Shown here: in pieces, positions 1 through 64,000 of the stretch
Layout of the letters: every line of letters starts with the position of its first letter
How positions within the stretch are numbered: position 1 is the stretch's first letter
Assembly (NCBI GenBank): GCA_038881895.1
Contig: JAVZOV010000005.1
Span: 1 to 64,000 of the forward strand
Length of the DNA stretch: 64,000 nucleotides
Direction: 5' to 3'
From: Thermoprotei archaeon
GTDB taxonomy: Archaea > Thermoproteota > Thermoprotei > Gearchaeales > WAQG01
The notes under the pieces: generated by a model
Seen by the model: only the letters and a program-made list of their open reading frames with translations
Told to the model about the DNA's origin: nothing
Database searches by the model: none
Made by a program: the position numbers and the translations under genes

Positions 1-223
1 GTCAGTATTTTCAGAGCAGATAGGTTTAAATATGGTTTGCTCATACGTTTTAGTGTCCCCTCTGCTCTGGAAGCATGACTTCCTATGGGGATGGGTGGGC
101 TGGGGGTTGACCTTCAGATGTGGGGAATTGGGTTCACCCCGAAAGCCCTCGATGAGCTAATCGAGAGGGAAGGGTTGAGTAGAGGTGATAAAACACTATG
201 AATCTCTACTTAACTCAGAACCC
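1..223 (+). mobile_element. IS607-derived MITE with orphan omega-RNA-like segment (copy A)
   Basis: Nearly the same 223 bases recur at 47288-47510, with a few substitutions and compensating one-base indels. The start resembles the left end of the intact IS607 element at 49914-51766 (AGCAGATAGGTTTAAAT-like), and the 3' half matches the tnpB 3' end/right end of that element, finishing in AGAACCC at 223. A stem-loop (GTTGAGTAGAG with CTCTACTTAAC) lies at about 174-215. No transposase is encoded, so it is a left-end plus right-end relic. It sits in opposite orientation against the tnpB fragment at 215-766. The element may begin exactly at the window edge. Confidence 0.8.
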
Positions 224-766
224 TTCAGCCTCTCTCTCTTCAACAGTCTCTCTAAAAGTGACGTGAAGATAGTATTCATTATTGAGCCTTACGAGCCTTG
301 AGCCTTTAACCTGCCAACTCCTAAACTTCTCAAAGTGATTATGAACCTTGAAAGGTATTATGATATGACCTTTATGCGTAGCGAGCTTCAGTCTTCCAAA
401 ACTGAACCAAAAGAGATGCGCATCGTCTAAGAGGATTACTTTTAAGTCCTCTATTGCTGGTTGTTTGGCATTTTCCCTCTTCCTTGAAAGCCTTCTATAA
501 GATTTGAAAATTCCCAGAGCTTGCGTTATAGCCGTGTAGATGTAATGAGATGGATAGTTAGGATATTCTGCCCTCAGCTCCTTATAAATTGCTTCATGAA
601 GCTTCTTACGTGAGGTTACGTTTAAATGCATAGCCCTATCCAAACATGCTTTAACCATCTCTGAGTAGGTCTTGAACAGACCCTCAAGAATGGTCGCTTG
701 CTCTTCTTCGGGTTCAAGCTTAAACCTGCAGGTCTCATTCAACAATAAGCTGTTTGACACCTTCAA
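215..766 (-). pseudogene. tnpB: Truncated IS607-family tnpB (N-terminal part)
   Basis: The 183 residues match the N-terminal half of a TnpB-type RNA-guided nuclease. The RuvC catalytic residues and the zinc ribbon are absent. The frame runs into the MITE at 1-223 and stops a few codons after the last tnpB-like residues (ending EAEGF), so insertion or recombination with the MITE truncated it. Any remaining 3' part lies left of the window or is lost. The gene overlaps the 3' end of tnpA by about 32 bases, as in the intact copy at 49924-51712. The start is TTG at 766 or the nearby in-frame GTG. The product cannot be an active nuclease. Confidence 0.85.
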
Positions 767-1415
767 CTACCTTCTCATACCTGTGACTTCTCAAACCATA
801 GAGCTTTCCTGCAAAGCTTGAGACTAATGCAATCAAGTCCTCCACAAGCTCCTGATAAGCATCTTTAGGTTCTTCACCGTTGATAACTTCGATCCTAACA
901 CCATGAGAGGAGAAGTATCTTTCCAGATATTTAAAGCCAAACCTTGTGATCCTATCCTTAAACCCAACGATAACTGCACCAATTTCCTTCCTTTCAACAA
1001 TATCGAAAAGCTTATTCAGAGACTTTCTATTCTCGTTAAGACCGCTAGCAACATCCTCAAGAACTGCTACTACTTCATAACCTTTAGAATTAGCATAGTC
1101 CAGTAAGCTTTGTTTTTGCCTTTCTAAATCTCCCTTCTGATCATGGGAAGAGACTCTAACATATATTACGACTTTACGACTTACATCGACTTCTTTTACC
1201 CCAAGAATTCGTTTTATTTCGCTTTCAGGTACTCTCCTCCTACCCCCAGGCGTCCTCACACACCTAATTAATCCTTGCTTATCCCAAATCTGAAGTCGTC
1301 TAACGCTAACACCAAGAATTCTACTGGCTTCCTTCATCGTATAATGCTTCTCCACACTCATCAAAATAAATATCCATGAACGTCTATAAAAATATATCTA
1401 TTTGGGAACTGCTGT
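224..1415 (-). mobile_element. IS607-family element, right part interrupted by MITE A
   Basis: The element carries tnpA and a 3'-truncated tnpB on the minus strand. Its left end, at about 1395-1415 reading outward, is AATATATCTATTTGGGAACTG, which matches the left end of the intact element at 51745-51766. The right end is missing, replaced by copy A in inverse orientation. Confidence 0.8.
735..1361 (-). CDS. tnpA: IS607-type serine recombinase TnpA
   Basis: About 208 residues. A MerR-like helix-turn-helix at about 8-55 ([27 protein letters not shown]) precedes a small serine-resolvase domain whose catalytic serine lies in YVRVSSHDQKGDLERQ. The family cuts and rejoins element ends through a 5' phosphoserine link. 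Length and domain order are normal for IS607 TnpA. ATG at 1361 is chosen; the codon before it is TTG, and the second copy at 51104-51712 has the same TTG-ATG start. It overlaps tnpB downstream. The recombinase looks intact even though its tnpB partner is broken, so it could still mobilise related ends. Confidence 0.92.
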   Translation of the reverse strand: MSVEKHYTMKEASRILGVSVRRLQIWDKQGLIRCVRTPGGRRRVPESEIKRILGVKEVDVSRKVVIYVRVSSHDQKGDLERQKQSLLDYANSKGYEVVAVLEDVASGLNENRKSLNKLFDIVERKEIGAVIVGFKDRITRFGFKYLERYFSSHGVRIEVINGEEPKDAYQELVEDLIALVSSFAGKLYGLRSHRYEKVVEGVKQLIVE

Positions 1416-1419
1416 CTAA

Positions 1420-1443
1420 CCCTCCCGACTTTAGTCGTGGAGA
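1420..1443. repeat. Subterminal hairpin remnant of IS200/IS605 type
   Basis: CCTCCCGACTTTAGTCGTGG folds as a short hairpin and is the same kind of palindrome (CTCCACGACTGAGGTCGG on the other strand) seen at both ends of the GC-rich element at 13576-13866. It lies between the IS607 left end and the end of coaD, with no transposase. Probably the last trace of a lost IS200/IS605-like element. Confidence 0.4.
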
Positions 1444-1451
1444 ACATGAGT

Positions 1452-1940
1452 TTAAAAGTCTAACGACATATTAGCTAGAAGTTTACCATTTTCATCGACT
1501 TCACTGAGTCTTACCCTTGTGGCTCGTAGTGGTCTTCCATCTTCTGCTTTAACAATTTCAACTATTATGATATTAAGAGGTTTTAGTCCACGTTGAATTC
1601 GTATTGCATTAATTTCTATTGCGCGAGGAAGTGTTTCTTCACTAACAACAATCGTGTCGATGTCTGGGTCGCTTATTGTTGGTCCATAGGGATCATTAAG
1701 AGGTTCTATGATAATATTTACTTTATTATTGGTTTTCTTTTTTATGTATTTCATAACTTTTTTTGATCGCATTTCATAAGGTTTTATCAACATACTGAGA
1801 GCTTTTGACGAAAGCAATTTATCAGAAACAACACCTATGACTATTGATTTGCATCCGCTTTCTAATGCTTTATCTATCAAAGTACGATGGCCAATGTGAA
1901 GGTGATCAAATGTTCCTCCTAATGCAACCTTCTTGCACAA
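1452..1940 (-). CDS. coaD: Phosphopantetheine adenylyltransferase, archaeal type
   Basis: The 162-residue cytidylyltransferase-fold protein has the nucleotide-binding motif GGTFDHLHIGH at about residues 8-18 and a basic LRATRVR segment near the C terminus in place of the ISSTxxR motif. The family transfers AMP from ATP to 4'-phosphopantetheine to give dephospho-CoA, the fourth step of CoA synthesis. Length suits the single-domain archaeal enzyme. The start appears to be TTG at 1940. It follows rps11 by 16 bases on the same strand and is probably the last gene of the rps13-rps4-rps11 operon, where many archaea have rpoD. Confidence 0.9.
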   Translation of the reverse strand: MCKKVALGGTFDHLHIGHRTLIDKALESGCKSIVIGVVSDKLLSSKALSMLIKPYEMRSKKVMKYIKKKTNNKVNIIIEPLNDPYGPTISDPDIDTIVVSEETLPRAIEINAIRIQRGLKPLNIIIVEIVKAEDGRPLRATRVRLSEVDENGKLLANMSLDF

Positions 1941-1956
1941 ATAGGTTCACCGAAAA

Positions 1957-2370
1957 TTATACTCTTCTTCCGCGTCTACCACCAGGCTTTCTAGTTGTAT
2001 CGTGTGGTAATGGTGTGACGTCTTCTATCCTACCAATTATTAAACCTGCTCTAGCTAATGCTCTTATGGCAGCGCTCGCACCAATACCTGGCGTTTTTTG
2101 TCCGTGTCCGCCTGGTGCTCTTACTTTAATATGTACAGCATTTATACCTTGTTTCATTACTTCTTCTGCTACTTTGCTTGCTGCCATCATTGCTGCATAA
2201 GGTGTTTTTTTCTCTCTATCAACTTTTGCCACAGAACCACTGCTTGACCAAGCAAATGTATGAGCGCCAGATAAATCTGTTATGTAAATGAGTGCATTGT
2301 TTCTTGATGCGTATATGTGTGCAATGCCCCACTTTAAATTACTCTTAGATTGTGTAGTGCTCTCACTCAT
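1957..2370 (-). CDS. rps11: 30S ribosomal protein S11
   Basis: The 137 residues carry the S11 signature in order: [32 protein letters not shown] near the N terminus (quoted in part by name, residues about 14-45), a central [25 protein letters not shown]-type region at about 87-112, and the basic tail [12 protein letters not shown]11 sits on the platform of the small subunit near the mRNA exit. Length is normal. It starts with ATG five bases after rps4, in the conserved archaeal order S13-S4-S11. Confidence 0.97.
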
Positions 2371-2375
2371 TTATA

Positions 2376-2882
2376 TCACCTTGAATTATTTGAAGTTTCA
2401 ACTTTAATGAGCGGAATATCGCATGTGATTAAAGCTTCCTCATCTCTTCTTACTAGATATCCTGGTCTGCTGACTATTTTTCCTCCTATTCTCACATGCT
2501 TATGGACTATAAATTGTCTTGCCTGATATACTGTTCTTGCAAGACCTAATTTATAAACGACCGTTTGTAGTCTTCGGTTTAGCATGTCCTCAATGGTGAG
2601 GCCTAGTATATCATCTATTGTAGCATTCTGCAAAACTAGCCCTAACCTATAGAGTCTATTAACAAGGATCTTAAGTTTTACATTTCTTTCGTCTTCTTTT
2701 AAAGCTAGCAATTTTCGTGCCTGCATTCTTATGTTACGTAATAATGTTCGTGCTCTCCACAGTTCTCGCTTATTTCGTAAACCATATTTGCCTACTAATT
2801 CTAGTTCACTCTTAAGAGTTTCAGTTCTCCATGGATGTCTTGGACTTTTCCACTTCTTTTTTATTCTACGAGGATCACCCAC
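2376..2882 (-). CDS. rps4: 30S ribosomal protein S4
   Basis: The N terminus MGDPRRIKKKWKSPRHPW is the canonical archaeal S4 start and chooses GTG at 2882 over the in-frame GTG three codons upstream. An S4 RNA-binding domain follows at about residues 100-160 (RRLQTVVYKLGLARTVYQAR, HVRIGGKIV). S4 is a primary 16S rRNA binder that nucleates assembly of the small-subunit body. Length of about 168 residues is normal. Tightly packed between rps13 and rps11. Confidence 0.96.
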   Translation of the reverse strand: MGDPRRIKKKWKSPRHPWRTETLKSELELVGKYGLRNKRELWRARTLLRNIRMQARKLLALKEDERNVKLKILVNRLYRLGLVLQNATIDDILGLTIEDMLNRRLQTVVYKLGLARTVYQARQFIVHKHVRIGGKIVSRPGYLVRRDEEALITCDIPLIKVETSNNSR

Positions 2883-2892
2883 GATATTCACC

Positions 2893-3351
2893 CTACTCTT
2901 TAGGCTTTTTAGTTACACCCACAATTGCGCCTGTGCGTCCGGTAGTCCTAGTACGTTGCCCACGAACTTTAAGACCGTATGCATGTCTAATTCCTCTCCA
3001 TGTCTTTAACTCCTTCTCCTTGCCTATATCTTCCTTTACCTTAAGGACGAGGTCTGAGCCTATTAGATGATAGTGTTTTCCAGTTTCTGGATCGCGAGGT
3101 CTATTTGTAAACCACCATGGCACTCCTCCACTCGTAAGATTTAATACTAAATTCTCAAGTGTTTTTAAATCTTTAGGACTTAAAGAACCTAGTGGTGCTT
3201 CTGGATTAACATTTGCTATTCTGCATATTGCGTATGCCGTGTTTATTCCTATACCCTTAATTTTATGTAAGGCAAAGAAAGTTTTATGTAGTCCATTCAA
3301 ATCCTTATTCGCCAGCCGAACTATGGGAATTATTGCCTGCGATTCACTCAA
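2893..3351 (-). CDS. rps13: 30S ribosomal protein S13
   Basis: S13 family: N-terminal IVRLANKDLNG, a helix-two-turns-helix LHKIKGIGINTAYAIC, and a basic C-terminal tail (RGIRHAYGLKVRGQRTRTTG). The protein contacts the A- and P-site tRNAs at the subunit head. The open frame extends to TTG at 3369. I favour the TTG at 3351 (SESQAIIPIVRLANKDL) because it gives the family's usual N terminus, but neither codon is strong. First gene of the S13-S4-S11-coaD cluster. IS607 debris lies just upstream, so the promoter region has been reshaped by mobile DNA. Confidence 0.95.
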   Translation of the reverse strand: MSESQAIIPIVRLANKDLNGLHKTFFALHKIKGIGINTAYAICRIANVNPEAPLGSLSPKDLKTLENLVLNLTSGGVPWWFTNRPRDPETGKHYHLIGSDLVLKVKEDIGKEKELKTWRGIRHAYGLKVRGQRTRTTGRTGAIVGVTKKPKE

Positions 3352-3399
3352 CTTAACCGCCAAAAACAATAATAAGCTTTTGTTTAAATACTTTTCTAA

Positions 3400-3612
3400 G
3401 GTATTGCGTCATCGCACAATGATCTCATGCACCCATACACTGCTAATAATTCCAGAAAGCCTTTCCTCTGCCACTCCCAGAGAGTCTTAACTGAGATGTT
3501 GAATATCTTTGCGACATCCTTTGGTCTAAGCAGTTCTTCGTAATCTCCAGACATCATTAAGAATAAAGTAATCAACCTCCATTTAAACCTATCTATTCCG
3601 AAACTGCTGACA
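3400..3612 (-). pseudogene. IS607 tnpA remnant with left end (copy C)
   Basis: From ATG at 3557 the minus strand encodes a MerR-like helix-turn-helix (LRPKDVAKIFNISVKTLWEW) close to the N terminus of the IS607 recombinases at 735-1361 and 51104-51712, then runs into unrelated residues and stops. No resolvase domain remains. Directly upstream, at about 3582-3611, is a clear left end (TTTAAACCTATCTATTCC then GAAACTGCTG). A 5' fragment of a dead insertion sitting just upstream of the ribosomal protein operon. Confidence 0.75.
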
Positions 3613-3740
3613 ACGGCGAAGCTTATCATTCTCTTTAACGCTTTTTGACGTCATCCTTGACTGAAAAATGAGACCGTATTTTTCTGTTTTGAGAGCAAAA
3701 CTTTATATTTTGATTTTTATATTTGTCTTGGGTGGTTTAC

Positions 3741-4178
3741 ATGACAGAGAGTAATGATGATAGTCTAGAGATTATAAAGAGTAAAATGCTTTCACGTATG
3801 CTTAAGGAGAGTATGAAGAAAGATTCTACTGTGGTTGAAGAGAAAAAAGCTGTTGTAAAGCCTATAAAACTTGATGTAAATAATTTCGATGAAGTGATCC
3901 GCAATAATAGAGTAGTTTTTGTAGATTTTTGGGCGGCGTGGTGTGGTCCGTGTATATTAATGGCACCTACTGTTGAGGAGCTTGCCAGAAAGTATGCTGG
4001 TAAGGTTGTAGTAGGGAAGCTGAACGTTGATGAGAACAGGGCCATTGCCTACAGGTATAATATAATGGGCATACCAACTTTTATGATATTCTACAATGGT
4101 GAGCCTGTTGAACGTATTGTGGGCGCTACTAGTATACTAGAATTTGAAAGGGCTCTGGTTCCCTATTTAAATGATTAA
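3741..4178 (+). CDS. Thioredoxin-family protein
   Basis: A classical thioredoxin domain with the active-site WCGPC in FVDFWAAWCGPC (about residues 73-84 from the chosen start) and the cis-proline segment IMGIPTFMIF. It follows a charged N-terminal extension of roughly 45 residues that typical 105-residue thioredoxins lack. It should reduce protein disulfides in the cytoplasm and could feed electrons to the class II ribonucleotide reductase at the far end of the window (inference). ATG at 3741 is preceded by GGTGG; the frame also opens at a TTG six codons earlier. No signal peptide is visible. Single gene, divergent from the ribosomal cluster. Confidence 0.9.
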   Translation: MTESNDDSLEIIKSKMLSRMLKESMKKDSTVVEEKKAVVKPIKLDVNNFDEVIRNNRVVFVDFWAAWCGPCILMAPTVEELARKYAGKVVVGKLNVDENRAIAYRYNIMGIPTFMIFYNGEPVERIVGATSILEFERALVPYLND

Positions 4179-4228
4179 GAATTTAAAAGCAGATAACTTT
4201 AATGTTTTTAGGGCAAGAAAGGAACTGT

Positions 4229-5650
4229 TTATCTGTATTTATAATGTCCTTCGAATATGTCATGTTTTTTAGTAATTTCTTCTGTTGATTCTTCTATGAG
4301 TAGTTCTTCGAAGATTTTTTCTTTTCCGATTAGTTTTTCATACTCTATGCCGCTCCATTTTTTGTCTATTATATGTCGTAATGCTATTCTGAGTGTTGGT
4401 ATTGGTATTCTATCTATTGCTGGTTCGAAGAATCCCAAGGCGACCATTTTTATTGCATTGTTTCTGTCAAAGCCTCTTGACATCAAATAAAATAGCTGTT
4501 CTTCATCTACTTGTGTAATGTATGCTGAGTGCGTTGCTTTCACTTCATTATTTTCTATTTCAAGGGCTGGTATTGTATTTGCTCGGGCATCATTCATTAT
4601 CATTGCATGTTCTGCTAGGTATGCGCTTGAATTTTTTGCATTTCTTTCTATTTTTATAACACCTTTACTTATTGATCTGGATTGGTCTTTAACGACACTT
4701 TTGATTATTGCGTGAGCTATTGTTACCGGTGATCTATGATTTAGATTTGCGGTTATGTCAAATCGTTGGTTTCCTGTGCTTAGTGATACTTCTATGTCTT
4801 CAATGTTTGCCCCTTGGCCATTAAGGTCTGCATCAAATCGTGATCTTGTTAGTGACCCGCCAAAATGTCCTGAAACCCAGTTTAGTGCGCTTTGTTCTCC
4901 TATTGATGCTTTTCTGTTTAAAAAGGATAGACTGTTTTTATTCTGATTTTCGATTGATATGTACGTGAGTTCAGAGCCTCTATCAATGTATACTTCAGTT
5001 ATATTACTGTGAATGAATTGTTGTGTGGAAGATGTATGTAACGGATATATTTCTTCTATGAATGTTGCTTTGCTGTTTTCACTTACTACTATGATGGTTT
5101 GTGTGAATACTCCTGTTGTTCCTGTAAGATAATTTATGTTTCTTAATGGTGTTAGTATCTCGATTCCTGGCGGTATGTAAATAAAGAGTAAGTTGTTAAA
5201 TAGTGCATGGTTTAATGCTGAGTATTTATCCTCCTCTGGTTTTAGAATTCTGTTTTTCAAATATTTTTTTGCTAGTTCATAATGTTTGTTGAGTAATGTA
5301 TTTAGATCAGCAAAAAAGACGCCTATATCCTTAAGTTCTTTCGCTAACTTTATCTCAACTGTTTCTGAATCTATATTAACTATTAGGTTTTGTATATTTC
5401 CAATTGGATCGTTAATAATTTTCTGAACTGATGAATCATTGAAAAGTATTGCATTATCTACCTCTATCTCATTTACTAGTGTTTGTTTTTTATAAAGAGG
5501 TGACATTTCAATGGGAAGTTTCTTGTAAATTTCAAGAGCATTAAGTCTCATGTTAAGTAGCCACTCTGGTTCTTCTGTTCTTCTTGAGTAATCCGTGATC
5601 AAATCTGTGCTTAATCTATTATGTATGATAGTCATTACTACAGTCTCCAT
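4229..5650 (-). CDS. sufD: Fe-S cluster assembly protein SufD-like
   Basis: The 473-residue SufB/SufD beta-helix family protein lies 22 bases after sufB on the same strand. The C-terminal core has KATHSAYI, equivalent to the SufD histidine segment, followed by [17 protein letters not shown], typical of the family. It lacks the SufB cysteine at the matching position, which supports a SufD role. SufB and SufD form the scaffold on which [4Fe-4S] clusters are built, driven by the ATPase SufC. The sequence is more divergent than SufB. Start ATG at 5650, with an alternative ATG five codons in. No sufC is adjacent. Confidence 0.88.
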   Translation of the reverse strand: METVVMTIIHNRLSTDLITDYSRRTEEPEWLLNMRLNALEIYKKLPIEMSPLYKKQTLVNEIEVDNAILFNDSSVQKIINDPIGNIQNLIVNIDSETVEIKLAKELKDIGVFFADLNTLLNKHYELAKKYLKNRILKPEEDKYSALNHALFNNLLFIYIPPGIEILTPLRNINYLTGTTGVFTQTIIVVSENSKATFIEEIYPLHTSSTQQFIHSNITEVYIDRGSELTYISIENQNKNSLSFLNRKASIGEQSALNWVSGHFGGSLTRSRFDADLNGQGANIEDIEVSLSTGNQRFDITANLNHRSPVTIAHAIIKSVVKDQSRSISKGVIKIERNAKNSSAYLAEHAMIMNDARANTIPALEIENNEVKATHSAYITQVDEEQLFYLMSRGFDRNNAIKMVALGFFEPAIDRIPIPTLRIALRHIIDKKWSGIEYEKLIGKEKIFEELLIEESTEEITKKHDIFEGHYKYR

Positions 5651-5672
5651 ATATTAAAATTAGGAAATAAAC

Positions 5673-7076
5673 CTATCCTACTGATCCTTGCATTTCTAAT
5701 TTTATTAATCTGTTGAGTTCTAATGCGTATTCCATCGGTAATTCTTTTATGAATGGTTCAAGAAATCCCATGACTATCATGTTTAGTGCATCAACTTCAG
5801 GTATTCCTCTGCTCATAAGGTAGAATAGTTGGTCTTCACTAATTTTGCCTACTGTAGCTTCATGAGTGGTGACTGCAGTATCATCTTGTATCTCCTCATA
5901 CGGATAAGTATCTGTTCTAGATATTTCATCAAGCAATAATGCATCACATCTTACACTTGACTTTACATACTTAGCGCCCTTTGCGACATAAATTAGTCCA
6001 CGATAACTGGTTCTTCCACCGTCTTTGCTTATGGATTTCGATGTTATTCTTGATGTAGTGTATGGTGCTAAGTGGTAAATCTTAGATCCGGTATCTTGAT
6101 GCTGCCCTCTTTTGGCATATGCAACTGATATTACTTCTCCTTTGGCATTCTTTCCAAGCAAATATATGGATGGATATTTCATAGTAACTTTGCTCCCTAT
6201 ATTACCATCTACCCACTCCACGGTTGCATCTTCATATGCAAAGGCACGTTTAGTAACTAAGTTATAAACATTAGTAGACCAGTTCTGTATTGTTGTATAT
6301 CTAACTTTCGCACCTTTTTTAGCTATTATTTCTACTACAGCGGCATGCAATGAATCAGTGCTATAAATAGGCGCAGTACAGCCTTCTATATAATGAACTT
6401 TACTATAAGGTTCCGCTATTATAAGTGTCCGTTCGAATTGTCCTACATTGGCTGCATTTATTCTAAAATATGCTTGCAGTGGTATGTCAACTTCTACACC
6501 CTCAGGAACGTAAATGAAGCTTCCTCCACTCCATACAGCACTGTTTAATGCAGCAAATTTATTATCGTTAGGTGGAACAACAGTTCCAAAATATTTTTTA
6601 ACGATATCCGGATATTCTTTAACAGCAGTATCCATATCAGTGAATATGACACCTTTTGCCTCCAAATCTTTTCTAATATTGTGATACACAACCTCAGATT
6701 CATATTGCGCTCCAACACCAGCTAAGAATTTTCTCTCTGCTTCAGGTATTCCTAATCGTTCAAATGTTTTCTTTATGTATTCAGGCACTTCGTCCCAGCT
6801 TCTACCCTTTTTTTCAGTAGGCTTGATATAGTAAATTATGTCATCAAAGTTTATTTCGCTTAGATCTGGACCCCATTGGGGCATTGGTTTTGTGACAAAA
6901 ACTTCAAACGCTTTAAGCCTAAATTCAGTCATCCATGTTGGTTCATTTTTTAATCTTGAAATTTCCTCTACTATTTCTCTACTCAAACCTTTCTTAGTTT
7001 TGTACACATATAATTCTGGGTCTTTAAAATCATACTTACTATAATCAAATTCTAATTCCTTCTTTATGTTGCTCAC
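5673..7076 (-). CDS. sufB: Fe-S cluster assembly scaffold SufB
   Basis: The 467-residue protein has all SufB hallmarks: [18 protein letters not shown], the central beta-helix, VRCDALLL with the likely cluster-ligand cysteine near residue 377, [22 protein letters not shown], and a C-terminal helix. It is the main scaffold for [4Fe-4S] cluster assembly in the cytoplasm. Start is GTG at 7076, with GGAG about nine bases upstream. It is the first gene of a sufB-sufD operon, with a TATA box and a perfect palindrome just upstream. The partner ATPase gene sufC is not in the window. Confidence 0.95.
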
Positions 7077-7090
7077 TTTCTATCTCCAAT

Positions 7091-7118
7091 ATAACATATG
7101 TTATCATTTATATATAGT
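7091..7118 (-). promoter_or_regulatory. sufB promoter with palindromic operator candidate
   Basis: Reading toward sufB on the minus strand, a TATA element (ACTATATATAAATG, 7105-7118) is followed at 7091-7104 by the perfect 14-base palindrome ATAACATATGTTAT, then the ribosome binding site and GTG. A dyad between TATA box and start is where archaeal repressors often bind. The palindrome is seen directly; its regulatory role is inference. Confidence 0.5.
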
Positions 7119-7153
7119 TTGCGTACTTAAAATATTTTTACGGAAACAGTTTA

Positions 7154-7717
7154 TTAACGTTTGTATGTCACCTCTAATTCTTTAATGTTTGCACGGGCAT
7201 TAGCAATTCTCGCTAGCACAAAAAGCAAGCTTGAGAGTCTATTAAGATAAACTATTAGATAATTATTGATAGGTTCAGTGCTTGCGAGTTGAACAACTTT
7301 TCTTTCAGCTCTTCTACATATTGTTCTAGCTACATGTAAGAGTGCTGCTAGCTGAGTCCCGCTTGGAAGTATAAACCTTGTTATTGGTTTTATTTCACTG
7401 GCGTATTGCTCAATGAGCTTCTCAAGATCTTCGACGTGTTTTTTATCTATTCGTGGTATGTTAAATGATGGTGATATATCGTTCGGTGCTGAGATGTCTG
7501 CTCCCACTATGAAAAGATCTTGTTGCAAGTTTTCCAGTATCCTCGACAAGTCTTCATACGTACAAATACTTCTGGCTAAACCTATGAAAGAGTTTAATTC
7601 ATCAACTGTGCCTGTTGCCTCTATTCTTAGATCATATTTCGGGACACGCCGACCACCTAGAAGACTTGTTTCTCCTTTGTCACCAGTTCTCGTGAAATAT
7701 GGTGTTTTTAAAGACAT
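7154..7717 (-). CDS. Cob(I)alamin adenosyltransferase, PduO type
   Basis: A PduO-family five-helix-bundle protein with the ATP-binding N terminus FTRTGDKGETSLLGG, the GTVDELNSFIGLAR motif and a C-terminal RTICRRAERKVVQLA segment holding the conserved arginines. It transfers the 5'-deoxyadenosyl group of ATP to cob(I)alamin, making adenosylcobalamin, the cofactor of the class II ribonucleotide reductase encoded at the end of the window. ATG at 7717 is preferred to the ATG three codons earlier because the family begins close to this point. Length of 187 residues is normal. Confidence 0.92.
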   Translation of the reverse strand: MSLKTPYFTRTGDKGETSLLGGRRVPKYDLRIEATGTVDELNSFIGLARSICTYEDLSRILENLQQDLFIVGADISAPNDISPSFNIPRIDKKHVEDLEKLIEQYASEIKPITRFILPSGTQLAALLHVARTICRRAERKVVQLASTEPINNYLIVYLNRLSSLLFVLARIANARANIKELEVTYKR

Positions 7718-7808
7718 GATTATCAAGTAGTTCTAATTTTAGGTTAAATAAATCTTTGTTTATCATGCCTATTTTCTTCATGTGAAACTTTTTAGCTTGA
7801 GTTTTAAT

Positions 7809-8079
7809 GTGAACTACCACCAGCTTTCGCAGGTGGCTTCCTGCTTCCACGGACAGACTCGATCTCCACACCCACAGCGGAGGTCTCGGCAGGTGAGACC
7901 GTTTCGGGAATCCCGTGTGGAAGGTGGGTTACGGAGGTCTTGCCCTCAGCAGGCTTCTCTTTCGGCCTGTCCCATGCCTACTAGGTCTGCCAACCAAGCA
8001 GACAATGATAAACACAACGAGAAAAAATATAAGCTTATCGGCCTTCATCCCCACCCCTACGGATGGAGACTCCCCGCCG
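7809..8079 (+). repeat. 271-bp GC-rich inverted-copy element (copy 1 of 2)
   Basis: This segment is nearly identical (four substitutions in 271 positions by eye) to the reverse complement of 34436-34706. It is strongly GC-rich in an AT-rich genome. One end folds as a hairpin (CCACCAGC/GCAGGTGG) and the other carries ATCCCCACCCCTACGGATGG. The internal reading frames show no family features and no sensible ribosome binding site. End hairpins, size and GC bias suggest a non-autonomous, structured-RNA-bearing transposable element of IS200/IS605 style (inference). It ends seven bases from the stop codon of the polynucleotide kinase gene. Confidence 0.85.
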
Positions 8080-8085
8080 ACTGTG

Positions 8086-9390
8086 TTAAAAAGTGCCGGG
8101 TTTTAATCTTCTTATTTCGATTCCTAATTCGTTGAGTACTATATAACCGAAGTAAACATACTTTATCCTATTGAAATCTGATTCGCTAATTTGTCCTTTT
8201 ATAGTTATAATGTTTTTATGTAGATCTAATTTCTCAAGTATGCCTATGTTTAGGAAGTGTTTTTTGGCATCATACAACCCAAGCAATAATCCCTTGATTA
8301 ATTGCGTGGAAATAATCTTTACATCCACAAAATTTGCACCTCTTAATGTTTTTTCGATGCGATCTTGCTGATTTGGAGAGAGAATCTTATCGATCACAAT
8401 TATAGCTGTGGTGTCATCCGAGCCAACATATTCTGGTTCAATGTTTAATATATTTCTTACAATTTCTTTTAAGAAGAAGTTTTCAGGCATTTGCTTAATA
8501 ATTGTGTTCAATAGAATGATATTATCAAGGTTTAACGTTATGCTCTTAGCATTAGATAAGTATTTTGCCATTTTGAACAATCTAAAGTCTCCACGTTCTT
8601 CGCGATTTCTTCTTAAAATGTGTTTAGGAGATTGTAATCGTATCACTTTTATTAAATCCTCATGAGGTTTAACTAAATGTTCAGATTCTTTTTCACGTTG
8701 TAAAACTATTATAACGTTAGGATCTATTGCTTCGACCATATGATATCGTAATGCCATTGCTATGCCACCCTCTGTTAATCCGGATGTGTTGATGATTATG
8801 GCGTTAGCTCCAAGCATTTGTGCTTTTCTAACCATTTTTTGCGAACCAACAACTATCGGTAATAAGTGTCCAACTGGTGATTTATCACCAACAAAATAGG
8901 CATCTACAAGTTTTGTATCCAAAAATGATGGTATTTGTTTCTCAAGCAATGTTAAGCTTATAGTTCCGGGAGGGCCTATATCAGATTGTCCAACATCAGT
9001 ATCAATAACAGCTACCCTAAATCCATTAGCCACTAGCTTATTTGCTAAATATAATGTAAAACCACTCTTGCCAGTGTCCACAGCACCAATAATCATTACA
9101 TTCGGATTAGAAATTTTTAAAACTTCATGAACAGCATTAACCCAATCATCCGGTATTAATTGCTCCTCTACTAATTCATAGGAACCACTCTCTCCTAATA
9201 TAAATATAATCTCAGATTCTGTAAGACCCTTCATAGGAACCTGTCGTCCACCCACTATTGTGAATGAACCACCAGCTTCGATGGACGCGCCAAACACTTC
9301 TACACTTCCTCTTTTTACATCTACTCTTGCAGGACCTCTAATTAGTAGCCAAGATTCTGGAGTTATTTTTTCAGATTTTGTAACCGACAC
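8086..9390 (-). CDS. Polynucleotide 5'-hydroxyl kinase, Grc3/Clp1 family
   Basis: The 434-residue protein has an N-terminal beta-rich domain, then a P-loop GAVDTGKS at about residues 102-109, a VIDTDVGQSDIGPPG motif (Walker B-like DxDxGQ) and the segment VGDKSPVGH. These are diagnostic for the Clp1/Grc3/Nol9 kinases, which phosphorylate the 5'-OH end of RNA or DNA during tRNA, rRNA or RNA-repair processing. The C-terminal 130 residues form a further beta-rich domain seen in archaeal members. The start is GTG at 9390. Single-gene unit, divergent from yjbQ. The GC-rich repeat abuts its 3' end. Confidence 0.88.
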   Translation of the reverse strand: MSVTKSEKITPESWLLIRGPARVDVKRGSVEVFGASIEAGGSFTIVGGRQVPMKGLTESEIIFILGESGSYELVEEQLIPDDWVNAVHEVLKISNPNVMIIGAVDTGKSGFTLYLANKLVANGFRVAVIDTDVGQSDIGPPGTISLTLLEKQIPSFLDTKLVDAYFVGDKSPVGHLLPIVVGSQKMVRKAQMLGANAIIINTSGLTEGGIAMALRYHMVEAIDPNVIIVLQREKESEHLVKPHEDLIKVIRLQSPKHILRRNREERGDFRLFKMAKYLSNAKSITLNLDNIILLNTIIKQMPENFFLKEIVRNILNIEPEYVGSDDTTAIIVIDKILSPNQQDRIEKTLRGANFVDVKIISTQLIKGLLLGLYDAKKHFLNIGILEKLDLHKNIITIKGQISESDFNRIKYVYFGYIVLNELGIEIRRLKPGTF

Positions 9391-9487
9391 GCTCGATCCC
9401 TTCTGTGAAATATTGTGTTTTCTACTAATTTAATTAAATCATGCTTAGGTTTTTAAACCTTCGGTAGAAATATTTAATGGATTAGAC

Positions 9488-9901
9488 ATGAAGATTCTCT
9501 TTAACGAAATATATGTAAGATCACATGAACTGTTTGAACTCATTGATATAACGAGTGAAATTGAAAAAATTGTTAGCAAAAGTGGTGTAAGAAATGGTTT
9601 TTGTATTATCTTTGTTCCTCATGCAACAGCATCATTAATAGTAAACGAGCATGAACCAGGTTTACTTAACGATATAATTAATAAGTTAAAAGAACTATAC
9701 CCTCCAAATGAAAAATATCAACACAATAGGATAGATGATAACGCTCATGCACACATAGCATCTTCAATCATCGGTTCAGAAAGAATTTTTCCAATAAAAG
9801 ATGGACAAATAATAAGAGGAACGTGGCAGAATATTTTACTAGTAGAGCTTGATGGACCACGATCCCAGCGCAAAATTATAGTAGAAATCGTAGGTGAGTA
9901 A
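9488..9901 (+). CDS. YjbQ/UPF0047 family protein
   Basis: The 137-residue protein matches the small YjbQ fold: VPHATASLIVNEHEPGL in the first half, then HNRIDDNAHAHI with conserved His/Asp residues, and GTWQNILLVELDGPRSQRKI at the C terminus. Family members show weak thiamine-phosphate synthase activity, but the physiological role is unsettled. The gene stands alone, divergent from the polynucleotide kinase, with ATG about 20 bases from an ATATTTAATGG sequence. Length is normal for the family. Confidence 0.88.
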   Translation: MKILFNEIYVRSHELFELIDITSEIEKIVSKSGVRNGFCIIFVPHATASLIVNEHEPGLLNDIINKLKELYPPNEKYQHNRIDDNAHAHIASSIIGSERIFPIKDGQIIRGTWQNILLVELDGPRSQRKIIVEIVGE

Positions 9902-9961
9902 TCCAGAACATGGTAGAAAAATAACAAAAATATGCCATTATTCTCAACCTAACGAATGCTC

Positions 9962-10381
9962 TCAATGCAAATTTGAATTTTCCAAATATTCTATTAATTC
10001 CCTGATCTTGATGTACCTAGGATTTGTGTTTGGTATGTTATAAATCCAAGCTGACGCTACATTGTAAACTTCCTTTAACACTGTACTGATGTTCTTTTTC
10101 ACGTTACTTAATACTTGAGGTGGTATATCATCATAATTCACGAGCCTTGTTGGAATGTATAAAAAGGGTAATCCTTCCTCTGATGATGGTGAGAACCTGA
10201 CAACAACACCATCGCTAGTTAAAAAATATGAACGATTTCCGAATGAAGCCAATCCTATCATAGCATCAGGATGCGGTGGGATGAACCCCTGTAATGTTCT
10301 AAGAAAAATTCTAACTTTCTCTAAATCTTCATTATTCTTCATATCTTGTATCACTTTACGCAATTCATCTAACTCTTCCAT
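9962..10381 (-). CDS. Conserved-looking protein of unknown function
   Basis: I do not recognise this 139-residue protein. It has a charged helical N terminus (EELDELRKVIQDMKNNEDLEKV), a likely beta segment around DAMIGLASFGNRSYFLTSDGVVVRFS, and a helical C terminus ending IKIRELIEYLEN. No signal peptide, membrane segment or metal motif is visible. Codon use resembles neighbouring genes and the start is ATG, so it is probably a real cytoplasmic protein. It lies on the same strand as the DUF447 gene 68 bases upstream and may be cotranscribed with it. Confidence 0.7.
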   Translation of the reverse strand: MEELDELRKVIQDMKNNEDLEKVRIFLRTLQGFIPPHPDAMIGLASFGNRSYFLTSDGVVVRFSPSSEEGLPFLYIPTRLVNYDDIPPQVLSNVKKNISTVLKEVYNVASAWIYNIPNTNPRYIKIRELIEYLENSNLH

Positions 10382-10449
10382 ACCTATGCTTAGTTTTATA
10401 GGTCTAATTATTTTTATCTAAATGTGACAAGAATTAACATGATATCTAA

Positions 10450-11067
10450 TCATTGTCTTTTAGCATCTTTAACTGCCTTTAATAATATATCGTTTGCAAT
10501 ATTTAATAACTCTGTATCTCGTGTTGAATGTCTGACAGTATCAACACACATTTTAATGCGTTCAAGTAGTTTATCTATTTCACTAGATAACCCCATTGTT
10601 AAGTATGGTTTTATCCTAGTATAGTGAACAAGCGCCTCTATAATTGCCGGATGCGCCCTATTAAAAGTCCTAGGCATGCTTCTAAGTATTTTAAAATTAA
10701 CAGGAACAAAGTAAAAAATTGCTCTATCTCCCTTATCAATAACATCGGCCACTTTCGCTTCTACTACAGCATCCGCAATTTTTAAGGCTGGCACATGAAT
10801 AATATCGCTTGATAATAGTTCATCAGCCCCTATTCTTTCATTCATCACAAACTTATAAAAAACACGAGCATCAGAGGTCACATTAATAGTACATTCACCA
10901 CAACCCATTAAACCCAAATATGTGACCGAATCCTTGAAAATAATAGCCATAATGTTATCATTAATTAACTTAACACCTATAGGTGCTGCGTTAACCTCTC
11001 CATCCCTAGTAACAACTAGAATTATTTCAGAATACGTATTTTCCGAAAACCCTAATTCACGAAGCAT
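10450..11067 (-). CDS. DUF447 family protein (FMN-binding split-barrel-like)
   Basis: The 205-residue protein starts MLRELGFSENTYSEIILVV and continues GEVNAAPIGVKLINDN, the pattern of DUF447, whose known structures are FMN-binding split barrels. The C-terminal part (residues about 140-200) is helical and contains RAHPAIIEALVHYTR, typical of the archaeal family. A flavin-dependent role is likely from the fold; the substrate is unknown. Start ATG at 11067. First gene of a possible two-gene unit with the unknown gene downstream. Confidence 0.8.
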   Translation of the reverse strand: MLRELGFSENTYSEIILVVTRDGEVNAAPIGVKLINDNIMAIIFKDSVTYLGLMGCGECTINVTSDARVFYKFVMNERIGADELLSSDIIHVPALKIADAVVEAKVADVIDKGDRAIFYFVPVNFKILRSMPRTFNRAHPAIIEALVHYTRIKPYLTMGLSSEIDKLLERIKMCVDTVRHSTRDTELLNIANDILLKAVKDAKRQ

Positions 11068-11235
11068 GCCACCCTCTAAAATATATCAATTTAAATTTAA
11101 TATAAGTTTAATAATACAAGCAGCAAATTGACCAATAGCTTAGAATTCTGTTAAAATATAGACTCCAAAGAGCTCTCATTCTTGGGAGAGTAAAGGAAAA
11201 CTATTTAGACAACCTTTTTCTTAGTTTTTATAGAC

Positions 11236-11310
11236 GCGGCCGTCGTCTAGCCTGGACTAGGACATCAGCCTGCCACGCTGGCAACCCGGGTTCAAATCCC
11301 GGCGGCCGCA
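11236..11310 (+). tRNA. tRNA-Gly(GCC)
   Basis: A full cloverleaf: acceptor stem GCGGCCG/CGGCCGC, a D arm around GTCTAGCCTGGACTAGGAC, anticodon stem TCAGC/GCTGG with loop CTGCCAC (anticodon GCC at 11272-11274), T arm CCGGG-TTCAAAT-CCCGG and discriminator A at 11310. No intron and no encoded CCA. It is followed by a degraded accessory segment, but I see no second copy of the tRNA 3' end that would mark an attachment site. Confidence 0.96.
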
Positions 11311-11638
11311 CTCATCAGAAACTGCGTTTCTGATACCTTCCTTGCTTATTTCGTCTGAAGCGGGTTGATTCTGTGCTATTTTTGGAATGAATTGGTTAAT
11401 GTTTCTATTCCTATTTTCAGAACGTTTTCGCAGTATTGTGAAACGTTTAAACCTAACCGCTGTGCTTGTTTTAAAGTTGTAAACGTAGTTTTAAGGGAAA
11501 GACTAATTCGACTTGGCAAAATTCCAGAATCCGCAAGTCAATCCCATTTATCGGTGAATAAACCATTCGTGGAAGAATAAGAAAGCAGCAGAAACTAAAC
11601 CACCCATCAAACCTAAACGGAAATCAGACTATTCTAAA

Positions 11639-11761
11639 ATGAGCTTGCAGGAGCTTGAGGAATTACGTTCTCATTTATTGGATATAGGCGATTCAACCGA
11701 GGTGCAGTTTGTAGCTGCGGAAATTAAGAAACTTTTAGCTCAGAAAGGTGTTCAGGCATGA
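11639..11761 (+). CDS. Small protein, unknown, coupled to the next ORF
   Basis: A 40-residue ORF starting MSLQELEELRSHLLDIGDST and ending in QKGVQA. It is predicted to be helical and highly charged. Its stop codon overlaps the ATG of the next ORF (ATGA at 11758-11761), a typical sign of translational coupling. Pairs of tiny helical proteins like this are frequent in archaeal viruses and integrated elements, but I recognise no family. It may be a surviving gene of the element that decayed downstream of tRNA-Gly. Confidence 0.45.
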   Translation: MSLQELEELRSHLLDIGDSTEVQFVAAEIKKLLAQKGVQA

Positions 11762-11961
11762 GTGATGGGGATTTGACGGTTTTTCTTGAGGATTTCTGCG
11801 ATTTCTTAGATAGTTTAGAGGCGAGCATTGTTAAAATGAAACAGCAAATTGTCAAACTTGCAGGAATAAAGGAAAAACAAAAGTGGAATTGGAATCCAGG
11901 CAAAATAAAATGGGTGAAAGCTGAAGGTTTCAAGGGAGGCTATGAACGTAGGAAGATGTAG
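11758..11961 (+). CDS. Small coiled protein, unknown, probable element gene
   Basis: A 67-residue ORF beginning MSDGDLTVFLEDFCDFLDSL. The first half is a likely coiled coil (LEASIVKMKQQIVKLAGIKE); the tail is basic and tryptophan-rich (KQKWNWNPGKIKWVKAEGFK). It starts inside the stop codon of the preceding 40-residue ORF. Function unknown. Size, coupling and position support a viral or plasmid origin. Codon usage is not obviously foreign. Confidence 0.5.
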   Translation: MSDGDLTVFLEDFCDFLDSLEASIVKMKQQIVKLAGIKEKQKWNWNPGKIKWVKAEGFKGGYERRKM

Positions 11962-12009
11962 ATAATCCAGAGTTAACATATATTATGATGATGAAAGGGT
12001 GGTAGCTTA

Positions 12010-12145
12010 TTGAGTTTAGATGTCGGATGCGGAAAACGAAAATTAGGGGAATAAACGTGGATGTAAACAAGGAGCATCATCCAGACATTGCATGTGACGT
12101 TCACTATTTACCTTTTCAAGAGATTGAGCCTTTTGAATTTTATTG
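12010..12145 (+). pseudogene. SAM-dependent methyltransferase fragment
   Basis: In one frame the sequence reads LSLDVGCGKRK, the glycine-rich SAM-binding motif of class I methyltransferases. After a frameshift it continues GINVDVNKEHHPDIACDVHYLPFQEIEPFEF, with the motif II acidic residue (VDVN) and the DVHYLPF segment (read here as three adjoining pieces). The remaining two-thirds of such an enzyme is absent. A decayed fragment, not a functional gene. Confidence 0.65.
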
Positions 12146-12146
12146 A

Positions 12147-12256
12147 GTTGGAAAATTATTTGAGTGAAAAACTAGGAGTTAAAAGTTGATTTGGTTGAGA
12201 AAAGCACTTAAAGCCGAGAATTAGGAAGCACATCTTAGAGGAAGTTGTAAATATAT
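12147..12256 (+). pseudogene. MntA-like nucleotidyltransferase C-terminal fragment
   Basis: With two frame corrections the strand reads LENYLSEKLGVKVDLVEK then LKPRIRKHILEEVVNI, the usual C terminus of minimal nucleotidyltransferase antitoxins (family pattern LGVKVDLVxxxxLKPRIRxxILxEAVYV). The catalytic GSxxxGxxxxxSDxD part is missing. It is followed within a few bases by a hepT fragment, so this was once an MntA/HepT toxin-antitoxin module. Confidence 0.6.
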
Positions 12257-12398
12257 GAAAAGAGAGTTTTTAGATTATCTAGAGGACATAATCAGAGTTA
12301 TGGAAAATGTAATGGACTTTGTAGAGGGGATGGATTATGAGGATTTTATAAAGGATAAGAGGACAATCTATGCAGTAATAAAACAGTTTCAAAGCTGA
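12255..12398 (+). pseudogene. HepT-like (DUF86/HEPN) toxin, truncated by IS607 left end
   Basis: From ATG at 12255 the 47 residues MKREFLDYLEDIIRVMENVM...KDKRTIYAVIKQF match the N terminus of HepT (HEPN, DUF86). The frame ends where CAGTTTCAAAGCTGATAAG begins at 12384, a copy of the IS607 left end, so the insertion removed the C-terminal half and its RNase motif. The gene directly follows an MntA fragment, as in intact modules. Confidence 0.65.
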
Positions 12399-12425
12399 TA
12401 AGTTTAAAAATGGCTCATGTTAATG
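12384..12425 (+). repeat. Solo IS607 left end (copy K)
   Basis: AGTTTCAAAGCTGATAAG followed by TTTAAAAATGGCTCATG aligns with the left ends of the MITEs at 1-50 and 47288-47335 (AGAGCAGATAGGTTTAAAT, then ATGGTTTGCTCATACG). No recombinase or right end follows. It marks the junction that truncates hepT. Confidence 0.65.
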
Positions 12426-12507
12426 CCTTTTCTTCATTAGGTTCAGTGTAACCCTAATTAATCATCGCCACAATTAATAATAAAAACTGACTAAAAAGTT
12501 TTATTAA

Positions 12508-13428
12508 TTAAACTTCGGAGACAACTATATTTCTGAGGATGCCTATCTTTTCGACTTCGGCTTCTACGATATCATTGTGCTTCAGAAACTTGTTTTTACT
12601 CATTCCAACGCCCGATGGAGTACCAGTTGAAATATAGTCTCCTGGTTTAAGGGTTATACCCTGTGATGCCCAATGAATGAGTTCCTCAACATTGAATATT
12701 AAGTTTCGGGTATTACCGTCTTGTTCGATGTTTCCGTTAACTTTCAGTGTAAGTCTTAAATTGTTAGGATCTAGTATTTCATCTTTCGTAACTATGTATG
12801 GTCCTACAGGGGTTGTTAAATCCATCGATTTTCCCCAGATCCAATAAAATCCTAGAGATTCTGCAGGTGGAAATTGCCAATCTCTCATCGAGATATCGTT
12901 AACTACAGTATAACCGAAAACGTGGTTTAATGCATCTTTTCTATTGATATATTTTCCAGGTTTACCGATTATGATACCGAGCTCAACTTCCCAATCAACT
13001 TTTTCTGAAATTTTTGGTTTAATTATAGGATTTTCATGTCCTATTAATGTGTTAGCAAATTTAGGAAAGAAATAGGGTTTAGGAGGAGGACTTGCGCCAC
13101 TCTCTTTACCGTGCTCTCTGTAATTTATAGCGACACAGAATATTTTCTCTGGATTTGGAACAGGAGGATGCCATTTTATCTCTTTTGGGTCTATGAAAGG
13201 ACTCGTATCATTGAGTTCAAGGCTTTTGCTAAGTAATTCTTTAGCAATGTCAAGGGATAATTCTTCAAAAGCAATAAACTTGCGCATGGAATAGAGGAAG
13301 TCTGGAGCTTCAATAGAACTGTGTATTCTTTTATATGCGTTAGGTAAATCTAATACTCCACTGTTCGTTAAAATTCCTACCCGATATTCATCTTTTATCG
13401 AAAAAGTAAGTAGTTTCAATACGTTCAC
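12508..13428 (-). CDS. Fumarylacetoacetate hydrolase family protein
   Basis: The 306-residue protein has the FAH C-terminal fold: KIFCVAINYREHGKESG, the metal-binding glutamates in KVDWEVELGIIIGKPGKYI, then GYTVVNDISMRDWQF, and the terminal STGTPSGVGMSKN. The family includes fumarylpyruvate hydrolase, oxaloacetate decarboxylase and aromatic or sugar-acid catabolic hydrolases. The exact substrate cannot be read from sequence, and no pathway genes lie beside it. It starts with GTG at 13428, with GAGGTG overlapping and preceding the start. Cytoplasmic, Mg2+ or Mn2+ dependent by family. Confidence 0.88.
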   Translation of the reverse strand: MNVLKLLTFSIKDEYRVGILTNSGVLDLPNAYKRIHSSIEAPDFLYSMRKFIAFEELSLDIAKELLSKSLELNDTSPFIDPKEIKWHPPVPNPEKIFCVAINYREHGKESGASPPPKPYFFPKFANTLIGHENPIIKPKISEKVDWEVELGIIIGKPGKYINRKDALNHVFGYTVVNDISMRDWQFPPAESLGFYWIWGKSMDLTTPVGPYIVTKDEILDPNNLRLTLKVNGNIEQDGNTRNLIFNVEELIHWASQGITLKPGDYISTGTPSGVGMSKNKFLKHNDIVEAEVEKIGILRNIVVSEV

Positions 13429-13575
13429 CTCAATTTAGTCTTACTTATAGAGTATAAATTATTTTGCACCAAATTTATTTAGATTAAGAGGTGTCTCTAT
13501 GGGAGTTTGTGCGTCAGATTTTAAAGTGTACTATTTACAATAAAATCTTTGTTTCTTTAGGGAAAGGAGAAGGAT

Positions 13576-13866
13576 CTTGACACTCTCCACGGCTGAAGCC
13601 GGGAGATTCTCGGTTTGTCGTGGGGCTTCCACTCATTCTACCGAGTTCTGGGCTGTGTCAAGGCAGCCCCTGCCATGAGCATATAGCCCATGGCCCGCTT
13701 GCTGGAACCTTCCCCACACCGTCTTGGATGGGAGCCTTATTCCAGCCTTTGGACATCCCATCCACATGCGAGCGACCCGCTCAAGGAGCTGATGGAATTG
13801 GAGGAATATAAAGTTAACGGCGATTCATCTCCACGACTGAGGTCGGAAGCCTTCTCGCCGAAAGAG
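13576..13866. mobile_element. GC-rich IS200/IS605-like non-autonomous element
   Basis: About 290 bases of high GC content stand out from the AT-rich flanks. Near each edge is the same kind of palindrome: CTCCACGGCTGAAGCCGGGAG at 13585-13605 (21 bases; core CGGCTGAAGCCG) and CTCCACGACTGAGGTCGG at 13828-13848. Subterminal hairpins of this style bound IS200/IS605 elements, where TnpA binds and TnpB omega-RNA is made. No transposase frame is present. Likely a decayed or non-autonomous copy carrying the structured RNA part only. Confidence 0.55.
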
Positions 13867-13938
13867 TGGGTAAAGCCCCATTTTTAGAGAAGAGCCAAAG
13901 TACCTAATATAGCAGGTCTCAATCTGATTTAAGCAAAG

Positions 13939-13985
13939 ATTTATATTACACTACATATTTGATATCTTACCTGTAAAAGGAGGAA
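13939..13985 (+). promoter_or_regulatory. alba promoter and ribosome binding site
   Basis: A TATA box (ATTTATATTA, 13939-13948) lies about 45 bases before the alba start, and a strong purine-rich AGGAGGA at 13978-13984 lies seven bases before the ATG. The strong Shine-Dalgarno stands out, since many genes here have weak or no leaders, and fits high Alba expression. Confidence 0.65.
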
Positions 13986-13991
13986 AAAACT

Positions 13992-14354
13992 ATGAGTAGC
14001 GGAGAGGGGGTTCCCACACTACCTGAAGAAAAACAAGCACAAGCTGTAAAGAAGGTTCCAAGAAAGCCTGCAGGACCAATTAGTGAAAACACAGTTCTAA
14101 TTGGTTCTAAACCAGTAATGGGATATGTGGTAGCAGCATTAATACAGTTTAATAGAGGCGGAGAAAAGGTTGTATTAAAAGCGAGAGGACGAGCAATTTC
14201 TAGAGCAGTAGATGTAGCTGAGATATTAAAGAACAAATTCCTACCAGGACAAGTAAAAGTAGGCAATATATCTATTAATACAGAGAAAGTCGGTGAAGGC
14301 GATCAATCAAGAGACGTTTCAACAATAGAGATTGTACTTGAAAGAGCTAAGTAA
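13992..14354 (+). CDS. alba: Alba chromatin protein
   Basis: The 120-residue protein has the Alba core from about residue 32: [21 protein letters not shown], the lysine/arginine-rich [21 protein letters not shown] and a C-terminal beta strand ([10 protein letters not shown]). Alba coats DNA and RNA in archaea. The core includes the equivalent of the acetylatable lysine region (IGSKPVM). The N-terminal 30-residue extension, rich in Lys, Glu and Pro, is longer than in Sulfolobus Alba1. Monocistronic with its own strong promoter. Confidence 0.95.
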
Positions 14355-14471
14355 ACAATGAATAATTACTAAAAAATCCATTTTATTTCTTTTTGATCAT
14401 AAAACGTTTCCATAAGCTAAACTAGCAAGCTAAACGTTTATTAATTTAACATTATTTAATAATAGCAAACA

Positions 14472-15029
14472 ATGGCAATATACGTATCAAACCTCATGAA
14501 ATTTAGTAAAATGGTTCAAGAGACAGCATTGTTAGTAATATTAGTTTTAATATCGCTAAGATTCTACATAGAGTTCCAACCATTAAATATATCTGGTATA
14601 AAGTTTAGTGGAGTATCTCCTTTCATATTCCTTTTATTCCTGATTAGTTCGTACGTTAGAAGAAAAGCAGTATTCTTGGGTTGGTTATTAGGAGGTTTGT
14701 TTTTTTCACTGTTACTTAACATATCTGATGTAATTCTTATATTTTTCACCTCGGTGTTCTTAGGTATTTTCGGGTATTTTTATTCATGCGTTTCAAAATA
14801 TAAGATAAAAACATTCACAGATGTGATAAGAAATATAATAGGCACATTAATCACACTTTGGATAACATCTGGAACTGTAGCAACACTTTATGAGGTTAAA
14901 AATTTAATGACATTTGACCAGGCGTATAACATATTCTTCACCACTGGAATAATTATAATACTCATAATAAACATATCAACAGTATACTTTTATGGTGATA
15001 AGATCTACTCTATATTTAATAAAATCTAA
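14472..15029 (+). CDS. Multi-spanning membrane protein, unknown
   Basis: The 185-residue protein is almost entirely hydrophobic, with about six predicted transmembrane helices (ALLVILVLISLRFYI, FIFLLFLISSYV, AVFLGWLLGGLFFSLLL, VILIFFTSVFLGIFGYF, GTLITLWITSGTVATLY, TGIIIILIINISTVYFY). Size and helix number resemble substrate-binding S subunits of ECF transporters, but no signature motif supports that and no T or A subunit is adjacent. An AT-rich promoter region with TTTATTAATTTAAC lies just upstream of ATG, so it is probably leaderless. Confidence 0.75.
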   Translation: MAIYVSNLMKFSKMVQETALLVILVLISLRFYIEFQPLNISGIKFSGVSPFIFLLFLISSYVRRKAVFLGWLLGGLFFSLLLNISDVILIFFTSVFLGIFGYFYSCVSKYKIKTFTDVIRNIIGTLITLWITSGTVATLYEVKNLMTFDQAYNIFFTTGIIIILIINISTVYFYGDKIYSIFNKI

Positions 15030-15094
15030 GCTGTTAAGAACTATTTTCATAATAAATTTATGTAGCAGTTAAGATATACAATTTTAGGATCAAC

Positions 15095-15709
15095 TTGATA
15101 CCGTTAAAAGAGAAAGAAGTATTAAGAAAAATGTTGTATGAAGCGAAAAGTAACATCAAAATAACTGCTATAATACCTAGTAACCATCAAATGTTTGATC
15201 TTTTTATGAATTTTATTTCAGAGTTAAAAGAGATAAGGGAGAATTTTGTAGATATGATTATTATAGATGATCCTAAAACAATGTTGCAGTACCTAGATGT
15301 TTCTATGTTTCCGGTCTTTATTATAAGTGGGAGGGATGTTAAGATTAAGTTTTATGATTTGCCAGTAGGATTAGAAATGGTAATGTTCATTGATGCTTTG
15401 AGCGCGGTTATTAATGAACCTGATAATAAACCAATAAGAAATCTAAAAAGTGTTACAATAAAAATCTTGGTGTCTCCTACATGTTCACTTTGTGTTCCAG
15501 TCATGAGAACTGTCATAAAGTTTGCAATGCTAAGCAAAAATTGTACAATTGAAGTATTAGATGTATTAGAAAATGCGAAACTCTTAGAACGCTATGGAGT
15601 ATTAACGGTTCCTGTTATAATGGTGAATGATGACATTCTTTACACGAATCTTGATGAGGAAAAGATTGCATCATTTCTGGTAAAGCATTTGACTCATTCA
15701 TTATCCTGA
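15095..15709 (+). CDS. Two-domain thioredoxin-fold oxidoreductase, PDO-like
   Basis: The 204 residues look like two tandem thioredoxin folds as in archaeal protein disulfide oxidoreductase. The C-terminal unit has a redox CxxC in SPTCSLCVPVM (about residues 128-138) and a cis-Pro segment YGVLTVPVIMVN. The N-terminal unit keeps the fold pattern (LDVSMFPVFIISG) but has no CxxC, so only one active site remains. The family forms and shuffles intracellular disulfides, mostly in thermophiles. The frame opens at TTG (15095), while the first ATG would cut into the fold. Next to the geranylgeranyl reductase. Confidence 0.75.
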   Translation: MIPLKEKEVLRKMLYEAKSNIKITAIIPSNHQMFDLFMNFISELKEIRENFVDMIIIDDPKTMLQYLDVSMFPVFIISGRDVKIKFYDLPVGLEMVMFIDALSAVINEPDNKPIRNLKSVTIKILVSPTCSLCVPVMRTVIKFAMLSKNCTIEVLDVLENAKLLERYGVLTVPVIMVNDDILYTNLDEEKIASFLVKHLTHSLS

Positions 15710-15819
15710 AGAATGAGGTCTTTAATTGTGATTAGAATCATGTATTTTTGATTGAAGATAAACAAATATTTATATGCAATAATTACACATTTTGTGTGAG
15801 ACCCTGGTGATGATAGAAT

Positions 15820-17019
15820 ATGAAGCAAGTGGAATATGATGTAGTAGTTATTGGTGGTGGTCCTGGGGGACTTTTAGCTGCAAGAACAGCGGCGGAAAAA
15901 GGTGTTAGAACTCTTCTTATAGAAAAGGAGAGTCATTTTGGTAGGAAACCATGTTCAGGAGCCATTTCTTCACGAGGTATGCAACTTTCTGGATTAATAC
16001 CATCTCCAAAATTTGTAGATGCTGTTGTTAAGGGTTTCATTGTGCATGCTCCTGATGAAACAAAAAATGTAAAAACTCTTAATTCAGAAATTAATGAAGG
16101 GCCTGGGTATGTTACAAATAAGGCATTGTTTTTAAAACACTTGGCAATATTAACTGCAAAGGCAGGGTCGGATATATGGCTTAATACTCTAGTGGAAAGC
16201 CTCATAGTGGAAAATAATAACTTTGTGAGGGGGGTTGTAGCAAGACAGGGTACTGAAAGGATAGAAGTAAGAGCAAAGATTGTGATAGATTCCAGTGGTT
16301 ATGCATCAAAACTCTCAACTGATATTCTTCCAAGAGGAACACGTTATGAAATAATACCAGCAGTACAGTACATTATGACAAACGTTGAGAATGTTGATGA
16401 CGATCTACTATATTTCTATGTAGGTAATGATGTAGCTCCAGGAGGTTATGCTTGGATATTTCCAACCGGCGAAGGAACTTATGAAGTGGGTTTAGGTGCA
16501 ATGAGACCAGGTACAAAAGCTATACTGGATGCATGGATCAAAAGACATCCAGATAAATTTAGCAAATCAAAGATAATTAAATATGAATCTGCAGCAATAC
16601 CAATAGGTGGTTTGGTTCCAAAATTAGCAGGGAATGGGATCATGCTAGTTGGAGATGCAGCAGGACAAGTCATACCGCTTACAGGTGGAGGAAATCATTC
16701 ATCAATGGCAGGTGGAAAAATGGCAGGTGAAATAGCAGCCAAAGCTGTTGAACTCAATGATACTAGTGTAAATACATTGTCGGAATATGAAAGGCTTTAT
16801 ATAAAAGAAAGCGAGTGGGGGTCACGAATAGAAAAAAGTTATAAAGTAATGAAGGTGTTAGTATCATTAAGTGATGACGATCTTAATAAATTAGCAGAAA
16901 TGATAGACGGCAGAGATGTTGTAGATTTAGCAAATGGGCAAAATATAGGACGGGTAGCAAGAAAACTACTCAAACATCCAATATTGGCATCCAAACTAGC
17001 ATTAAAAATACTTGAATGA
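15820..17019 (+). CDS. Geranylgeranyl reductase family FAD protein
   Basis: The 399-residue flavoprotein has an N-terminal Rossmann motif VVVIGGGPGGLLAARTAAEKG (first 20 shown by its core GGGPGGLLAA), PCSGAISSRGM for the substrate cavity, and a C-terminal FAD motif VGDAAGQVIPLTGGG. Archaeal members saturate geranylgeranyl chains of membrane ether lipids (digeranylgeranylglycerophospholipid reductase); paralogs act on menaquinone or chlorophyll side chains. Length is close to the archaeal lipid enzyme. With the CDP-alcohol phosphatidyltransferase 600 bases away it suggests a loose lipid neighbourhood. ATG at 15820, with TGGTGATG just upstream. Confidence 0.88.
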   Translation: MKQVEYDVVVIGGGPGGLLAARTAAEKGVRTLLIEKESHFGRKPCSGAISSRGMQLSGLIPSPKFVDAVVKGFIVHAPDETKNVKTLNSEINEGPGYVTNKALFLKHLAILTAKAGSDIWLNTLVESLIVENNNFVRGVVARQGTERIEVRAKIVIDSSGYASKLSTDILPRGTRYEIIPAVQYIMTNVENVDDDLLYFYVGNDVAPGGYAWIFPTGEGTYEVGLGAMRPGTKAILDAWIKRHPDKFSKSKIIKYESAAIPIGGLVPKLAGNGIMLVGDAAGQVIPLTGGGNHSSMAGGKMAGEIAAKAVELNDTSVNTLSEYERLYIKESEWGSRIEKSYKVMKVLVSLSDDDLNKLAEMIDGRDVVDLANGQNIGRVARKLLKHPILASKLALKILE

Positions 17020-17210
17020 AAACCCTATAATCAGTTTATAAAATAAGTTTTTCTCACTTTTGTTAACTGTGCTATTTGTACTATTAAGTTACATGAAATT
17101 TTGAGAAACTATGTTAAGTGAAAACTAGGTTATGAGTTAAAGTGATTAGAGTGTTGTGTTAGATAGGAATGTTGAAATATAAGTTAAACAATAAAGTATT
17201 GGGATAAAGT

Positions 17211-17531
17211 ATGGATGTTAAAATAAAGGCGATACTTATCGGTAAAAACCTTTTTAGGAAGGATAAGGATACATGGATTGTAAAGCTAGATTTTGTGGAG
17301 GAAACTCCTGAGCCTCCAATAATACAACAGACAGGGGACATAGCAAGGGAGATAGCCCCTATTATACAACAGACGCTTCAAATGTTTACACCTGGGTTAG
17401 CGCAACAAACTATGCCAAGGTTAACTCTCTGGCTTACTGATGATGAGTGGGAAACATTAGAGAAAAAACCGGACATAGGAGATGAAGTTACAATTACGAT
17501 AACAGATAAGAAAGAAATTAAGATTGGATGA
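17211..17531 (+). CDS. Small archaeal protein of unknown function
   Basis: The 106-residue protein is not recognised with confidence. It begins with a beta-type segment (MDVKIKAILIGKNLFRKDKD), has a Gln/Pro-rich middle (PEPPIIQQTGDIAREIAPII, then IIQQTLQMF), and ends with a beta-rich LTLWLTDDEWETL and EVTITITDKKEIKIG. No signal peptide or membrane segment. Size and beta-rich ends would fit a small structural or oligomerising protein. I considered arcadin-1-like cytoskeletal partners but cannot support that from memory of the sequence. Start ATG, followed by an oligo-T terminator. Confidence 0.65.
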   Translation: MDVKIKAILIGKNLFRKDKDTWIVKLDFVEETPEPPIIQQTGDIAREIAPIIQQTLQMFTPGLAQQTMPRLTLWLTDDEWETLEKKPDIGDEVTITITDKKEIKIG

Positions 17532-17550
17532 AAGCAGGTTCCAGTTAAAC

Positions 17551-17559
17551 CTTTTTTTT
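17551..17559 (+). terminator. Oligo-T terminator
   Basis: A run of eight T residues on the plus strand, about 20 bases after the stop codon of the small protein at 17211-17531 and before a converging gene. Archaeal RNA polymerase terminates at such U-rich tracts. Confidence 0.45.
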
Positions 17560-17598
17560 ATTAAGGAGTTTTCAGTGTATTAGTACAGTGCTTCAAAA

Positions 17599-18198
17599 CT
17601 ATGGTAATGATCTTGTGTTTTTCCATGTGTAATGAAGTCTTTGTATTACTGTGATCTGTGAGAGTATTATGATTACTATGAGTGCTACTTCTAGTGCCTT
17701 GTTATATAATGGAAGTATGAGTGTTGCTACTATTATTGTGAGTAGTCTCTCTTGTCTTTCGAAGAGTCCTACTGCACAATTTTTAAGTCCTCCGCTTGAT
17801 TCCGCTCTGGCCCTTGTATAACTTACCATGATTGAGCTAAAGAGGGTTATCATTGCGTACACCCATTCTGTATAACCTCCTAATGCTATTCCAATTATTA
17901 TAAAGAATTCTACGTACCTATCTAGTACTGCATCTAGTACTGCGCCGAATCTTGTCACTTTTTCTGCTGCTCTTGCTACCGCTCCATCTAGCGCATCCAT
18001 TATTCCTGAAATTATGATTGTTGCCAGTGCGAATAGTGGTTGTTGTGTTGCATAAAAATATGCTGTTAGTATTCCTAGTATGAATCCTATGAGTGTGATG
18101 TGATTTGGTTTGAGTCCTATTTTTGCTATTTTTAATCCTATTGGATTGAGTATTTTGTTTATGGTTTGTCTTAGTTTACTTACTACCACTTGTCTCAC
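17599..18198 (-). CDS. CDP-alcohol phosphatidyltransferase family enzyme
   Basis: The 199-residue membrane enzyme carries the family signature Dx2DGx2ARx8Gx3Dx3D: MDALDGAVARAAEKV followed by FGAVLDAVLDRY at about residues 68-95, with several transmembrane helices after it. In archaea this family makes polar lipid head groups, for example archaetidylinositol phosphate synthase (the GFxxD-less, PNxITxxG N terminus KPNHITLIGF fits this group). The exact alcohol cannot be assigned. It starts with GTG and overlaps the PadR gene by 23 bases, so the two are cotranscribed and perhaps co-regulated. Confidence 0.85.
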   Translation of the reverse strand: MRQVVVSKLRQTINKILNPIGLKIAKIGLKPNHITLIGFILGILTAYFYATQQPLFALATIIISGIMDALDGAVARAAEKVTRFGAVLDAVLDRYVEFFIIIGIALGGYTEWVYAMITLFSSIMVSYTRARAESSGGLKNCAVGLFERQERLLTIIVATLILPLYNKALEVALIVIIILSQITVIQRLHYTWKNTRSLP

Positions 18199-18505
18199 CT
18201 TTTAAGATTTTAAGGCGTTCTTCCATGAATTGTATTCCGTTTTTGAAGAGTTGTTGTCCTTTTTCTGTTAGCTGATAGTATTTTATTCCTGGTAATCCTG
18301 CACCACTGAGTGGTTTTATAATTTCTTCACTCTCCATTTTTTGTAATACCATATATATTGTAACTGTCGCTGCGTTTAGTCTGTATTTTTCTTTTAGTTC
18401 CTTTACTATTTCGTAACCATATTTTGGTTTTTCAAGGAGAGAATGACAAACATAAAGCCATATATTGCCTTTTGTGAGTGTTTTGACAAGTCTTTGATAT
18501 GCCAC
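18176..18505 (-). CDS. PadR-family transcriptional regulator
   Basis: The 109-residue winged-helix protein reads YVCHSLLEKPKYGYEIVKEL, the typical PadR N-terminal helix, then ATVTIYMVLQKMESEEIIKP (recognition helix and wing) and YYQLTEKGQQLF. PadR proteins bind promoter palindromes as dimers. Its start codon is GTG at 18505. It overlaps the CDP-alcohol phosphatidyltransferase gene and may control its own operon. The related winged-helix domain fused to a threonine-synthase-like enzyme at 40645-42072 is a separate gene. Confidence 0.85.
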   Translation of the reverse strand: MAYQRLVKTLTKGNIWLYVCHSLLEKPKYGYEIVKELKEKYRLNAATVTIYMVLQKMESEEIIKPLSGAGLPGIKYYQLTEKGQQLFKNGIQFMEERLKILKGETSGSK

Positions 18506-18517
18506 TTTGTGGCACCA

Positions 18518-20155
18518 TCATGGGTTTTCAATTGCCTCACTAATTAGCTTTAGTACTTTATCAGTTCCTATTGCCAGCATGAATGATGCTATTCTTGGTC
18601 CATTTGGTTTTCCTAAAAGAATCATGTATAAGGTTTTGTATGCATCTTGTGGTTTTATGTTTGCTTGTTTTATGAGCGAATATATCTCGGCTTCAAGTTT
18701 TTGCGAATTAGGTTCTGTCCATGCTTTTAATAGCGTGTATAATTGCTTAAGAAGTTCTTTCTGGTTTTGATCTATTCTTATTTTTATTTCTTGTGGTACT
18801 GAGTTTTGTAGTGTAATTCTATAGTTTTCTGGTGCATATTTTCGCGCCCAATATCCTGCTTTTGGTAAGAGTCTTTCAATTATTTTTAGTTCTTCTATCA
18901 TTGGTGTATTTTTTATATGTCCTGTTCTTTGGAGACGTTTTATTGCTTCATTAAGTCTTTCTGGTCCTTCTGGTATTATTTGATCTATTATTGCTAGTAC
19001 CAAATATGGGACTTGTAACCCAATTTTTTCTGGTGGTTTTCCATCGTTGGCCAATTCGTATGCTCTTCTAATGTCTATTATGGTATCTTTTTCTGCTGGC
19101 TCCTCTGTTCCGAAATATATTCTTTCTGCTCTGTCATATTCGTCGTGAAGGAGTGGTGGTGTTTTCAATGGATCGAAGTCTAAGTGTGAGAGTGGTTTCA
19201 TGACGAAGTACCAATATTTTAGTACTTCTGGTCTTCCTACCCTGAGCCATTCGTCTATATCAAACGAAACACCCTCTGAGCTACCCATCTCTTCTCTTTT
19301 TCCGTTTTTTATTAAACTTACCCATTCATACGGGAATCCTTCTGGTGGACTCACCCCGAAAATTTCTCTTATTAGCTCATTGCAGCTTTCCCTGCTTCCT
19401 CCTGCAGCAGCATGATCTTTTCCATAGAGCTCTATATCAACTTTATATGTGTACCAGAGTGATGCCCACTCTGCTCTCCATTCTAATTTTGCGTTTTCCA
19501 ATGTTGTTATTCCCTTATGTCCACATCTCGGACACGTGTATTCTATAATGCCTTTTTCTGGATAATATTTCGTTACTTTTGTATCTAGTATGTTGTAACA
19601 TTTTTCACAGAGTGCTTTTATTGGGAACCATGTCGCCTCTAATTTGCCTCCTTTGTATTTATTGAGTACGTTTCTTGCTTTTTCCCTTTGTTCTATGATG
19701 CGTTTTACTGCCTCTTGCATTCTTGGATTTTTATACGATTCATGTGTGTATACAGGCTTTGCTGTTATTCCGTATGCTTCATATGATTCCAAATATGGTT
19801 CCATGAAATGGTCTACCCAGTTCGCATGACACCCCCATGGATCTGGAACGTTGAGTATTCGCACTCCTTTCCATTGTTCAATGAATTGCCTGGTGACTAA
19901 TGGTTCCTTTGCTTTGAGAGGGTCTTGGGTATATATTACTATAATATGTTCTACATTAAACCCTTTTTTTACTAACTCTCTGTAAATAGCTGAGGGATAT
20001 ATCACCTCTCCTCGTATTTTTCCTATGTGTATTGGTCCCGCTGGAGCCATCCCGCCACTTATCACTAGATTACGTTTCCCTGCGAGGACTATTTTATCAA
20101 CGAACCTGTCAAGCCAATGTTTGGGTTGAGCCTCTTGGCTCATAACCCACTTCAT
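18518..20155 (-). CDS. lysS: Lysyl-tRNA synthetase, class I
   Basis: The 545-residue class I LysRS has a HIGH-type motif GPIHIGKIRGE (residues about 41-51), two zinc-binding CxxC pairs (CEKCYNIL and CPRCGHKG, around 190-215), DHAAAGGSRE and a variant KMSKS loop (REEMGSSEGVSF). This class replaces the class II enzyme in most archaea. It charges tRNA-Lys. Length fits. The start overlaps the last four bases of rps26e on the same strand (ATGA), so translation is coupled. Confidence 0.95.
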   Translation of the reverse strand: MKWVMSQEAQPKHWLDRFVDKIVLAGKRNLVISGGMAPAGPIHIGKIRGEVIYPSAIYRELVKKGFNVEHIIVIYTQDPLKAKEPLVTRQFIEQWKGVRILNVPDPWGCHANWVDHFMEPYLESYEAYGITAKPVYTHESYKNPRMQEAVKRIIEQREKARNVLNKYKGGKLEATWFPIKALCEKCYNILDTKVTKYYPEKGIIEYTCPRCGHKGITTLENAKLEWRAEWASLWYTYKVDIELYGKDHAAAGGSRESCNELIREIFGVSPPEGFPYEWVSLIKNGKREEMGSSEGVSFDIDEWLRVGRPEVLKYWYFVMKPLSHLDFDPLKTPPLLHDEYDRAERIYFGTEEPAEKDTIIDIRRAYELANDGKPPEKIGLQVPYLVLAIIDQIIPEGPERLNEAIKRLQRTGHIKNTPMIEELKIIERLLPKAGYWARKYAPENYRITLQNSVPQEIKIRIDQNQKELLKQLYTLLKAWTEPNSQKLEAEIYSLIKQANIKPQDAYKTLYMILLGKPNGPRIASFMLAIGTDKVLKLISEAIENP

Positions 20156-20433
20156 CTCTCAACTATCTTTCTCTCTTCTCTCGCTCTGATAGTTCTTACA
20201 CCATGATAAACTGCGCATGATACACAATAATATTTTGTGACAGGCACTTTCATTATCATCGCACCCGATTTTTCAAGCTCTGACGCTAGTTGCGGATCGA
20301 CTGGCATGTAATATCTTGTGACCTTTATAGCTTTATCTCTAGGTATTTGTCTTCCACAACCATCACAGTATACTATGTCGCTTCTTCCCTTATCACCTTT
20401 TGATCGCCCACGGCTCTTTCTTTTCTTAGTCAA
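20152..20433 (-). CDS. rps26e: 30S ribosomal protein S26e
   Basis: The 93-residue basic protein has a zinc-binding pair CDGCGRQIPRDKAIK near residue 23 and a second pair YYCVSCAVYHGV, with the S26e spacing. S26e binds the mRNA exit channel near the 3' end of 16S rRNA. Among archaea it is mostly restricted to TACK lineages, which helps place the organism. The start codon appears to be TTG at 20433 (TKKRKSRGRSK). Followed with a 4-base overlap by lysS. Confidence 0.93.
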   Translation of the reverse strand: MTKKRKSRGRSKGDKGRSDIVYCDGCGRQIPRDKAIKVTRYYMPVDPQLASELEKSGAMIMKVPVTKYYCVSCAVYHGVRTIRAREERKIVER

Positions 20434-20571
20434 AGAGATACACCCACAGAGATTTTAATACAGTTCATATAAATAAATCTATAGTGTTCGCACAATCAAA
20501 TCTCCAGCATTTTTTCCTTTCCAGTAAAGTAAAAGTGGCCAAGCCTCACACTTCAGAAAGAAAACGTCGTT

Positions 20572-20740
20572 GTTGTAGTTTCAAAATAGATTATGTTTAT
20601 AGGTTGATAACGTATATTTGTATAATGTTTGAAACATGCTCCTCTCTGCTCAGGAAGCATGGCTTCCTATGAGGCAGGTTGATGAAGTGTGAGAAATGTA
20701 GTTTTAAAACACAAGCAGTAGGTATTAACTCATAGAAAAA
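20572..20740 (+). repeat. IS607 MITE remnant (copy D)
   Basis: Starts with a left end (GTAGTTTCAAAATAGATTAT), shares GTATATTTGTATAATGTTTGAA with the relic at 43901-43965, then has CTCTGCTCAGGAAGCATGG and CTTCCTATGAGG, matching copies A, G and I. The homology stops near the sequence encoding MKCEKCSF, before the omega-RNA-like core, so the right half is lost. It lies just upstream of the riboflavin kinase gene. Confidence 0.65.
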
Positions 20741-20771
20741 TAAAAATATTAGTTATAACTTAAAAATTAAC

Positions 20772-21467
20772 GTGAGTATCATGATAAAATCAATACTCTA
20801 TGGCACGTTGTATAGATTAGCTGTGCAGGGTGCATTAGATAATGAGATTGAGATCTCAACATCTATTATGGCCAAGTCATCTGGTTATTCCCAACAAACT
20901 ATTTCACGCCATTTGATACTACTTGAGAAAATGGGGTTAATCGAAAGGCGTCTTACAAATAAAGGTGAAGCTATAAGAATTACTTCCAAGGGAAGACAGG
21001 AGTTGATGGAGGTTTATGTAACTTTAAAAGAGATTTTTGAGAAAGTTTCTGAAAAACGTTTCATAATTACTGGAACTGTTTTTACAGGCCTTGGTGAGGG
21101 CGCCTATTATATTTCTAGAGCAAGATATGCAAAGCAGATTGAGAGTAAACTGGGTTTTAGACCTTATCCTGGCACGTTAAATATTAAATTAATATCACCG
21201 CCCTCAAGGGCTTTTCTCAATAATTATGAGCATGTTTTTATTCGAGGTTTTAAGAGTAGGGAGAGAACTTTTGGTCCTGCAAAATGTTATCCAGTTACCA
21301 TTAATGACAGTGTTGATGGTGCAATAATAATTCCTATCAGGACTCATTATGATTATAGTGTTGTTGAGGTGATAAGCTCTGTTAATTTGCGTAAGATACT
21401 TAGCTTACATGATGGTTCTTTAGTTATGCTTAAGCTAAAGAATCCCATAAGTATTTCTAGTGAATAG
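20772..21467 (+). CDS. CTP-dependent riboflavin kinase with N-terminal HTH (RbkR type)
   Basis: Residues 1-90 form a winged helix (SSGYSQQTISRHLILLEKMG, IRITSKGRQEL). Residues about 95-230 form the archaeal riboflavin kinase barrel: GEGAYYISRARYAKQIESKLG, PYPGTLNIKL, RTFGPAKCYPVTIN and YDYSVVEVIS. The catalytic part makes FMN with CTP instead of ATP. The fused regulator form, RbkR, is known to repress riboflavin synthesis and uptake genes. The start is GTG (20772) or ATG (20781). Stands alone, convergent to elp3. Confidence 0.92.
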   Translation: MSIMIKSILYGTLYRLAVQGALDNEIEISTSIMAKSSGYSQQTISRHLILLEKMGLIERRLTNKGEAIRITSKGRQELMEVYVTLKEIFEKVSEKRFIITGTVFTGLGEGAYYISRARYAKQIESKLGFRPYPGTLNIKLISPPSRAFLNNYEHVFIRGFKSRERTFGPAKCYPVTINDSVDGAIIIPIRTHYDYSVVEVISSVNLRKILSLHDGSLVMLKLKNPISISSE

Positions 21468-21624
21468 TTATAGCACGAACATTGAAACTCTCCGATATAG
21501 TGATCACCTCTAAACTTCATCTTTTTAATGTATAAATTTTTACATGAATGTTTAATAAGAAAGTTCTAAAGTTTTAGTTCTGATGTGAATTGTTGATATG
21601 CTTATGTATGTTTTTATGATTTTT

Positions 21625-21820
21625 GGGCAGGTCACCCTCAAGTGAGCTTTAATAGGTTCTCTCTAGCACAACCGCTGTCCAACCCAAACCCTGTAAAGTC
21701 CTTAAGGACTGAAGGGAATTCCATGTCTAAGGACATAGAGAGTGTCAATTTGTTTAGAGTTTTACAAGATACAGAGAAAGTCTCATTCTCCAGCGTAGGA
21801 AGTGAGGTTGGATTATGCAA
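21625..21820. other. Unexplained GC-richer island with palindromes
   Basis: The 370-base gap between the convergent riboflavin kinase and elp3 genes holds a GC-richer stretch with a perfect 12-base palindrome GTCCTTAAGGAC (21698-21709) and an imperfect one around ATGTCTAAGGACAT. Neither edge matches the IS607 or 271-bp families. Short frames inside it have no family features. It may be another structured element or a non-coding RNA. Confidence 0.3.
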
Positions 21821-21838
21821 TTGATATCTTATAGAATT

Positions 21839-23314
21839 TTAAGTTAGTTTTTTAGAAAGATAAGGTCCATCATCTATGTATCCCATTCTTCTATAGTATG
21901 GTTTTACTCCTATTCCGCTTATTACTAAGATTTTTCTAGCGTCTAATTCTTCTCTAGCTATTTTTTCTGCTTCTGATAATAATTGTGAACCGTAACCTCT
22001 GTGTTGCCATGAAATGTTTAAGCGTTCGCCTATGGGTGCTTCTATGCCGTACACATGTAATTCTCGAATTACTGCAGTTTCAGTCTCTGTTATTTCTTTT
22101 CTCCATGCTTTATTGGATGGTTTTCGGAGTCTGAGAAATCCTATGAGTGTGTCTGTTGTTGGATCTTCGAATGAAATGAAGTATTCTATACCTTCTGACG
22201 CATAGTATTTTCTAGTTATTAGTTTTATGTTGAATTCATCTGGAGTAATTCCTTGTTTTAATTGTTTTAATCCTACCTCTCTGCATCTTATACAGCGGCA
22301 TTTCTTACCCATGTGTTTAAGTTCTTCCTCTGCAAGTTCTCTTAGGTTGCTCCTTTTTATACCATCTGTTATTATAGTTGCTGGAACGTCTCTCTGTATT
22401 CTCATTACACGTATCCATTCTGGTGTTATTGAAAGTATTTTTGCAATTAGTTTCACTGTTGTATCTAGATCATATGGCGTGTACTCACCTTTTTTCCACC
22501 ATTCATAAAGTTCTGATCCTTCGATTACTAATGTTGGATATATTTTTATCATGTCCGGCTTGAACTGCGGATCTTCAAATATTCTTTTAAATGCTTCAAA
22601 GTCACGTTCTGGATTATTTCCAGGTAATGCTAGCATCATATGGTATCCTACTTTTAAACCTGCATCTTTAAGTCTTCTTGTCGCCTCTATGCTTTCTCCT
22701 ACTGTATGTCCTCTTTTTATTAGTTTGAGTACATCATTATATATGGTTTGAACACCTATTTCCACTCTAGTTGCACCATAGTTTAACATTCTATCTATGT
22801 GATGTTCTTTAGCATAATCTGGCCGCGTTTCTATAACTATTCCTATACATCTCACCTGCGCACTCTCGTTTTCTTTCATTACGTTTTTCAGCATCACGTT
22901 CTTATCTGGTTGGTAGTCAGGGTAGTCGTTCATCGATTGTATGGCCTGTGCTATGAACCATTCTTGATAGTTGAGACTTAATGATGTGAATGTTCCTCCC
23001 ATTACTATTAGCTCAATTTTTGTTGGTTTATGTCCTAACTCTGTATACTGGTTTAACCTATTGTTAACTTGTTTATATGGGTGAAAGTTATTTTGTATTG
23101 CCCTCATTAGTGCTGGTTCATCACCTAAATAACTTTTTGGTGTTCCATATTCAGGTCCTCCAAAGCAATAAACGCATTGTCCTGGACATGGAAGTGGTGC
23201 AGTCATTATTGCCACAACGTGTATTCCTGAAGCAGCTCTTATTAGGCGGGCTATCTCTCTCTTATTATTGCTTATGTCATTTATTGCTTTTCTTGTTATC
23301 GCTTTAACCTCCAT
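21839..23314 (-). CDS. elp3: Elp3-type tRNA uridine-34 acetyltransferase (radical SAM + GNAT)
   Basis: The 491-residue protein contains the Elp3 radical SAM cysteines in CPGQCVYCFGGPEYGTPKSY near residues 60-80, an iron-sulfur/radical core (IVMGGTFTSL, RVEIGVQTIYNDVL), the zinc-type CRCIRCREVG, and a C-terminal GNAT acetyltransferase with the acetyl-CoA motif QHRGYGSQLL at about 450. Elp3 installs carboxymethyl at C5 of U34 in tRNA. Archaeal Elp3 works without the other Elongator subunits. Start ATG at 23314. A Trm9-like methyltransferase that could act on its product lies upstream on the same strand, beyond a mobile relic. Confidence 0.95.
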   Translation of the reverse strand: MEVKAITRKAINDISNNKREIARLIRAASGIHVVAIMTAPLPCPGQCVYCFGGPEYGTPKSYLGDEPALMRAIQNNFHPYKQVNNRLNQYTELGHKPTKIELIVMGGTFTSLSLNYQEWFIAQAIQSMNDYPDYQPDKNVMLKNVMKENESAQVRCIGIVIETRPDYAKEHHIDRMLNYGATRVEIGVQTIYNDVLKLIKRGHTVGESIEATRRLKDAGLKVGYHMMLALPGNNPERDFEAFKRIFEDPQFKPDMIKIYPTLVIEGSELYEWWKKGEYTPYDLDTTVKLIAKILSITPEWIRVMRIQRDVPATIITDGIKRSNLRELAEEELKHMGKKCRCIRCREVGLKQLKQGITPDEFNIKLITRKYYASEGIEYFISFEDPTTDTLIGFLRLRKPSNKAWRKEITETETAVIRELHVYGIEAPIGERLNISWQHRGYGSQLLSEAEKIAREELDARKILVISGIGVKPYYRRMGYIDDGPYLSKKLT

Positions 23315-23425
23315 TATATCTCTGACAATAGGATATTTCTATCTAAGTTTTAAAGATATTGGAATACTTTACAGATTATAGATCACTAGCTTTATCTCTA
23401 CTCTGAAAGAAATTCTTGGGTTGGT

Positions 23426-23682
23426 GAGCAGTTTTTGAATAGATAGATTTTTACAGACGTTTTGAGTTGATTTTTTTACGCCGATATGGGTCCTGCTTCC
23501 AACGCGAATAGGACGACAGGCAGGCGAGGGGACTTCCAATGTGCCGTCCTTTACCGTTGGCGGCGAAAGCCCTCGAAAGCGTTTGCCGATAGAGGGAAGG
23601 GACGAAAATCCATGAATCCCACAACGTTTTCAAAAGTTCATCAGTTCCCCCATCTATTAAATCTTTCATTTTGGGACTGCAA
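23426..23682. mobile_element. IS607-related MITE-like element between elp3 and methyltransferase
   Basis: The left edge GAGCAGTTTTTGAATAGATAG resembles the IS607 left end reading right, and the right edge TTAAATCTTTCATTTTGGGACTGC resembles it reading left (as two pieces), so the ends are inverted. The interior is GC-rich and has the core GAAAGCCCTCGA followed by GAGGGAAGGG, shared with copies A, G and I. CATGAATCCCACAA near 23612 matches the tnpB 3' end on the minus strand. Orientation is ambiguous. A related element lies at 40451-40650. Confidence 0.55.
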
Positions 23683-23748
23683 TTGTTAGAGACTTTTAAA
23701 TCTTTATCCTCCACTCTAAATGATAAAACTCTTATATCGCGAATTTGT

Positions 23749-24444
23749 TTAATGTTTTTTTTTTGCTATGGCAAGTAAGTTCTGCGGAAATATTGATGGT
23801 GTGATGTCTAATCTGAAGATTTTTGGTTTAATTCCTGCAAGCATAAAATCTGTGTACAATTCTTTTTTCGTATATAGGTGATAGTAACGGAGCAATGTTG
23901 ATCCTCTGTGTTTCCATGTGACGTATACATCCTTTATTTTTAATTTTTTTGTGAATACGAGTGTTTTTATGATATTTTTTATATGACGTAGTTGTAGGAG
24001 ATTCCATACAGTTATTATTAATAAACCGTTCCTATCTAATTTTTCATACATTTCTTTTAATGCTTTTATTCTGTTGATTTTTTCTGGTATGTGATGTAGT
24101 GTGGCTATGCATATTATTAAATTGATCACGTTTTTTCTTAGCGGAATGTGTGTTAAGGATGCTTGTATAATATCAATATTATGGAATACTTTGTTTTTTA
24201 TTGCTTTTGATCTGGTTATTTTTAGCATTTCTTCTGAAATGTCCAATGCTATGGTGTAATGTCCTTTGCTTGCGTATGGTATTGTGTGTCTTCCATTTCC
24301 GCATCCTAGATCGGCAACGATTAGTTGATGTTTCTTCTGTGAGTATTCTATTATATATTTCCATGGTCTTGTTCTTGTTATGTCAAAATCTCTTGCTATG
24401 CTATTGTAAAGTTTCATTATATCTTTCATAATCTGTTCTGACAT
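23749..24444 (-). CDS. SAM-dependent methyltransferase, Trm9/ABH8-like
   Basis: The 231-residue class I methyltransferase starts with YNSIARDFDITRTRPWKYI, very like the YNxIAxxFxxTRxxPWxxV opening of Trm9/ALKBH8 tRNA wobble methyltransferases. It continues VADLGCGNGRH (SAM motif I), LDISEEML (motif II) and LIICIATLHHIPE (post-motif helix). Trm9 esterifies the carboxymethyl group that Elp3 places on U34. The gene lies on the same strand upstream of elp3, supporting this role, but the exact specificity is inference; eukaryotic Trm9 also needs Trm112, not seen here. Start ATG at 24444. Confidence 0.7.
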   Translation of the reverse strand: MSEQIMKDIMKLYNSIARDFDITRTRPWKYIIEYSQKKHQLIVADLGCGNGRHTIPYASKGHYTIALDISEEMLKITRSKAIKNKVFHNIDIIQASLTHIPLRKNVINLIICIATLHHIPEKINRIKALKEMYEKLDRNGLLIITVWNLLQLRHIKNIIKTLVFTKKLKIKDVYVTWKHRGSTLLRYYHLYTKKELYTDFMLAGIKPKIFRLDITPSIFPQNLLAIAKKKH

Positions 24445-24587
24445 TATTTTGTATATCGCTTTATCCTATAAATTTTTGTTGAATCGCTTTTTTTAAAAAT
24501 ACTACAATAATATTTAATTTAATTGTGTTAAATTATTGAGCTTAGTGAAACTTTAAGTTTTTATTAAGGCAGTAAAATATTAGAAGT

Positions 24588-25787
24588 ATGAGCAGTGAGG
24601 ATTCAATATTAATTGAGACTCATTCTGAAATCTTTGTGGAAAAACAAGTTAGGTTAATTAAAGAAGTTGTGGGTTCACGTAGAGTTGTTGCTGCTGTCTC
24701 TGGTGGTATTGATAGTGCTGTTGCCGCATACTTAAGTTGGTTGTCAGTCCCTGATAATCTAGATGTAATCTTTCTTGATACAGGTTTTATGAGGGAAGAT
24801 GAGAGTAATGAGGTTAGATCATTGTTTGAATCTATAGGTATTGATATAGATATTGTTGATGCTAGAGAGCGTTTTTATGAGAAAACGTTTGGTTTATCTG
24901 ACGCTGAGAGAAAACGCATAACATATAGGGAAGTTTTTTATAATGTCTTAGCAGATGAGGTTAAAAAGCGAAAAGCAACATTCTTGGTGCAGGGTACTAT
25001 AGCGCCAGATTGGATTGAGACATTGGGGGGAATAAAAACTCAGCATAATGTGCTTTACCAGATTGGTTTAAAACCTGAAGAACGTTATGGTTATACAATA
25101 TTAGAACCTCTTGCAAATCTGTATAAATCGCAAGTCCGCTTTTTGGCAAAATATTTAGGACTGCCTGAAAAGCTTGTGAAAAGACAACCATTCCCAGGTC
25201 CCGGTTTACTTATAAGGTGTGTTGGGGAATGTAATTATGAGAAGCTTGATGTAACACGAAGAGCTACTAAGATTGTTGAAGACTATCTTAAGGAATATAA
25301 TTATTCGCAATTCTTTGCTGCAACTTTCTCAAAAGCTATGGAAGCTAATGAAAATATCATTAATCATTATATTAATAATATTACGAATTTTAATAATAGG
25401 TTTAGCAACGTTAAAGTTTTTAAATTTAAAGAAAAATCTACTGGTGTAAAAGGAGATTCTAGAGTTTATGGTGAGGTATATGCTATATCACATGACAATA
25501 TTAATCTAATCATTGAAAATAAAATATCACTGGTGTCTGAACTTATGTCAGTTATACCCTCTGCTTCAAGATTACTTACGAAAATTGGGGAGGGTTCTGA
25601 GGATGGTAAGTATTCAGTGGTTATAAGGGCTGTGATTACTGAAGATTTCATGACAGCAGAGGTTCCAGCAATCTCACTAGATGTACTAAAAAATGTAAGT
25701 ACTAAAATCATTAAAAGTAATGAGAACGTTGCAGATGTTTACTATGATTTAACCTCAAAACCTCCAGCAACAATTGAGTATGAATGA
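24588..25787 (+). CDS. guaAb: GMP synthase, ATP-pyrophosphatase subunit
   Basis: The 399-residue subunit has the PP-loop SGGIDSAVAAYL (about residues 40-51) and the GuaA dimerisation/XMP-binding motifs QPFPGPGLLIRCVGE and a C-terminal KPPATIEYE. It adenylates XMP and accepts ammonia from the separate glutaminase encoded immediately downstream. Split GMP synthase is the archaeal form. It is longer than the roughly 310-residue euryarchaeal subunit, with extra residues around 230-290. The order, synthase before glutaminase, is kept in one operon with a 44-base gap. Start ATG at 24588. Confidence 0.93.
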   Translation: MSSEDSILIETHSEIFVEKQVRLIKEVVGSRRVVAAVSGGIDSAVAAYLSWLSVPDNLDVIFLDTGFMREDESNEVRSLFESIGIDIDIVDARERFYEKTFGLSDAERKRITYREVFYNVLADEVKKRKATFLVQGTIAPDWIETLGGIKTQHNVLYQIGLKPEERYGYTILEPLANLYKSQVRFLAKYLGLPEKLVKRQPFPGPGLLIRCVGECNYEKLDVTRRATKIVEDYLKEYNYSQFFAATFSKAMEANENIINHYINNITNFNNRFSNVKVFKFKEKSTGVKGDSRVYGEVYAISHDNINLIIENKISLVSELMSVIPSASRLLTKIGEGSEDGKYSVVIRAVITEDFMTAEVPAISLDVLKNVSTKIIKSNENVADVYYDLTSKPPATIEYE

Positions 25788-25831
25788 GTGATTTTTCATG
25801 ATCATAGAAAAACAATTCCATGGTGATCAAT

Positions 25832-26413
25832 ATGAAAGTAGCAATTGTTGGTATGAGTGGGCAATATAATCATCTTATATTACGACGGGTGTTAGAGCTA
25901 GGTGCAACCGCTAAATTTTTTACAAATAAAGATGTACAAAACGATTGGTCCCAATTAAATACTTTTGATGGTATTATAATTGGTGGAGGTCCAATGAGTG
26001 TACCTTATTACGATCAGGATATTCTTAAGAAGTTCTCAAGATTTCTAGACATCTACAATAAACCTATTTTAGGTATATGCTTAGGACATCAAATGATAGC
26101 TACAGCACTCGGTGGAGAAGTAAGAAGTGCTCGATATCCTGAATTTGGTCTCACTGAAATTAATGTAATACATCAGAATGAGCTTTTTAAAGATGTTCCG
26201 TCTAAGTTCATCGCATGGGAGAGTCATAATGATGAAGTAGTAAAAATTCCTGAAAATGCTGAAATAATAGCATCATCAGAGAAATGCAAAGTTGAAGCGA
26301 TGGCGGTCAAAGGAAAAAAGATATATGGTGTCCAGTTTCACCCTGAGGTAGAACATACAAGATATGGTAAAACTATTATAAAGAATTTTCTTGATATCAT
26401 TCCAAATTATTAA
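25832..26413 (+). CDS. guaAa: GMP synthase, glutamine amidotransferase subunit
   Basis: The 193-residue class I amidotransferase has the nucleophile elbow LGICLGHQM (catalytic Cys around residue 77) and the downstream VQFHPEVEHT with the His-Glu of the triad. It hydrolyses glutamine and channels ammonia to the ATP-pyrophosphatase subunit upstream. MKVAIVGMSGQYN at 25832 gives the family's usual N terminus; the frame opens 12 bases earlier. No fused synthase domain. Convergent to rps7, with an IS607 left-end scar in between. Confidence 0.93.
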   Translation: MKVAIVGMSGQYNHLILRRVLELGATAKFFTNKDVQNDWSQLNTFDGIIIGGGPMSVPYYDQDILKKFSRFLDIYNKPILGICLGHQMIATALGGEVRSARYPEFGLTEINVIHQNELFKDVPSKFIAWESHNDEVVKIPENAEIIASSEKCKVEAMAVKGKKIYGVQFHPEVEHTRYGKTIIKNFLDIIPNY

Positions 26414-26470
26414 CTGTTTTTTCCACCTTAGGTGAGTCTTTCTGTTATAATTATTATTTTATAATATATT

Positions 26471-26499
26471 TTTGATACAATATATCCCGAAACTGCTGA
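26471..26499 (-). repeat. Solo IS607 left end (copy E)
   Basis: TGATACAATATATCCCGAAACTGCTG (in two parts: ATATATCCC and GAAACTGCTG) matches the left ends at 1395-1415 and 51745-51766 in the same orientation. No other part of the element remains in the 180-base gap between guaAa and rps7. Confidence 0.6.
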
Positions 26500-26597
26500 T
26501 TATAGCGTATCTTCTTCGTTAGAGTCATGTTAAAACATTAGCAGGTATCATAAGGTATAGTTTTAAGGATTTTGATAAAGGAGAATACTTAATAGTG

Positions 26598-27293
26598 TTA
26601 TCTTGATGCTAATGCTATTCTTTCTATTTCCTCTTTTTTCTTTATTGCATAGCTTTTTGTGTCATTTTGTGCCGCTGCTATTATTTCATCGGCAAGGCTT
26701 TCATCTATGGGTTTTGGACCATTGAATGATGATAATCGTGCGCCCTCTACCATGTGTCTTAGTGCTAAGTCTATTCTGCGTTGTGGCGCTACATCAACTG
26801 ATTGGTGATAGACAATTCCACCGTAAGCTATTCTCGTGGTTTCTTCTCTTATTGAGGCATTTTCTATTGCTTTTACTAGGACTTGTATTGGATTTCGCCC
26901 TGTACGTAGATGTATTATCTCAAAAGCATTCATAACTATTTTTGTTGCGAGGTATTTCTTACCTGCGTTTCTGCCAGGTCTCATTAGCATGTTTATTAAT
27001 CTTTCGTATATGGGAACTTTGGATTTGGCGAATCGAGTCCTCGCATACCTACCTGCAGAGTGTGGCATGTAAACTGGTTTAAGTGAGATGTAATTTTTTA
27101 ATCCAAGATCAACAACTGTAACATCTTCAACACTCCATTTCCCGAACACAAGTATTTTTGGTTTAGCTGTTATTTCACTTGGTTTTTCTTGTTTTTGATC
27201 GGGTTTTTCAGTTGTTTCTTCGTGCGTTTTAGTTTCTTCTTTTGCATTTTCTTTGTTCGTTTCTGTACTTTTTTCATTAATATTTTCTGTCAT
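26598..27293 (-). CDS. rps7: 30S ribosomal protein S7
   Basis: The 231-residue protein contains the S7 core from about residue 45 ([13 protein letters not shown]-type start KILVFGKWS, then [20 protein letters not shown] and [20 protein letters not shown]). S7 nucleates assembly of the 30S head and lines the E site. The N terminus carries about 45 residues of alternating Lys/Glu/Thr (ESTTKENAKEE-like low complexity), longer than in most archaeal S7. It follows rps12 with a four-base gap. Start ATG at 27293. Confidence 0.94.
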
Positions 27294-27297
27294 TGTT

Positions 27298-27741
27298 CTA
27301 CCTCCTTGGTTTTTGTGCTTTTCCAGCTAGTATTGCTGAAAGTGATACTCCGTTAACTTTTATTACTTTCCATCTCACACCTGGAAGATCACCGTACGCT
27401 CTTCCTTGAGAACCACCTAAACCTTCAACTATTACCTCATCGTGTTCAGAGATTACATTTAACGATCCATCTTTAGGGCAGAACGCTGTAATTTCTTTTC
27501 CGTTTTTTATTAGCTGGATTCTTACACACTTTCTTACTGCTGAGTTTGGTTGCCTAGATTCTACTCCAACCTTTTCTATAACAATGCCTCGCGCTTGTGG
27601 TGCTCCTTCCAATGGGTCAAATTTCTTTTTAAGTTTTAGCATACGTCTTTTATAATCAGGTTTACTCCATCTGAGTTTTTGCCTTTTCTTTATTAGTTTT
27701 CTAGCGGCGAACAATCCTTTTGGCGATTTTGATCCTGGCAC
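27298..27741 (-). CDS. rps12: 30S ribosomal protein S12
   Basis: S12 family with the decoding-centre loop [21 protein letters not shown] and the conserved [24 protein letters not shown] (seen as adjoining pieces), ending [10 protein letters not shown]12 monitors codon-anticodon pairing. The archaeal N terminus [20 protein letters not shown] is clear. The start is uncertain: GTG at 27741 (PGSKSPKG) is my choice; GTG at 27750 and TTG at 27759 are in frame. First gene of an rps12-rps7 pair; rpl30e, nusA or EF genes common nearby in archaea are absent. Confidence 0.94.
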
Positions 27742-27812
27742 GCTAAACACCAGTCGCAAATTACTAGTTAAAATGCGTCTATATATTTTTCTCCATTCCT
27801 TTTCATCATCTT

Positions 27813-28667
27813 TTAAGTTTTTAGCAGGCTAGGAAAGAAATATTTTTTGTTTTTCATATTTTTCCTTTTGTCCCATTCCGCAAGTATTCGCACGGCTTCA
27901 TTCGCAACTTTTATTGCGTCTTCTTCGCCAGCATTAGCAATGAATTCATTTTTTACACGTTGCGCATAAACTGCACATACGGATCCTGCCCTAACGTTAT
28001 AGATATTTGCCAATGTGAAGAGCGTGGCGGTTTCCATTTCAAAGTTCAGTACGTTCATGGATTGAAGATCATTTATAATGTTTTTGCTCCAGCTTGGTAA
28101 ATAACCCTTATATCCTGGTCTTCCCTGACCTACATAGAAACTATCTGTAGATGCCGTTAATCCTACATGATATTTTACTCCTAGGAATTCTGCGGCTTCT
28201 ATTAATGCTAAGACTACCTCATAGCTGGCAACTGCTGGATATTCTGGTGGCGCATAGTGTTTACTTGTTCCATCAAACCGTAGCGCGGCTGTTGAGATTA
28301 TTAAATCTCCAATATTAATATTACCTTGTAAAGCTCCTGCACTTCCAACTCTTATGAATGTTGTGGCCCCTGTCTCCAATAATTCTTCAATGGCAATAGC
28401 ACTAGCTGGTCCGCCTATTCCTGTTGATGTAGCTGATATATCGATGCCTTTATACTTGCCTGTGTACGTGACGTATTCTCTATGCTCAGCTATTAATCGT
28501 GATTCATCCCAATATTTTATAATCTTTTTTACACGGCCTGGATCTCCAGGTAAAAGAACAAACTGCGCAATTTCACCTTTCCTAACTCCTATATGATATT
28601 GTCTTCCTTCTATCACATCTACAGGTTTTTCTGCAGATGACATTCTTTTCATGGTTACCAATTTCAT
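27813..28667 (-). CDS. udp: Uridine phosphorylase-type nucleoside phosphorylase
   Basis: The 284-residue PNP/UDP family 1 enzyme has the phosphate-binding [12 protein letters not shown], the central [19 protein letters not shown] and [19 protein letters not shown], and [13 protein letters not shown], where the Met-Glu pair binds ribose. The family cleaves nucleosides with phosphate to give base plus ribose-1-phosphate, in pyrimidine salvage. Uridine phosphorylase is the closest type by the [10 protein letters not shown] motif; purine specificity cannot be ruled out. The N terminus has alternative ATGs, and MSSAEKPVD at residue 9 is possible. Divergent from sucC. Confidence 0.88.
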
Positions 28668-28746
28668 AAATTCTTCTCTTCACTTATAAAGTAATTGCAA
28701 TGAACGATATTGCATAGTAAGCGTTTCCTTTTTAATCATGGAGAAA

Positions 28747-28755
28747 TTTATATTA
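28747..28755 (+). promoter_or_regulatory. TATA box of sucCD
   Basis: TTTATATTA centred about 34 bases before the sucC ATG. With the usual 25-base TATA-to-start distance, the mRNA would have only a short leader. Confidence 0.5.
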
Positions 28756-28784
28756 TAGTAAGGGTTTTTGTAAGTTGAATTGCT

Positions 28785-29924
28785 ATGAAGCTATACGAGT
28801 ATGAAGCTAAGAAGATTTTTGCAGACTATGGTATTCCTATTTCACCTTATGAGATTGCTACTGATCCTGAGAGTGCAAGGAAATCTGCTGAGAAGTTGGG
28901 TTTTCCTGTTGTAATAAAAGCACAGGTTTTAGTTGCGGGTAGAGGTAAAGCTGGTGGTGTAAAGTTTGCCAGAGATCCTGATGAGGCTTATAATATAGCC
29001 TTACAGATGCTGGGTTCTAATATTAAGGGTGAAATTGTTAAAAAAGTTATGGTAACTAATGCGGTAAACATATCGAAGGAAATTTATGTGAGCATAATTG
29101 TTGATAGGTTTGTAAGAAAACCTGTTATTTTGGTCTCTAGCGAGGGAGGAGTTGATATTGAAGAGCTAGCTGTGAAGGCTCCTGAAAAAATTATTAGGAC
29201 GCATGTTGATCCTTTAATAGGGTTGCGTGATTATCAATTAAGATATGTAACAAATCATGTGGGTCTTTTCGGTCAAAATGCTTCTCAGTTTATGTTTATA
29301 TTAAGGGCATTGTACATGATTTTTGAGAATCTTGATTGTGATCTTGCTGAAATAAATCCTTTAGTGATAGATTCTAATGGTAATTTAATCGCAGTGGATG
29401 CAAAAATAATAATCGATGATAATGCATTATTTAGAAGGAAGGAGTTTGCTAATAGAGAATCCGTTGAATATTCAACGTTTGAGATTGAAGCTCGTCAGGC
29501 TGGTTTTAACTATGTTGAATTAGATGGTAATATAGGGATCATATGTAATGGGGCTGGATTAACGATGGCAACTATGGATACTGTTTATCTAAAAGGTGGT
29601 AGACCTGCTAACTTTCTTGATGTTGGTGGAGGTGCTACTTCAGAGATTGCTGAGAAGGCTACCTCACTGTTACTTAGACATCCAAATGTAAAGGTCATAT
29701 TTTTCAATATTCTCGGTGGTATCACTAGATGTGATGAGGTAGCTAAAGGTCTTATCAACGCACTTAATAAATATGGTAGTAATAAGAAGATTGTAGTGAG
29801 AATGATGGGGACTAATGAGGAGGAAGGTAGAAGGTTGCTTAAGGAGGCTGGAATTGACTGGTATGATTCTATGGAAGAAGCAGCCGCGAGAACTGCAGAG
29901 CTTGCAAAAACTTTGGAGGCATGA
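28785..29924 (+). CDS. sucC: Succinyl-CoA synthetase beta subunit
   Basis: The 379-residue ATP-grasp subunit opens with the family N terminus MKLYEYEAKKIFADYGIPI, contains GFPVVIKAQVLVAGRGKAGG, ends with GIICNGAGLTMATMDTV and the C-terminal ligase region FFNILGGITRCDEVAKG. With SucD it interconverts succinyl-CoA plus NDP and succinate plus NTP, in the citric acid cycle or in archaeal fermentative ATP formation. It could equally act in dicarboxylate cycles. Nucleotide specificity is not readable by eye. Followed by sucD after three bases. Confidence 0.95.
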   Translation: MKLYEYEAKKIFADYGIPISPYEIATDPESARKSAEKLGFPVVIKAQVLVAGRGKAGGVKFARDPDEAYNIALQMLGSNIKGEIVKKVMVTNAVNISKEIYVSIIVDRFVRKPVILVSSEGGVDIEELAVKAPEKIIRTHVDPLIGLRDYQLRYVTNHVGLFGQNASQFMFILRALYMIFENLDCDLAEINPLVIDSNGNLIAVDAKIIIDDNALFRRKEFANRESVEYSTFEIEARQAGFNYVELDGNIGIICNGAGLTMATMDTVYLKGGRPANFLDVGGGATSEIAEKATSLLLRHPNVKVIFFNILGGITRCDEVAKGLINALNKYGSNKKIVVRMMGTNEEEGRRLLKEAGIDWYDSMEEAAARTAELAKTLEA

Positions 29925-29927
29925 AAG

Positions 29928-30806
29928 ATGGCGATTATTGTAAACGAAAATACGAAAGTTCTTGTTCAAGGAATAACGGGAAGAGAGGGCACATTTCACA
30001 CAAAATCTATGCTAGATTATGGTACAAAAGTGTTAGCAGGTGTCACACCAGGTAAGGGTGGACAGAATGTTCATGGTGTACCTGTGTATGACAGTGTTTC
30101 TGATGCATTGAAACATCATCCAGAAATTAATACATCCATAGTATTTGTTCCTGCGCCATTTGCTACTGACGCTGTTTATGAGGCAATAGATAATGGAATA
30201 GAGACCATAGTAGTAATAACTGAGAGGATACCTGTTCACGATACATTAAAGTTTATAAACTATGCAAGATTAAAGAACATCACTATAATAGGTCCCAATT
30301 GTCCTGGTATTATTTCACCAGGAAGAAGTAAAGTTGGTATAATGCCTGGTCATATATTTAAGAAGGGTACTGTAGGAATGGTTTCTAGAAGTGGCACATT
30401 AACGTATGAAATCGCACACGCAATATCAAGATCGGGCCTTGGGCAAACTACCGCTATAGGTATAGGCGGTGATCCGATTACTGGTCTTACATTTATTGAG
30501 GTATTAGAGATGTTCAGAAAAGATGAGGAGACTAAAGCCGTGACAATAATTGGAGAGATTGGTGGTGACGCTGAAGAACGTGCTGCTGAGTACATAAGAT
30601 CAACTAATTATGAAAAACCTGTCGTGGCATATGTTGCTGGTAGAACTGCTCCTCCAGAAAAAAGGATGGGTCATGCAGGCGCAATAATATCAATGGGTAC
30701 AGGTAGTGCAAAAAGTAAGATAGAAGCATTTGAAAAAAATGGTATTCCTGTAGCCTCATATCCAGGAGAAGTTGCAGATTTGTTACTCAAATTGCTGAAG
30801 CGATGA
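29928..30806 (+). CDS. sucD: Succinyl-CoA synthetase alpha subunit
   Basis: The 292-residue subunit has the CoA-binding N-terminal domain ([28 protein letters not shown]) and the phosphohistidine loop [17 protein letters not shown], with the catalytic His near residue 249. [11 protein letters not shown] is typical of the family. Forms the alpha-beta complex with SucC. Same operon, ATG at 29928 directly after the sucC stop. Confidence 0.96.
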
Positions 30807-30864
30807 AATATTTAAAATTTATATAACTTGTTTTTATTAATTTATTTAGGTATTTGCTATACCG

Positions 30865-32901
30865 GTGGTTGAAGAGTTGACATTTGCTGTTATCGGTGTG
30901 GATATTTGTGGAGGGACGTCTCCGAGCGCTAAAGGTGGTGCGAGGTATACTGCGGTTTATTTAGTTGATAATGAAATTAAAGAGACCTATGAGGAAATTA
31001 CATTATCATCTCTTTTAAGAATTATATGGAAATATCAACCATCAATTGTTGCGATTGACAATGTTTTCGAGCTTACGCACAGCAGTAAGGCTCTGATACG
31101 GTTACTTTCTGCCTTTCCACCTGGAACAAAGCTTGTACAAATTACTGGTGCTCCTAATCAGGAATATGAACCACTAGTAAAAATTGCTGAGAAACATGGT
31201 ATAAAATTTATGTCCAAACCAACTTCTTTACAGACTGCATCTATCGTCGCCATTTTAGCATCTAAAGGTGTTGGATGGATTGTTAAGGGACTGGAGGATG
31301 AATGTATGATAGCTGTTTCGAAAAAATTGACTCCTCAGGCTGGCGGTATGAGTATGCAGAGATATGAGAGACTTGTTAGATCATCCATACTTAGACTTAC
31401 TAGAGAGATTAAGGAGATATTAAGAGAGCATGGATTTGATTATGATTTAATCTACCGAAAGGGAGAGGGAGGAATCAGCGGTAGTGTATTTATAGTGTAT
31501 GCACCTAGGGAAAAACTTTCCGGTATTGTTAAATCTTATGAAGGGCATTCTGTCAGAGTAACTATTAAACCAGTAATAAAAAGAGAGCTAGATTTTGAAC
31601 CTCTTTCTGTCCATAGCACGACTGTTTTTTCTTCTAAGAAAGGATTGATAGTCGGTTATGATCCCGGTATAACTGCAGGGCTTTCTGTGATTACTCTAGA
31701 TGGTAATTTATTGCTCCTTAAGAGTGGCAAGTACTTAACCCGTGGTGAAATAGCAAGGGAAGTATTGAAGCTAGGAGTTCCTGTTATTGTTGCATCTGAT
31801 AGGAAACCGGCGACTGAGATGGTGAAGAAACTTGCTTCTATGTTTGGAGCAGTACTTTATGAGCCCGAGAGAGATTTGAGAGTTGATGAGAAAAAAGAGA
31901 TTGTAAATAAATTTTTGAATTCTCAAGAAATCACGGGTAAGTTTGATACACATATGAGAGATGCCCTTGTTGCTAGTGTAAAAGCTTACATGCATCACAA
32001 ACCAAAGTTGCAACAACTTGAAGAAGAAGCACGATTAAAAGGATTTAAAGGTTCTTTAGATAAGGCTAAGGTGATGGTTATACAAGGTATAAAAATAAGT
32101 GATGCATTACAACGTCTTGAGAAAGAATCTTCCCTAGAAGAACAAACTCAAGTTACAGAAGTTTCACAGAAAGATAGGGATCTCGTCGCATTAAGAGAAA
32201 AGGTTAAGGAATTAATAGAGCAGCAGTCTAAATTCAGTTCAATGATCGCAGAGCTTCAGATGTTATTAGAGGAAAAAGATAGGGAGCTCAAGGAGTTAAG
32301 AAATAGATTACAGGAAGAGCGATTGAAAATAGATCTAGTAATACGTAAGGATAGAAAAGTTGAAATGTTAAATGAACATGTAAGGATGCTTGAATCAACA
32401 ATTAAAAAATTAGAGACTGATTTATCTGAACTTAAAGAAATTATATCTAATTATGAAAACATAGCTAGTAGGATAGAACGTGGAGAGCTTATTGTTGTAA
32501 AGAAGATAGAGAACGCCACGTCTTCTTCAGTAAGAAAGTCTATTGAACAGAAGAAATTAAAGTGCGGTGAAGTTATATATTTAGAAAATCCTATGATATT
32601 TGATGAAGAGGGATTAAATGAGATAATAAAGTTAGAACCGAAGATGATTATTCTTACAGTTAAACCTGCTGATTGGTTACTGAATTTCTTTAGATCTCAG
32701 GCATTACCTGTTTATCTTATAAACGAAAATAAAACTAATGACATACAATTGGTTAATATTGGACCTACAATATTCATTGAGAAAGAAAAGATTTTTAAGA
32801 TCGCTGAGGATGAAAAGGAGAAATTAAAGCACGAAAGGTTACAACAAATGAGAGAAAATTTAGAGAAACTCATTGAAGAATATCGGAAACGTGCTAATTA
32901 A
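30865..32901 (+). CDS. DUF460 archaeal protein with RNase H-like domain and coiled coil
   Basis: The 678-residue protein belongs to the archaeal DUF460 family. The N terminus has an RNase H-like start (FAVIGVDICGG), a second such motif appears at about residue 263 (LIVGYDPGITAGLSVITLDG) with DTHMRDALVASVKAY as its C-terminal acidic helix, resembling YqgF/RuvC-type folds. Residues about 400-550 are a long coiled coil, followed by a small alpha/beta tail (LEPKMIILTVKPADWLLNFF). A nucleic-acid role is inferred from the fold; the function is not established. GTG start, about 40 bases after a TATA box TTTATATA (30818-30825). Confidence 0.82.
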   Translation: MVEELTFAVIGVDICGGTSPSAKGGARYTAVYLVDNEIKETYEEITLSSLLRIIWKYQPSIVAIDNVFELTHSSKALIRLLSAFPPGTKLVQITGAPNQEYEPLVKIAEKHGIKFMSKPTSLQTASIVAILASKGVGWIVKGLEDECMIAVSKKLTPQAGGMSMQRYERLVRSSILRLTREIKEILREHGFDYDLIYRKGEGGISGSVFIVYAPREKLSGIVKSYEGHSVRVTIKPVIKRELDFEPLSVHSTTVFSSKKGLIVGYDPGITAGLSVITLDGNLLLLKSGKYLTRGEIAREVLKLGVPVIVASDRKPATEMVKKLASMFGAVLYEPERDLRVDEKKEIVNKFLNSQEITGKFDTHMRDALVASVKAYMHHKPKLQQLEEEARLKGFKGSLDKAKVMVIQGIKISDALQRLEKESSLEEQTQVTEVSQKDRDLVALREKVKELIEQQSKFSSMIAELQMLLEEKDRELKELRNRLQEERLKIDLVIRKDRKVEMLNEHVRMLESTIKKLETDLSELKEIISNYENIASRIERGELIVVKKIENATSSSVRKSIEQKKLKCGEVIYLENPMIFDEEGLNEIIKLEPKMIILTVKPADWLLNFFRSQALPVYLINENKTNDIQLVNIGPTIFIEKEKIFKIAEDEKEKLKHERLQQMRENLEKLIEEYRKRAN

Positions 32902-32946
32902 GGATTCTGAATTAAGTATGGGTATGTGTAGAATACTTAGTCCTTT
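32899..32946 (-). repeat. Solo IS607 right-end hairpin
   Basis: TAAGGATTCTGAATTAAGTA, then TGGGTATGTGTAGAATACTTAGTCC, closely matches 49911-49958 at the right end of the intact IS607 element (TAAGGGTTCTGAACTAAGTA, then an imperfect hairpin closing in TACTTAGTCC). It begins at the stop codon of the DUF460 gene, so it could also have been adopted as a terminator stem. No tnpB 3' sequence remains beyond it. Confidence 0.6.
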
Positions 32947-33043
32947 CATCTCTGTGTTAAACGTTTATTTAAGAAATATATGTAACCAACCTATGAACAT
33001 GTCCATTTTGAAAACACCGATAACAGTAAAAACAATAAATAGA

Positions 33044-34273
33044 TTAGAAGAGAGGCATTGGTACTTTGTTTTCTAATATAATTTTTGTGATCTTAGTTAT
33101 ATTCGAAAGTTCAGCATCTGTTATGGCCTCTGCCTCATAACGTATTGTATTGAAATCATTTTTATTTTCTATATTTAATGATATGTTTGCGTGAAGTGGC
33201 TGGTCAATAGGTCTTCCAATTTGACTGAGCATGTATACAGTTACATTAGTGACACCTTTTACTTCCCTGTGTATTCTATCTGCTATTATGTAGGATAACA
33301 CGTTGTAAATTTTTCCTACGTGGTTTACTGGGTTTTTACCGGCAACAGCTTCCATGGACATTGGTCTGAATGGTGTGATTAAACCATTTGCGCGGTTTCC
33401 TCTTCCAGTATTTCCATCATCACCTGCCTCAGCTGATGTTCCGGTGACTGTTAAATAATACGCTCCTAAATTGGGCCTATCTGCAGTGTTCACGTAGACT
33501 TCGACATCCATATCTGTTATGCGCGATGCAAGTTTTTTAATCCTTTCTACGACCTCAGATTTCACTGAAAGATAATGATCAGGATCAGGTATGTATCTAC
33601 TAACCATGGCTATTGCCACGGACAATTTGACCCTATTACCTTCTCGTAAACCCATTACTTTAATATCCTCTCCTAGTTCCGGCAGTTCCTTTTTTACTTC
33701 AGGTGAATTTAAGTATTGTTCAGTTTCGAGAACAAGCTTCTCTGTTGGTGTTAGTGGTGCAAAGCCTACTCCTATGGAAGTATCATTGGATGATGGCACA
33801 ATTTCTTTTGTTTCAAAAAGTGCTCTTAAATCACGTGAACCAGGCCTTATCATGTAATCGATTATTATATGCTTGTCAGGGTCAAGAAATCTAAAACTGC
33901 TTTTTATGTAATCTTTTATAGATTTCATTACTATTGGTCCTATTGGTACATGTTCATCAACACCTTCTTTAACTTGTACGGTTGTAGTTGCTCGTCCAGC
34001 TATTATAATATATATTGGTTCTAGGACATCACCACCACCAAACTTTGGATTAGAGCTACCACCCACTACAAGGCCTTTATCTAAATTATGATGTAATATT
34101 AATCCAAATTTCTCAAGATAATACTTTGACAATGCCTTACTTACTGCTTCTGCAGATCCGTCTGCAATATAATCGGGATGCCCTTTTCCTTTTCGTTCAA
34201 CCATTTCTATGAATCTTTTACTAACAGGCTCACTCTCGTCCAACGTTACTAATATATTCCTTTTCATTTCCAA
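33044..34273 (-). CDS. mat: S-adenosylmethionine synthetase, archaeal type
   Basis: The 409-residue enzyme belongs to the archaeal MAT family (only distantly related to bacterial MetK): [20 protein letters not shown] near residue 30, [40 protein letters not shown] around residue 280, and [11 protein letters not shown] near the C terminus (each quoted in short form). It makes S-adenosylmethionine from methionine and ATP, feeding the methyltransferases and radical SAM enzymes of the window. Start ATG at 34273 or two codons later. One of the 271-bp elements lies about 160 bases upstream. Confidence 0.95.
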
Positions 34274-34435
34274 ACACTTCCTAATTATGTTTATTGATAT
34301 TCCTTAATATTTAAGCATTATTTTGTTTTGCACATTAGTAATGATGAAGTTTAATGAGAGGTATGTAAGATAAGCCTATTTAGTTTGTGAAAATTTAAAA
34401 ATTAAATTCTATTGATAACTATGATTTAACTTTGA

Positions 34436-34706
34436 CGGCGGGGAGTCTCCATCCGTAGGGGTGGGGATGAAGGCCGATAAGCTTATATTTTTTCTCGTTG
34501 TATTTATCATTGTCTGCTTGGTTGGCAGACCTAGTAGGCATGGAACAGGCCGAAAGAGACGCCTGCTGAGGGCAAGACCTCCGTAACCCACCTTCCGCAC
34601 GGGATTCCCGAAACGGTCTCACCTGCCGAGACCTCCGCTGTGGGTGTGGAGATCGAGTCTGTCCGTGGAAGCAGGAAGCCACCTGCGAAAGCTGGTGGTA
34701 GTTCAC
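34436..34706 (-). repeat. 271-bp GC-rich inverted-copy element (copy 2 of 2)
   Basis: This is the reverse complement of 7809-8079, the same length, with four base differences. Starts with CGGCGGGGAGTCTCCATCC and ends with a hairpin-forming CCACCTGCGAAAGCTGGTGG followed by TAGTTCAC. Near identity at a distance of 26 kb points to recent transposition or gene conversion. Flanking sequence is unrelated to that of copy 1, which fixes the boundaries. No transposase is linked. Confidence 0.85.
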
Positions 34707-34920
34707 TCCACAACCTCCATGAAGAGCCCCTATTGAGTGCGGGGACTGCTTTAGAACTTCTCGCTGAGGTAAAACCCGATGATTGAAACTAGGACTGATT
34801 TTGGTTGTGAAGAGTGTGATAATGTTAATAGAAAAATTAATATTGGGATAAAGATTTATTGATTTAATGTTGATGAGGTGAAATTAGAAAAACTTATATT
34901 AGTTGAAAAATCGTTATCTA

Positions 34921-35331
34921 ATGGTGCAAAAATATATGTATGTTAATGTGCAGAGTTGGGATCATTTTGATGCCCTTCTTAAATCTAAGAATGTAAAAGA
35001 AATCTACTATACATTTGATAAAAAGACGAGGCAAATTCATCTTAAATTTACAGATGGAAATGTTATTTATGAACACGTTACACCTAGAGATCGTTTCCCA
35101 TTTGATTGCGATATTTATATAGAACCGGAAGAGGATATAACTAAATTAACAAAGCCTGAGGAAGTGTATAATGTTATCTTAGGTAGAGAGATTGTTTATC
35201 TTATAGGTAGCCAAAAGATTAGAGGCTTCAATATGTGGGTCATTTATAGTAACTTTGTCATGGTGGCTCGTGAATTATTAGAAAACGTGCTAAAAAGTTA
35301 TACTTTGGTAGAAGGAGATTTATGTTATTAA
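34921..35331 (+). CDS. Protein of unknown function
   Basis: I do not recognise this protein of 136 residues. It appears alpha/beta: a first domain (VQSWDHFDALLKSKNVKEIY, then YTFDKKTRQIHLKFTDGN) and a hydrophobic C-terminal half (LGREIVYLIGSQKIRG, NMWVIYSNFVMVARELLENV) that may be buried helices. No signal peptide. The ATG at 34921 sits about 25 bases after a TATA-like CTTATATT, so it is probably leaderless; the frame opens six codons earlier at a TTG. Isolated between the 271-bp element and a 470-base gap. Confidence 0.6.
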   Translation: MVQKYMYVNVQSWDHFDALLKSKNVKEIYYTFDKKTRQIHLKFTDGNVIYEHVTPRDRFPFDCDIYIEPEEDITKLTKPEEVYNVILGREIVYLIGSQKIRGFNMWVIYSNFVMVARELLENVLKSYTLVEGDLCY

Positions 35332-35802
35332 ATTCTTTTTTAGACAAGGTCATTCATCTTTTAAAGCAGTATAATTTCAATTATAACATTTCACATTCTC
35401 TTAGATGCTTTACTTTCTGATTAGCACGAAATGAGAAGTAGAAGCGGACTCCTCCTGTAGTACCATGATACTCATATAATGTGTTTAAAAGTAAGAATTA
35501 ATGTTGTTAGACTTTTACTGAACGTTTTTCGAAAGGAAACTAAAAGCAGCTAAGACATTCCAAGACTTTTTGTGGAACTAATTGCAGGAGAAAACGATGA
35601 TTCTTTAGAGACAAAATTCGATTAAGCATGAAGTGTTGTGAAAGTGCAAGATTGTTTTTGTTGTAGTAAGTGATAGATCATGTGAGAACTGAGGAAGATT
35701 ATTTTTATTTTCAGGAGAGAGAATTGTTGAGAGCAATTCGTTTAAGGTTTTTATGTTCACACAGCTTGAGACCCTCCATATTAGTGTTGATTCTGAGTTA
35801 GA
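35332..35802. other. Intergenic stretch without a recognisable gene
   Basis: AT-rich with short broken frames. One frame at about 35681-35800 could encode a 39-residue peptide (RTEEDYFYFQERELLRAIRL), and another frame upstream reads KAAKTFQDFLWN, but neither extends or shows a start signal. It looks like a decayed gene or genes. No tRNA, repeat of the IS607 family or palindrome was found. Confidence 0.4.
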
Positions 35803-36096
35803 TTATATTAATATATCTTTTACTTGAACATAAAGTATATTATTTCCTCTGATGAAAACTTTACCGTATTTTACAATTGTTTCTCCATTGTCGTTTTGTT
35901 CTTCTGCATTTATAAGGATGATGTTCATGTTTGTGTCGCACGCTGCTAAGCTACCATAAAGTAATGTGTTGTCTTTTAAGCGCACATTTACATGTTTGTT
36001 TATTACTTTATATATTAATCCTAGTGGTGTCATTGTTTGTATGTTACTATTTTCTATGCGGCTAACCTTCATGGTTTTTCTAAACCTCATTCTCAT
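35803..36096 (-). CDS. Lsm/Sm-like RNA-binding protein
   Basis: About 97 residues with both Sm motifs: Sm1 around VNVRLKDNTLLYGSLAACDTNMNIIL and Sm2 KVFIRGNNILYVQ (conserved Asp-x-x-Met-Asn and Ile-Arg-Gly). Archaeal Sm-like proteins form heptameric rings that bind U-rich RNA, involved in tRNA and sRNA metabolism. I start at ATG 36096 (MRMRFRKTMK); the frame opens three codons earlier at GTG. The 20-residue basic N-terminal lead is longer than in minimal archaeal Lsm. Confidence 0.85.
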   Translation of the reverse strand: MRMRFRKTMKVSRIENSNIQTMTPLGLIYKVINKHVNVRLKDNTLLYGSLAACDTNMNIILINAEEQNDNGETIVKYGKVFIRGNNILYVQVKDILI

Positions 36097-36291
36097 GAAT
36101 ACCACAAAGATTATTTAAACTTAATGCTCCTATCTACATGTTCCTTAAATTAAATTTGTTTTAATCAAGTGCTGAGGTAATGAAGTATTAAAGTTTGTTG
36201 TATGTTTTATGTATTTTCAATAAAGATTTGTTGTAATATTTGGAGAGTAGAGAATATAACTAAGATTTTGTTTATCTATAATAGAGGAGGT

Positions 36292-37275
36292 ATGGCAAAG
36301 GCTAAAGAAGATGCTGAGGTAAAAAAGGCTCCTATGTTATTAAGGGATATTGAAGGTATTGGGCCGGCGACTGAGAGTAAATTAAAGGAGGCTGGATATT
36401 TTACTATTGAATCTATAGCTGCAGCATCGGCAAAAGAAATCGCAGACTTGACTGGATTAAGTCTTGATAAAGCTATGGAAATCACTAAAGCGGCGCGACA
36501 GGCTCTTGGCATCAGTTTTATAACTGCTGATGAGTTCTACCAAAAAAGGCAAACTGTTGGTTATATATCTACTGGTAGCAAAACTCTTGACAATTTGCTT
36601 GGTGGAGGTATAGAAACAAAAGCTGTAACAGAACTTATCGGTGAGTTCGGTTCTGGTAAGACGCAATTATGCCATCAACTTTCTGTTAATGTGCAACTTC
36701 CAAGGGAGAAAGGTGGTTTAAATGGTAAAGCTGCTTACATAGATGCTGAGGGAACTTTTAGACCCGAGAGAATTATTCAAATGGCTCAGGCAAAGGGTTT
36801 GGATCCTAAGACTACTCTTAATAATATAATTTATGCTCGTGCATATAATAGTGATCATCAAGTTCTTCTTGTGAGAGAACTAAGAGAGAGGATACCTGAA
36901 GAAAACATTAAACTTGTTGTAATAGATAGTTTAGTTAGTCATTTTAGGAGTGAATATCCTGGTAGAGAAAATTTGGTTATGCGTCAGCAGAAGCTAAACA
37001 GACATGTTCACGATTTGTTGACTTTGGCCGAGATTTATGATGTTGCGGTTATTGTGACTAATCAAATAGTTTCTTCACCTGATGTGTTCTTTGGCAATCC
37101 AAATAAGCCAGCTGGTGGTAACATCGTTGCTCATGGATGTACTTACAGAATTATTATAAGAAAGAGTAAAGAGAACAAAAGAATAGCACGAATACTTGAT
37201 TCACCGATGCATCCTGAGATTGAAACAGTCTTCGCTATATCAGAAGAAGGAATAACTGACACCGAAGAAAAATAA
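36292..37275 (+). CDS. radA: DNA repair and recombination protein RadA
   Basis: The 327-residue archaeal RecA/Rad51 homolog has an N-terminal helix-hairpin-helix domain ([21 protein letters not shown]), Walker [10 protein letters not shown] at about residue 117, Walker [19 protein letters not shown] and the polymerisation/L2 region [15 protein letters not shown]. It catalyses homologous strand exchange. ATG 36292 is chosen because GAGGAGG at 36284-36290 directly precedes it and the N terminus [10 protein letters not shown] fits the family; the frame is open for 90 more bases upstream. No intein. A second, shorter paralog lies at 38617. Confidence 0.96.
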
Positions 37276-37293
37276 AACAATCAGTCACATCAG

Positions 37294-37587
37294 TCATTTT
37301 GTAGAATGCTTTCTTAAATATTTATATGTTATAATTTCATAAACAATTACTATTATGATAATGATGAGTATTAATATGAGATTCAACGATGTTAATATTG
37401 TGCCTTGTGGACCGAAAGATCCAATTATTGGTATAGGACCTATTAGTACAACGAATGATCCACTTGTATTTCCTCCTGACGGAATGCTGAGTACTCCTCC
37501 AATAAATACTATAATAAATCCTATAACAATTAATAATATACCTGCTATCATGATTTTTGTTTGATTGTTCACCATCGTAATCCCCAT
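37294..37587 (-). CDS. DUF131 membrane protein
   Basis: The 97-residue protein has two membrane segments (MIAGILLIVIGFIIVFIGGVL and LNLILILIIIIIVIVYEII, cited by their cores) around a short polar loop containing VVLIGPIPIIGSFG. The loop motif GPIPIxxG is the hallmark of the archaeal DUF131 family. Function unknown. It overlaps the upstream paralog at 37569-37844, so the two form a coupled pair. A heteromeric membrane complex is a reasonable guess. Confidence 0.75.
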   Translation of the reverse strand: MGITMVNNQTKIMIAGILLIVIGFIIVFIGGVLSIPSGGNTSGSFVVLIGPIPIIGSFGPQGTILTSLNLILILIIIIIVIVYEIITYKYLRKHSTK

Positions 37588-37844
37588 AGTAATATTATTG
37601 CTAGTATCATTATCACAATAGTTAAACTCAGTATTATGATTAACGATTGTTTATCAGTGCCAAATACTATAGGTATAGGACCTATTAATACAACTCCACC
37701 TCCACGTACCTCGCTTTTGGGTTTTTGTTCCCCTTGTTTTATTTTACTAAGGCTTGTCATCATTAATGCTATCATTAACACGATGAATCCTAGTATGATT
37801 ATACCAAATCCAAGTAAGATCAGTGATGAATATGTCGTATCCAT
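37569..37844 (-). CDS. DUF131 membrane protein, paralog of its neighbour
   Basis: The 91-residue protein has the same plan as the downstream gene: helix 1 (LILLGFGIIILGFIVLMIAL), a polar loop with VVLIGPIPIVFGTDKQ, helix 2 (IIILSLTIVIMILAIILLWG). Its 3' end overlaps the next gene by 19 bases. Six bases separate it from the sugar nucleotidyltransferase upstream, so all three minus-strand genes are probably one operon. Function unknown. Confidence 0.75.
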   Translation of the reverse strand: MDTTYSSLILLGFGIIILGFIVLMIALMMTSLSKIKQGEQKPKSEVRGGGVVLIGPIPIVFGTDKQSLIIILSLTIVIMILAIILLWGLRW

Positions 37845-37850
37845 TTTCTT

Positions 37851-38558
37851 TCATATTTTACCTAATCTCTTCGTATATTTATCGTTTATCTCAATAAATT
37901 CTTGGTAATCTCCTATGTCGTCAAACGTTGCATTAGAGGTGAACACGTATATTGGCTCATTGTTATAGAACATTTGTAAAATTAATTCATTCATTGGTTT
38001 TATGTTTCCGTTTAGGTAATTGAATATTTTTGGCTCCATTATATATACGCCAATGTTCACTAATTGCTTTATAATTGGTTTTTCCTCCCAGCCTTGAAAT
38101 CTGTTTTCTTTGTCAAATTTTATTACTCCATACTTTATTTTTACATCAATTGGTACCACTGCTATTGTTACGATGGCATTATTTCTCTTATGAAAATCTA
38201 TCATCGATGTAAGATCTAAATCTGTCACAGAATCTCCATAAGTTACTATAAATGTATCATTGATTAAGTTTTTTATAGTGTAAAGTTGTCCACCTGTACC
38301 AAGTGGTGGTCCATGTACATAGTTAATTTTTACATCGAGCCACTTACCATCTCCTAGATAATTTTCTATCATCTTACTCAGATAGGATGTTGTTATTATA
38401 ATATCGCGTACATTATATTTTTTGAACCAATTGATGATGTGTTCAATAACTGTTTTATCACCTAATGGTAAAAGTGCTTTAGGTATTACGTAGGTTAAGG
38501 GTCTTAGCCTTGTTCCTAAACCAGCAGCAAGTATAACACCACGCAAACTGCACACCAT
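37851..38558 (-). CDS. Sugar-phosphate nucleotidyltransferase (NDP-sugar synthase family)
   Basis: The 235-residue GT-A fold enzyme begins RGVILAAGLGTRLRPLT, the nucleotide-binding signature of glucose-1-phosphate thymidylyltransferase, mannose-1-phosphate guanylyltransferase and related enzymes, followed by PKALLPLGDKTVIEHII, a metal-binding VTYGDSVTDLD and GWEEKP. There is no C-terminal left-handed beta-helix, so it is the short single-domain form. It activates a sugar-1-phosphate for glycan or glycolipid synthesis; the sugar cannot be assigned. Upstream of the DUF131 pair, possibly cotranscribed. Divergent from the RadA paralog. Confidence 0.85.
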   Translation of the reverse strand: MVCSLRGVILAAGLGTRLRPLTYVIPKALLPLGDKTVIEHIINWFKKYNVRDIIITTSYLSKMIENYLGDGKWLDVKINYVHGPPLGTGGQLYTIKNLINDTFIVTYGDSVTDLDLTSMIDFHKRNNAIVTIAVVPIDVKIKYGVIKFDKENRFQGWEEKPIIKQLVNIGVYIMEPKIFNYLNGNIKPMNELILQMFYNNEPIYVFTSNATFDDIGDYQEFIEINDKYTKRLGKI

Positions 38559-38616
38559 AATTCTTTAGAACGTTATCCTTTATATTTGTTGACGCTTATC
38601 TATTATTAGGGTATTT

Positions 38617-39396
38617 ATGAGTATGCTAACTATCTCAAATGTTAAGGTTGAGGGTATGAATGATTTACTTACTAGAGGGCAGATTAGCTTCATATCTACT
38701 GGTTCTAAAAATCTCGACACACTATTAGGTGGTGGTATTCCTACACATTTAATAACCGAATTTCATGGTGAATTTGGAACCGGCAAAACACAAATTGCTC
38801 ATCAGCTTTCCGTGAGCGCACAGCTACCCAAGAAAAAAGGAGGCTTGAACTCTCCAGTCATTTATATAGATACTGAAGGCACTTTTAGACCTGAAAAGCT
38901 TATTAAAATTGCTAAATACCTAAGATTAAACCCTAATGAGGTACTTAAAAATGTGCACGTGGCAAGTGTAAGAAGTCTTGAGCAGCAGAACGTCATTTTT
39001 CAATTATTACCATCAGTAATTAGAGAAAAGAATGCGAAAATTGTAATTGTAGATACTTTAGTAAGTAATATTAGAACAAGTGTTGATGAAAAAGTAGGTA
39101 ATCAATTATTGTTATTGAAATATTTAGGAATGCAATTGAGAATACTTAAAGAAGTCGCGTATATATTAGGAGCTGCAGTTGTTGTTTTTAATCCAATATC
39201 TATGATACCTGAGGGAAAGATTATCATGGTACCGGGCGGTTCTATGCTCAGCGAAAACATGGACATACGAGTATTACTAAAAAAAGTTGAGGGTATAGAA
39301 AACAATATTAGGGTTGCTGAATTGATTCAAACGCCCTTAACTAAAGAAGGATCAGTGAGATTTATGATAACTGAAGAGGGAATTAAAGATGTATAA
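38617..39396 (+). CDS. RadA paralog (RecA-family ATPase lacking the HhH domain)
   Basis: The 259-residue protein aligns with the catalytic core of RadA at 36292-37275: ISFISTGSKNLDTLLGGGIPT, Walker A GEFGTGKTQIAHQLSVSAQL, YIDTEGTFRPEKLIKIAKYL and Walker B KIVIVDTLVSNIRT. It lacks the N-terminal helix-hairpin-helix domain and the RadA L2-region residues. RadA paralogs (euryarchaeal RadB, crenarchaeal RadC-type) help load or regulate RadA. A TATA box (TTTATATTT, 38579-38587) precedes it. Its last eight bases overlap a small unknown gene, suggesting a partner. Confidence 0.88.
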   Translation: MSMLTISNVKVEGMNDLLTRGQISFISTGSKNLDTLLGGGIPTHLITEFHGEFGTGKTQIAHQLSVSAQLPKKKGGLNSPVIYIDTEGTFRPEKLIKIAKYLRLNPNEVLKNVHVASVRSLEQQNVIFQLLPSVIREKNAKIVIVDTLVSNIRTSVDEKVGNQLLLLKYLGMQLRILKEVAYILGAAVVVFNPISMIPEGKIIMVPGGSMLSENMDIRVLLKKVEGIENNIRVAELIQTPLTKEGSVRFMITEEGIKDV

Positions 39397-39781
39397 AGGA
39401 ATTAACACACTAGAACAATATTTAATAGAGCCATATATTGAAACAATATCTAACATAGTGCGTTATCTTTATTATGATAATGTCAATGAAGCATTATCCC
39501 AGTTTAATAGTATTAAGTTCGATCAGAAAAATGCATGGCAAAGAGGAATGTACACGGCTCTTAAAGGATTAATAGAAAGTTTTAGGAGAAATAATAATTC
39601 AAAAGAATCCCTCATAGAAAAAACATTCAAAAAAATGAAATCAACAGAGATAGAAACCCTTATTACTACTTTCATTAAACGTCTTAACATGCCTTTCACA
39701 GACGATTTTGATAGAGGCTATATAATTACAATGATATACATTCTCAACAACATTATTAAAATAAAAGAACAGACAGCTTAA
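39389..39781 (+). CDS. Unknown helical protein coupled to RadA paralog
   Basis: The 130-residue protein is not recognised. It looks almost all-alpha: IETISNIVRYLYYDNVNEAL, AWQRGMYTALKGLIESFR, IETLITTFIKRLNM, and RGYIITMIYILNNIIKIKE. ATG lies inside the last codons of the RadA paralog (overlap 39389-39396), a strong sign of translational coupling. I infer a binding partner of that ATPase. No membrane segment or nucleic-acid motif is obvious. Confidence 0.65.
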   Translation: MYKGINTLEQYLIEPYIETISNIVRYLYYDNVNEALSQFNSIKFDQKNAWQRGMYTALKGLIESFRRNNNSKESLIEKTFKKMKSTEIETLITTFIKRLNMPFTDDFDRGYIITMIYILNNIIKIKEQTA

Positions 39782-39995
39782 CATTAATTAGTCAACATAC
39801 TCTCTTCTGAGAATTTTTTATTTTTCAGTTAATACTCTATAGAGTGCCAAATACCATCACCAACATAGCGACGGAGAAAAATGTTAAATCAATCATGGAA
39901 AATCTCGTTTATATTAGAAATAGAATAAGATACCGTAGAAGCATGTTTCTCTATGATCACATAGCTCAGAACTCATCAAGGTGGAAGAAAGATTA

Positions 39996-40361
39996 TTATT
40001 TAATATTAAGTGTTTCCGGGTTTATTAATGTTATAGTTAATGACCAAATTATCAGGAAAAGTAACACATAAGAGAATATTCCTATTGTTAACATCTGTGT
40101 ATTTTCTTCTGGTGATCTTTTATATCGTTTGATTGCTACATATTGTGATACTGCATATGCAAGTATACCAATTGCAAAGCCAATGCTTTGTGATAGATAC
40201 GGTGGAAGTACTCCCGCTAATATTCCTGCAATTATTGCTATGACCATTCTCATAAAATATATCTGTCTTCTTATTGGTTCTTCAAGAGTTTTTCGTTTAG
40301 CTTCCATTGGAATTGTCTTATCTTCTTGTTTTTCTTGTTTTGGTTTTTTACTCTGAGACAT
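39996..40361 (-). CDS. Small membrane protein, possibly EMC6-like
   Basis: From ATG 40361 (MSQSKKPKQEKQEDK) the product is 121 residues: a charged cytoplasmic tail of about 35 residues, then three membrane helices (MVIAIIAGILAGVLP, SIGFAIGILAYAVSQYVAI, IGIFSYVLLFLIIWSLTITL). Size and topology, with RRQIYFMRMVIAIIAG before the first helix, resemble archaeal EMC6 homologs, members of the Oxa1/EMC insertase world, but the match is by general pattern only. Not in an evident operon. Confidence 0.5.
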   Translation of the reverse strand: MSQSKKPKQEKQEDKTIPMEAKRKTLEEPIRRQIYFMRMVIAIIAGILAGVLPPYLSQSIGFAIGILAYAVSQYVAIKRYKRSPEENTQMLTIGIFSYVLLFLIIWSLTITLINPETLNIK

Positions 40362-40450
40362 GATAACCAAGTATCTAATTATTATACACACTAATAATTT
40401 TTCCCTTTCTAGAGTGTAGTGATAGACAGAATCCCTAAAACACGGATTGA

Positions 40451-40650
40451 TCAGCAATTTCTGAGTAAGATAGATTTTTACAACCTGAAAGCCTCTCTCT
40501 TTAGGGCGGGGAGGAGGTCAGTAGGTGAACAGAGCGAGTAGTTTGAACTGATCATGAACTGTTCTTTCTAGTGACGAAAACGCTCAAAAACCGAGTAAGA
40601 AAGGTAATGAAAATTCATGAATTTCGCAATAGGCTCTTTTAGCTTTAATT
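40451..40650. mobile_element. IS607-related MITE-like remnant at the 3' end of the threonine-synthase-like gene
   Basis: Left edge TCAGCAATTTCTGAGTAAG then ATAGATTTTTACA matches the element at 23426 (AGCAGTTTTTGAATAG, ATAGATTTTTACA). The interior has ACGAAAACGCTC/CCGAGTAAGAAAGG and GAAAATTCATGAATTTCGCAA, parallel to 23560-23625. The right edge (CTTTAATTTTGG) runs into the last codons of the neighbouring gene. More decayed than copies A and I. Confidence 0.45.
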
Positions 40651-42072
40651 TTGGAGAGAGTAAGTTTTGCCAGTAAGTGTGTAGTATCTTCGAAGTTTTC
40701 CTCCAATTTCAACTTTTCTACTTATTATATAACCCATTTCTTCTAGTTCAGTTAGATGTTGATATACTGCAGGTAGAGTAAGTTTATAGCCTTTATCTAA
40801 TAGTTCGCGCCATATTTCATATCCGTACATCTCTTTGTGTTTAAGAAGATTTAGTATCATATTTTTTACAGAGCCTAGGCCACTTTGTTTAATTGAACGT
40901 ATTCGTATTAATCTTTTTATTTTTGGGCTTTCAATTAATCGCTCAACAAACTTAACATCTTTGAGACCACTGCCAGTGACTATATAAACTGCACGTTCAT
41001 CTTTGTCTATAATTTTCTCATCGTATAATTTTTTTAGACCTGCTAAAGCACATGCTGCAGCTGGTTCTGCGTATATTCCTTCGCTTCTAGCTAATAATTT
41101 AATTGCATCGATTATCTCATGCTCATTCACAATTAAAAATGTGCCACCAGATTTTCTTACTGCCTCAATAGCTAATTTTAGATATGCAGGTTTTTTTACA
41201 CACAGATCAGGTATAGCCGATTTTTTTGGGGTATCATGGATCTCATTCAAATATTTTCTTGAATAGATGTTTGCTATTTCAGAACAACCTTCAACCTGAA
41301 CACCAAATAATCTCACAGAACCTCTCTTAACAAGTCCTAAAGATCTTAATTCATTAAAACCCTTCCAAATCATAGATAAGTGCATGCCACTGGCGGTTGA
41401 TAATACAATAACATCAGGTTCACTCCATCCAAGATCTTCAGCAATTTCATATGCAGTAGTCTTTAAACCATCCGCAAAAATAGGATCAGATGATGTTACA
41501 TGATATGCATTATAAATTACTGGGATGACCATTTCTCTCTCTTTGGTTGTTGAAGGAATTAGCTTGGCTCCATACACTATCATTTGATATAACTTACCGA
41601 GATCTGTAAAGCCGGAAAAATAAGCATTTAATTCTATACCAGCTTTTGAAGCGTAAGCAGATAAAGATGCTCCCAAATTACCTACACCGTTTAATATCAT
41701 TTTCTTAACCTTAATATTACCGTGCTTAACAAAAGTAATTAACACAGAGCTACCCCTATCTAGAAATGAACCGGTTGGATTCTTTGATTCGTCTTTAATA
41801 TACAGGTGTTTTGAATTAAATAACCTACCCAAATTCTCGGCTTTCCTAAGGCCAGTATTACCTTCACCAAGAGTGATAGGAGGAATGTCATTATTTATTG
41901 GAAATAATGACCTATAACGCCACATGCCAAGATCCTTGCTAGGGAAACTAGTGATACTGGTATAGTCATATTCATAAATGACAATACCACCACACTTGGG
42001 ACACCTAGATAAGACTGGTATTTCAGAAAAAACGCTTCCGCACTCTGTGCATTTGAGTATGAACCTGTTCAT
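40645..42072 (-). CDS. Threonine synthase-like PLP enzyme fused to a PadR-like winged helix
   Basis: N-terminal zinc ribbon (CTECGSVFSEIP, CPKCGGIVIYEY), then a fold-type II PLP core with YIKDESKNPTGSFLDRGSS, where the lysine-like position normally forms the Schiff base. Here the Lys of the usual PTGSFKDR is replaced by Leu. Next come GVGNLGASLSAYASKAGI and the phosphate/PLP loop VTGSGLKD. The last 75 residues are a winged helix (MILNLLKHKEMYGYEIWREL, LPAVYQHLTELEEMGYI, RRYYTLTG) of PadR type. ATG 42072 follows three codons after a TTG. Fusion and missing lysine make a regulatory or altered role likely. Confidence 0.85.
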   Translation of the reverse strand: MNRFILKCTECGSVFSEIPVLSRCPKCGGIVIYEYDYTSITSFPSKDLGMWRYRSLFPINNDIPPITLGEGNTGLRKAENLGRLFNSKHLYIKDESKNPTGSFLDRGSSVLITFVKHGNIKVKKMILNGVGNLGASLSAYASKAGIELNAYFSGFTDLGKLYQMIVYGAKLIPSTTKEREMVIPVIYNAYHVTSSDPIFADGLKTTAYEIAEDLGWSEPDVIVLSTASGMHLSMIWKGFNELRSLGLVKRGSVRLFGVQVEGCSEIANIYSRKYLNEIHDTPKKSAIPDLCVKKPAYLKLAIEAVRKSGGTFLIVNEHEIIDAIKLLARSEGIYAEPAAACALAGLKKLYDEKIIDKDERAVYIVTGSGLKDVKFVERLIESPKIKRLIRIRSIKQSGLGSVKNMILNLLKHKEMYGYEIWRELLDKGYKLTLPAVYQHLTELEEMGYIISRKVEIGGKLRRYYTLTGKTYSLQN

Positions 42073-42343
42073 GATAATCAACTCACTATTGCAAAATCAT
42101 CATCTGCGGACGCATCAGCTAACCCTCTTCTCAACATCTAATTCAGACAATAAAAATATTCCACCTTTACTAATAAATTTTTATGTCAGTTTAACAAGAA
42201 ACTCTAAGCTTTAACTAAAGAGCGCTATAAACTAAAACCTTATTTCAGAATATTAGTTTATCAGTTTTGATTTAATAAGTGTGGTGTTCTTAATCTTAAG
42301 GGACGATAGTTTTAAAGGTTAGGTAATTATTATAAACTATGTA

Positions 42344-43861
42344 ATGTTTAGTAAGATACTTATAGCCAATAGAGGGGAGATAGCTGTAAGAATAATACGG
42401 GCTGCAAGAGAACTCTCTATAAAGACAGTCGCAATATATTCTCATGTTGATAAAAATGCACTTCACGTAAAATTAGCAGATGAAGCTCATGAAATAGGTG
42501 AACCTGAACCGTTAAAAAGTTATCTTAACATGGAGCGAATAATAGATGTCGCATTAAAATCTGGTGTTGAAGCTATACATCCTGGTTATGGTTTCTTATC
42601 ACAAAATCCAGTATTTGCGGAAAAGGTTGAAAAATCTGGGTTCGTATTCATAGGCCCGAGCTCTGATGCTTTGAAAAAAATGGGAGCTAAGTTAGAGGCT
42701 CGTGAGCTTGTTTCAAAATTAAACATACCCATAATACCAGGAACATTAAAACCAGTGCCTGATTTAAAAAATGTAGAGGAGTTTGTGGAAAAATTTGGAT
42801 TGCCAATTTTAATTAAACCCTCAGGAGGTGGAGGAGGAATTGGAATGAAAATTGTAAGAAAACTAGATGATGTAAAAACAGCATTTGAGATATCAAGATC
42901 AGAAGCATTGGCTGCGTTCGGCAATCCAGAAATTTACATAGAAAAATACATAGAAAAACCAAGGCATATAGAATTCCAAATTGTAGCTGATAATTATGGT
43001 AATATAATCCATCTCTACGAGAGAGAATGTTCAATACAAAGAAGATATCAAAAACTAGTTGAAGAAAGTCCTTCAGTTGCATTAAGCGATGAGCTACGTA
43101 AAGAAATGGGAGAAAGTGCAGTAAATATCGCTAAAGCAGCCGGTTATGTTAACGCCGGAACTGTTGAATTTCTTTTCAAGGATAATAATTATTATTTCTT
43201 AGAAATGAATACAAGACTACAGGTTGAGCACGGTGTCACAGAATTAGTTACTGGAATAGATATAGTGAAACTCCAAATTAAGATCGCTGCAGACGAGAAA
43301 CTAAACCTTGCACAAGAAGATATAAAACAACGTGGATGGGCAATGGAAATACGCGTTAATGCAGAAGATCCATTAAACAATTTCGCTCCAAACCCAGGAA
43401 AAATTATAAAATATCATGAGCCTGGAGGACCAGGGGTACGTGTTGACAGCGGTGTCTATGAAGGTTATGAGATACCAAGCTATTACGATTCTTTAATAAG
43501 CAAATTAATGGTGTGGGGTTCAACAAGATCGGAAGCTATCCATAGAATGCAACGAGCCATATCTGAATACAGTATCCAAGGAATAGAAACAACACTCCCA
43601 CTACATTCAAGAATATTCCATGATCCCGATTTTATAAAAGGAACAATACACACGCAGTATCTAAACGAGAAACTTGATTACTTTCTAGAAGAAATAAAAA
43701 CTGAGAGAGCCTTAAAAGCAGCCATAGCTACTCTTTCATATGTTAACATACCCAAAGAAATAGTAAATCAAAAAACATTAAAGTATGTAACCCAAAAAAC
43801 TAGTAGCATATCCCTATGGAAGTACTATGGTCGTGAAAAATTGCTTAAATCAAGACACTAA
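42344..43861 (+). CDS. accC: Biotin carboxylase subunit of acyl-CoA carboxylase
   Basis: The 505-residue ATP-grasp protein opens FSKILIANRGEIAVRIIRAA, has IHPGYGFLSQNP, KPSGGGGGIGMKIV (ATP loop), RHIEFQIVADNYGN, RECSIQRRYQKLVEE and MNTRLQVEHGVTE, the full biotin carboxylase set. It carboxylates biotin on the carrier protein with bicarbonate and ATP. The carrier gene lies 800 bases downstream on the same strand, beyond IS607 relics, and the carboxyltransferase gene converges on it. Substrate (acetyl- or propionyl-CoA) is decided by the other subunit. Confidence 0.95.
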   Translation: MFSKILIANRGEIAVRIIRAARELSIKTVAIYSHVDKNALHVKLADEAHEIGEPEPLKSYLNMERIIDVALKSGVEAIHPGYGFLSQNPVFAEKVEKSGFVFIGPSSDALKKMGAKLEARELVSKLNIPIIPGTLKPVPDLKNVEEFVEKFGLPILIKPSGGGGGIGMKIVRKLDDVKTAFEISRSEALAAFGNPEIYIEKYIEKPRHIEFQIVADNYGNIIHLYERECSIQRRYQKLVEESPSVALSDELRKEMGESAVNIAKAAGYVNAGTVEFLFKDNNYYFLEMNTRLQVEHGVTELVTGIDIVKLQIKIAADEKLNLAQEDIKQRGWAMEIRVNAEDPLNNFAPNPGKIIKYHEPGGPGVRVDSGVYEGYEIPSYYDSLISKLMVWGSTRSEAIHRMQRAISEYSIQGIETTLPLHSRIFHDPDFIKGTIHTQYLNEKLDYFLEEIKTERALKAAIATLSYVNIPKEIVNQKTLKYVTQKTSSISLWKYYGREKLLKSRH

Positions 43862-43900
43862 ATAATCAAAATCTCTCCTAAGAATGTTGGAAGCAGTGGT

Positions 43901-43970
43901 CAGCATTTTCAAAATAGACATGTTTATAGGTTAATTACATATATTTGTATAATGTTTGAAGCCCAGGATT
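43901..43970 (+). repeat. IS607 left-end relic (copy F)
   Basis: CAGCATTTTCAAAATAGACA then TGTTTATAGGTTAATTACATA and TTTGTATAATGTTTGAA, matching the start of copy D at 20572-20632. No coding part of the element follows; instead copy G begins at about 43994 in the opposite orientation. Confidence 0.65.
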
Positions 43971-43993
43971 ATTGATTCATCCCAAAACTAATA

Positions 43994-44525
43994 AGGTTCT
44001 AAGTTACGTGGTCTTTGATGGATGCACATAGCTTTTCCCTCTCGATTTTTCGTCGAGGGCTTTCGGGTGAACTCATGAATCCCCACATCTGAATGTTTTA
44101 CACTTCATCAGCCTGCCCCTCATAGGAAGCCATGCTTCTGGAGCAGAGGGGACAGGTTCTAGAGGAGTCCTTTGGATTTACATCCAAACCAAACCATTTC
44201 AGCTTTTACTGATATAATTACCCAATAAAAGGTGAGTGTACTCGAGCATGAATTGGAATGTTCTGGCGTTCCATTTGGAGGGTTTTCTGTTGTTTTTTCT
44301 TGAGCTGTTCAGAATCCTATTCTTGATGTTCTTCAGGTTTTCGAGTATTGCTCCGCTCTGTTTTTCTTTTAACTCCTTAGCTATCGTACTCGTTAACTTG
44401 TGCATGATATCCCTAATCCTATTCCTCATCACGCTCAGAACACTTCTTGGCTTGAATTTAGATAACTTTTGTATTCTTTGTCTCTTGATTTCGTGAACCC
44501 TATGCGCGTGGTAGAGTTCTCTCAA
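43994..44525 (-). pseudogene. IS607 tnpB remnant with right end and omega-RNA-like segment (copy G)
   Basis: On the minus strand the 108 residues at 44199-44525 (HRVHEIKRQRIQKLSKFKPR, then ENLKNIKNRILNSSRKN) align with the RuvC-domain segment of the intact TnpB ([35 protein letters not shown]). They end in a stop codon before the zinc ribbon. Downstream, at about 44010-44160, are the tnpB 3' end (GATGTGGGGATTCATG), the core GAAAGCCCTCGA...GAGGG and a right end AAGGTTCTAAG at 43994. A dead copy that kept the omega-RNA-like part better than the protein. Confidence 0.7.
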
Positions 44526-44664
44526 ATCGTAACGCTTTATTTTCCCATCTATGAGAGCTGTTGTGTTCGTCAGGTTTACGTCGAAAGATGTCCATTTCTT
44601 CGCTTTAGGCTTTTTTTATCAAGTTCTTTGTAAAAGTTTATTACTTAATTTTTTTTCTAGAAAA

Positions 44665-45198
44665 ATGAACATGACTTTAGATCAAAAAGAGTACAGGATT
44701 ACGCTCGGTTGGGGAGATCAACACAGTGTAAGTATAATAAAAAATGGTGATACATTACAAATTGTGGTTGACGGAGAAAAGATTTTCAAAATAGATGAAA
44801 TAAAAATCAAAAACTCAGAGATTTTAATGAAAATTAATAATGTTCCTTATGTAGTTAGATTTGAGAATTTGCCTAATGTTATGTATGTAAATGGTGAGTT
44901 ACTCCTTATAAAATCAGTTGAAGAAAGAAAACCAGATAGTTTAGTTACAAAAACTTCCGTTTCATCAATAACAACTCATGAGAAAGATTTAATAACGTCG
45001 CCGATGCCAGGACGTATAATAAAAATATTAGCGAAACCAGGCGTTCAAGTTAAGAAAGGGCAGTCCCTTTTAGTTATAGAGTCGATGAAGATGGAAAACA
45101 TTATATCATCTGACAGAGATGGTATAATAAAGGAGATTCTAGTATCATTAGGTAGTGTAGTGAACAGGGGTTCTCCATTGATAAGGTTTAGTTCATGA
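44665..45198 (+). CDS. accB: Biotin carboxyl carrier protein of acyl-CoA carboxylase
   Basis: The 177-residue protein ends in a biotinyl domain: SPMPGRIIKILAKPGVQVKKG, then VIESMKMENIISSDRDG, in which the Lys of ESMKMEN is biotinylated. The first 100 residues are beta-rich and probably hold it to the complex. ATG at 44665 is chosen because sequence upstream is IS607-derived, although the frame stays open. It ends six bases into the convergent carboxyltransferase gene. Separation from accC by mobile debris suggests an interrupted operon. Confidence 0.9.
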   Translation: MNMTLDQKEYRITLGWGDQHSVSIIKNGDTLQIVVDGEKIFKIDEIKIKNSEILMKINNVPYVVRFENLPNVMYVNGELLLIKSVEERKPDSLVTKTSVSSITTHEKDLITSPMPGRIIKILAKPGVQVKKGQSLLVIESMKMENIISSDRDGIIKEILVSLGSVVNRGSPLIRFSS

Positions 45199-46758
45199 GG
45201 GTATTATTCCGTGTTTTTTAGGTAGTCTGTCTTCACGTTTTGTGTCTAATATTTCAAGAGCCTTAGCTATCATGGGGCGTGTCATTTTAGGTTCAATCAC
45301 ATCGTCAACGAATCCCATTTCAGCTGCTTTATAAGGATTTGCAAAAAGTTTTCTATATTCTTCGATCTTCTCTTCTATAAATTTCTCTGAATTCTTAGCA
45401 GATTGTATTTCTTTCCTGTAAAGTATTTTTATTGCGGCTTCAGGTCCAAGCACGGCAATTTCAGCAGAAGGCCATGCATAAACCATGTCTGCGCCCATAC
45501 TTTTTGCGCACATTGCTAAGTATGAACCACCATAAGCTTTACGTAAAATTATAGTAATTTTTGGAACTGTCGCCTCAGCATAAGCATAAAGCATTTTAGA
45601 ACCATGTCTAATAATGCCACCATGTTCTTGTGCAGTACCGGGCATATAACCAGGCACATCAACAAAGGTAATTATTGGTATATTGAAAGCATCGAGGAAT
45701 CTGATAAATCGTGAAGCTTTATCAGATGCGTCAATATCTAGTACGCCAGCCATAAAAAGAGGCTGGTTTGCAACAATACCAACACTACGACCCCCTACCC
45801 TTGCAAAACCAACAACTATATTAGGAGCCCATTTCTCATGAACTTCAAAAAATTCGCCATTGTCAACTACGCGCTTAATAACTTCTTTAACGTCAAAAGG
45901 TTTCATGGGATCAGAGGGAACAATACTCTCAAGCTCAGTATCAATTCTATCAATAGGATCATCGCTCTCAATTCTAGGTGGATCATCCATATTATTAGAT
46001 GGAATATAACTTAAAAGTCTCTTAACTAGATTAAGGGCTTTTTCATCGTTCTCAGCAACGAAATGTGCTATACCACTTTTCTCAGCATGAACGTCAGCAC
46101 CACCAAGACTCTCAAAAGTAACGTCTTCTCCAGTAGCTGTTTTCACTACATCAGGCCCAGTTATAAACATGTGAGATGTTTTACGAACCATAATAACAAA
46201 ATCCATCAGGGCTGGAGAATAAACAGCACCACCAGCACAAGGACCCATGATCACAGCAATCTGAGGGACAACGCCGGAAAGCCATGTATTTCTTTTAAAA
46301 ATTTCACCATAAGCCTCAAGACTAACAACACCTTCCTGAATCCTTGCACCACCAGAATCGTTAAGACCAATAATAGGAATACCTAATTTGGCAGCTAAGT
46401 CCATCAACTTTATTATCTTCTTAGAATACATTTCACCCAGAGATCCACCAAAAACTGTAAAATCCTGTGAAAATATTGCAGCTAACCTTCCATCAATTTT
46501 TCCAAGACCTGTTACAACACCATCACCTAGATAACGTTTTTGAGGCATATCAAAATACGTTGACCTATGGATAACAAACATATCAGTTTCTATGAAAGTC
46601 CCTGGATCAACCAATAAATCAATGCGTTCCCTAGCAGTAAGCTTACCAGCTTCATGTTGCCTTTTAATACGTTCAATACCACCACCAAGCTTAGCCTGCT
46701 CCCTCATTCTCCTTAACTCCTCAATAAGCTCACCCATACTAGGCTTACGAGATTCCAT
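45193..46758 (-). CDS. pccB: Carboxyltransferase subunit of acetyl-/propionyl-CoA carboxylase
   Basis: The 521-residue crotonase-fold carboxyltransferase has the N-terminal KLTARERIDLLVDPGTFIE, IIGLNDSGGARIQEGV, IMGPCAGGAVYSPALMDFVI and the C-terminal VPGYMPGTAQEHGGIIRHGSK and AYGGSYLAMCAKSMGAD (each a known acyl-CoA binding segment). It moves carboxyl from biotin to acetyl-CoA or propionyl-CoA, giving malonyl- or methylmalonyl-CoA. Archaeal enzymes are often bifunctional. ATG 46758 is preferred over one four codons earlier. Convergent with accB. Confidence 0.95.
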   Translation of the reverse strand: MESRKPSMGELIEELRRMREQAKLGGGIERIKRQHEAGKLTARERIDLLVDPGTFIETDMFVIHRSTYFDMPQKRYLGDGVVTGLGKIDGRLAAIFSQDFTVFGGSLGEMYSKKIIKLMDLAAKLGIPIIGLNDSGGARIQEGVVSLEAYGEIFKRNTWLSGVVPQIAVIMGPCAGGAVYSPALMDFVIMVRKTSHMFITGPDVVKTATGEDVTFESLGGADVHAEKSGIAHFVAENDEKALNLVKRLLSYIPSNNMDDPPRIESDDPIDRIDTELESIVPSDPMKPFDVKEVIKRVVDNGEFFEVHEKWAPNIVVGFARVGGRSVGIVANQPLFMAGVLDIDASDKASRFIRFLDAFNIPIITFVDVPGYMPGTAQEHGGIIRHGSKMLYAYAEATVPKITIILRKAYGGSYLAMCAKSMGADMVYAWPSAEIAVLGPEAAIKILYRKEIQSAKNSEKFIEEKIEEYRKLFANPYKAAEMGFVDDVIEPKMTRPMIAKALEILDTKREDRLPKKHGIIPS

Positions 46759-46937
46759 CTCTAACACCAAATAACTAATTTACACATAAGATTTAACTTT
46801 ATATATGAGCGCTCAGAAAACTTAGAGCTTTAGCTCTAGGATAAATACTGAAAACAAGTCCAATCACGCAGGAAATTCGCTTTCCAGATACCCCCATACC
46901 CTCAAAATCTTTACAGACTTGCTATTTATAGAGAACA

Positions 46938-47036
46938 TCAGTGATCGTCGCCGCTCTTTTTCTCATCATTCAGCTCGTAGTCGTACCGCCTGGCTATGTT
47001 GATGAATGCTTTGTACGGTAGCCTGTACACGTATCT
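46938..47036 (-). pseudogene. C-terminal fragment of an unknown gene cut by a MITE
   Basis: The minus strand encodes RYVYRLPYKAFINIARRYDY then ELNDEKKSGDDH and stop. These well-formed charged residues begin exactly at the right end of copy H (AGAACCC boundary at 47037), while the residues before them come from the MITE itself. The gene's earlier part is gone. The family is not recognised. Confidence 0.45.
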
Positions 47037-47252
47037 GGGTTCTGAGTTGAGTAGGAATACATAGCGAATTGTTGTTTTCATTCCTACTTAACTCTTCCCC
47101 CTCAATTAGCTCATTGGGGGCTCTTTTGGGAAACCCCATTCACTAGACCTCTTCCTAGGATTCCTTAAGTCGCCTCTTTGAGAGTGTAAAGCCTCTTCAT
47201 CAAGAAGATATTATGGCTTATGTCTATTTAAGTCTATCTATTTTGAAACTGT
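47037..47252 (-). mobile_element. IS607-derived MITE (copy H)
   Basis: Minus-strand copy of about 216 bases: left end TTTAAGTCTATCTATTTTG plus AAACTG at the high-coordinate side, the core CCTCAATTAGCTCATTGG(GGG) and right-end hairpin (GTTGAGTAGGAAT with ATTCCTACTTAAC), ending in GGGTTCTGAG at 47037. Same architecture as copies A and I but more diverged. It lies head-to-head with copy I, 35 bases away. Confidence 0.75.
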
Positions 47253-47287
47253 TTTTTAAGGCTAAGAGGCAGCGTTTAGCTGCCTTT

Positions 47288-47510
47288 GTCAGTATTTTCA
47301 GAGCAGATAGGTTTAAATATGGTTTGCTCATACGTTTTAGTGTCCCCTCTACTCTGGAAGCATGACTTCCTATGAGGATGGGTGGGCTGGGGTTGACCTT
47401 CAGATGTGGGGATGTCGGGTTCACCCCGAAAGCCCTCGATGAGCTAATCGAGAGGGAAGAGTTGAGTAGAGGTGATAAAACACTATGAATCTCTACTTAA
47501 CTCAGAACCC
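47288..47510 (+). mobile_element. IS607-derived MITE (copy I)
   Basis: The 223 bases match window positions 1-223 almost completely, so these two copies are recent relatives. The left end (GTCAGTATTTTCAGAGCAG) and the right end (CTCAGAACCC at 47510) are both present, with the core GAAAGCCCTCGATGAGCTAA and GAGAGGGAAGAG between. Beyond 47510 the flank (AACACACCAGAAG) is unrelated to that of copy A. No coding capacity. Confidence 0.85.
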
Positions 47511-47675
47511 AACACACCAGAAGAAAGCCCTCAGCATGAGAGGGGTTAAATCACCGGCAAATCCCGCGAACCTGGTCTGTAAATAGCAAAAATTGAAAAA
47601 GCTATAAATCTTAATCCATAATGTTTTGATTAGAGAGCAATTTACTATTTTGAAATTGAAAATCTGAGGATCAAA

Positions 47676-48035
47676 TTATTCATTAAAGAACTTATAATCA
47701 TCAATTAAAATGATCCTGTTTTTTAGTGCTCCTTTCCATCCTGTCTTGTTTATTATTTGTTTAAATTCTTCTGGAGTGTAAGGTTTTGGTTCGAAACCTG
47801 GTTTTTCTTCGTTTTTAAAGAGTTCATATCTATCTAAAAATCTTACATTGTTGAATGCTTCGCTTACTATTAGTATGTCAACATCGCTCCATAAATTGAA
47901 ATCTCCTCTAACATAACTTCCATAAAGTACTATAGTAACTTTTCCTAATTTTTTCTTAACTTTTTTAGCAAAAGCTCTAACGCTCTTGATTACGTTATTT
48001 CTTTGCCTTTTCCTTTCTTTTAAGATTTTCTCCAA
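47676..48035 (-). CDS. MNT-type nucleotidyltransferase (antitoxin-like)
   Basis: The 119-residue protein has the minimal nucleotidyltransferase active site VLYGSYVRGDFNLWSDVDILIVS (GSx5-7SDxD pattern) after a basic N-terminal helix. MNT proteins act as antitoxins that AMPylate their HEPN partner. Its start overlaps the end of the HEPN gene by 41 bases, so the two are translated together. Unlike the decayed pair at 12147-12398, this module is intact. Length is normal for MNT. Confidence 0.85.
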   Translation of the reverse strand: MEKILKERKRQRNNVIKSVRAFAKKVKKKLGKVTIVLYGSYVRGDFNLWSDVDILIVSEAFNNVRFLDRYELFKNEEKPGFEPKPYTPEEFKQIINKTGWKGALKNRIILIDDYKFFNE

Positions 48036-48405
48036 TACTCTTCACCCAATCTAATATCTTTTCAGCGCATTCAATAGCCTTTCTTTTATCTTCTTCAGTG
48101 TAATAAACATAGGGTGTGGAGCCTGGTAGAGCGTCTGGATATCTAGTTGTAATATAAAGCCTTCCTAAATACATCGCGGACTCTAGAATATCTTTTTCTA
48201 CGTTTATTTCTGTTTTTTTGATTAAGACCAGCATATCATGCCCAAAATAATCTTTTCCAAGAAGTATTAGAAGACCTTTTATTGCCAGTTGTGCTGATTG
48301 TTCGGCCTTAAAACATGACCAGTTGTTATCTATTTCTCTCTTTGCACTCTCCAATGTTTTTTCGGCAGATTCTAACCATCTTAAATATTCTTCCCAATCT
48401 AACAT
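47995..48405 (-). CDS. HEPN-domain protein (toxin-like)
   Basis: The 136-residue all-helical protein fits the HEPN family: WLESAEKTLESAKREIDNNW, CFKAEQSAQLAIKGLLILLG and the segment YITTRYPDALPGSTPYVYY, which is common in MNT-linked archaeal HEPN proteins. HepT-type HEPN toxins use Rx4-6H to cleave RNA; I do not see a clean copy, so RNase activity is not certain and a nucleotide-binding role is possible. Start ATG at 48405. First gene of the HEPN/MNT pair. Confidence 0.82.
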   Translation of the reverse strand: MLDWEEYLRWLESAEKTLESAKREIDNNWSCFKAEQSAQLAIKGLLILLGKDYFGHDMLVLIKKTEINVEKDILESAMYLGRLYITTRYPDALPGSTPYVYYTEEDKRKAIECAEKILDWVKSIGENLKRKEKAKK

Positions 48406-48842
48406 ATTTTAATTATTCCGTAGAGATTTTTAAAGTTATTATGATTTAACACTCTCCTCCGCTAAAGTCAAGATGTTCTTGCTTCTAAGATTCTCGTTAG
48501 TCTATCCCCTTACCTTCTCCTTTTAAGCGTCTATGAACTTCTTCTGACATTCACTATACTTTAGCCTTTTATAAGTGAACTCGGTTTGACGGAAATTCTA
48601 ATACTATCACTATAGAACTTGTATAATTGTGGATTAAGCTGTATGAAGAACTTTCTGACAATAGGTTTTTCACTTTCGCTGTGTCTCTTCCTCCAATTCT
48701 TCAAGGATCGCTAAGGTTATCTTACATGCTGAGTGGCAGAAAATCGACCCTTGTTAATGGCTTCCTAGAGACGCTCTCCGAAGAATTCCTATGTTTAATA
48801 TGTCTGATGCTAATGTCAGTCGAAGATATTTTATTGTGTCTG
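48406..48842. other. Intergenic stretch of the accessory region
   Basis: About 440 bases between the HEPN gene and the SDR gene. A frame at 48627-48854 (75 residues, RLSYMLSGRKSTLVNGFLET) has no start signal and no family match, so I do not call it. No IS607 end, tRNA or long palindrome is visible. Probably decayed mobile DNA. Confidence 0.35.
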
Positions 48843-49643
48843 CTAAAATATTGAACGAGACATCCCACCGTCCACAGTGATGATGGAGCCGTTTATGAAG
48901 GATGCAGCATCTGATGTTAAGAATAGTACAACGTCTGCTAATTCTCGTGGGGAACCAAAACGATTTAATGATGCTAAGGATGCTATCTCTTTTTTAATGC
49001 TTCTTTTAGATTTTTTCTCTTTTTGAGCAAGACGTTCTATGAGTCTTTTTGCTCCTTCTGTCATAAAAGAACCTGGTAGTATAGCATTAACAAGAATTCC
49101 TTTTGAGCCTAATTCTCTTGCTAATAATTTTGCTAACGGGAGTATCGATATACGAGTAACATCTGCAAGAGCTAGTACAGGCATGGGCTCTTTTATACTA
49201 ACAGATCCAAGGAAAATAATCCTACCATAACCTTGTTTAATCATGTAAGGAGCAATCTCTAACGTTAACCATACAGGACTTAATGTGTAAAGCTTCACGG
49301 CATACTCCCAGTCTAATGGAGATGTCTCAAAAAACGTTGCAGGTTCATTATCAGGATTTCCGGAATTGTACACAAAAATGTCGATGCCACCTAAAAGTTC
49401 TACAGTTTTCGAAACTAATCTTTTTACATCATCATAAACAGTCAAATCACAGGGAATACCGTACGCATTTAGTGAACTCTTTCCCTTAGTTAAACGTTTT
49501 AACGCTCTAGACACATGTTCAGGATTTCTTGATGATATAACTATTTTAGCTCCCTCCTCAAAAAATCTTTTAGCAATAGCATAACCAATACCACTCGTAG
49601 ATGCCGTAATTAATACCTTTTTATCCTTAAACATTAATCTCAT
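48843..49643 (-). CDS. Short-chain dehydrogenase/reductase, atypical active site
   Basis: The 266-residue SDR has the Rossmann cofactor motif TASTSGIGYAIAKRFFEEG, VYNSGNPDNEP (a variant of NNAG), IIFLGSVSIKEP holding the catalytic serine, and a C-terminal FLTSDAASFINGSIITVDGG. The usual YxxxK is missing: the aligned segment is LALADVTRISILPLAKLLA, so Tyr and Lys are replaced. Related SDRs with LALSNxxR in this place exist in archaea. NAD(P)H binding is likely; classic dehydrogenase chemistry is doubtful. ATG at 49643, or the in-frame ATG three codons on. Confidence 0.8.
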   Translation of the reverse strand: MRLMFKDKKVLITASTSGIGYAIAKRFFEEGAKIVISSRNPEHVSRALKRLTKGKSSLNAYGIPCDLTVYDDVKRLVSKTVELLGGIDIFVYNSGNPDNEPATFFETSPLDWEYAVKLYTLSPVWLTLEIAPYMIKQGYGRIIFLGSVSIKEPMPVLALADVTRISILPLAKLLARELGSKGILVNAILPGSFMTEGAKRLIERLAQKEKKSKRSIKKEIASLASLNRFGSPRELADVVLFLTSDAASFINGSIITVDGGMSRSIF

Positions 49644-49861
49644 AATATTTCCTTATAATGTAACTCATCTAAGGCTTAAGTATTTTATCATAAAATGAGC
49701 ACCAAGAATCTAGAACTTTGTGGGATGAGTCAGTGAAATTTAAAATAAGATTTTGTTAAGAATATCTCCTTATAGGAAAACATGTACAAACATAGTCCAT
49801 GGAGTAACAATCCCTATAGTATGAAAATGTTGTGAACCTCTTAACAATGAATAAGCTTAAG

Positions 49862-49899
49862 TATTGGGGGTGATACTTAGTATTAGGGGTGATACTTAT
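49862..49899. repeat. 19-bp tandem direct repeat beside IS607 right end
   Basis: TATTGGGGGTGATACTTAG is followed directly by TATTAGGGGTGATACTTAT, 17 of 19 identical. It lies 14 bases outside the right end of the intact IS607 element and shares CTAAGTAT with the element's terminal hairpin (other strand), so it may be a subterminal binding-site array or a scar of repeated insertion. Confidence 0.55.
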
Positions 49900-49923
49900 C
49901 CTCTTTGATTTAAGGGTTCTGAA

Positions 49924-51135
49924 CTAAGTATGGATATGTATGGAATCCATACTTAGTCCTTGAGCCTCAACGCTCTCGTCCTCCTCTGGGTTCATTGGAG
50001 GGCTCATCGAGCTCTGCTCCCTTCGGGGTGAACCCATGAATCCCCACATCCTAAGGAACGTTTTCCAAACGTTTATTGATGCATTCTTCTGCCTATCGAT
50101 TATAAAACCGCATTTTGGGCACTCGAAGACTGCTCCCCTTAGGTCTTTATTATAATACCCGCATCTGGAGCAGGTCTTAGATGTACCATAAGCCTTAACA
50201 AATACTGTTGTGTGTCCATTCCATGCAGACTTATATTCTACGTACTTTTGGAGCTTAATGTAGTCGTGTTTGCTATTCTGCCTATTCATGCTCCTACTCT
50301 TTGTCCTAGCTATTCTTTCCTTGAAATTTTTTAAATCCTCGAACACATTTGTCCTATCCGATAACTGTTTTGCAAGTTTATGTAATGCATCGTTAACCCT
50401 GTTTCTCTCTCTTGAACCGTACTTCTTCAGGAGCTTCTTCCTCGTTTTTCCGGGTAGCTTCTGGATAATCCTTCTCTTCAGCTCGTACGTTCTATGAATT
50501 GTGTAGATTTCCTTCAGGCTTATCGAGTAATGCTTTTCACCATTAAAACCGTCCAAAGTTAAGAGGTTTACGTCCCATGCTATTGGGTCTTTAATCTTTA
50601 GCTCCACCTCTTTTCTAACAGTAACTGTAAGCTTGTCCTGTTTAAGTATGAGTTCGCCAAATTCTAAGCCATTTATTTTATCCCAACACCACGTCTTTCT
50701 CAAATCTATAGTTATACTCTCTTCGTAAGGTCTTACTGAAATCCTGAGAATTCCATCCCTGTAACTGTAAAGAGTTTCCTTAACTCTAACGAACTTCCTC
50801 CTCAGTTCAGGCCTACTTCTTCCAGCCCGCCCACGAAGGTACCTCTTCCTCCACGATTCAAGCACGGAATAAGCCTGTTTTATCGCGGAGTCCACGTAAT
50901 GCTTAGAGTAAGCCCACCCCTCAAGATACTTATCTCTAAGCTCTTTTCTAAAAGTCTTATCTTTCCTCAGAAATGGTATAAGCCTCTTCCCATTCCTATT
51001 CCATGCAATGTTCCTCCATAAGTCATCCAGGATAGCGTTTAAGATGCGCATGTAATCCTCTATGAGCTCGTTCACCTCAAGGTTATGCGGTATCGAGTAC
51101 GCTTTAACCAACAAGCTTCCTGACACCTTCAACAA
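49924..51135 (-). CDS. tnpB: TnpB RNA-guided nuclease of IS607 element
   Basis: The 403-residue TnpB appears intact. RuvC-I Asp is in [13 protein letters not shown], RuvC-II Glu in [12 protein letters not shown], and RuvC-III Asp in [16 protein letters not shown]; a zinc ribbon ([22 protein letters not shown] in two CxxC pairs) lies near residues 330-352. TnpB cleaves DNA guided by omega-RNA transcribed from the tnpB 3' end and the element's right end. Here the final codons overlap the hairpin that closes the element. The start is TTG at 51135 or the GTG three codons later; overlaps tnpA by 32 bases. Confidence 0.92.
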
Positions 51136-51712
51136 CCTCCCTATACTTACGGCTCCTCATTCCATAGAGCCTTCCAGCGAAATGAGCAACTATGGTGATC
51201 AAGTCCTCCACAAGCTCTTCATGAGGTGCCTTCCCTTCATGGTTTATCACTTCTATTTCTGTTCCGAAAACTATGAACATTTTCTTTAAAGTTTCAAAAC
51301 CAAATCTTGTGAGCCTGTCTTCGTAAGCGATTATCAGCTTGGATATTTTCCTTTCTGAAACCATATTTAAGAGTTTCAGGAAGTTTTTTCTGTTTTCGTT
51401 GAGTCCAGAACCAACATCCGTTAGGATTTGAATTTCACCGTAACCTTTCTCTTTAGCGTAGCTTGAAATGAGCTGTTTCTGTCTTTCAAGGTCATCCTTT
51501 TGTGTTGAAGATGAAACCCTTGCATACCCTACAATAATTCTTTCCTCTCTTAAACCAAGGATTCGTTTTATTTCGCTCTCGGGAATCCTCCTACGTCCTC
51601 CAAGTGTTCTAACGCACCTAATCTTGCCCTGCCTATCCCATTGCTGAATGGTCCAGGTGGTGACTCCAAGAAGCTTCTTCGCCTCCTTGATCGTATAGAG
51701 CTTTTCGGGCAT
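51104..51712 (-). CDS. tnpA: IS607-type serine recombinase TnpA
   Basis: The 202-residue enzyme has the MerR-like HTH ([35 protein letters not shown]) and a serine-recombinase domain with catalytic Ser in [18 protein letters not shown], plus [20 protein letters not shown] at 51712 is chosen, as in the sister copy at 735-1361. Close relative of that copy but with many differences, so the two are not recent duplicates of each other. Overlaps tnpB downstream. Confidence 0.93.
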
Positions 51713-51773
51713 CAATATTCTTCTATACCCACCAATATTTAAACATATCTATTTTGAAACTGCTGAAAGAAGC

Positions 51774-52559
51774 GTGCAAATTATGGGCATGCAAGTTGAG
51801 TTTGATTGGAGTGAGAAGGGGCTTCTTCTCTCTTCCCTACTCAATTCTATAAATGAGTGGATGGAAGAGGAAAACAGGTACCTAGTAATAGCTATTGATG
51901 AAGCTCAGTTGCTTAGAAACATGAAGGGAGGAAAGGGGAGAATAGATTTTAGAGAGGTCATAGCCTACAGTTATGATAACTTGACACGTGTAAAGTTTCT
52001 ACTCACAGGATCTGAGATAGGATTGCTCACAGATTTTATTGGGACGGAGGATTATGAAAGTCCACTCTATGGAAGAGGCAGGGGAGAGTTAGTACTAGAG
52101 AGGTTTAATGAAAATAAATCTATTGCTTATTTGAATGCAGGTTTCAATGAGTATGGGATAAACGTCAATATTGACATGGTTGAGAAAATTGTGGATAAGC
52201 TAGATGGTATAGTTGGATGGCTTACCTTAATTGGTAATACTTCAGTTAGAATGAAAAAACTTGATAATGAAGTTATAGAATCTGTTATTGATATGGCTAA
52301 GGGTATGGTTAAAAATGAAATTCAAAAACTTTTACAAACATCAAGATACTACAGACTTATACTTAAATCCATTGCTAGAGGTAGTATTCACTGGAAAGAT
52401 ATTAAAATGGATGTTGAATCGTGGATAAATAGTCCAATTACAAACAGCCAAATATCTAGGGCATTAGAAACGCTGCTTAAACTTAGTATTATTGAAAAAA
52501 GGGCTGAAGGATACTTTATCGTTGACCCAATAGTTAGAGAATTCTCGAAGGAACTCTGA
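51774..52559 (+). pseudogene. Archaeal AAA-type ATPase, 5' end lost to IS607 insertion
   Basis: The frame is 261 residues and lacks the Walker A P-loop that archaeal ATPases of the PF01637 type carry near the N terminus. It has Walker B (YLVIAIDEAQLLRNM) close to its start, the sensor-like KFLLTGSEIG, the typical LVLERFNENKSIAYLNAGF and a C-terminal winged helix (NSQISRALETLLKLSIIEKR). Homology begins a few bases after the IS607 left end at 51766, so the element replaced or removed the 5' part. I do not see the P-loop part on the far side of the element. Nonfunctional as an ATPase. Confidence 0.75.
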
Positions 52560-52608
52560 CCACATGTTAAAAGAAATATATCCCTGAGTATATATGTTTG
52601 TGGTATAA

Positions 52609-53511
52609 ATGAGACTAGTCGTAGCTGGATTTATAACAATTGATGAAATAATCCTGCAAGAGAAGAGATTTACATCATTAGGTGGTTCACCAAGTTATGC
52701 AGGTTTCGCAGCAACAATTTTTAATGCAAATGTGAAAGCAGTATCTCGCATAGGTTATGATTTTCCTAAAGAATATTTAAGTATATTTTTTGAAAAAAAT
52801 ATTAGCTTAGGAAAAAATTATAAATCTTACATAACACGAACAACGAGGTTTAGAATCAAAATCATTAACAATGAAAGAGAACTTAAGTTGCTATATAGAT
52901 GTGATGAACCAGATGTAAATGAACTTTCAGTAGATGCTGATGCTCTAATACTTAATTCAGTTACTGGAGAGCTTAAGTTCAATAGTGTAAAGAATTTTAT
53001 TACAAATTTTCCAGTAAAATACCTTGATCCCCAAGGATATCTCAGAACCTTTACTGGTGATGGAATAGTTGAACTAAAACGCCCAAATGATGTATCTTTC
53101 ATTAAATATTTTGACATAATAAAAGTTGACATGGAGGAAGCGTCAGTATTAACGGATACAAAGAATCCAATAGAGGCTGCAAGTAAAATATCAACCTACG
53201 GAAACAACATAGTGCTTTTAACAATGGGAGAAAACGGTGTTATAATAATGAAAAAGAATGATGCATATTCCATACCTGTACCGAACATTAACATAACAGA
53301 AAGTACAGGTATGGGTGACATTTTAGGAGGTATAATGATAACAGAGTATGTCAAGAGTGGTGACGCACTGTGGGCGACAGCGCTAGGGGTGGCAGGCTCA
53401 TCATTAGCAGGTTCCAGTAAACTAAATGGTATAAACAAGATCATAAACCTAAATCAAAATGATATAATAGATTTAGCACAGGATATATACGAAAAATATA
53501 AAAAACTATGA
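52609..53511 (+). CDS. PfkB-family carbohydrate/nucleoside kinase
   Basis: The 300-residue kinase has the PfkB N-terminal LGGSPSYAGFAATIFNANV (substrate-binding Gly pair) and a C-terminal ATP/catalytic motif STGMGDILGGIMITEYVKSG, where Asp of GMGD is the catalytic base; the family consensus is GAGD. It phosphorylates a sugar, nucleoside or related alcohol; the substrate cannot be assigned. ATG at 52609, about 50 bases after the ATPase fragment, with AAATATATCCC upstream. Ends overlapping the convergent membrane gene by six bases. Confidence 0.85.
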   Translation: MRLVVAGFITIDEIILQEKRFTSLGGSPSYAGFAATIFNANVKAVSRIGYDFPKEYLSIFFEKNISLGKNYKSYITRTTRFRIKIINNERELKLLYRCDEPDVNELSVDADALILNSVTGELKFNSVKNFITNFPVKYLDPQGYLRTFTGDGIVELKRPNDVSFIKYFDIIKVDMEEASVLTDTKNPIEAASKISTYGNNIVLLTMGENGVIIMKKNDAYSIPVPNINITESTGMGDILGGIMITEYVKSGDALWATALGVAGSSLAGSSKLNGINKIINLNQNDIIDLAQDIYEKYKKL

Positions 53512-54012
53512 TTTTTTCACTTTTCTTTTCTCTCTGACGAGTATAGGTCTTTCGATTCTTTTTGAATAAATATAAAACGAAACTGGGATAATAATCATCG
53601 GAACAAACCACATGATACCAAATTGTACTATATTAGGTAGGTCTCCTAATCGTTCAAGCAAATATGATGTGTAAGGAAGTGCAGGCTTGATAGAATATAT
53701 TATATTTTCGCCATAGAACACTGGAACCATGTAAAACAGTTCTACAGGAACAAATAAAATAAGAAGACCCATGATCACATGTTTACGATCTAGTTTATTG
53801 GAAGCTCTTAACAATGTTACATAAACGTACCATGAAAATCCAAAGGTTATCAAAGAAGTTAAGGATCCAATCAATACTATAAGCGTAAAACTGTATCCAT
53901 AATATTTAATCAAATATACAGGAGTAATAAGATACACTAAAGCTAAGTATGCTATTACTGTAGCGAATAAAAAACGCACGTTATCACGCTTTTTAGTACT
54001 CTGTACTCTCAT
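53506..54012 (-). CDS. Four-helix membrane protein, unknown
   Basis: The 168-residue protein has basic ends (MRVQSTKKRDN, REKRKVKKS) and about four or five transmembrane segments (LFATVIAYLALVYLITPVYL, FTLIVLIGSLTSLITFGF, VIMGLLILFVPVELFYMVPV, IVQFGIMWFVPMIIIPVSFY). No family recognised. Start ATG at 54012. Divergent from the peptidase gene by 60 bases. Confidence 0.7.
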   Translation of the reverse strand: MRVQSTKKRDNVRFLFATVIAYLALVYLITPVYLIKYYGYSFTLIVLIGSLTSLITFGFSWYVYVTLLRASNKLDRKHVIMGLLILFVPVELFYMVPVFYGENIIYSIKPALPYTSYLLERLGDLPNIVQFGIMWFVPMIIIPVSFYIYSKRIERPILVREKRKVKKS

Positions 54013-54072
54013 CGATCCTCATATTTCTTAAACAAGCTAGGTTAAAATATTTTTGTATTCTATTTATGTAAG

Positions 54073-54864
54073 ATGTGGCCCCAAACAATAGAAATCGCAA
54101 AAATAATCTTGACGCTCATAATCCTAATACTAACATCATATATGGATTTACGCACAAGAGAAGTTGATGACAAAATCTGGATTATATATGGTTCCATAGG
54201 AGGTTTTCTCACAGTCATAGAACTCATGTTAGGACAACTCTCAATACTACAAGTATTAATATCAATAGGTACTGGGATCATGTTAGGTTTGGCGCTATTT
54301 TATGCCTTAGGTTTTGGTGGTGCAGACGCTAAGCTAATCTGGACACTTGGAATAGTGCACGTCATCAATCCAATGCAATTACTAGGATACAAACAACCAG
54401 TATTCATAAACCCAATATTTATCGTAACAATATTGATCAACTCAGTTTTCATCTCAATAAGCGCTGTAGTTTATAACCTAGCAAAAAACATACGCTGGTA
54501 TCTTTCAGGCAGAAAACTATTTGAGGGATACGAAAAAACAATCCTCGAAAAAATCCTTTTGCTACTGATAGCATATAAAACAAGCAAAGAACAACTCATA
54601 AAAGATAGGTTCGCTATAACAGTTGAAAATGAAACCGAGACAGGAAGAACAATTAAACTAATTGGTCATGGAAAAATAGACCCACGTGAAGTAGATTTTA
54701 ATAAGATCGAGGAGAGAGTACCTCATATAAATAAGTATGAAACATTCTGGGTAGAAAAACCATTACCATTCCTTGTTTTTTTAACTGGAGGATTCATTAC
54801 AGCATTAATTTTTGGTGACATATCAATTGCATTGGTAATGATTATGTTGAGAAGAACGATCTGA
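54073..54864 (+). CDS. Prepilin peptidase-like A24 aspartic protease (FlaK/PibD type)
   Basis: The 263-residue polytopic membrane protease has the first catalytic Asp in SYMDLRTREVDDKIW (about residues 22-36) and the second in the GxGD-type motif GFGGADAKLIW (about 91-101, variant GGAD). The family cleaves class III signal peptides of archaellins and pilins at the membrane. After about residue 150 there is a soluble stretch of 80 residues before the last helix (LPFLVFLTGGFITALIFGDI), longer than in FlaK. No pilin or archaellum genes are near. Confidence 0.85.
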   Translation: MWPQTIEIAKIILTLIILILTSYMDLRTREVDDKIWIIYGSIGGFLTVIELMLGQLSILQVLISIGTGIMLGLALFYALGFGGADAKLIWTLGIVHVINPMQLLGYKQPVFINPIFIVTILINSVFISISAVVYNLAKNIRWYLSGRKLFEGYEKTILEKILLLLIAYKTSKEQLIKDRFAITVENETETGRTIKLIGHGKIDPREVDFNKIEERVPHINKYETFWVEKPLPFLVFLTGGFITALIFGDISIALVMIMLRRTI

Positions 54865-54956
54865 CAATGATTCAAGCTTCCGCCAATAAAAGTCTGAATA
54901 TTACAAAAACCAAAATATTTAAGCTAGTATTGCATGTTATGAATAGTGGTGTAATT

Positions 54957-55739
54957 ATGTTCTTAGATCCGTTATTGAGAAATGGAAAGGGATTATTTCT
55001 TGCATACGACCATGGTTTTGAGCACGGTCCAGCTGATTTTAATGAACAAAACGTTGATCCGTCATTTATAATGGATATTGCCGTTAGAGGTGGTTACACT
55101 GGTGTGATTCTCCATTATGGGGTTGCATCAAAATATTATGATGGTAAGGTGCCATTGATATTAAAATTAAACGGTAAAACAAATCTTGTACAAGGTGATC
55201 CGATTTCTCTTCAAGTCTCTACTGTAGAAGAGGCTGTAAGTTTAGGTGCTAAAGCTGTTGGTTATACGATATATCCTGGGAGCATTCATGAACATATAAT
55301 GTTTCAAGAATTTGCTAATATACGACGCGAAGCGCATGAAAGAGGATTCGGTGTTTTACTTTGGTCATATCCGAGAGGTCAAATGATAAAAAATGAGCTC
55401 ACAAAAGAGATCGTTGCATATGCTGCTCGCTTAGCATTAGAATTGGGCGCAGATGGTACAAAAATTAAATATACTGGTGATACAGAATCATTTAAATGGG
55501 CAGTAAAATCTGCTGGTAAAGTAAAGGTCTTCATGTCTGGCGGGCCTAAAGCCTCCACAGAAATTGAGTTTCTGAAACAAGTTCAAGGAGTGATGGATGC
55601 AGGGGGTTCAGGTGTAGCTGTTGGACGCAACGTCTGGCAAAGTAGAGATCCATTAAAAATGTCAGAGGCTCTGAGAAAAATAGTACTTGACGGATATCGA
55701 GTAGAAGAAATAGCAAGGAGTTTTGCTGACAGAGATTAA
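54957..55739 (+). CDS. fba: Archaeal class I fructose-bisphosphate aldolase (FbaB type)
   Basis: TIM-barrel aldolase of the archaeal DhnA/FbaB family: GLFLAYDHGFEHGPADF near the start, LKLNGKTNL, GYTIYPGSIHEH, LWSYPRG, and the Schiff-base lysine in GADGTKIKYTGDTESF, then SGGPKA and GVAVGRNVWQ. It condenses DHAP and GAP, in glycolysis or gluconeogenesis. The frame opens at 54867, but the TATA element ATATTTAA (about 54915-54922) and the family N terminus favour ATG at 54957 (or 54939). Length of 260 residues is normal. Confidence 0.92.
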   Translation: MFLDPLLRNGKGLFLAYDHGFEHGPADFNEQNVDPSFIMDIAVRGGYTGVILHYGVASKYYDGKVPLILKLNGKTNLVQGDPISLQVSTVEEAVSLGAKAVGYTIYPGSIHEHIMFQEFANIRREAHERGFGVLLWSYPRGQMIKNELTKEIVAYAARLALELGADGTKIKYTGDTESFKWAVKSAGKVKVFMSGGPKASTEIEFLKQVQGVMDAGGSGVAVGRNVWQSRDPLKMSEALRKIVLDGYRVEEIARSFADRD

Positions 55740-55783
55740 GGACAGATAAACGCCACAGGCTCCAGTTTTCAGATTTTTAATAT

Positions 55784-56236
55784 TTAACTCTCTTCTTCTA
55801 AGCCTAAGTCCTCTTCTGTTGCACTCTCCTCCTCTTTTTCTTCTTTAGCTAAATTTTCTGCGTATTCTATTGCTGTTTTCTCAACTTCTTCATCAACGTA
55901 ATATGTTATTACTGCAAGTTTTTTATCAATATAACGATCATCCGTTAGTATACTTTCATATGAAGTTATGTAGGCTGGTATCGCGATTAAGCCTTCATTT
56001 CCCTCCTTAGTTAAGTTGAATTTAGAGTATATTTCGTATTTTTTCGGATTTAGCGGCAATTTGAATCTATGTATTATCTCATCTCTTACTATTGCGAAGT
56101 CAGAAATTTCTGGATTCCACTCATTTAATATTTGTGATACTATTTGCTTTAAATTTTTGTTAAGGTCATCACTCCTGCGCTCGGACTTAACTATTTTACC
56201 ATCATTTACATAAATGATTAATGTATCCACTGTCAA
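55784..56236 (-). CDS. Unknown archaeal protein with acidic C terminus (DUF2286-like?)
   Basis: The 150-residue protein begins with a beta-type MTVDTLIIYVNDGKIVKSER, contains NEWNPEISDFAIVRDEIIHRF and ends in a strongly acidic tail (EEKEEESATEEDLGLEEES). The WNPExSDFxxxRD segment reminds me of the small archaeal family DUF2286, but I hold that weakly. It overlaps the upstream gene by four bases (ATGA) and forms a two-gene unit with it. Cytoplasmic, function unknown. Confidence 0.65.
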   Translation of the reverse strand: MTVDTLIIYVNDGKIVKSERRSDDLNKNLKQIVSQILNEWNPEISDFAIVRDEIIHRFKLPLNPKKYEIYSKFNLTKEGNEGLIAIPAYITSYESILTDDRYIDKKLAVITYYVDEEVEKTAIEYAENLAKEEKEEESATEEDLGLEEES

Positions 56237-56550
56237 CTATCTCCTCTATTAACTGCCTCACTAATCATATTTATAGCTTTCTCTAAGTCTGGTTTACCGT
56301 TTTCATCAAGCGGTACCCTGTTAAAAACGTGTACCACTTCACCGTCATCAAACTCTATGAAAAGTTGAGGTATTTCTATACCACCGAATTCATCTTTACT
56401 TCCGTGAGCAACTAAATAATCCCAGTCTTCTTTCCTTTCCTCTATTGATAGATTAAGTTTTTCTGAGGCTTTTTTTGCTGCTTCTTTTACATAATTGCTT
56501 GATATTTCCCAATCTGCTATTACGATCACAATTTTTTTAGCTTTACTCAT
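56233..56550 (-). CDS. Unknown small protein, coupled to the next gene
   Basis: About 105 residues from ATG 56550, preceded by GGTGAT. The frame opens six codons earlier. Reads KKIVIVIADWEISSNYVKEA at the start and GIEIPQLFIEFDDGEVVHVF in the middle. An alpha/beta protein, perhaps thioredoxin-like by secondary-structure order (beta-alpha-beta then IPQLFIEFDDG with a Pro at the cis-proline position), but without any Cys. Function unknown. Overlaps its downstream neighbour by four bases. Confidence 0.65.
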   Translation of the reverse strand: MSKAKKIVIVIADWEISSNYVKEAAKKASEKLNLSIEERKEDWDYLVAHGSKDEFGGIEIPQLFIEFDDGEVVHVFNRVPLDENGKPDLEKAINMISEAVNRGDS

Positions 56551-56659
56551 GTAGATATCACCTAACAAACTTGGTAATACAAACTTAAAATGTTAACGCT
56601 TGAATTCTACTTAGACACGTTAATATTTCGGTTAGAATTATTTAGAACTAGGTTTCAGC

Positions 56660-58246
56660 ATGAGTGCGAAAAGATATCCACCTGAGGATGAGAGTGGGAA
56701 TATAGAGTACAAACTTACACTTAGTGAAAATTATGAGGATAAACTTGAAAAATTATCAACACAGATCAAGTATAGAGTTAATGAGGGTGGTGGTGAAGCT
56801 CTATTTGTTCTCGGTGTGTCTGATGATGGTAAAGTCGTTGGTCTCTCGGAAGAAGAATACAGGAGATCTTTTGAACTCTTAAAGAAAGCTGCTGAGAAAG
56901 TTAATGTGAGAGTAGGAGAACTGAGAACTGAAAGAGTAAATCATGGAATTGTTGCACAAATACTGTTAAGAAGAACTAGGGAGGGGGATTATCCGATCTG
57001 TTTAACAATACCAGTCCTTGGAAATGCAGATAGTGGTAAATCAACAACAATAGGTGTTCTAGTTACTGGAGAACTTGATGATGGAAATGGAAAAGCTATG
57101 AGGATGGTTGCAAGATATCTTCATGAAATAAAAATGAGACGTACATCATCCATTGCTCACAGACTCTTAGGATTTGACGTTGATGGAAAGCCAGTGAATT
57201 ATGAATTTGATTCACCACTTAATGAAGCAGAAGTATACTTGAAAAGTTTCAAGATAATAAGTTTTGTCGATCTAGCTGGTCATGAAAAGTATCTTAGAAC
57301 AACGTTAAAAGGTGTAATGGGTCATGAGGCTGATTATTCAATGATGGTTATAGCTGCAAATTCAGGATTAGTAGGAACCACAAGAGAACATTTTGGATTA
57401 GCGGCAGCTCTTAAAATTCCTATATTTATGGTTGTAACAAAAATTGACATAGCACCAAGAGAAATACTTGAGGAGACTCTCGAAGGTATAAAAAGACTCG
57501 TAAAAATGCCAAGTGTTGATAAAATACCACTAATAATCAAAGGTATGGACGATGTAATCGTTGCTGCGGTGAACATGCCTAGTGGAAGAATAGTCCCCAT
57601 ATTTTTAATCTCTAATACGACAGGAGATGGACTTGCTTTATTAAGGAATTTTCTTAATTTATTACCCCCAAGAGTACGTTGGACTGAACAGCTTAATGAA
57701 CCATTTAAGATGTATATTGATGAAAAATTCAACGTAACTGGAGTAGGTACTGTAGTAAGTGGGCTAATAATAGGAGGTAGTGTGAAAAATGGTGATGAAT
57801 TACAGTTGGGTCCTATGAGCAATGGGAGTTACAAAATAGTAAAAGTTCGTTCCATACAGGTGAACAGAGTCCCAGTATCTAGCGCAATAGCTGGACAAGA
57901 TGTAACGCTAGCTTTGAGTGGTGTAGAATATGATGAGATAGATAAAGGCATGGTACTCCTTAACACGAGCATGAAAATACGTCCCATTTGGAGTTTTGAA
58001 GCAAAAGCAACAATACTCCATCACCCTACAATGATACGCCCCGGCTACCAAGCAGTTTTACATTTACATTCAATAAGGCAATCGGTCATTTTTGAGTGGC
58101 TGAGCAAAAGTCCGCTTAGGACTGGTGACACTGCAACAGTAAGATTACGTTTCATGTATAGACCAGTTTATTTAGCCGTTAATGACAAATTTGTTTTTAG
58201 AGAAGGCAGAACGAGAGGTTTAGGATCTGTAACTAAAATACTTTAA
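56660..58246 (+). CDS. GTPBP1-like translational GTPase
   Basis: The 528-residue protein has an N-terminal regulatory domain of about 110 residues (NEGGGEALFVLGVSDDGKVV), then an EF-Tu-like G domain: G1 GNADSGKSTTIG, G3 VDLAGHEKYLRTT, G4 VVTKIDIAP, followed by two beta-barrel domains (GTVVSGLIIGGSVKNGDELQ, RFMYRPVYLAVNDKFVFREG). GTPBP1/GTPBP2 proteins are linked to ribosome rescue and RNA turnover in eukaryotes. The archaeal homolog's role is less clear. ATG at 56660. Divergent from the unknown gene pair. Confidence 0.88.
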   Translation: MSAKRYPPEDESGNIEYKLTLSENYEDKLEKLSTQIKYRVNEGGGEALFVLGVSDDGKVVGLSEEEYRRSFELLKKAAEKVNVRVGELRTERVNHGIVAQILLRRTREGDYPICLTIPVLGNADSGKSTTIGVLVTGELDDGNGKAMRMVARYLHEIKMRRTSSIAHRLLGFDVDGKPVNYEFDSPLNEAEVYLKSFKIISFVDLAGHEKYLRTTLKGVMGHEADYSMMVIAANSGLVGTTREHFGLAAALKIPIFMVVTKIDIAPREILEETLEGIKRLVKMPSVDKIPLIIKGMDDVIVAAVNMPSGRIVPIFLISNTTGDGLALLRNFLNLLPPRVRWTEQLNEPFKMYIDEKFNVTGVGTVVSGLIIGGSVKNGDELQLGPMSNGSYKIVKVRSIQVNRVPVSSAIAGQDVTLALSGVEYDEIDKGMVLLNTSMKIRPIWSFEAKATILHHPTMIRPGYQAVLHLHSIRQSVIFEWLSKSPLRTGDTATVRLRFMYRPVYLAVNDKFVFREGRTRGLGSVTKIL

Positions 58247-58402
58247 AAGTTAAATTGCAGCTCAGTTAGACTTTTCTCATCACTTTTCAGAACCCGAGTT
58301 CTCAATCATTGCTGCACAAACAACCTAAGGTTGTTAGTTAAACAAAATATTTAAGTGTATCGAGTTATCTCACATACCTCTTAGGCCGAAAGATTTTAAT
58401 TA

Positions 58403-61015
58403 TCAACCTATAAAGCCTTCTAAGGAACCTTTACCTAGGAGCGTCTCAAAGTCTATTCCTAGTGCATCAAGCAGTTGTTCATATACTGTTTTCATATGAT
58501 CAACGTATTTATCTACATCTATTTCATCGATTCGTGCTAATTGAACAGGCATTACGTTCGTATCGTTTCTATTCACTTTAACAAATGTAATTGTCATACC
58601 TTTTTTAACAGGCACTCCATATTTTTTAAGCATTAATGCAGCTTTAACATGTTGTGGAGTATTTTTATCATAATTTTCGGGGTCTTTTCCAAGTTGTGCC
58701 CTTATGGCAAGTTTATCGAGAGTTATTCGCCTACCTTTTAACATATGATACTGCTCACTTACGATTTTCCAAAGTTGTTCTTTTGCGTGCTCAAAATCGT
58801 CCGGCGTGTTAACCTTTGAGAGTATATCTATCACATTCTTAAAGGACTCTTTAAGAAAATCTGGTGTATCCCTCTTTTTACCCTTTAATCCTTTAACTTC
58901 AAAAGTCCCATCAGATAATATTCCAAAGTAATTCTTTTTCCTGTTAGAAAATGAAACGTACCTATAAACCTTATCTACATCAAGATCACTTTTTAATTCC
59001 TCCTCAGCCCATTTTATCAGAGTTTCCAACTGATTCTTAATTGGATTATAAATGAATAACGAATCGGTATCACCATATAGTATTTTTAATTTGAGTTCTT
59101 CAGCCCTTTTCATCGTACTCTCGATATATTCCCTACCAATAGCAGTTGTGCTTTCAGCCATAGGTGGACAATATAAGGCAAAAATCTCTGCACCAAATAC
59201 ACCGTATGAAGCATTAAGAATGACTTTCATGGCTGATTGGACAACATTAAATTGGAATCTGATCTCTTGAGATAAGTTCTTATCTTTTGATTTAGGCTTA
59301 TACCAATTAACTCTTAGATCTCTTATTACACCTATAAGAATGCTAGTTAATCCTCTCTTTTTAGCACATACCCAATGCGGAGTATTAGGTATAGGACGCT
59401 TAATCTTACACTCATCATGATGACATCTGATAGTCTCATATGATAGATTCCAAACTTTTAATATTGAAGGATAAAGTGAGGCAAAATCAAGTACGACCAC
59501 ATTAAAATGAACACCAGGTACAGGTTCTATAACTTTAGCACCCATGTACTTTTTACCCTTGATCATAGCAGCTGTGGTAGCACCACCCTTAACATTTATT
59601 ATCTCCTCTTTATTAGGTATAAGATAACCTCTCCTTCTATGCTCAAAATAGAACAGACTTTGAACCCACTTAGATACGCCCAGTCTAGTTACATCCTCGA
59701 GTGGTAATCGTGATATTCGTGCAAGTAGTAGCATAAGAACAATAACTAAACTATTATTAAACATAGTTAATTCCAGTGTGAGTTCAGCATCATGAAGACA
59801 GTATGCTGCTAACTCACTATAACTAAGCTCGTTAACAACTTTATCGATTTTAACTTTTCCCTTACCCAATAAAGCGTTAGAAATTGCCTCTAAATCCTCA
59901 TCCTTATATTTATTACTAAAAGCATAAACTTTTATTGCCCTATTACTAAAGAACTTATAAAGATCTATGTGCACGCCTGGAACAACCATAGCAGCATCAC
60001 GTGTAAGTATTATAGGAATTTTTTCTTTAGATATGCCAAGTTTTATAGCTCTATGCCAAAGATAATTAAGATCAAATGCATCACCATTAAAAGTTAAAAC
60101 CATAGGATAATCAGCGATAACCTTGAAGACATCCATCAGAAGGTCACGTTCATTATCATAAAATTTAACCTCTGCCTCAAGTTTAACTTTTTTATCTTCA
60201 TCTCGCACATCGTTACGTCTTAAGATATGAACAACCCTCAACCCATCACTACCTACAGCAGATACTGCTATCACAGATAATCTTGCCTCTTCAGCGTCTG
60301 GTAACGTGTTCTTCGTTTCCATTAAAACTTCTATGTCAAGAGCTACTCGTCTAATATCTATAATAGGATAGCTAAGTATTGAAGTCCATTCAATAAGAGC
60401 GTCTACATACTCAAAATCCTCCAATTCATTGGGAGATAACACTTTCCTAATAAGCTCATCTTCCATCTCTTTAGATAACATCACATTCATAGGAACTAAA
60501 TTTCCATTAACTATGCGATACGCTAAACCAGGTATTAGCTGTCTATCATAAATATAACAATGATGATACCTAATTTTTGCCTCCCAATTTCTGGTGATAA
60601 TCTCACGCAATGAATCCTTACTACCACCAACAGAAAGAGGATCCTTAGCAACAATCTTTGTCATTGTTACACTTTTATCCCTAAGTGCATCATAAAGCTT
60701 AACTCTTTCAAAATGATCAAACCCCTTATGACCGACAACTTTAACATTATTGCGCAAATCATCAGGAGAAATATCAGTATAAAAATAAGGCTTATGACCA
60801 GAATTATCATACCAATAGCAAATCTTCTTCGACTCAGGATCATAAAGTTTAACTAACGCACATCCCTTCTCACCATCATATATTACAGATAAAAGATAAC
60901 AAGGTCCAGTATTTTGCGGCTGTGGAGCCTCATAGATCGTCCTACCCTTAACCAAAATTTCTTCTTCCTCACGTTCTCCTTCCTCTTCAGTGGACTCTTC
61001 TTTTTCTTCCATCAT
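58403..61015 (-). CDS. polB: DNA polymerase, family B
   Basis: The 870-residue PolB has proofreading motifs ExoI RRVALDIEVLM, ExoII LTFNGDAFDLNYL, ExoIII YCLHDAELTLEL, and polymerase motifs A LDFASLYPSILKVWN, B KVILNASYGVFGAE, C LYGDTDSLFI. All catalytic carboxylates are present, so both polymerisation and 3'-5' editing should work. The N terminus has an acidic extension (EEKEESTEEEGEREEEE). It replicates the chromosome or acts in repair; archaeal TACK genomes carry several PolBs. Start ATG at 61015 or the next codon. Confidence 0.95.
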   Translation of the reverse strand: MMEEKEESTEEEGEREEEEILVKGRTIYEAPQPQNTGPCYLLSVIYDGEKGCALVKLYDPESKKICYWYDNSGHKPYFYTDISPDDLRNNVKVVGHKGFDHFERVKLYDALRDKSVTMTKIVAKDPLSVGGSKDSLREIITRNWEAKIRYHHCYIYDRQLIPGLAYRIVNGNLVPMNVMLSKEMEDELIRKVLSPNELEDFEYVDALIEWTSILSYPIIDIRRVALDIEVLMETKNTLPDAEEARLSVIAVSAVGSDGLRVVHILRRNDVRDEDKKVKLEAEVKFYDNERDLLMDVFKVIADYPMVLTFNGDAFDLNYLWHRAIKLGISKEKIPIILTRDAAMVVPGVHIDLYKFFSNRAIKVYAFSNKYKDEDLEAISNALLGKGKVKIDKVVNELSYSELAAYCLHDAELTLELTMFNNSLVIVLMLLLARISRLPLEDVTRLGVSKWVQSLFYFEHRRRGYLIPNKEEIINVKGGATTAAMIKGKKYMGAKVIEPVPGVHFNVVVLDFASLYPSILKVWNLSYETIRCHHDECKIKRPIPNTPHWVCAKKRGLTSILIGVIRDLRVNWYKPKSKDKNLSQEIRFQFNVVQSAMKVILNASYGVFGAEIFALYCPPMAESTTAIGREYIESTMKRAEELKLKILYGDTDSLFIYNPIKNQLETLIKWAEEELKSDLDVDKVYRYVSFSNRKKNYFGILSDGTFEVKGLKGKKRDTPDFLKESFKNVIDILSKVNTPDDFEHAKEQLWKIVSEQYHMLKGRRITLDKLAIRAQLGKDPENYDKNTPQHVKAALMLKKYGVPVKKGMTITFVKVNRNDTNVMPVQLARIDEIDVDKYVDHMKTVYEQLLDALGIDFETLLGKGSLEGFIG

Positions 61016-61283
61016 TTTATTCCAGTAAAGAAATACACAAAACCTTTAAAAGCTCTAACTTTTTCATATATTTCTTTCAATCATAATAAAATCAAGTAAA
61101 TTCAATAAATATTTTCATAACAGATTATAATAAATATCTATTAACATGAAATTATACAAAAATATAATAAAAAATCAATTAAAACCAACTCATAATGTTA
61201 TTCACGAAGAAACATGACATTATTATTCTTATTAATAAAAACTTTAAATAGAAGCACCTGAAAATGTGTGTCAACAGAGAAAC

Positions 61284-61290
61284 TTTATAA
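61284..61290 (-). other. AT-rich divergent promoter region (TATA box read toward tatA on the plus strand)
   Basis: The 306 bases between polB and tatA are AT-rich and contain no gene. On the plus strand TTTATAA at 61284-61290, about 32 bases before the tatA ATG, is the likely TATA box; a second TTTAAATA lies near 61243. With normal spacing the tatA mRNA would be almost leaderless. Confidence 0.45.
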
Positions 61291-61321
61291 GAAACAGCTT
61301 ACTAATTTTTAATAGATAAAA

Positions 61322-61612
61322 ATGGCTCTTGGACCTATGGAATGGATTGTAATTGGTATTATAGTAATAGCACTGATAATCTGGGGACCGAGTAAAATAC
61401 CAGAACTAGCCCGCGCATTAGGACGTGCAAAAAAAGAATATGTGAAAGCAGCGGAGGAGGATAAATCCGAGACAGAAAAGATAGCTCAAAAACAAACAAG
61501 TGATGATAGGTTAATAGAGGTTGCAAAGAGTCTTGGAATTGATACAGAAGGTAAGACTACAGATCAAATTGCTAAAGAGATAATAGAGAAAACAAAAGGT
61601 AAAAAGAGTTAA
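61322..61612 (+). CDS. tatA: Twin-arginine translocase subunit TatA/E
   Basis: The 96-residue protein has a single N-terminal membrane helix (MEWIVIGIIVIALIIWGPSK) followed by the amphipathic KIPELARALGRAKKEYVKAA hinge, the TatA signature (with the FG-like step WGPSKIPELAR), and a charged cytoplasmic tail. TatA multimerises to form the pore through which folded proteins cross the membrane. It is followed after 20 bases by tatC. No tatB, as expected in archaea. Confidence 0.92.
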   Translation: MALGPMEWIVIGIIVIALIIWGPSKIPELARALGRAKKEYVKAAEEDKSETEKIAQKQTSDDRLIEVAKSLGIDTEGKTTDQIAKEIIEKTKGKKS

Positions 61613-61632
61613 ACTCTACAGAGTGTAACGCT

Positions 61633-62523
61633 ATGGTAAAGGATAAAGAGATGAGTTTACTAGAGCACTTAGAAGAACTTAGACAGAGGCTTAAAGTGAT
61701 TATTACATCTCTCATAATCTCAACAGTTGTTTTTCTTGTATTTCCTGCGAATCCTTATGACCTATTAAATCCAGAGACTTGGGTGAGTGGATTATATAAG
61801 CCATTAATAGGCGAGATCTTAATTCAGATTAGGAATTATGTTGCGCCAGCTGATTTAAAAATCATAAGCTTGGGCGTAGGAGCACCGTTAGAGATATACC
61901 TCTTGGCATCATTACTATTCGGTTTTATTGTAACTTCTCCGATAATAGGTTATGAAATATATAAGTACATTGATCCAGCACTATATCCTCATGAAAGACA
62001 GGCAGTATATCCATTCGTAACAGCTTTTACAGTATTATTTATAGCGGGAGCACTATTTGGATTCTTTGTACTAGCTCCTTTTGTGATTTGGACTGTAATA
62101 CCATTTTCACAATTTGTTGGATCTGAGCCGGTATTGTCAGTATCCGATTTTTATTCGGTTATATTTGTTACAATAGCATTTAGTGGAATAGGGTTCACAT
62201 TCCCAGCGATATTTGTTCTTTTAGTGAGATTAGGGATAACAAATACGTCAATAATAACAAAAAATAGAAGATATTTTTATGCTGCGTTGTACATAATTAC
62301 AGCAATAATTACTCCAGATGGTGGTCCATTAGCGGATTTAGCGTTATTTATTCCAATGGCAGTTATGATGGAAATCACTGTTCATATAGCTAAGAAGTAT
62401 GAAAAACAACAAGCAGTGAGTATAGAAGAACCAATGAAAAGTGGAAAATCATGTAAGTTTTGTGGATACTTGCTAAAAAATAATGAAATATTTTGTCCTA
62501 AATGTGGTAGATCTCAAATTTAG
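61633..62523 (+). CDS. tatC: Twin-arginine translocase subunit TatC with C-terminal zinc ribbon
   Basis: The 296-residue TatC begins MSLLEHLEELRQRLKVIITSL, the conserved cytoplasmic signal-recognition segment. It has six membrane helices with FxxxPxxxYE-type SPIIGYEIYKYIDPALYPHE and FTFPAIFVLLVRLGI, then AIITPDGGPLADLALFIPM. TatC binds the twin-arginine signal peptide. About 30 residues at the C terminus form a zinc ribbon (CKFCGYLLKNNEIFCPKCG) not normally part of TatC. It overlaps the nrdJ stop by four bases. Confidence 0.92.
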   Translation: MVKDKEMSLLEHLEELRQRLKVIITSLIISTVVFLVFPANPYDLLNPETWVSGLYKPLIGEILIQIRNYVAPADLKIISLGVGAPLEIYLLASLLFGFIVTSPIIGYEIYKYIDPALYPHERQAVYPFVTAFTVLFIAGALFGFFVLAPFVIWTVIPFSQFVGSEPVLSVSDFYSVIFVTIAFSGIGFTFPAIFVLLVRLGITNTSIITKNRRYFYAALYIITAIITPDGGPLADLALFIPMAVMMEITVHIAKKYEKQQAVSIEEPMKSGKSCKFCGYLLKNNEIFCPKCGRSQI

Positions 62524-64000
62524 CTTACTGGGCACGCTATCCATCCGCAATCTAAACATTTTATGCAATCATCCTCGTAAATGAGGCGTTTACTTCCGCA
62601 TTCTGGACACATTTCGATCTTTTCTTTTTCTTTTGGTTTAGGTTCTAGTATGAATGCTGTATCAAGACCTTTTGTTTTTATAACATTCTTTTCAATTTCT
62701 GCTCTAACCGAACTCCTAGAGTTCAAAAGGTTTGTAATGTCTATTCCTAGAGATTGCATAAGTTTTAGTGTATTATTCTCTGTCAGTGTTACATATACGC
62801 CAGATTTCTGTGATGGTGTTATTAGTACTTGTGCACTTTTAGAGCCGTCCCTGTAGATTGTAATACTTTTTAGGCCAAGCTTATAACTGAATAAATATGC
62901 CTTTTCTACATCTTCTATTGTAACCCAGCTTGGCATGTTTATTGTCTTGCTTATGGATGCGCATATCCATATTTTTGCCTCAGCTTCAGCCCTTATATGA
63001 TCCCACCAAGGTATGTCGTAAGCTACAAGGAATACTTTTCTTATGTCTTCAGGTATTTCATTAATACCTTGTGCTGATCCTCCATTATCGGAGATTTTCT
63101 TCAGTATTCTCTCATCGTATAACGCTCTCTCTTTTAATTGCCTTTCGAATTCTATATCTGTATAAAAGAATGCTCCAACTGTGACTCTTTTCTCATAGAC
63201 TAAAGCAAATTGAGGTTCTATACCGGATGATACATCGAAAATCATGGATATAGAACCTGTGGGGGCAACTGTAGAGACCTCAGCATTTCTAATCCCATAC
63301 TTGGCTATTTCTTTAGCTAGTTCGTCCCAGTCTAAGGTCCAATACTCTCTATGATAAAATCCATCGAAAGGCATTTCACCATCAACATAACTAGTTTGAT
63401 TATAAATAGGAAACGGCCCCCTTTCTTTGGCATGCTCTATTGAGGCTTTCATAGCATAGTAAGTGAGGTTTTCAGTAATCCTTCTTATGAATGAAAAGCC
63501 TTCTTCACTATTATAAGGTATTTTTAGGGCGAATAATGCGTCTGCTAATCCCATGTAGCCTAAACCGATTTTTCTAGTAAGTTTTGTGGCATCATTTATT
63601 TTCTTACTGGGATATTTATTCACGTCTATAATATTATCTAAGAAGTGTGCAGCAACTTTTACTGCCTCTCTAAACTTTTCCCAATTAAAAACACCCTTAT
63701 CATCCCTAAAATCAATAAAAGCGTATAAGTTTATAGAACCCAAATTACATGATTCATAAGGATATAATGGTTCTTCACCGCATGGATTAGTGCACCTTAC
63801 ATAACCCAATGCTTTTTTAAATACGTTTCTCTTATTTATGTTATCAAAGAATATTACACCTGGATCGCCAGTTTTCCATGCCATTTCTGCAATCATGTGG
63901 AATATCTTTTTAGGATCGACCTCTTTCCATACTTTTCCATCCCTTGGATTCCTAAGAGGATATGGTTTGCCAGATTCATAGTATTCCCAAAAATCTGGGG
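62520..64000 (-). CDS. nrdJ: Adenosylcobalamin-dependent (class II) ribonucleotide reductase, C-terminal part
   Basis: Partial: the frame stays open to the window edge, so the N terminus lies beyond 64000. Present are NPCGEEPLYPYESCNLGSINL (catalytic cysteine region), GYMGLADALFAL, and ASISKTINMPSWVTIEDVEKA, hallmarks of the class I/II large subunit of the B12 type. The C terminus carries a zinc ribbon (CPECGSKRLIYEDDCIKCLDCG). It reduces ribonucleotides using adenosylcobalamin; the adenosyltransferase at 7154-7717 can supply this cofactor. Convergent to tatC. Confidence 0.92.
   Translation of the reverse strand, partial: PDFWEYYESGKPYPLRNPRDGKVWKEVDPKKIFHMIAEMAWKTGDPGVIFFDNINKRNVFKKALGYVRCTNPCGEEPLYPYESCNLGSINLYAFIDFRDDKGVFNWEKFREAVKVAAHFLDNIIDVNKYPSKKINDATKLTRKIGLGYMGLADALFALKIPYNSEEGFSFIRRITENLTYYAMKASIEHAKERGPFPIYNQTSYVDGEMPFDGFYHREYWTLDWDELAKEIAKYGIRNAEVSTVAPTGSISMIFDVSSGIEPQFALVYEKRVTVGAFFYTDIEFERQLKERALYDERILKKISDNGGSAQGINEIPEDIRKVFLVAYDIPWWDHIRAEAEAKIWICASISKTINMPSWVTIEDVEKAYLFSYKLGLKSITIYRDGSKSAQVLITPSQKSGVYVTLTENNTLKLMQSLGIDITNLLNSRSSVRAEIEKNVIKTKGLDTAFILEPKPKEKEKIEMCPECGSKRLIYEDDCIKCLDCGWIACPVS

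Follow-up and report, generated by a model that had tools for sequence, protein, structure and literature searches.

A transposase-free IS605-type element with a predicted TnpB-type guide-RNA scaffold in a Thermoprotei archaeon and its relatives

Results

The element and its copies

The window analyzed here, a stretch of 64,000 nucleotides from a Thermoprotei archaeon (contig JAVZOV010000005.1), contains two inverted copies of a short repeat. The original prediction described a twin inverted repeat with 98.5% identity and four differences, and this description is borne out: positions 7809–8079 and the reverse complement of 34436–34706 match at 267 of 271 positions. It also described sharp ends in unrelated flanks. 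The flanks are indeed unrelated, but the inner edge was called 6 bp short because the 6-bp block at this edge comes in different forms. The true extents are 7809–8085 on the minus strand (copy 1, left end at 8085 and right end at 7809) and 34430–34706 on the plus strand (copy 2, inverted relative to copy 1), 277 bp each, because in all 14 aligned copies TTTAA adjoins the left end, and TTCAC followed by a differing flank forms the right end. The block after TTTAA reads CTTTGA in most of the 14 copies, CACAGT in four and CTCTGA in one. Between CTTTGA and CACAGT several bases next to the cleavage site differ at once, which is hard to explain by single substitutions.

The element is not restricted to the two copies that had been noticed. 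In the assembly to which the window belongs (1.75 Mb in 7 contigs, 97% complete), we found 14 full copies with 96–100% identity and five partial matches. Each full copy has an E value below 1e-123, which excludes chance. The flanks beyond TTCAC differ in all 14 copies, so that the proposed recent mobility stands: there are 14 near-identical copies in 14 different surroundings. When the flanks are joined, only one of the 14 insertion points (L007) falls within an ORF of at least 80 amino acids, namely one of 84 amino acids; the other 13 do not. The joined flanks of the 14 copies gave no spanning match, that is, no empty site, among the retrieved loci that were searched. A plain-DNA search of the element against plasmids and phages gave no match, and among 61 relatives the only match was the genome itself.

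Read in the sense of the element, which at copy 1 is opposite to the forward strand, the order is TTTAA, the 6-base block, a C/G-rich left end and the right end GTAGTTCAC. At copy 1, TTTAA occupies 8086–8090 (minus strand), where it abuts the left end and overlaps the stop codon of a CLP1-like gene (8086–9390, Pfam). It is the insertion target and, by analogy with IS605 elements of Sulfolobus, the predicted TAM of TnpB. The C-rich side that had been noticed corresponds to the left-end stem (about 8045–8079), and the hairpin noticed at the other edge corresponds to the right-end terminal hairpin (7816–7837, minus strand). A TATA-like box, AAGCTTATAT, lies in the left end of all 14 copies (8027–8036 on the minus strand in copy 1) and points into the element, toward a guide-RNA-like scaffold of about 160 nt (7809–7969, minus strand) that ends in TTCAC at 7813–7809. 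This box may act as a promoter. Within the scaffold lies a conserved branched arm (7856–7939, minus strand), which is found in standalone elements only and is absent from the tnpB-linked right ends that we examined. By analogy with TnpB7, the host flank adjoining TTCAC (7789–7808, minus strand) is the predicted guide of copy 1. The corresponding features of copy 2, all on the plus strand, are the TTTAA target and predicted TAM (34425–34429), the TATA-like box (34479–34488), the guide-RNA-like scaffold (34546–34706) and the predicted guide (34707–34726). As had been stated before, there is no transposase gene inside the element.

The position of all 14 copies directly 3′ of TTTAA, without target duplication, follows the insertion rule of IS200/IS605-type elements, and the same holds for the plasmid pair pARN3 and pARN4 described below. 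Hairpins lie near both ends, the right one identified by covariation and the left stem read from the sequence. Terminal inverted repeats and target duplications were found in none of the 14 copies, which rules out a classical DDE-type MITE.

A conserved structured RNA

Toward the right end, roughly 160 nt can be aligned among the 14 copies, a diverged copy in the same genome (L021, see below) and two further genomes, G101 and G205, which were found with a translated tail (43 and 12 match rows, respectively). For the alignment (A3) we used 16 of the 18 G101 loci and eight of the 12 G205 loci; the remaining loci, as well as both loci of a fourth genome (G104), have no clear right-end or core match and were left out. 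The resulting consensus structure has 40 pairs in 39 sequences (37 distinct), and 98.6% of the cells are paired, compared to 38–43% in controls in which the structure was slid along the alignment. Double changes occur at 13 of the 40 pairs, and 90 cells carry them. On four of five covariation measures, none of 500 shuffles was as good; the fifth measure, further pair types, was not above the shuffles (120 of 500). Hence, the structured RNA proposed in the original prediction is supported by compensatory changes across three genomes. Most of the compensatory change is found in the terminal hairpin (helix 7), the sequence of which varies between genomes while the pairing is kept. At the curated thresholds of Rfam, the only match in the window is a tRNA elsewhere, a lax search of 7700–8200 gave only mir-1299 (E 3.9), and 16 related loci gave one tRNA. 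The element and its RNA are well supported.

The arm is 92.8% identical between the genome of the window (G000) and G101, compared to 81.9% for tnpB DNA; between G000 and G205 the values are 82.3% and 74.7%. With 69.7% (G000–G101) and 61.1% (G000–G205), the terminal hairpin varies more. Y1 transposases recognize subterminal DNA hairpins, and since there are hairpins at both ends of the element, one could argue that the conserved hairpins are single-stranded DNA signals for such a transposase and not RNA. We consider this very improbable: the conserved structure lies inside the element, whereas its ends vary, and compared with shuffled sequences the presumed transcribed strand folds better (z −2.33, 3 of 200 shuffles as good) and the other strand less so (z −1.09, 21 of 200).

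The element does not code for protein either. It contains a tnpB-like tail frame of 57 amino acids, which is open in nine of the 14 copies, as would be expected if the element encoded a small peptide. However, the frame is broken by frameshifts in the other five copies, and there is an in-frame stop in all of the 18 G101 matches listed. Differences at codon positions 1, 2 and 3 number 6, 8 and 2 between G000 and G101, and 11, 18 and 8 between G000 and G205. Third positions (2 of 16 and 8 of 37 differences, respectively) are therefore not the ones that change most. The broken frames and the spread over codon positions indicate that the tail frame is not coding, and we reject a peptide, to which we give practically no credence. 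Protein coding, which would have spoken against an RNA-bearing element, is not what the internal frames reveal.

Relation to TnpB and to transposases

Exact scans of the genome for the two end motifs lead beyond the 14 copies. The right-end motif occurs at 17 sites, which are the 14 copies and three other loci; of the 18 sites with the left-end motif, 14 are the copies, two more are noteworthy and the last two appear to be chance matches. The first of the loci beyond the 14 copies (L020, C1:439212–440552) is an intact tnpB-only element and the second (L022, C1:136290) is its truncated sibling. The third (L021, C2:406251–407900) is a diverged copy of the element with about 74% identity, which is split by an IS607-like element.

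The tnpB-only element L020 and the window element are 91% identical over 53 bp at the left end and 86% identical over 43 bp at the right end. In G101, the left end and the terminal hairpin are identical between some copies of the element and a tnpB element. In G205 the likeness concerns the right end only, where one copy has the very terminal hairpin and GCTCAC end of a tnpB element. Hence, each of the three genomes has a tnpB-only element of L020 type with ends similar to those of our element. The core and the terminal hairpin match tnpB-linked right ends, but the branched arm does not. Because the right end of the L020 tnpB element has no branched arm, we reject the idea that the element is a simple recent deletion of the tnpB element at C1:439 kb. 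As for an autonomous relative, our search of the genome found this tnpB-only element with near-identical ends but no Y1 element with matching ends.

Another candidate parent was IS607-like family B, since at C2:406–408 kb element-like ends surround a tnpB gene of 384 amino acids and a truncated HTH gene. Family B elements, however, end at GAACCC (flank alignment of 26 copies), and so this locus is an old copy of the element with an IS607-like insertion, and we reject family B as the parent. The genome has one Y1 transposase gene (C6:2567; the assembly is 97% complete), but its own element has different ends, and as the mover of our element it is not supported.

The three genomes with strong tail matches all encode an L020-type TnpB that is 70% or more identical along most of the protein, and only 7 of 349 genomes encode an L020-type TnpB at that level. 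This co-occurrence is suggestive, with genome samples and relatedness uncontrolled. Several genomes, among them G385, G115 and G252, carry the arm-bearing RNA yet are absent from the L020-type TnpB matches at E ≤ 1e-60, although the samples for the RNA and for TnpB may differ (398 and 349 genomes, respectively). If the guide model holds, other TnpBs must serve in arm-RNA genomes that have no close L020-type TnpB.

The likeness to tnpB-linked right ends could also have a different meaning. The RNA could equally inhibit TnpB: it might bind the resident TnpB through the common core and block or dilute the guide RNA that belongs to this TnpB, which would spare the element from cutting. Such a decoy role is the main rival to the guide model. 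It fits with the core and terminal hairpin that are common to tnpB-linked right ends, and with an extra arm that is present only in standalone copies. However, the TTCAC terminus and an open-ended flank are kept as they are in a working guide RNA, and a decoy could do without the exact junction with the flank, although transposition could not. We therefore consider a decoy unlikely. We favor the guide model, but since the branched arm was not seen in the tnpB-linked right ends that we examined, binding by TnpB is not assured.

The L020 TnpB, the candidate partner in this genome, has no zinc ribbon. It belongs to a lineage (L020:1701–2849, C1:439.2–440.3 kb, and its relatives L066–L074 with 72–84% identity) in which the four-cysteine zinc ribbon is gone and the three apparent RuvC acidic positions, as read by eye, are kept. 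Members are found in MAGs labelled Nitrososphaeria, Brockarchaeota, Bathyarchaeota, Terraquivivens, Methanomethylicales and Sigynarchaeota. Independent short derivatives of zinc-ribbon-less tnpB elements exist at L091–L094 (Terraquivivens) and L090/L437, where tnpB has large internal deletions, its start is fused to its tail, and there are several copies.

More generally, the genome of the window is very rich in tnpB, with 63 PF07282 matches in 1.75 Mb next to a single Y1 gene, and many of the copies belong to two IS607-type families. Positions 49924–51715 of the window hold an apparently complete IS607-type element with a serine transposase (203 amino acids) and a TnpB (403 amino acids). In sibling copies elsewhere, what is left of the transposase is its HTH part (63 amino acids matched within an ORF of 92 amino acids), as though a deletion had removed the catalytic part. 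A second transposase-free family has three near-identical copies (L344, C2:93.6 kb; L345, C5:102.9 kb; L346, C3:124.4 kb) with TTTAT before the element, TTCAC at its end and a retained tnpB-like tail. TTTAT has been reported before solo-tnpB elements in Sulfolobus islandicus (PMC10640517).

A standalone lineage across the phylum

A covariance model of the RNA (R2) matched 28 of 398 genomes of the phylum at E ≤ 1e-6. The model was built from G000, G101 and G205, which match by construction. At most seven candidates per genome were scored under strict filters, and copy numbers are lower bounds. We examined 30 loci, which fall into two groups: 18 match over at least 150 nt and contain the arm, and 12 match over 81–123 nt and do not. 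With eight TnpB queries at E ≤ 1e-5, no tnpB-like sequence was detected within about 1.5 kb on either side of the 18 arm-bearing loci, and 11 of the 12 loci without the arm overlap a tnpB gene or its remnant. This grouping also covers loci that have no match to the right-end motif. Thirteen of the 18 arm-bearing loci come from genomes that were not used to build the model. A smaller model (R1) matched 4 of 81 genomes of the class. Judging from these matches, many archaea that are only distantly related to each other have relatives of the element that share this conserved RNA.

An ordinary PATE or MITE, consisting of transposition ends and a leftover 3′ end of tnpB without any RNA function, would have a layout that is already known. 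PATEs are transposase-free derivatives of IS605 (PMC3119063, PMC7290912), and one from Halanaerobium, of about 271 nt, consists of a left end, the last 58 nt of tnpB and a right end (PMC7290912). The tnpB-like tail, still open in nine of the 14 copies, would fit this view. In contrast, the internal arm is the part best conserved across genomes and the terminal hairpin differs, there are compensatory changes, and a standalone lineage spans the phylum; a leftover would decay. This makes the explanation quite improbable to us.

One of the matched loci (L432) has 323 bp between TTTAA and TTCAC and leads to Sulfolobus. Its DNA matches pARN4 and pHVE14, two plasmids of S. islandicus, with 89.8% identity and Acidianus tailed spindle virus with 89.1%, and the R2 RNA is present in these stretches of all three (90–93 bits; 90.3 bits for pARN4 and 92.9 bits for pHVE14). 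The two plasmids have the element at a length of 321 bp and in unrelated flanks, each time with TTTAA before it and TTCAC at its end. The joined flanks of pARN4 match pARN3 over their whole length (97.7%), and also pYN01 and Saccharolobus shibatae plasmids; those of pHVE14 matched only pHVE14 itself. The empty site in pARN3 reads ...GGTTTTAATGAAGTTAAG..., which is pARN4 minus 321 bp with nothing duplicated. The first 24 nt past the element in pARN4 are exactly what follows TTTAA in pARN3. Thus, TTTAA and these 24 nt in pARN3 would be the very target that the guide model predicts.

A few viral contigs carry related arrangements. At two loci (L241, about 1950–2221, and L304) the TTCAC right-end motif is immediately preceded by two CRISPR-repeat-like units, each about 37 nt long, and at three others (L249, L274 and L303) there are short elements with IS605-like ends and no evident tnpB frame between them.

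Discussion

The explanation that we prefer, with somewhat more confidence than doubt, is that the repeats are a transposase-free IS605-type element (similar to PATEs and SMN elements) that carries a portable promoter and a TnpB-type guide-RNA scaffold and takes its guide from the site where it lands. The copies, their boundaries, the insertion logic, the RNA structure, the absence of tnpB and the ends held in common with a tnpB element can all be read directly from the genomes. That the RNA guides TnpB in trans is something we infer.

The element would work as follows. The left end provides a hairpin and a TATA box of archaeal type, and it is followed by a structured RNA of about 160 nt, which would end exactly at TTCAC. 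A Y1-type transposase would move the element in trans and insert it directly 3′ of TTTAA, without duplicating the target. Transcription would start in the left end and run through the RNA into the flank, so that the host nucleotides directly next to the element would serve as the guide. The RNA would be loaded by a TnpB of the host genome, here most likely that of the tnpB element with the same ends (C1:439.2–440.5 kb). This TnpB would use the RNA to find and cut DNA that lacks the element, recognized by TTTAA and the guide sequence, and the empty site would then be repaired from the occupied one.

Several parts of this scheme have precedents. In S. islandicus, TTTAA precedes the left end of those IS605 elements that contain both tnpA and tnpB (PMC10640517); the right end is TTCAC and TTTAA works as the TAM (PMC11043419). 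For TnpB7, the sequence immediately after UUCAC is the guide (PMC11043419). TnpB is an RNA-guided nuclease that depends on the TAM for cutting and processes RNA into omega RNA (PMC11043419, PMC10278001). The window RNA resembles the S. islandicus omega RNA (reRNA) in its TTTAA target, its TTCAC right end, and a scaffold that is followed by variable sequence (PMC11043419, PMC10640517), here 14 distinct flanks in 14 copies. Known reRNAs, however, overlap tnpB, whereas the window RNA stands away from any tnpB gene, behind a TATA-like box of its own, and includes an additional branched arm. Since none of the 18 arm-bearing loci has a tnpB within the examined flanks of about 1.5 kb, we do not file the RNA as a tnpB-linked omega RNA but only as one that would work like it.

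The original prediction called the element a good candidate for an undescribed one and stated that membership in a described IS200/IS605 MITE family would count against it. This holds in part. The RNA matches no Rfam family at the curated thresholds, but the insertion site, the ends and the end hairpins are of the IS200/IS605 type, and PATEs and SMN1 are known. PATEs share with the element the IS605 ends, the near-terminal palindromes and the lack of both a transposase and a target duplication, and the Halanaerobium PATE keeps the 3′ end of tnpB together with the right end (PMC7290912). The element differs from PATEs in that distant genera share its conserved internal RNA, which occurs separately from tnpB; the passages on PATEs in these two papers propose no function for an RNA (PMC3119063, PMC7290912). 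The two SMN elements ("Sulfolobus mobile non-inverted repeat") are similarly free of transposase genes and inverted repeats and are attributed to IS200/IS605-type transposases. SMN1 is a 320-bp element of S. islandicus that depends on the transposase of ISC1733 (PMC3718332), and SMN2, in pMGB1 and SMV1, is thought to be moved by the transposase of the IS200 element of pMGB1 (PMC3839810). The passages on SMN elements in these papers describe no RNA or guide role for them (PMC3718332, PMC3839810). By size and host, the 321-bp element of pARN4 is probably SMN1.

PATEs, SMN elements and TnpB guide RNAs are treated separately in the portions of the literature available to us, and we found no paper among these that joins them. 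By term counts, a 2024 review of prokaryotic MITEs makes no mention of IS200, IS605 or TnpB. We regard the element as a variant of known IS605 derivatives; what appears to be new is joining SMN elements and PATEs with a TnpB-type guide RNA. Altae-Tran 2021 reportedly describes standalone omega RNAs of IscB in Ktedonobacter racemifer, and Meers 2023, a study of Geobacillus TnpB, is said to include PATEs. In these cases, as in ours, a guide RNA or IS605 ends occur without a nuclease gene, although the former concerns IscB rather than TnpB. Priority is therefore uncertain. To our knowledge, neither study describes a phylum-wide archaeal family.

A more far-reaching reading, for which we see an almost even chance, is that the SMN- and PATE-type elements of this phylum are long-lived mobile guide-RNA genes. 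They would be RNA-only parasites that exploit the TnpBs encoded by unrelated resident elements, both to spread to their sites and to hold them through the cutting of empty alleles, gaining a new guide with each insertion, and the branched arm would be an adaptation to acting in trans. If this is true, then RNA-only parasites are to TnpB-guided homing what MITEs are to transposases, and there would be a mechanism for a family that earlier work on Sulfolobus knew as inert repeats. The arm would show how a TnpB guide scaffold adapts to act away from its own gene. S. islandicus is a genetic model in which TnpB editing works, and it offers both a relative of the element on pARN4 and an empty-site partner in pARN3.

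Follow-up and report, generated by a model that had tools for sequence, protein, structure and literature searches.

What does a protein do that has the fold of a threonine synthase (ThrC), ends in a winged helix and lacks the Schiff-base lysine? Such a protein is encoded on the reverse strand of our window, the 64,000-nucleotide stretch of DNA analysed here. The coding sequence (40645..42072) starts with an ATG at 42072, stops at 40645-40647 and encodes 475 amino acids in a single, unbroken reading frame. We propose that the protein is, with high probability, an archaeal transcription regulator, a repressor that responds to PLP or vitamin B6 and controls the supply of this vitamin.

The protein consists of three parts, all on the reverse strand. 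Residues 7-28 (41989..42054) form an N-terminal zinc ribbon with cysteines at positions 8, 11, 24 and 27. The Pfam matches of the ribbon are below threshold, and all four cysteines are nearly invariant among 42 fusions. Residues 66-367 (40972..41877) match the fold-type-II PLP-enzyme domain (PALP, PF00291, E 4.5e-54), the putative ligand sensor. Residues 401-467 (40672..40872) form a PadR-like winged helix: PF03551 matches residues 406-467 with an E-value of 8.6e-10 and a score of 38.9 bits, above the Pfam gathering cut-off of 27. The PadR chains 3hhh, 6abq, 6abt and 4esf are among the PDB search matches for the protein.

An AlphaFold2 model (mean pLDDT 87.9, pTM 0.78) shows a ThrC fold joined by a linker of low confidence to a winged helix of three helices and a two-stranded wing. 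The closest folds in the PDB are threonine synthases; for 2zsj the TM-score is 0.85 on target length (Foldseek E 5e-27). Identity to 2zsj and 2d1f is 32-33% over the fold, and the zinc ribbon resembles that of this genome's archaeal ThrC. An earlier note on this DNA had described a fusion with a PadR-like end, a retained zinc ribbon and much of the ThrC fold, and all of this holds. A frameshift joining two genes, which the note had named as a way to be wrong, is excluded, since proteins of many genera share this architecture from end to end. Among 398 genomes sampled from the phylum, at least 89 encode a full-length fusion.

The Schiff-base lysine of threonine synthases is replaced by leucine. 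The codon CTA at 41761..41763 (reverse strand) encodes Leu104 in the motif NPTGSF-L-DRG. Pairwise HMMER alignments with four structurally solved threonine synthases pair 'nptgsfldrg' with 'nptgsfkdrg'. The lysine column also stays aligned across 90 sequences (71 fusions and 19 unfused ThrC proteins), which settles the substitution that the note had suspected. Nor is this a one-off mutation. The column can be read in 86 fusions, and 84 of them lack lysine: arginine takes its place in 37, leucine in 26, threonine in nine, isoleucine in five and methionine in four, with valine, alanine and phenylalanine once each. Lysine is kept in two fusions and in all 19 unfused ThrC proteins, this genome's included. 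The remainder of the NPTxSFxDR motif is conserved in the fusions despite the loss. Hence the domain seems to be under selection, though not for catalysis.

No new lysine stands out as compensation in the alignment; the invariant K93, K204 and K371 sit in motifs that the aligned ThrC proteins have in common. The phosphate loop has changed as well: the window protein has TASGM where ThrC has GNAGN, and most other fusions have a loop of the GSGG or GTGG type. Leucine in place of lysine, the added C-terminal winged helix and the altered loop of the window copy all separate the protein from ThrC, and judged by the lysine it is not a threonine synthase. The other ThrC-like genes of this genome keep the lysine (NPTGSFKDRG, NPTGSFKDRP and NPTGSYKDRG). 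They comprise a canonical ThrC (L002) and two further proteins (L003, G000:C1:32378-33517; L004, G000:C1:554953-555957), whose own phosphate loops are unusual (ASGALL and SAGTLL).

An enzyme-domain tree splits the fusions into an arginine clade (39 members), a mostly aliphatic clade (27) and a small threonine clade (four). The window protein sits on a long branch inside the mostly aliphatic clade, and two lysine-bearing members are nested among the arginine members. The lysine-carrying fusions L123:4610-6022 and L127:4662-6074 read NPTNSFKDR and are without B6-linked neighbours; they are possible reversions or re-recruited enzymes.

The note did not recall a description of this architecture. 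It is widespread, however, and it is already catalogued: the NCBIfam equivalog NF004170 (PRK05638), named 'threonine synthase', spans all of it, winged helix included. A Thermococcaceae member with arginine instead of lysine scores 706.9 bits against this model, whose cut-off is 421. The window protein is matched over residues 6-473 and scores 285.6 bits, below the cut-off, as does most of the fusion family. The name implies catalysis. Because NF004170 fits fusions without the catalytic lysine from end to end, and the members encountered lack it, the name is probably wrong for these proteins.

The neighbours of the fusion point to vitamin B6. We clustered the neighbouring genes at 87 loci. In 48 of them the fusion has a gene for an ECF S-component (PF07155) no more than two genes away, either divergent or co-directional and downstream in an apparent operon. 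Five of these neighbour proteins match PF07155 with E-values from 2e-15 to 5e-33. The family profile has a single match in the PDB, 4hzu_S (E 3e-20), and this chain is HmpT, which was found to have pyridoxamine bound as its substrate (PMC4860826). Hence the partner both matches an S-component profile and resembles an S-component that binds B6. The PLP-synthase operon pdxS-pdxT is the immediate divergent neighbour of the fusion in three genomes from two families (G088, G122 and G197). Neither the tested B6 genes nor thrC are neighbours at 32 of the 87 loci, several of which are cut by contig ends. In one genome (G030) the S-component gene beside the fusion is split in two frames (L041:3583-4156) by a frameshift or a sequencing error.

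At 17 loci the S-component gene is followed by a gene for a HypE/ThiL-like AIRS protein, which matches the HypE, ThiL and SelD models, all below their cut-offs. Many genomes without pdxS have an apparent operon of fusion, S-component and AIRS gene in this order (L040, L045, L087, L091 and others). The window's own genome encodes an AIRS protein at G000:C2:125941-126942 (L083). Going by its gene context, the AIRS protein is a candidate for the missing archaeal B6 kinase. In one archaeal family, canonical thrC lies divergent from or close to the fusion (L092, L096, L097, L098, L100, L104, L110 and L057).

The fusion and PLP synthesis tend to exclude each other. Among the matches listed, pdxS occurs in 9 of 89 genomes with a fusion and in 178 of 309 others (odds ratio 0.083, P about 1e-16, with kinship between genomes ignored). 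For thiC, our control in the same sample, the association is far weaker (odds ratio 0.60, P 0.05, kinship again ignored). The exclusion recurs within the families f22, f38 and f17.

In the window the surroundings are different. The fusion and a biotin carboxylase gene, accC (42344-43861, forward strand), diverge from a common intergenic region (42073..42343). With accC begins a set of acyl-CoA carboxylase genes (biotin carboxylase, biotin carrier and carboxyltransferase; 42344-46770), in which the carboxyltransferase gene is on the opposite strand. Biotin carboxylase and carboxyltransferase can be dismissed as conserved partners: a divergent accC does not recur among fusion neighbours, and the sole neighbour cluster that accC matches does so through a shared ATP-grasp protein, which is CPSase-like. 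Elsewhere in the window, two Rad51-family genes lie 1.3 kb apart (36202-37275 and 38617-39393); one product is a RadA with an HhH region at its N terminus, the other a shorter paralogue.

The proposed targets of the fusion protein in this genome lie elsewhere. Both B6 loci are outside the window: pdxST follows a glutamine synthetase gene on contig C1, and the S-component gene is on contig C2. The S-component is orthologous to those next to fusions (E 1.5e-84 to the neighbour profile). The promoters of the two loci share CTTATGCATAAGCTAANNCTTATA. In the pdxST promoter this candidate operator is at G000:C1:223335-223360, 30-55 bp before pdxS; in the S-component promoter it is at G000:C2:395468-395493. 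Its form in this genome is CATAAGCTAA-NN-CTTATA. The 24-bp motif, with 22 fixed bases, has exactly two copies in 1.75 Mb when up to three mismatches are allowed, and both are perfect. Base composition predicts 1.5e-6 perfect matches, although it was these two sites that defined the pattern. A shorter motif has two genomic copies with one mismatch, at C2:304289 and C3:84060, near unrelated genes.

A weight matrix offers an independent check, and a stronger one than the two-copy count. We built it solely from fusion promoters of other genomes and excluded the window genome. In the aliphatic clade these promoters carry a pseudo-palindromic consensus of about ATATATAAG-N6-CCTATATATAG at positions -20 to -40. 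The matrix ranks the pdxST and S-component sites first in their 8-kb regions, with 16.7 and 13.7 bits; the next best unrelated site reaches at most 5.1 bits. In family f19 the same site lies between the fusion and pdxST, GCCTATATATAGGGTAATACTTATACATT; it and the S-component promoter of the window genome both contain TAATACTTATACATT. Repression is suggested by the position of the candidate site, which overlaps the TATA region. The overlap of the motif with AT-rich archaeal promoter elements counts against the proposal.

The pattern has gaps. The note had pointed to the fusion's own promoter (42073-42343) as a target, yet that region, like the rest of the 64,000-nucleotide window, contains no copy of the candidate operator. 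It counts against a B6 regulator that in the window genome the fusion lies apart from its proposed targets and that its own gene lacks an operator. In a genome of the same clade (G081) the pdxST promoter has no good site, at best a degenerate one; in another (G102) the contig does not include the pdxS promoter. A simple alignment of fusion promoters from the arginine clade showed no common operator motif.

Given its origin, the sensor might respond to a different ligand. A domain derived from ThrC could sense threonine or O-phosphohomoserine and regulate threonine biosynthesis, and the link to B6 would then be indirect, through the PLP that ThrC uses. In one family (f23, 7 of 87 loci) the gene divergent from the fusion is canonical thrC. 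However, at six of these seven loci the ECF S-component gene is also beside the fusion. The window protein's clade has no association with thrC, and in the window genome both copies of the 24-bp motif are at pdxST and the S-component gene, with none at the thrC-like genes. We consider such an amino-acid sensor improbable, and regulation of threonine alone is a weak proposal with a thrC neighbour at so few loci. In the family with thrC neighbours the regulator may also control this PLP enzyme gene.

The fusion could instead be a working threonine synthase, or another lyase or synthase, that uses an alternative catalytic base and carries the winged helix as a structural add-on. This is what the database name would suggest, and the pocket is otherwise largely conserved. 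In fold type I, PLP-fold enzymes with another residue in place of the lysine are known. Free variation at the position, from arginine to phenylalanine, nevertheless fits no alternative base. The genome also has a canonical ThrC, the gene context is that of B6 supply and the operator pattern resembles that of a regulator, so we regard a working enzyme as very unlikely. That the protein regulates the uptake of thiamine or of its pyrimidine HMP, instead of B6, is scarcely credible. This reading would draw on the breadth of the S-component family PF07155, on the likeness of the AIRS neighbour to ThiL and on the former belief that HmpT carries HMP. HmpT itself carries pyridoxamine, though (PMC4860826), the adjacent operon is pdxST without thiamine genes, the association with ThiC is weak and the motif is common to the pdxST promoter.

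A B6- or PLP-responsive regulator is thus the best reading because of the fused winged helix, the lost covalent anchor, the B6 neighbours and the shared operator. The regulatory role and the link to B6 are well supported computationally; the ligand, its mode of binding and the sign of regulation we infer. The note had proposed that the protein senses a PLP-like ligand or an amino acid and is not an ordinary enzyme. The family-wide loss of lysine, the neighbours, the anti-correlation with pdxS and the promoter motif support a sensor, and of the two ligands the evidence favours the PLP-like one.

The regulator might work as follows. The ThrC-like domain would have given up catalysis with its Schiff-base lysine and kept most of the cofactor and substrate pocket. 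It would bind PLP, a different B6 vitamer or an adduct of PLP with an amino acid, in each case non-covalently; for PLP itself, binding without a Schiff base seems rather likely to us. In a dimer, the two PadR-like winged helices would sit on an operator of the pseudo-palindromic ATATATAAG-N6-CCTATATATAG type that overlaps the target promoter. Targets in the window genome would be the pdxST operon (PLP synthase) and the PdxU/HmpT-like S-component gene (B6 uptake), and in relatives also the regulator's own promoter. Most likely, plentiful B6 would lead to repression and scarce B6 to release.

The proposed device resembles the bacterial MocR/PdxR regulators. The PLP-responsive PdxR controls a regulon that includes pdxST, pdxK and pdxU, and MocR regulators are reported not to be present in Archaea (PMC5320631). 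In both cases a sensor derived from a PLP enzyme is joined to a winged helix and tied to pdxST and a B6 ECF S-component, a likeness of function and not of homology. MocR/PdxR proteins have a GntR winged helix at the N terminus; the fusion has a C-terminal PadR-like one and no GntR match in Pfam. Their sensor is of fold type I and aminotransferase-like, while that of the fusion is a non-homologous, ThrC-like fold type II. Since neither defining domain is present, the fusion is not a member of the MocR family. Characterised MocR regulators bind PLP through a Schiff-base lysine, which the fusion has lost. Compared with the PadR family (PF03551), to which its winged helix is significantly similar, the fusion adds a large enzyme-like sensor.

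According to PMC9997740, the PdxST pathway is the only one that Archaea use; the sections drawn on here do not treat an archaeal regulator. Within the open-access literature we found no archaeal vitamin B6 regulator, no regulator combining ThrC with a winged helix and no fold-type-II PLP regulator.

On balance we find it rather likely that these fusions are a widespread, non-MocR class of archaeal B6 regulators, in which a lysine-less ThrC with a PadR-like winged helix senses free PLP, or an adduct of PLP and an amino acid, without a covalent bond and controls pdxST and a PdxU/HmpT-like ECF importer. If true, Archaea would have arrived at a device of the bacterial type, in which a former PLP enzyme serves as the sensor of a winged-helix protein, by starting from an unrelated PLP fold, and would have lost the defining lysine of PLP enzymes along the way. 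The database name would have to be corrected, and an archaeal family of ECF S-components would gain a substrate class. An operator and a regulon would be supplied, together with a candidate B6 kinase for Archaea that lack pdxST.
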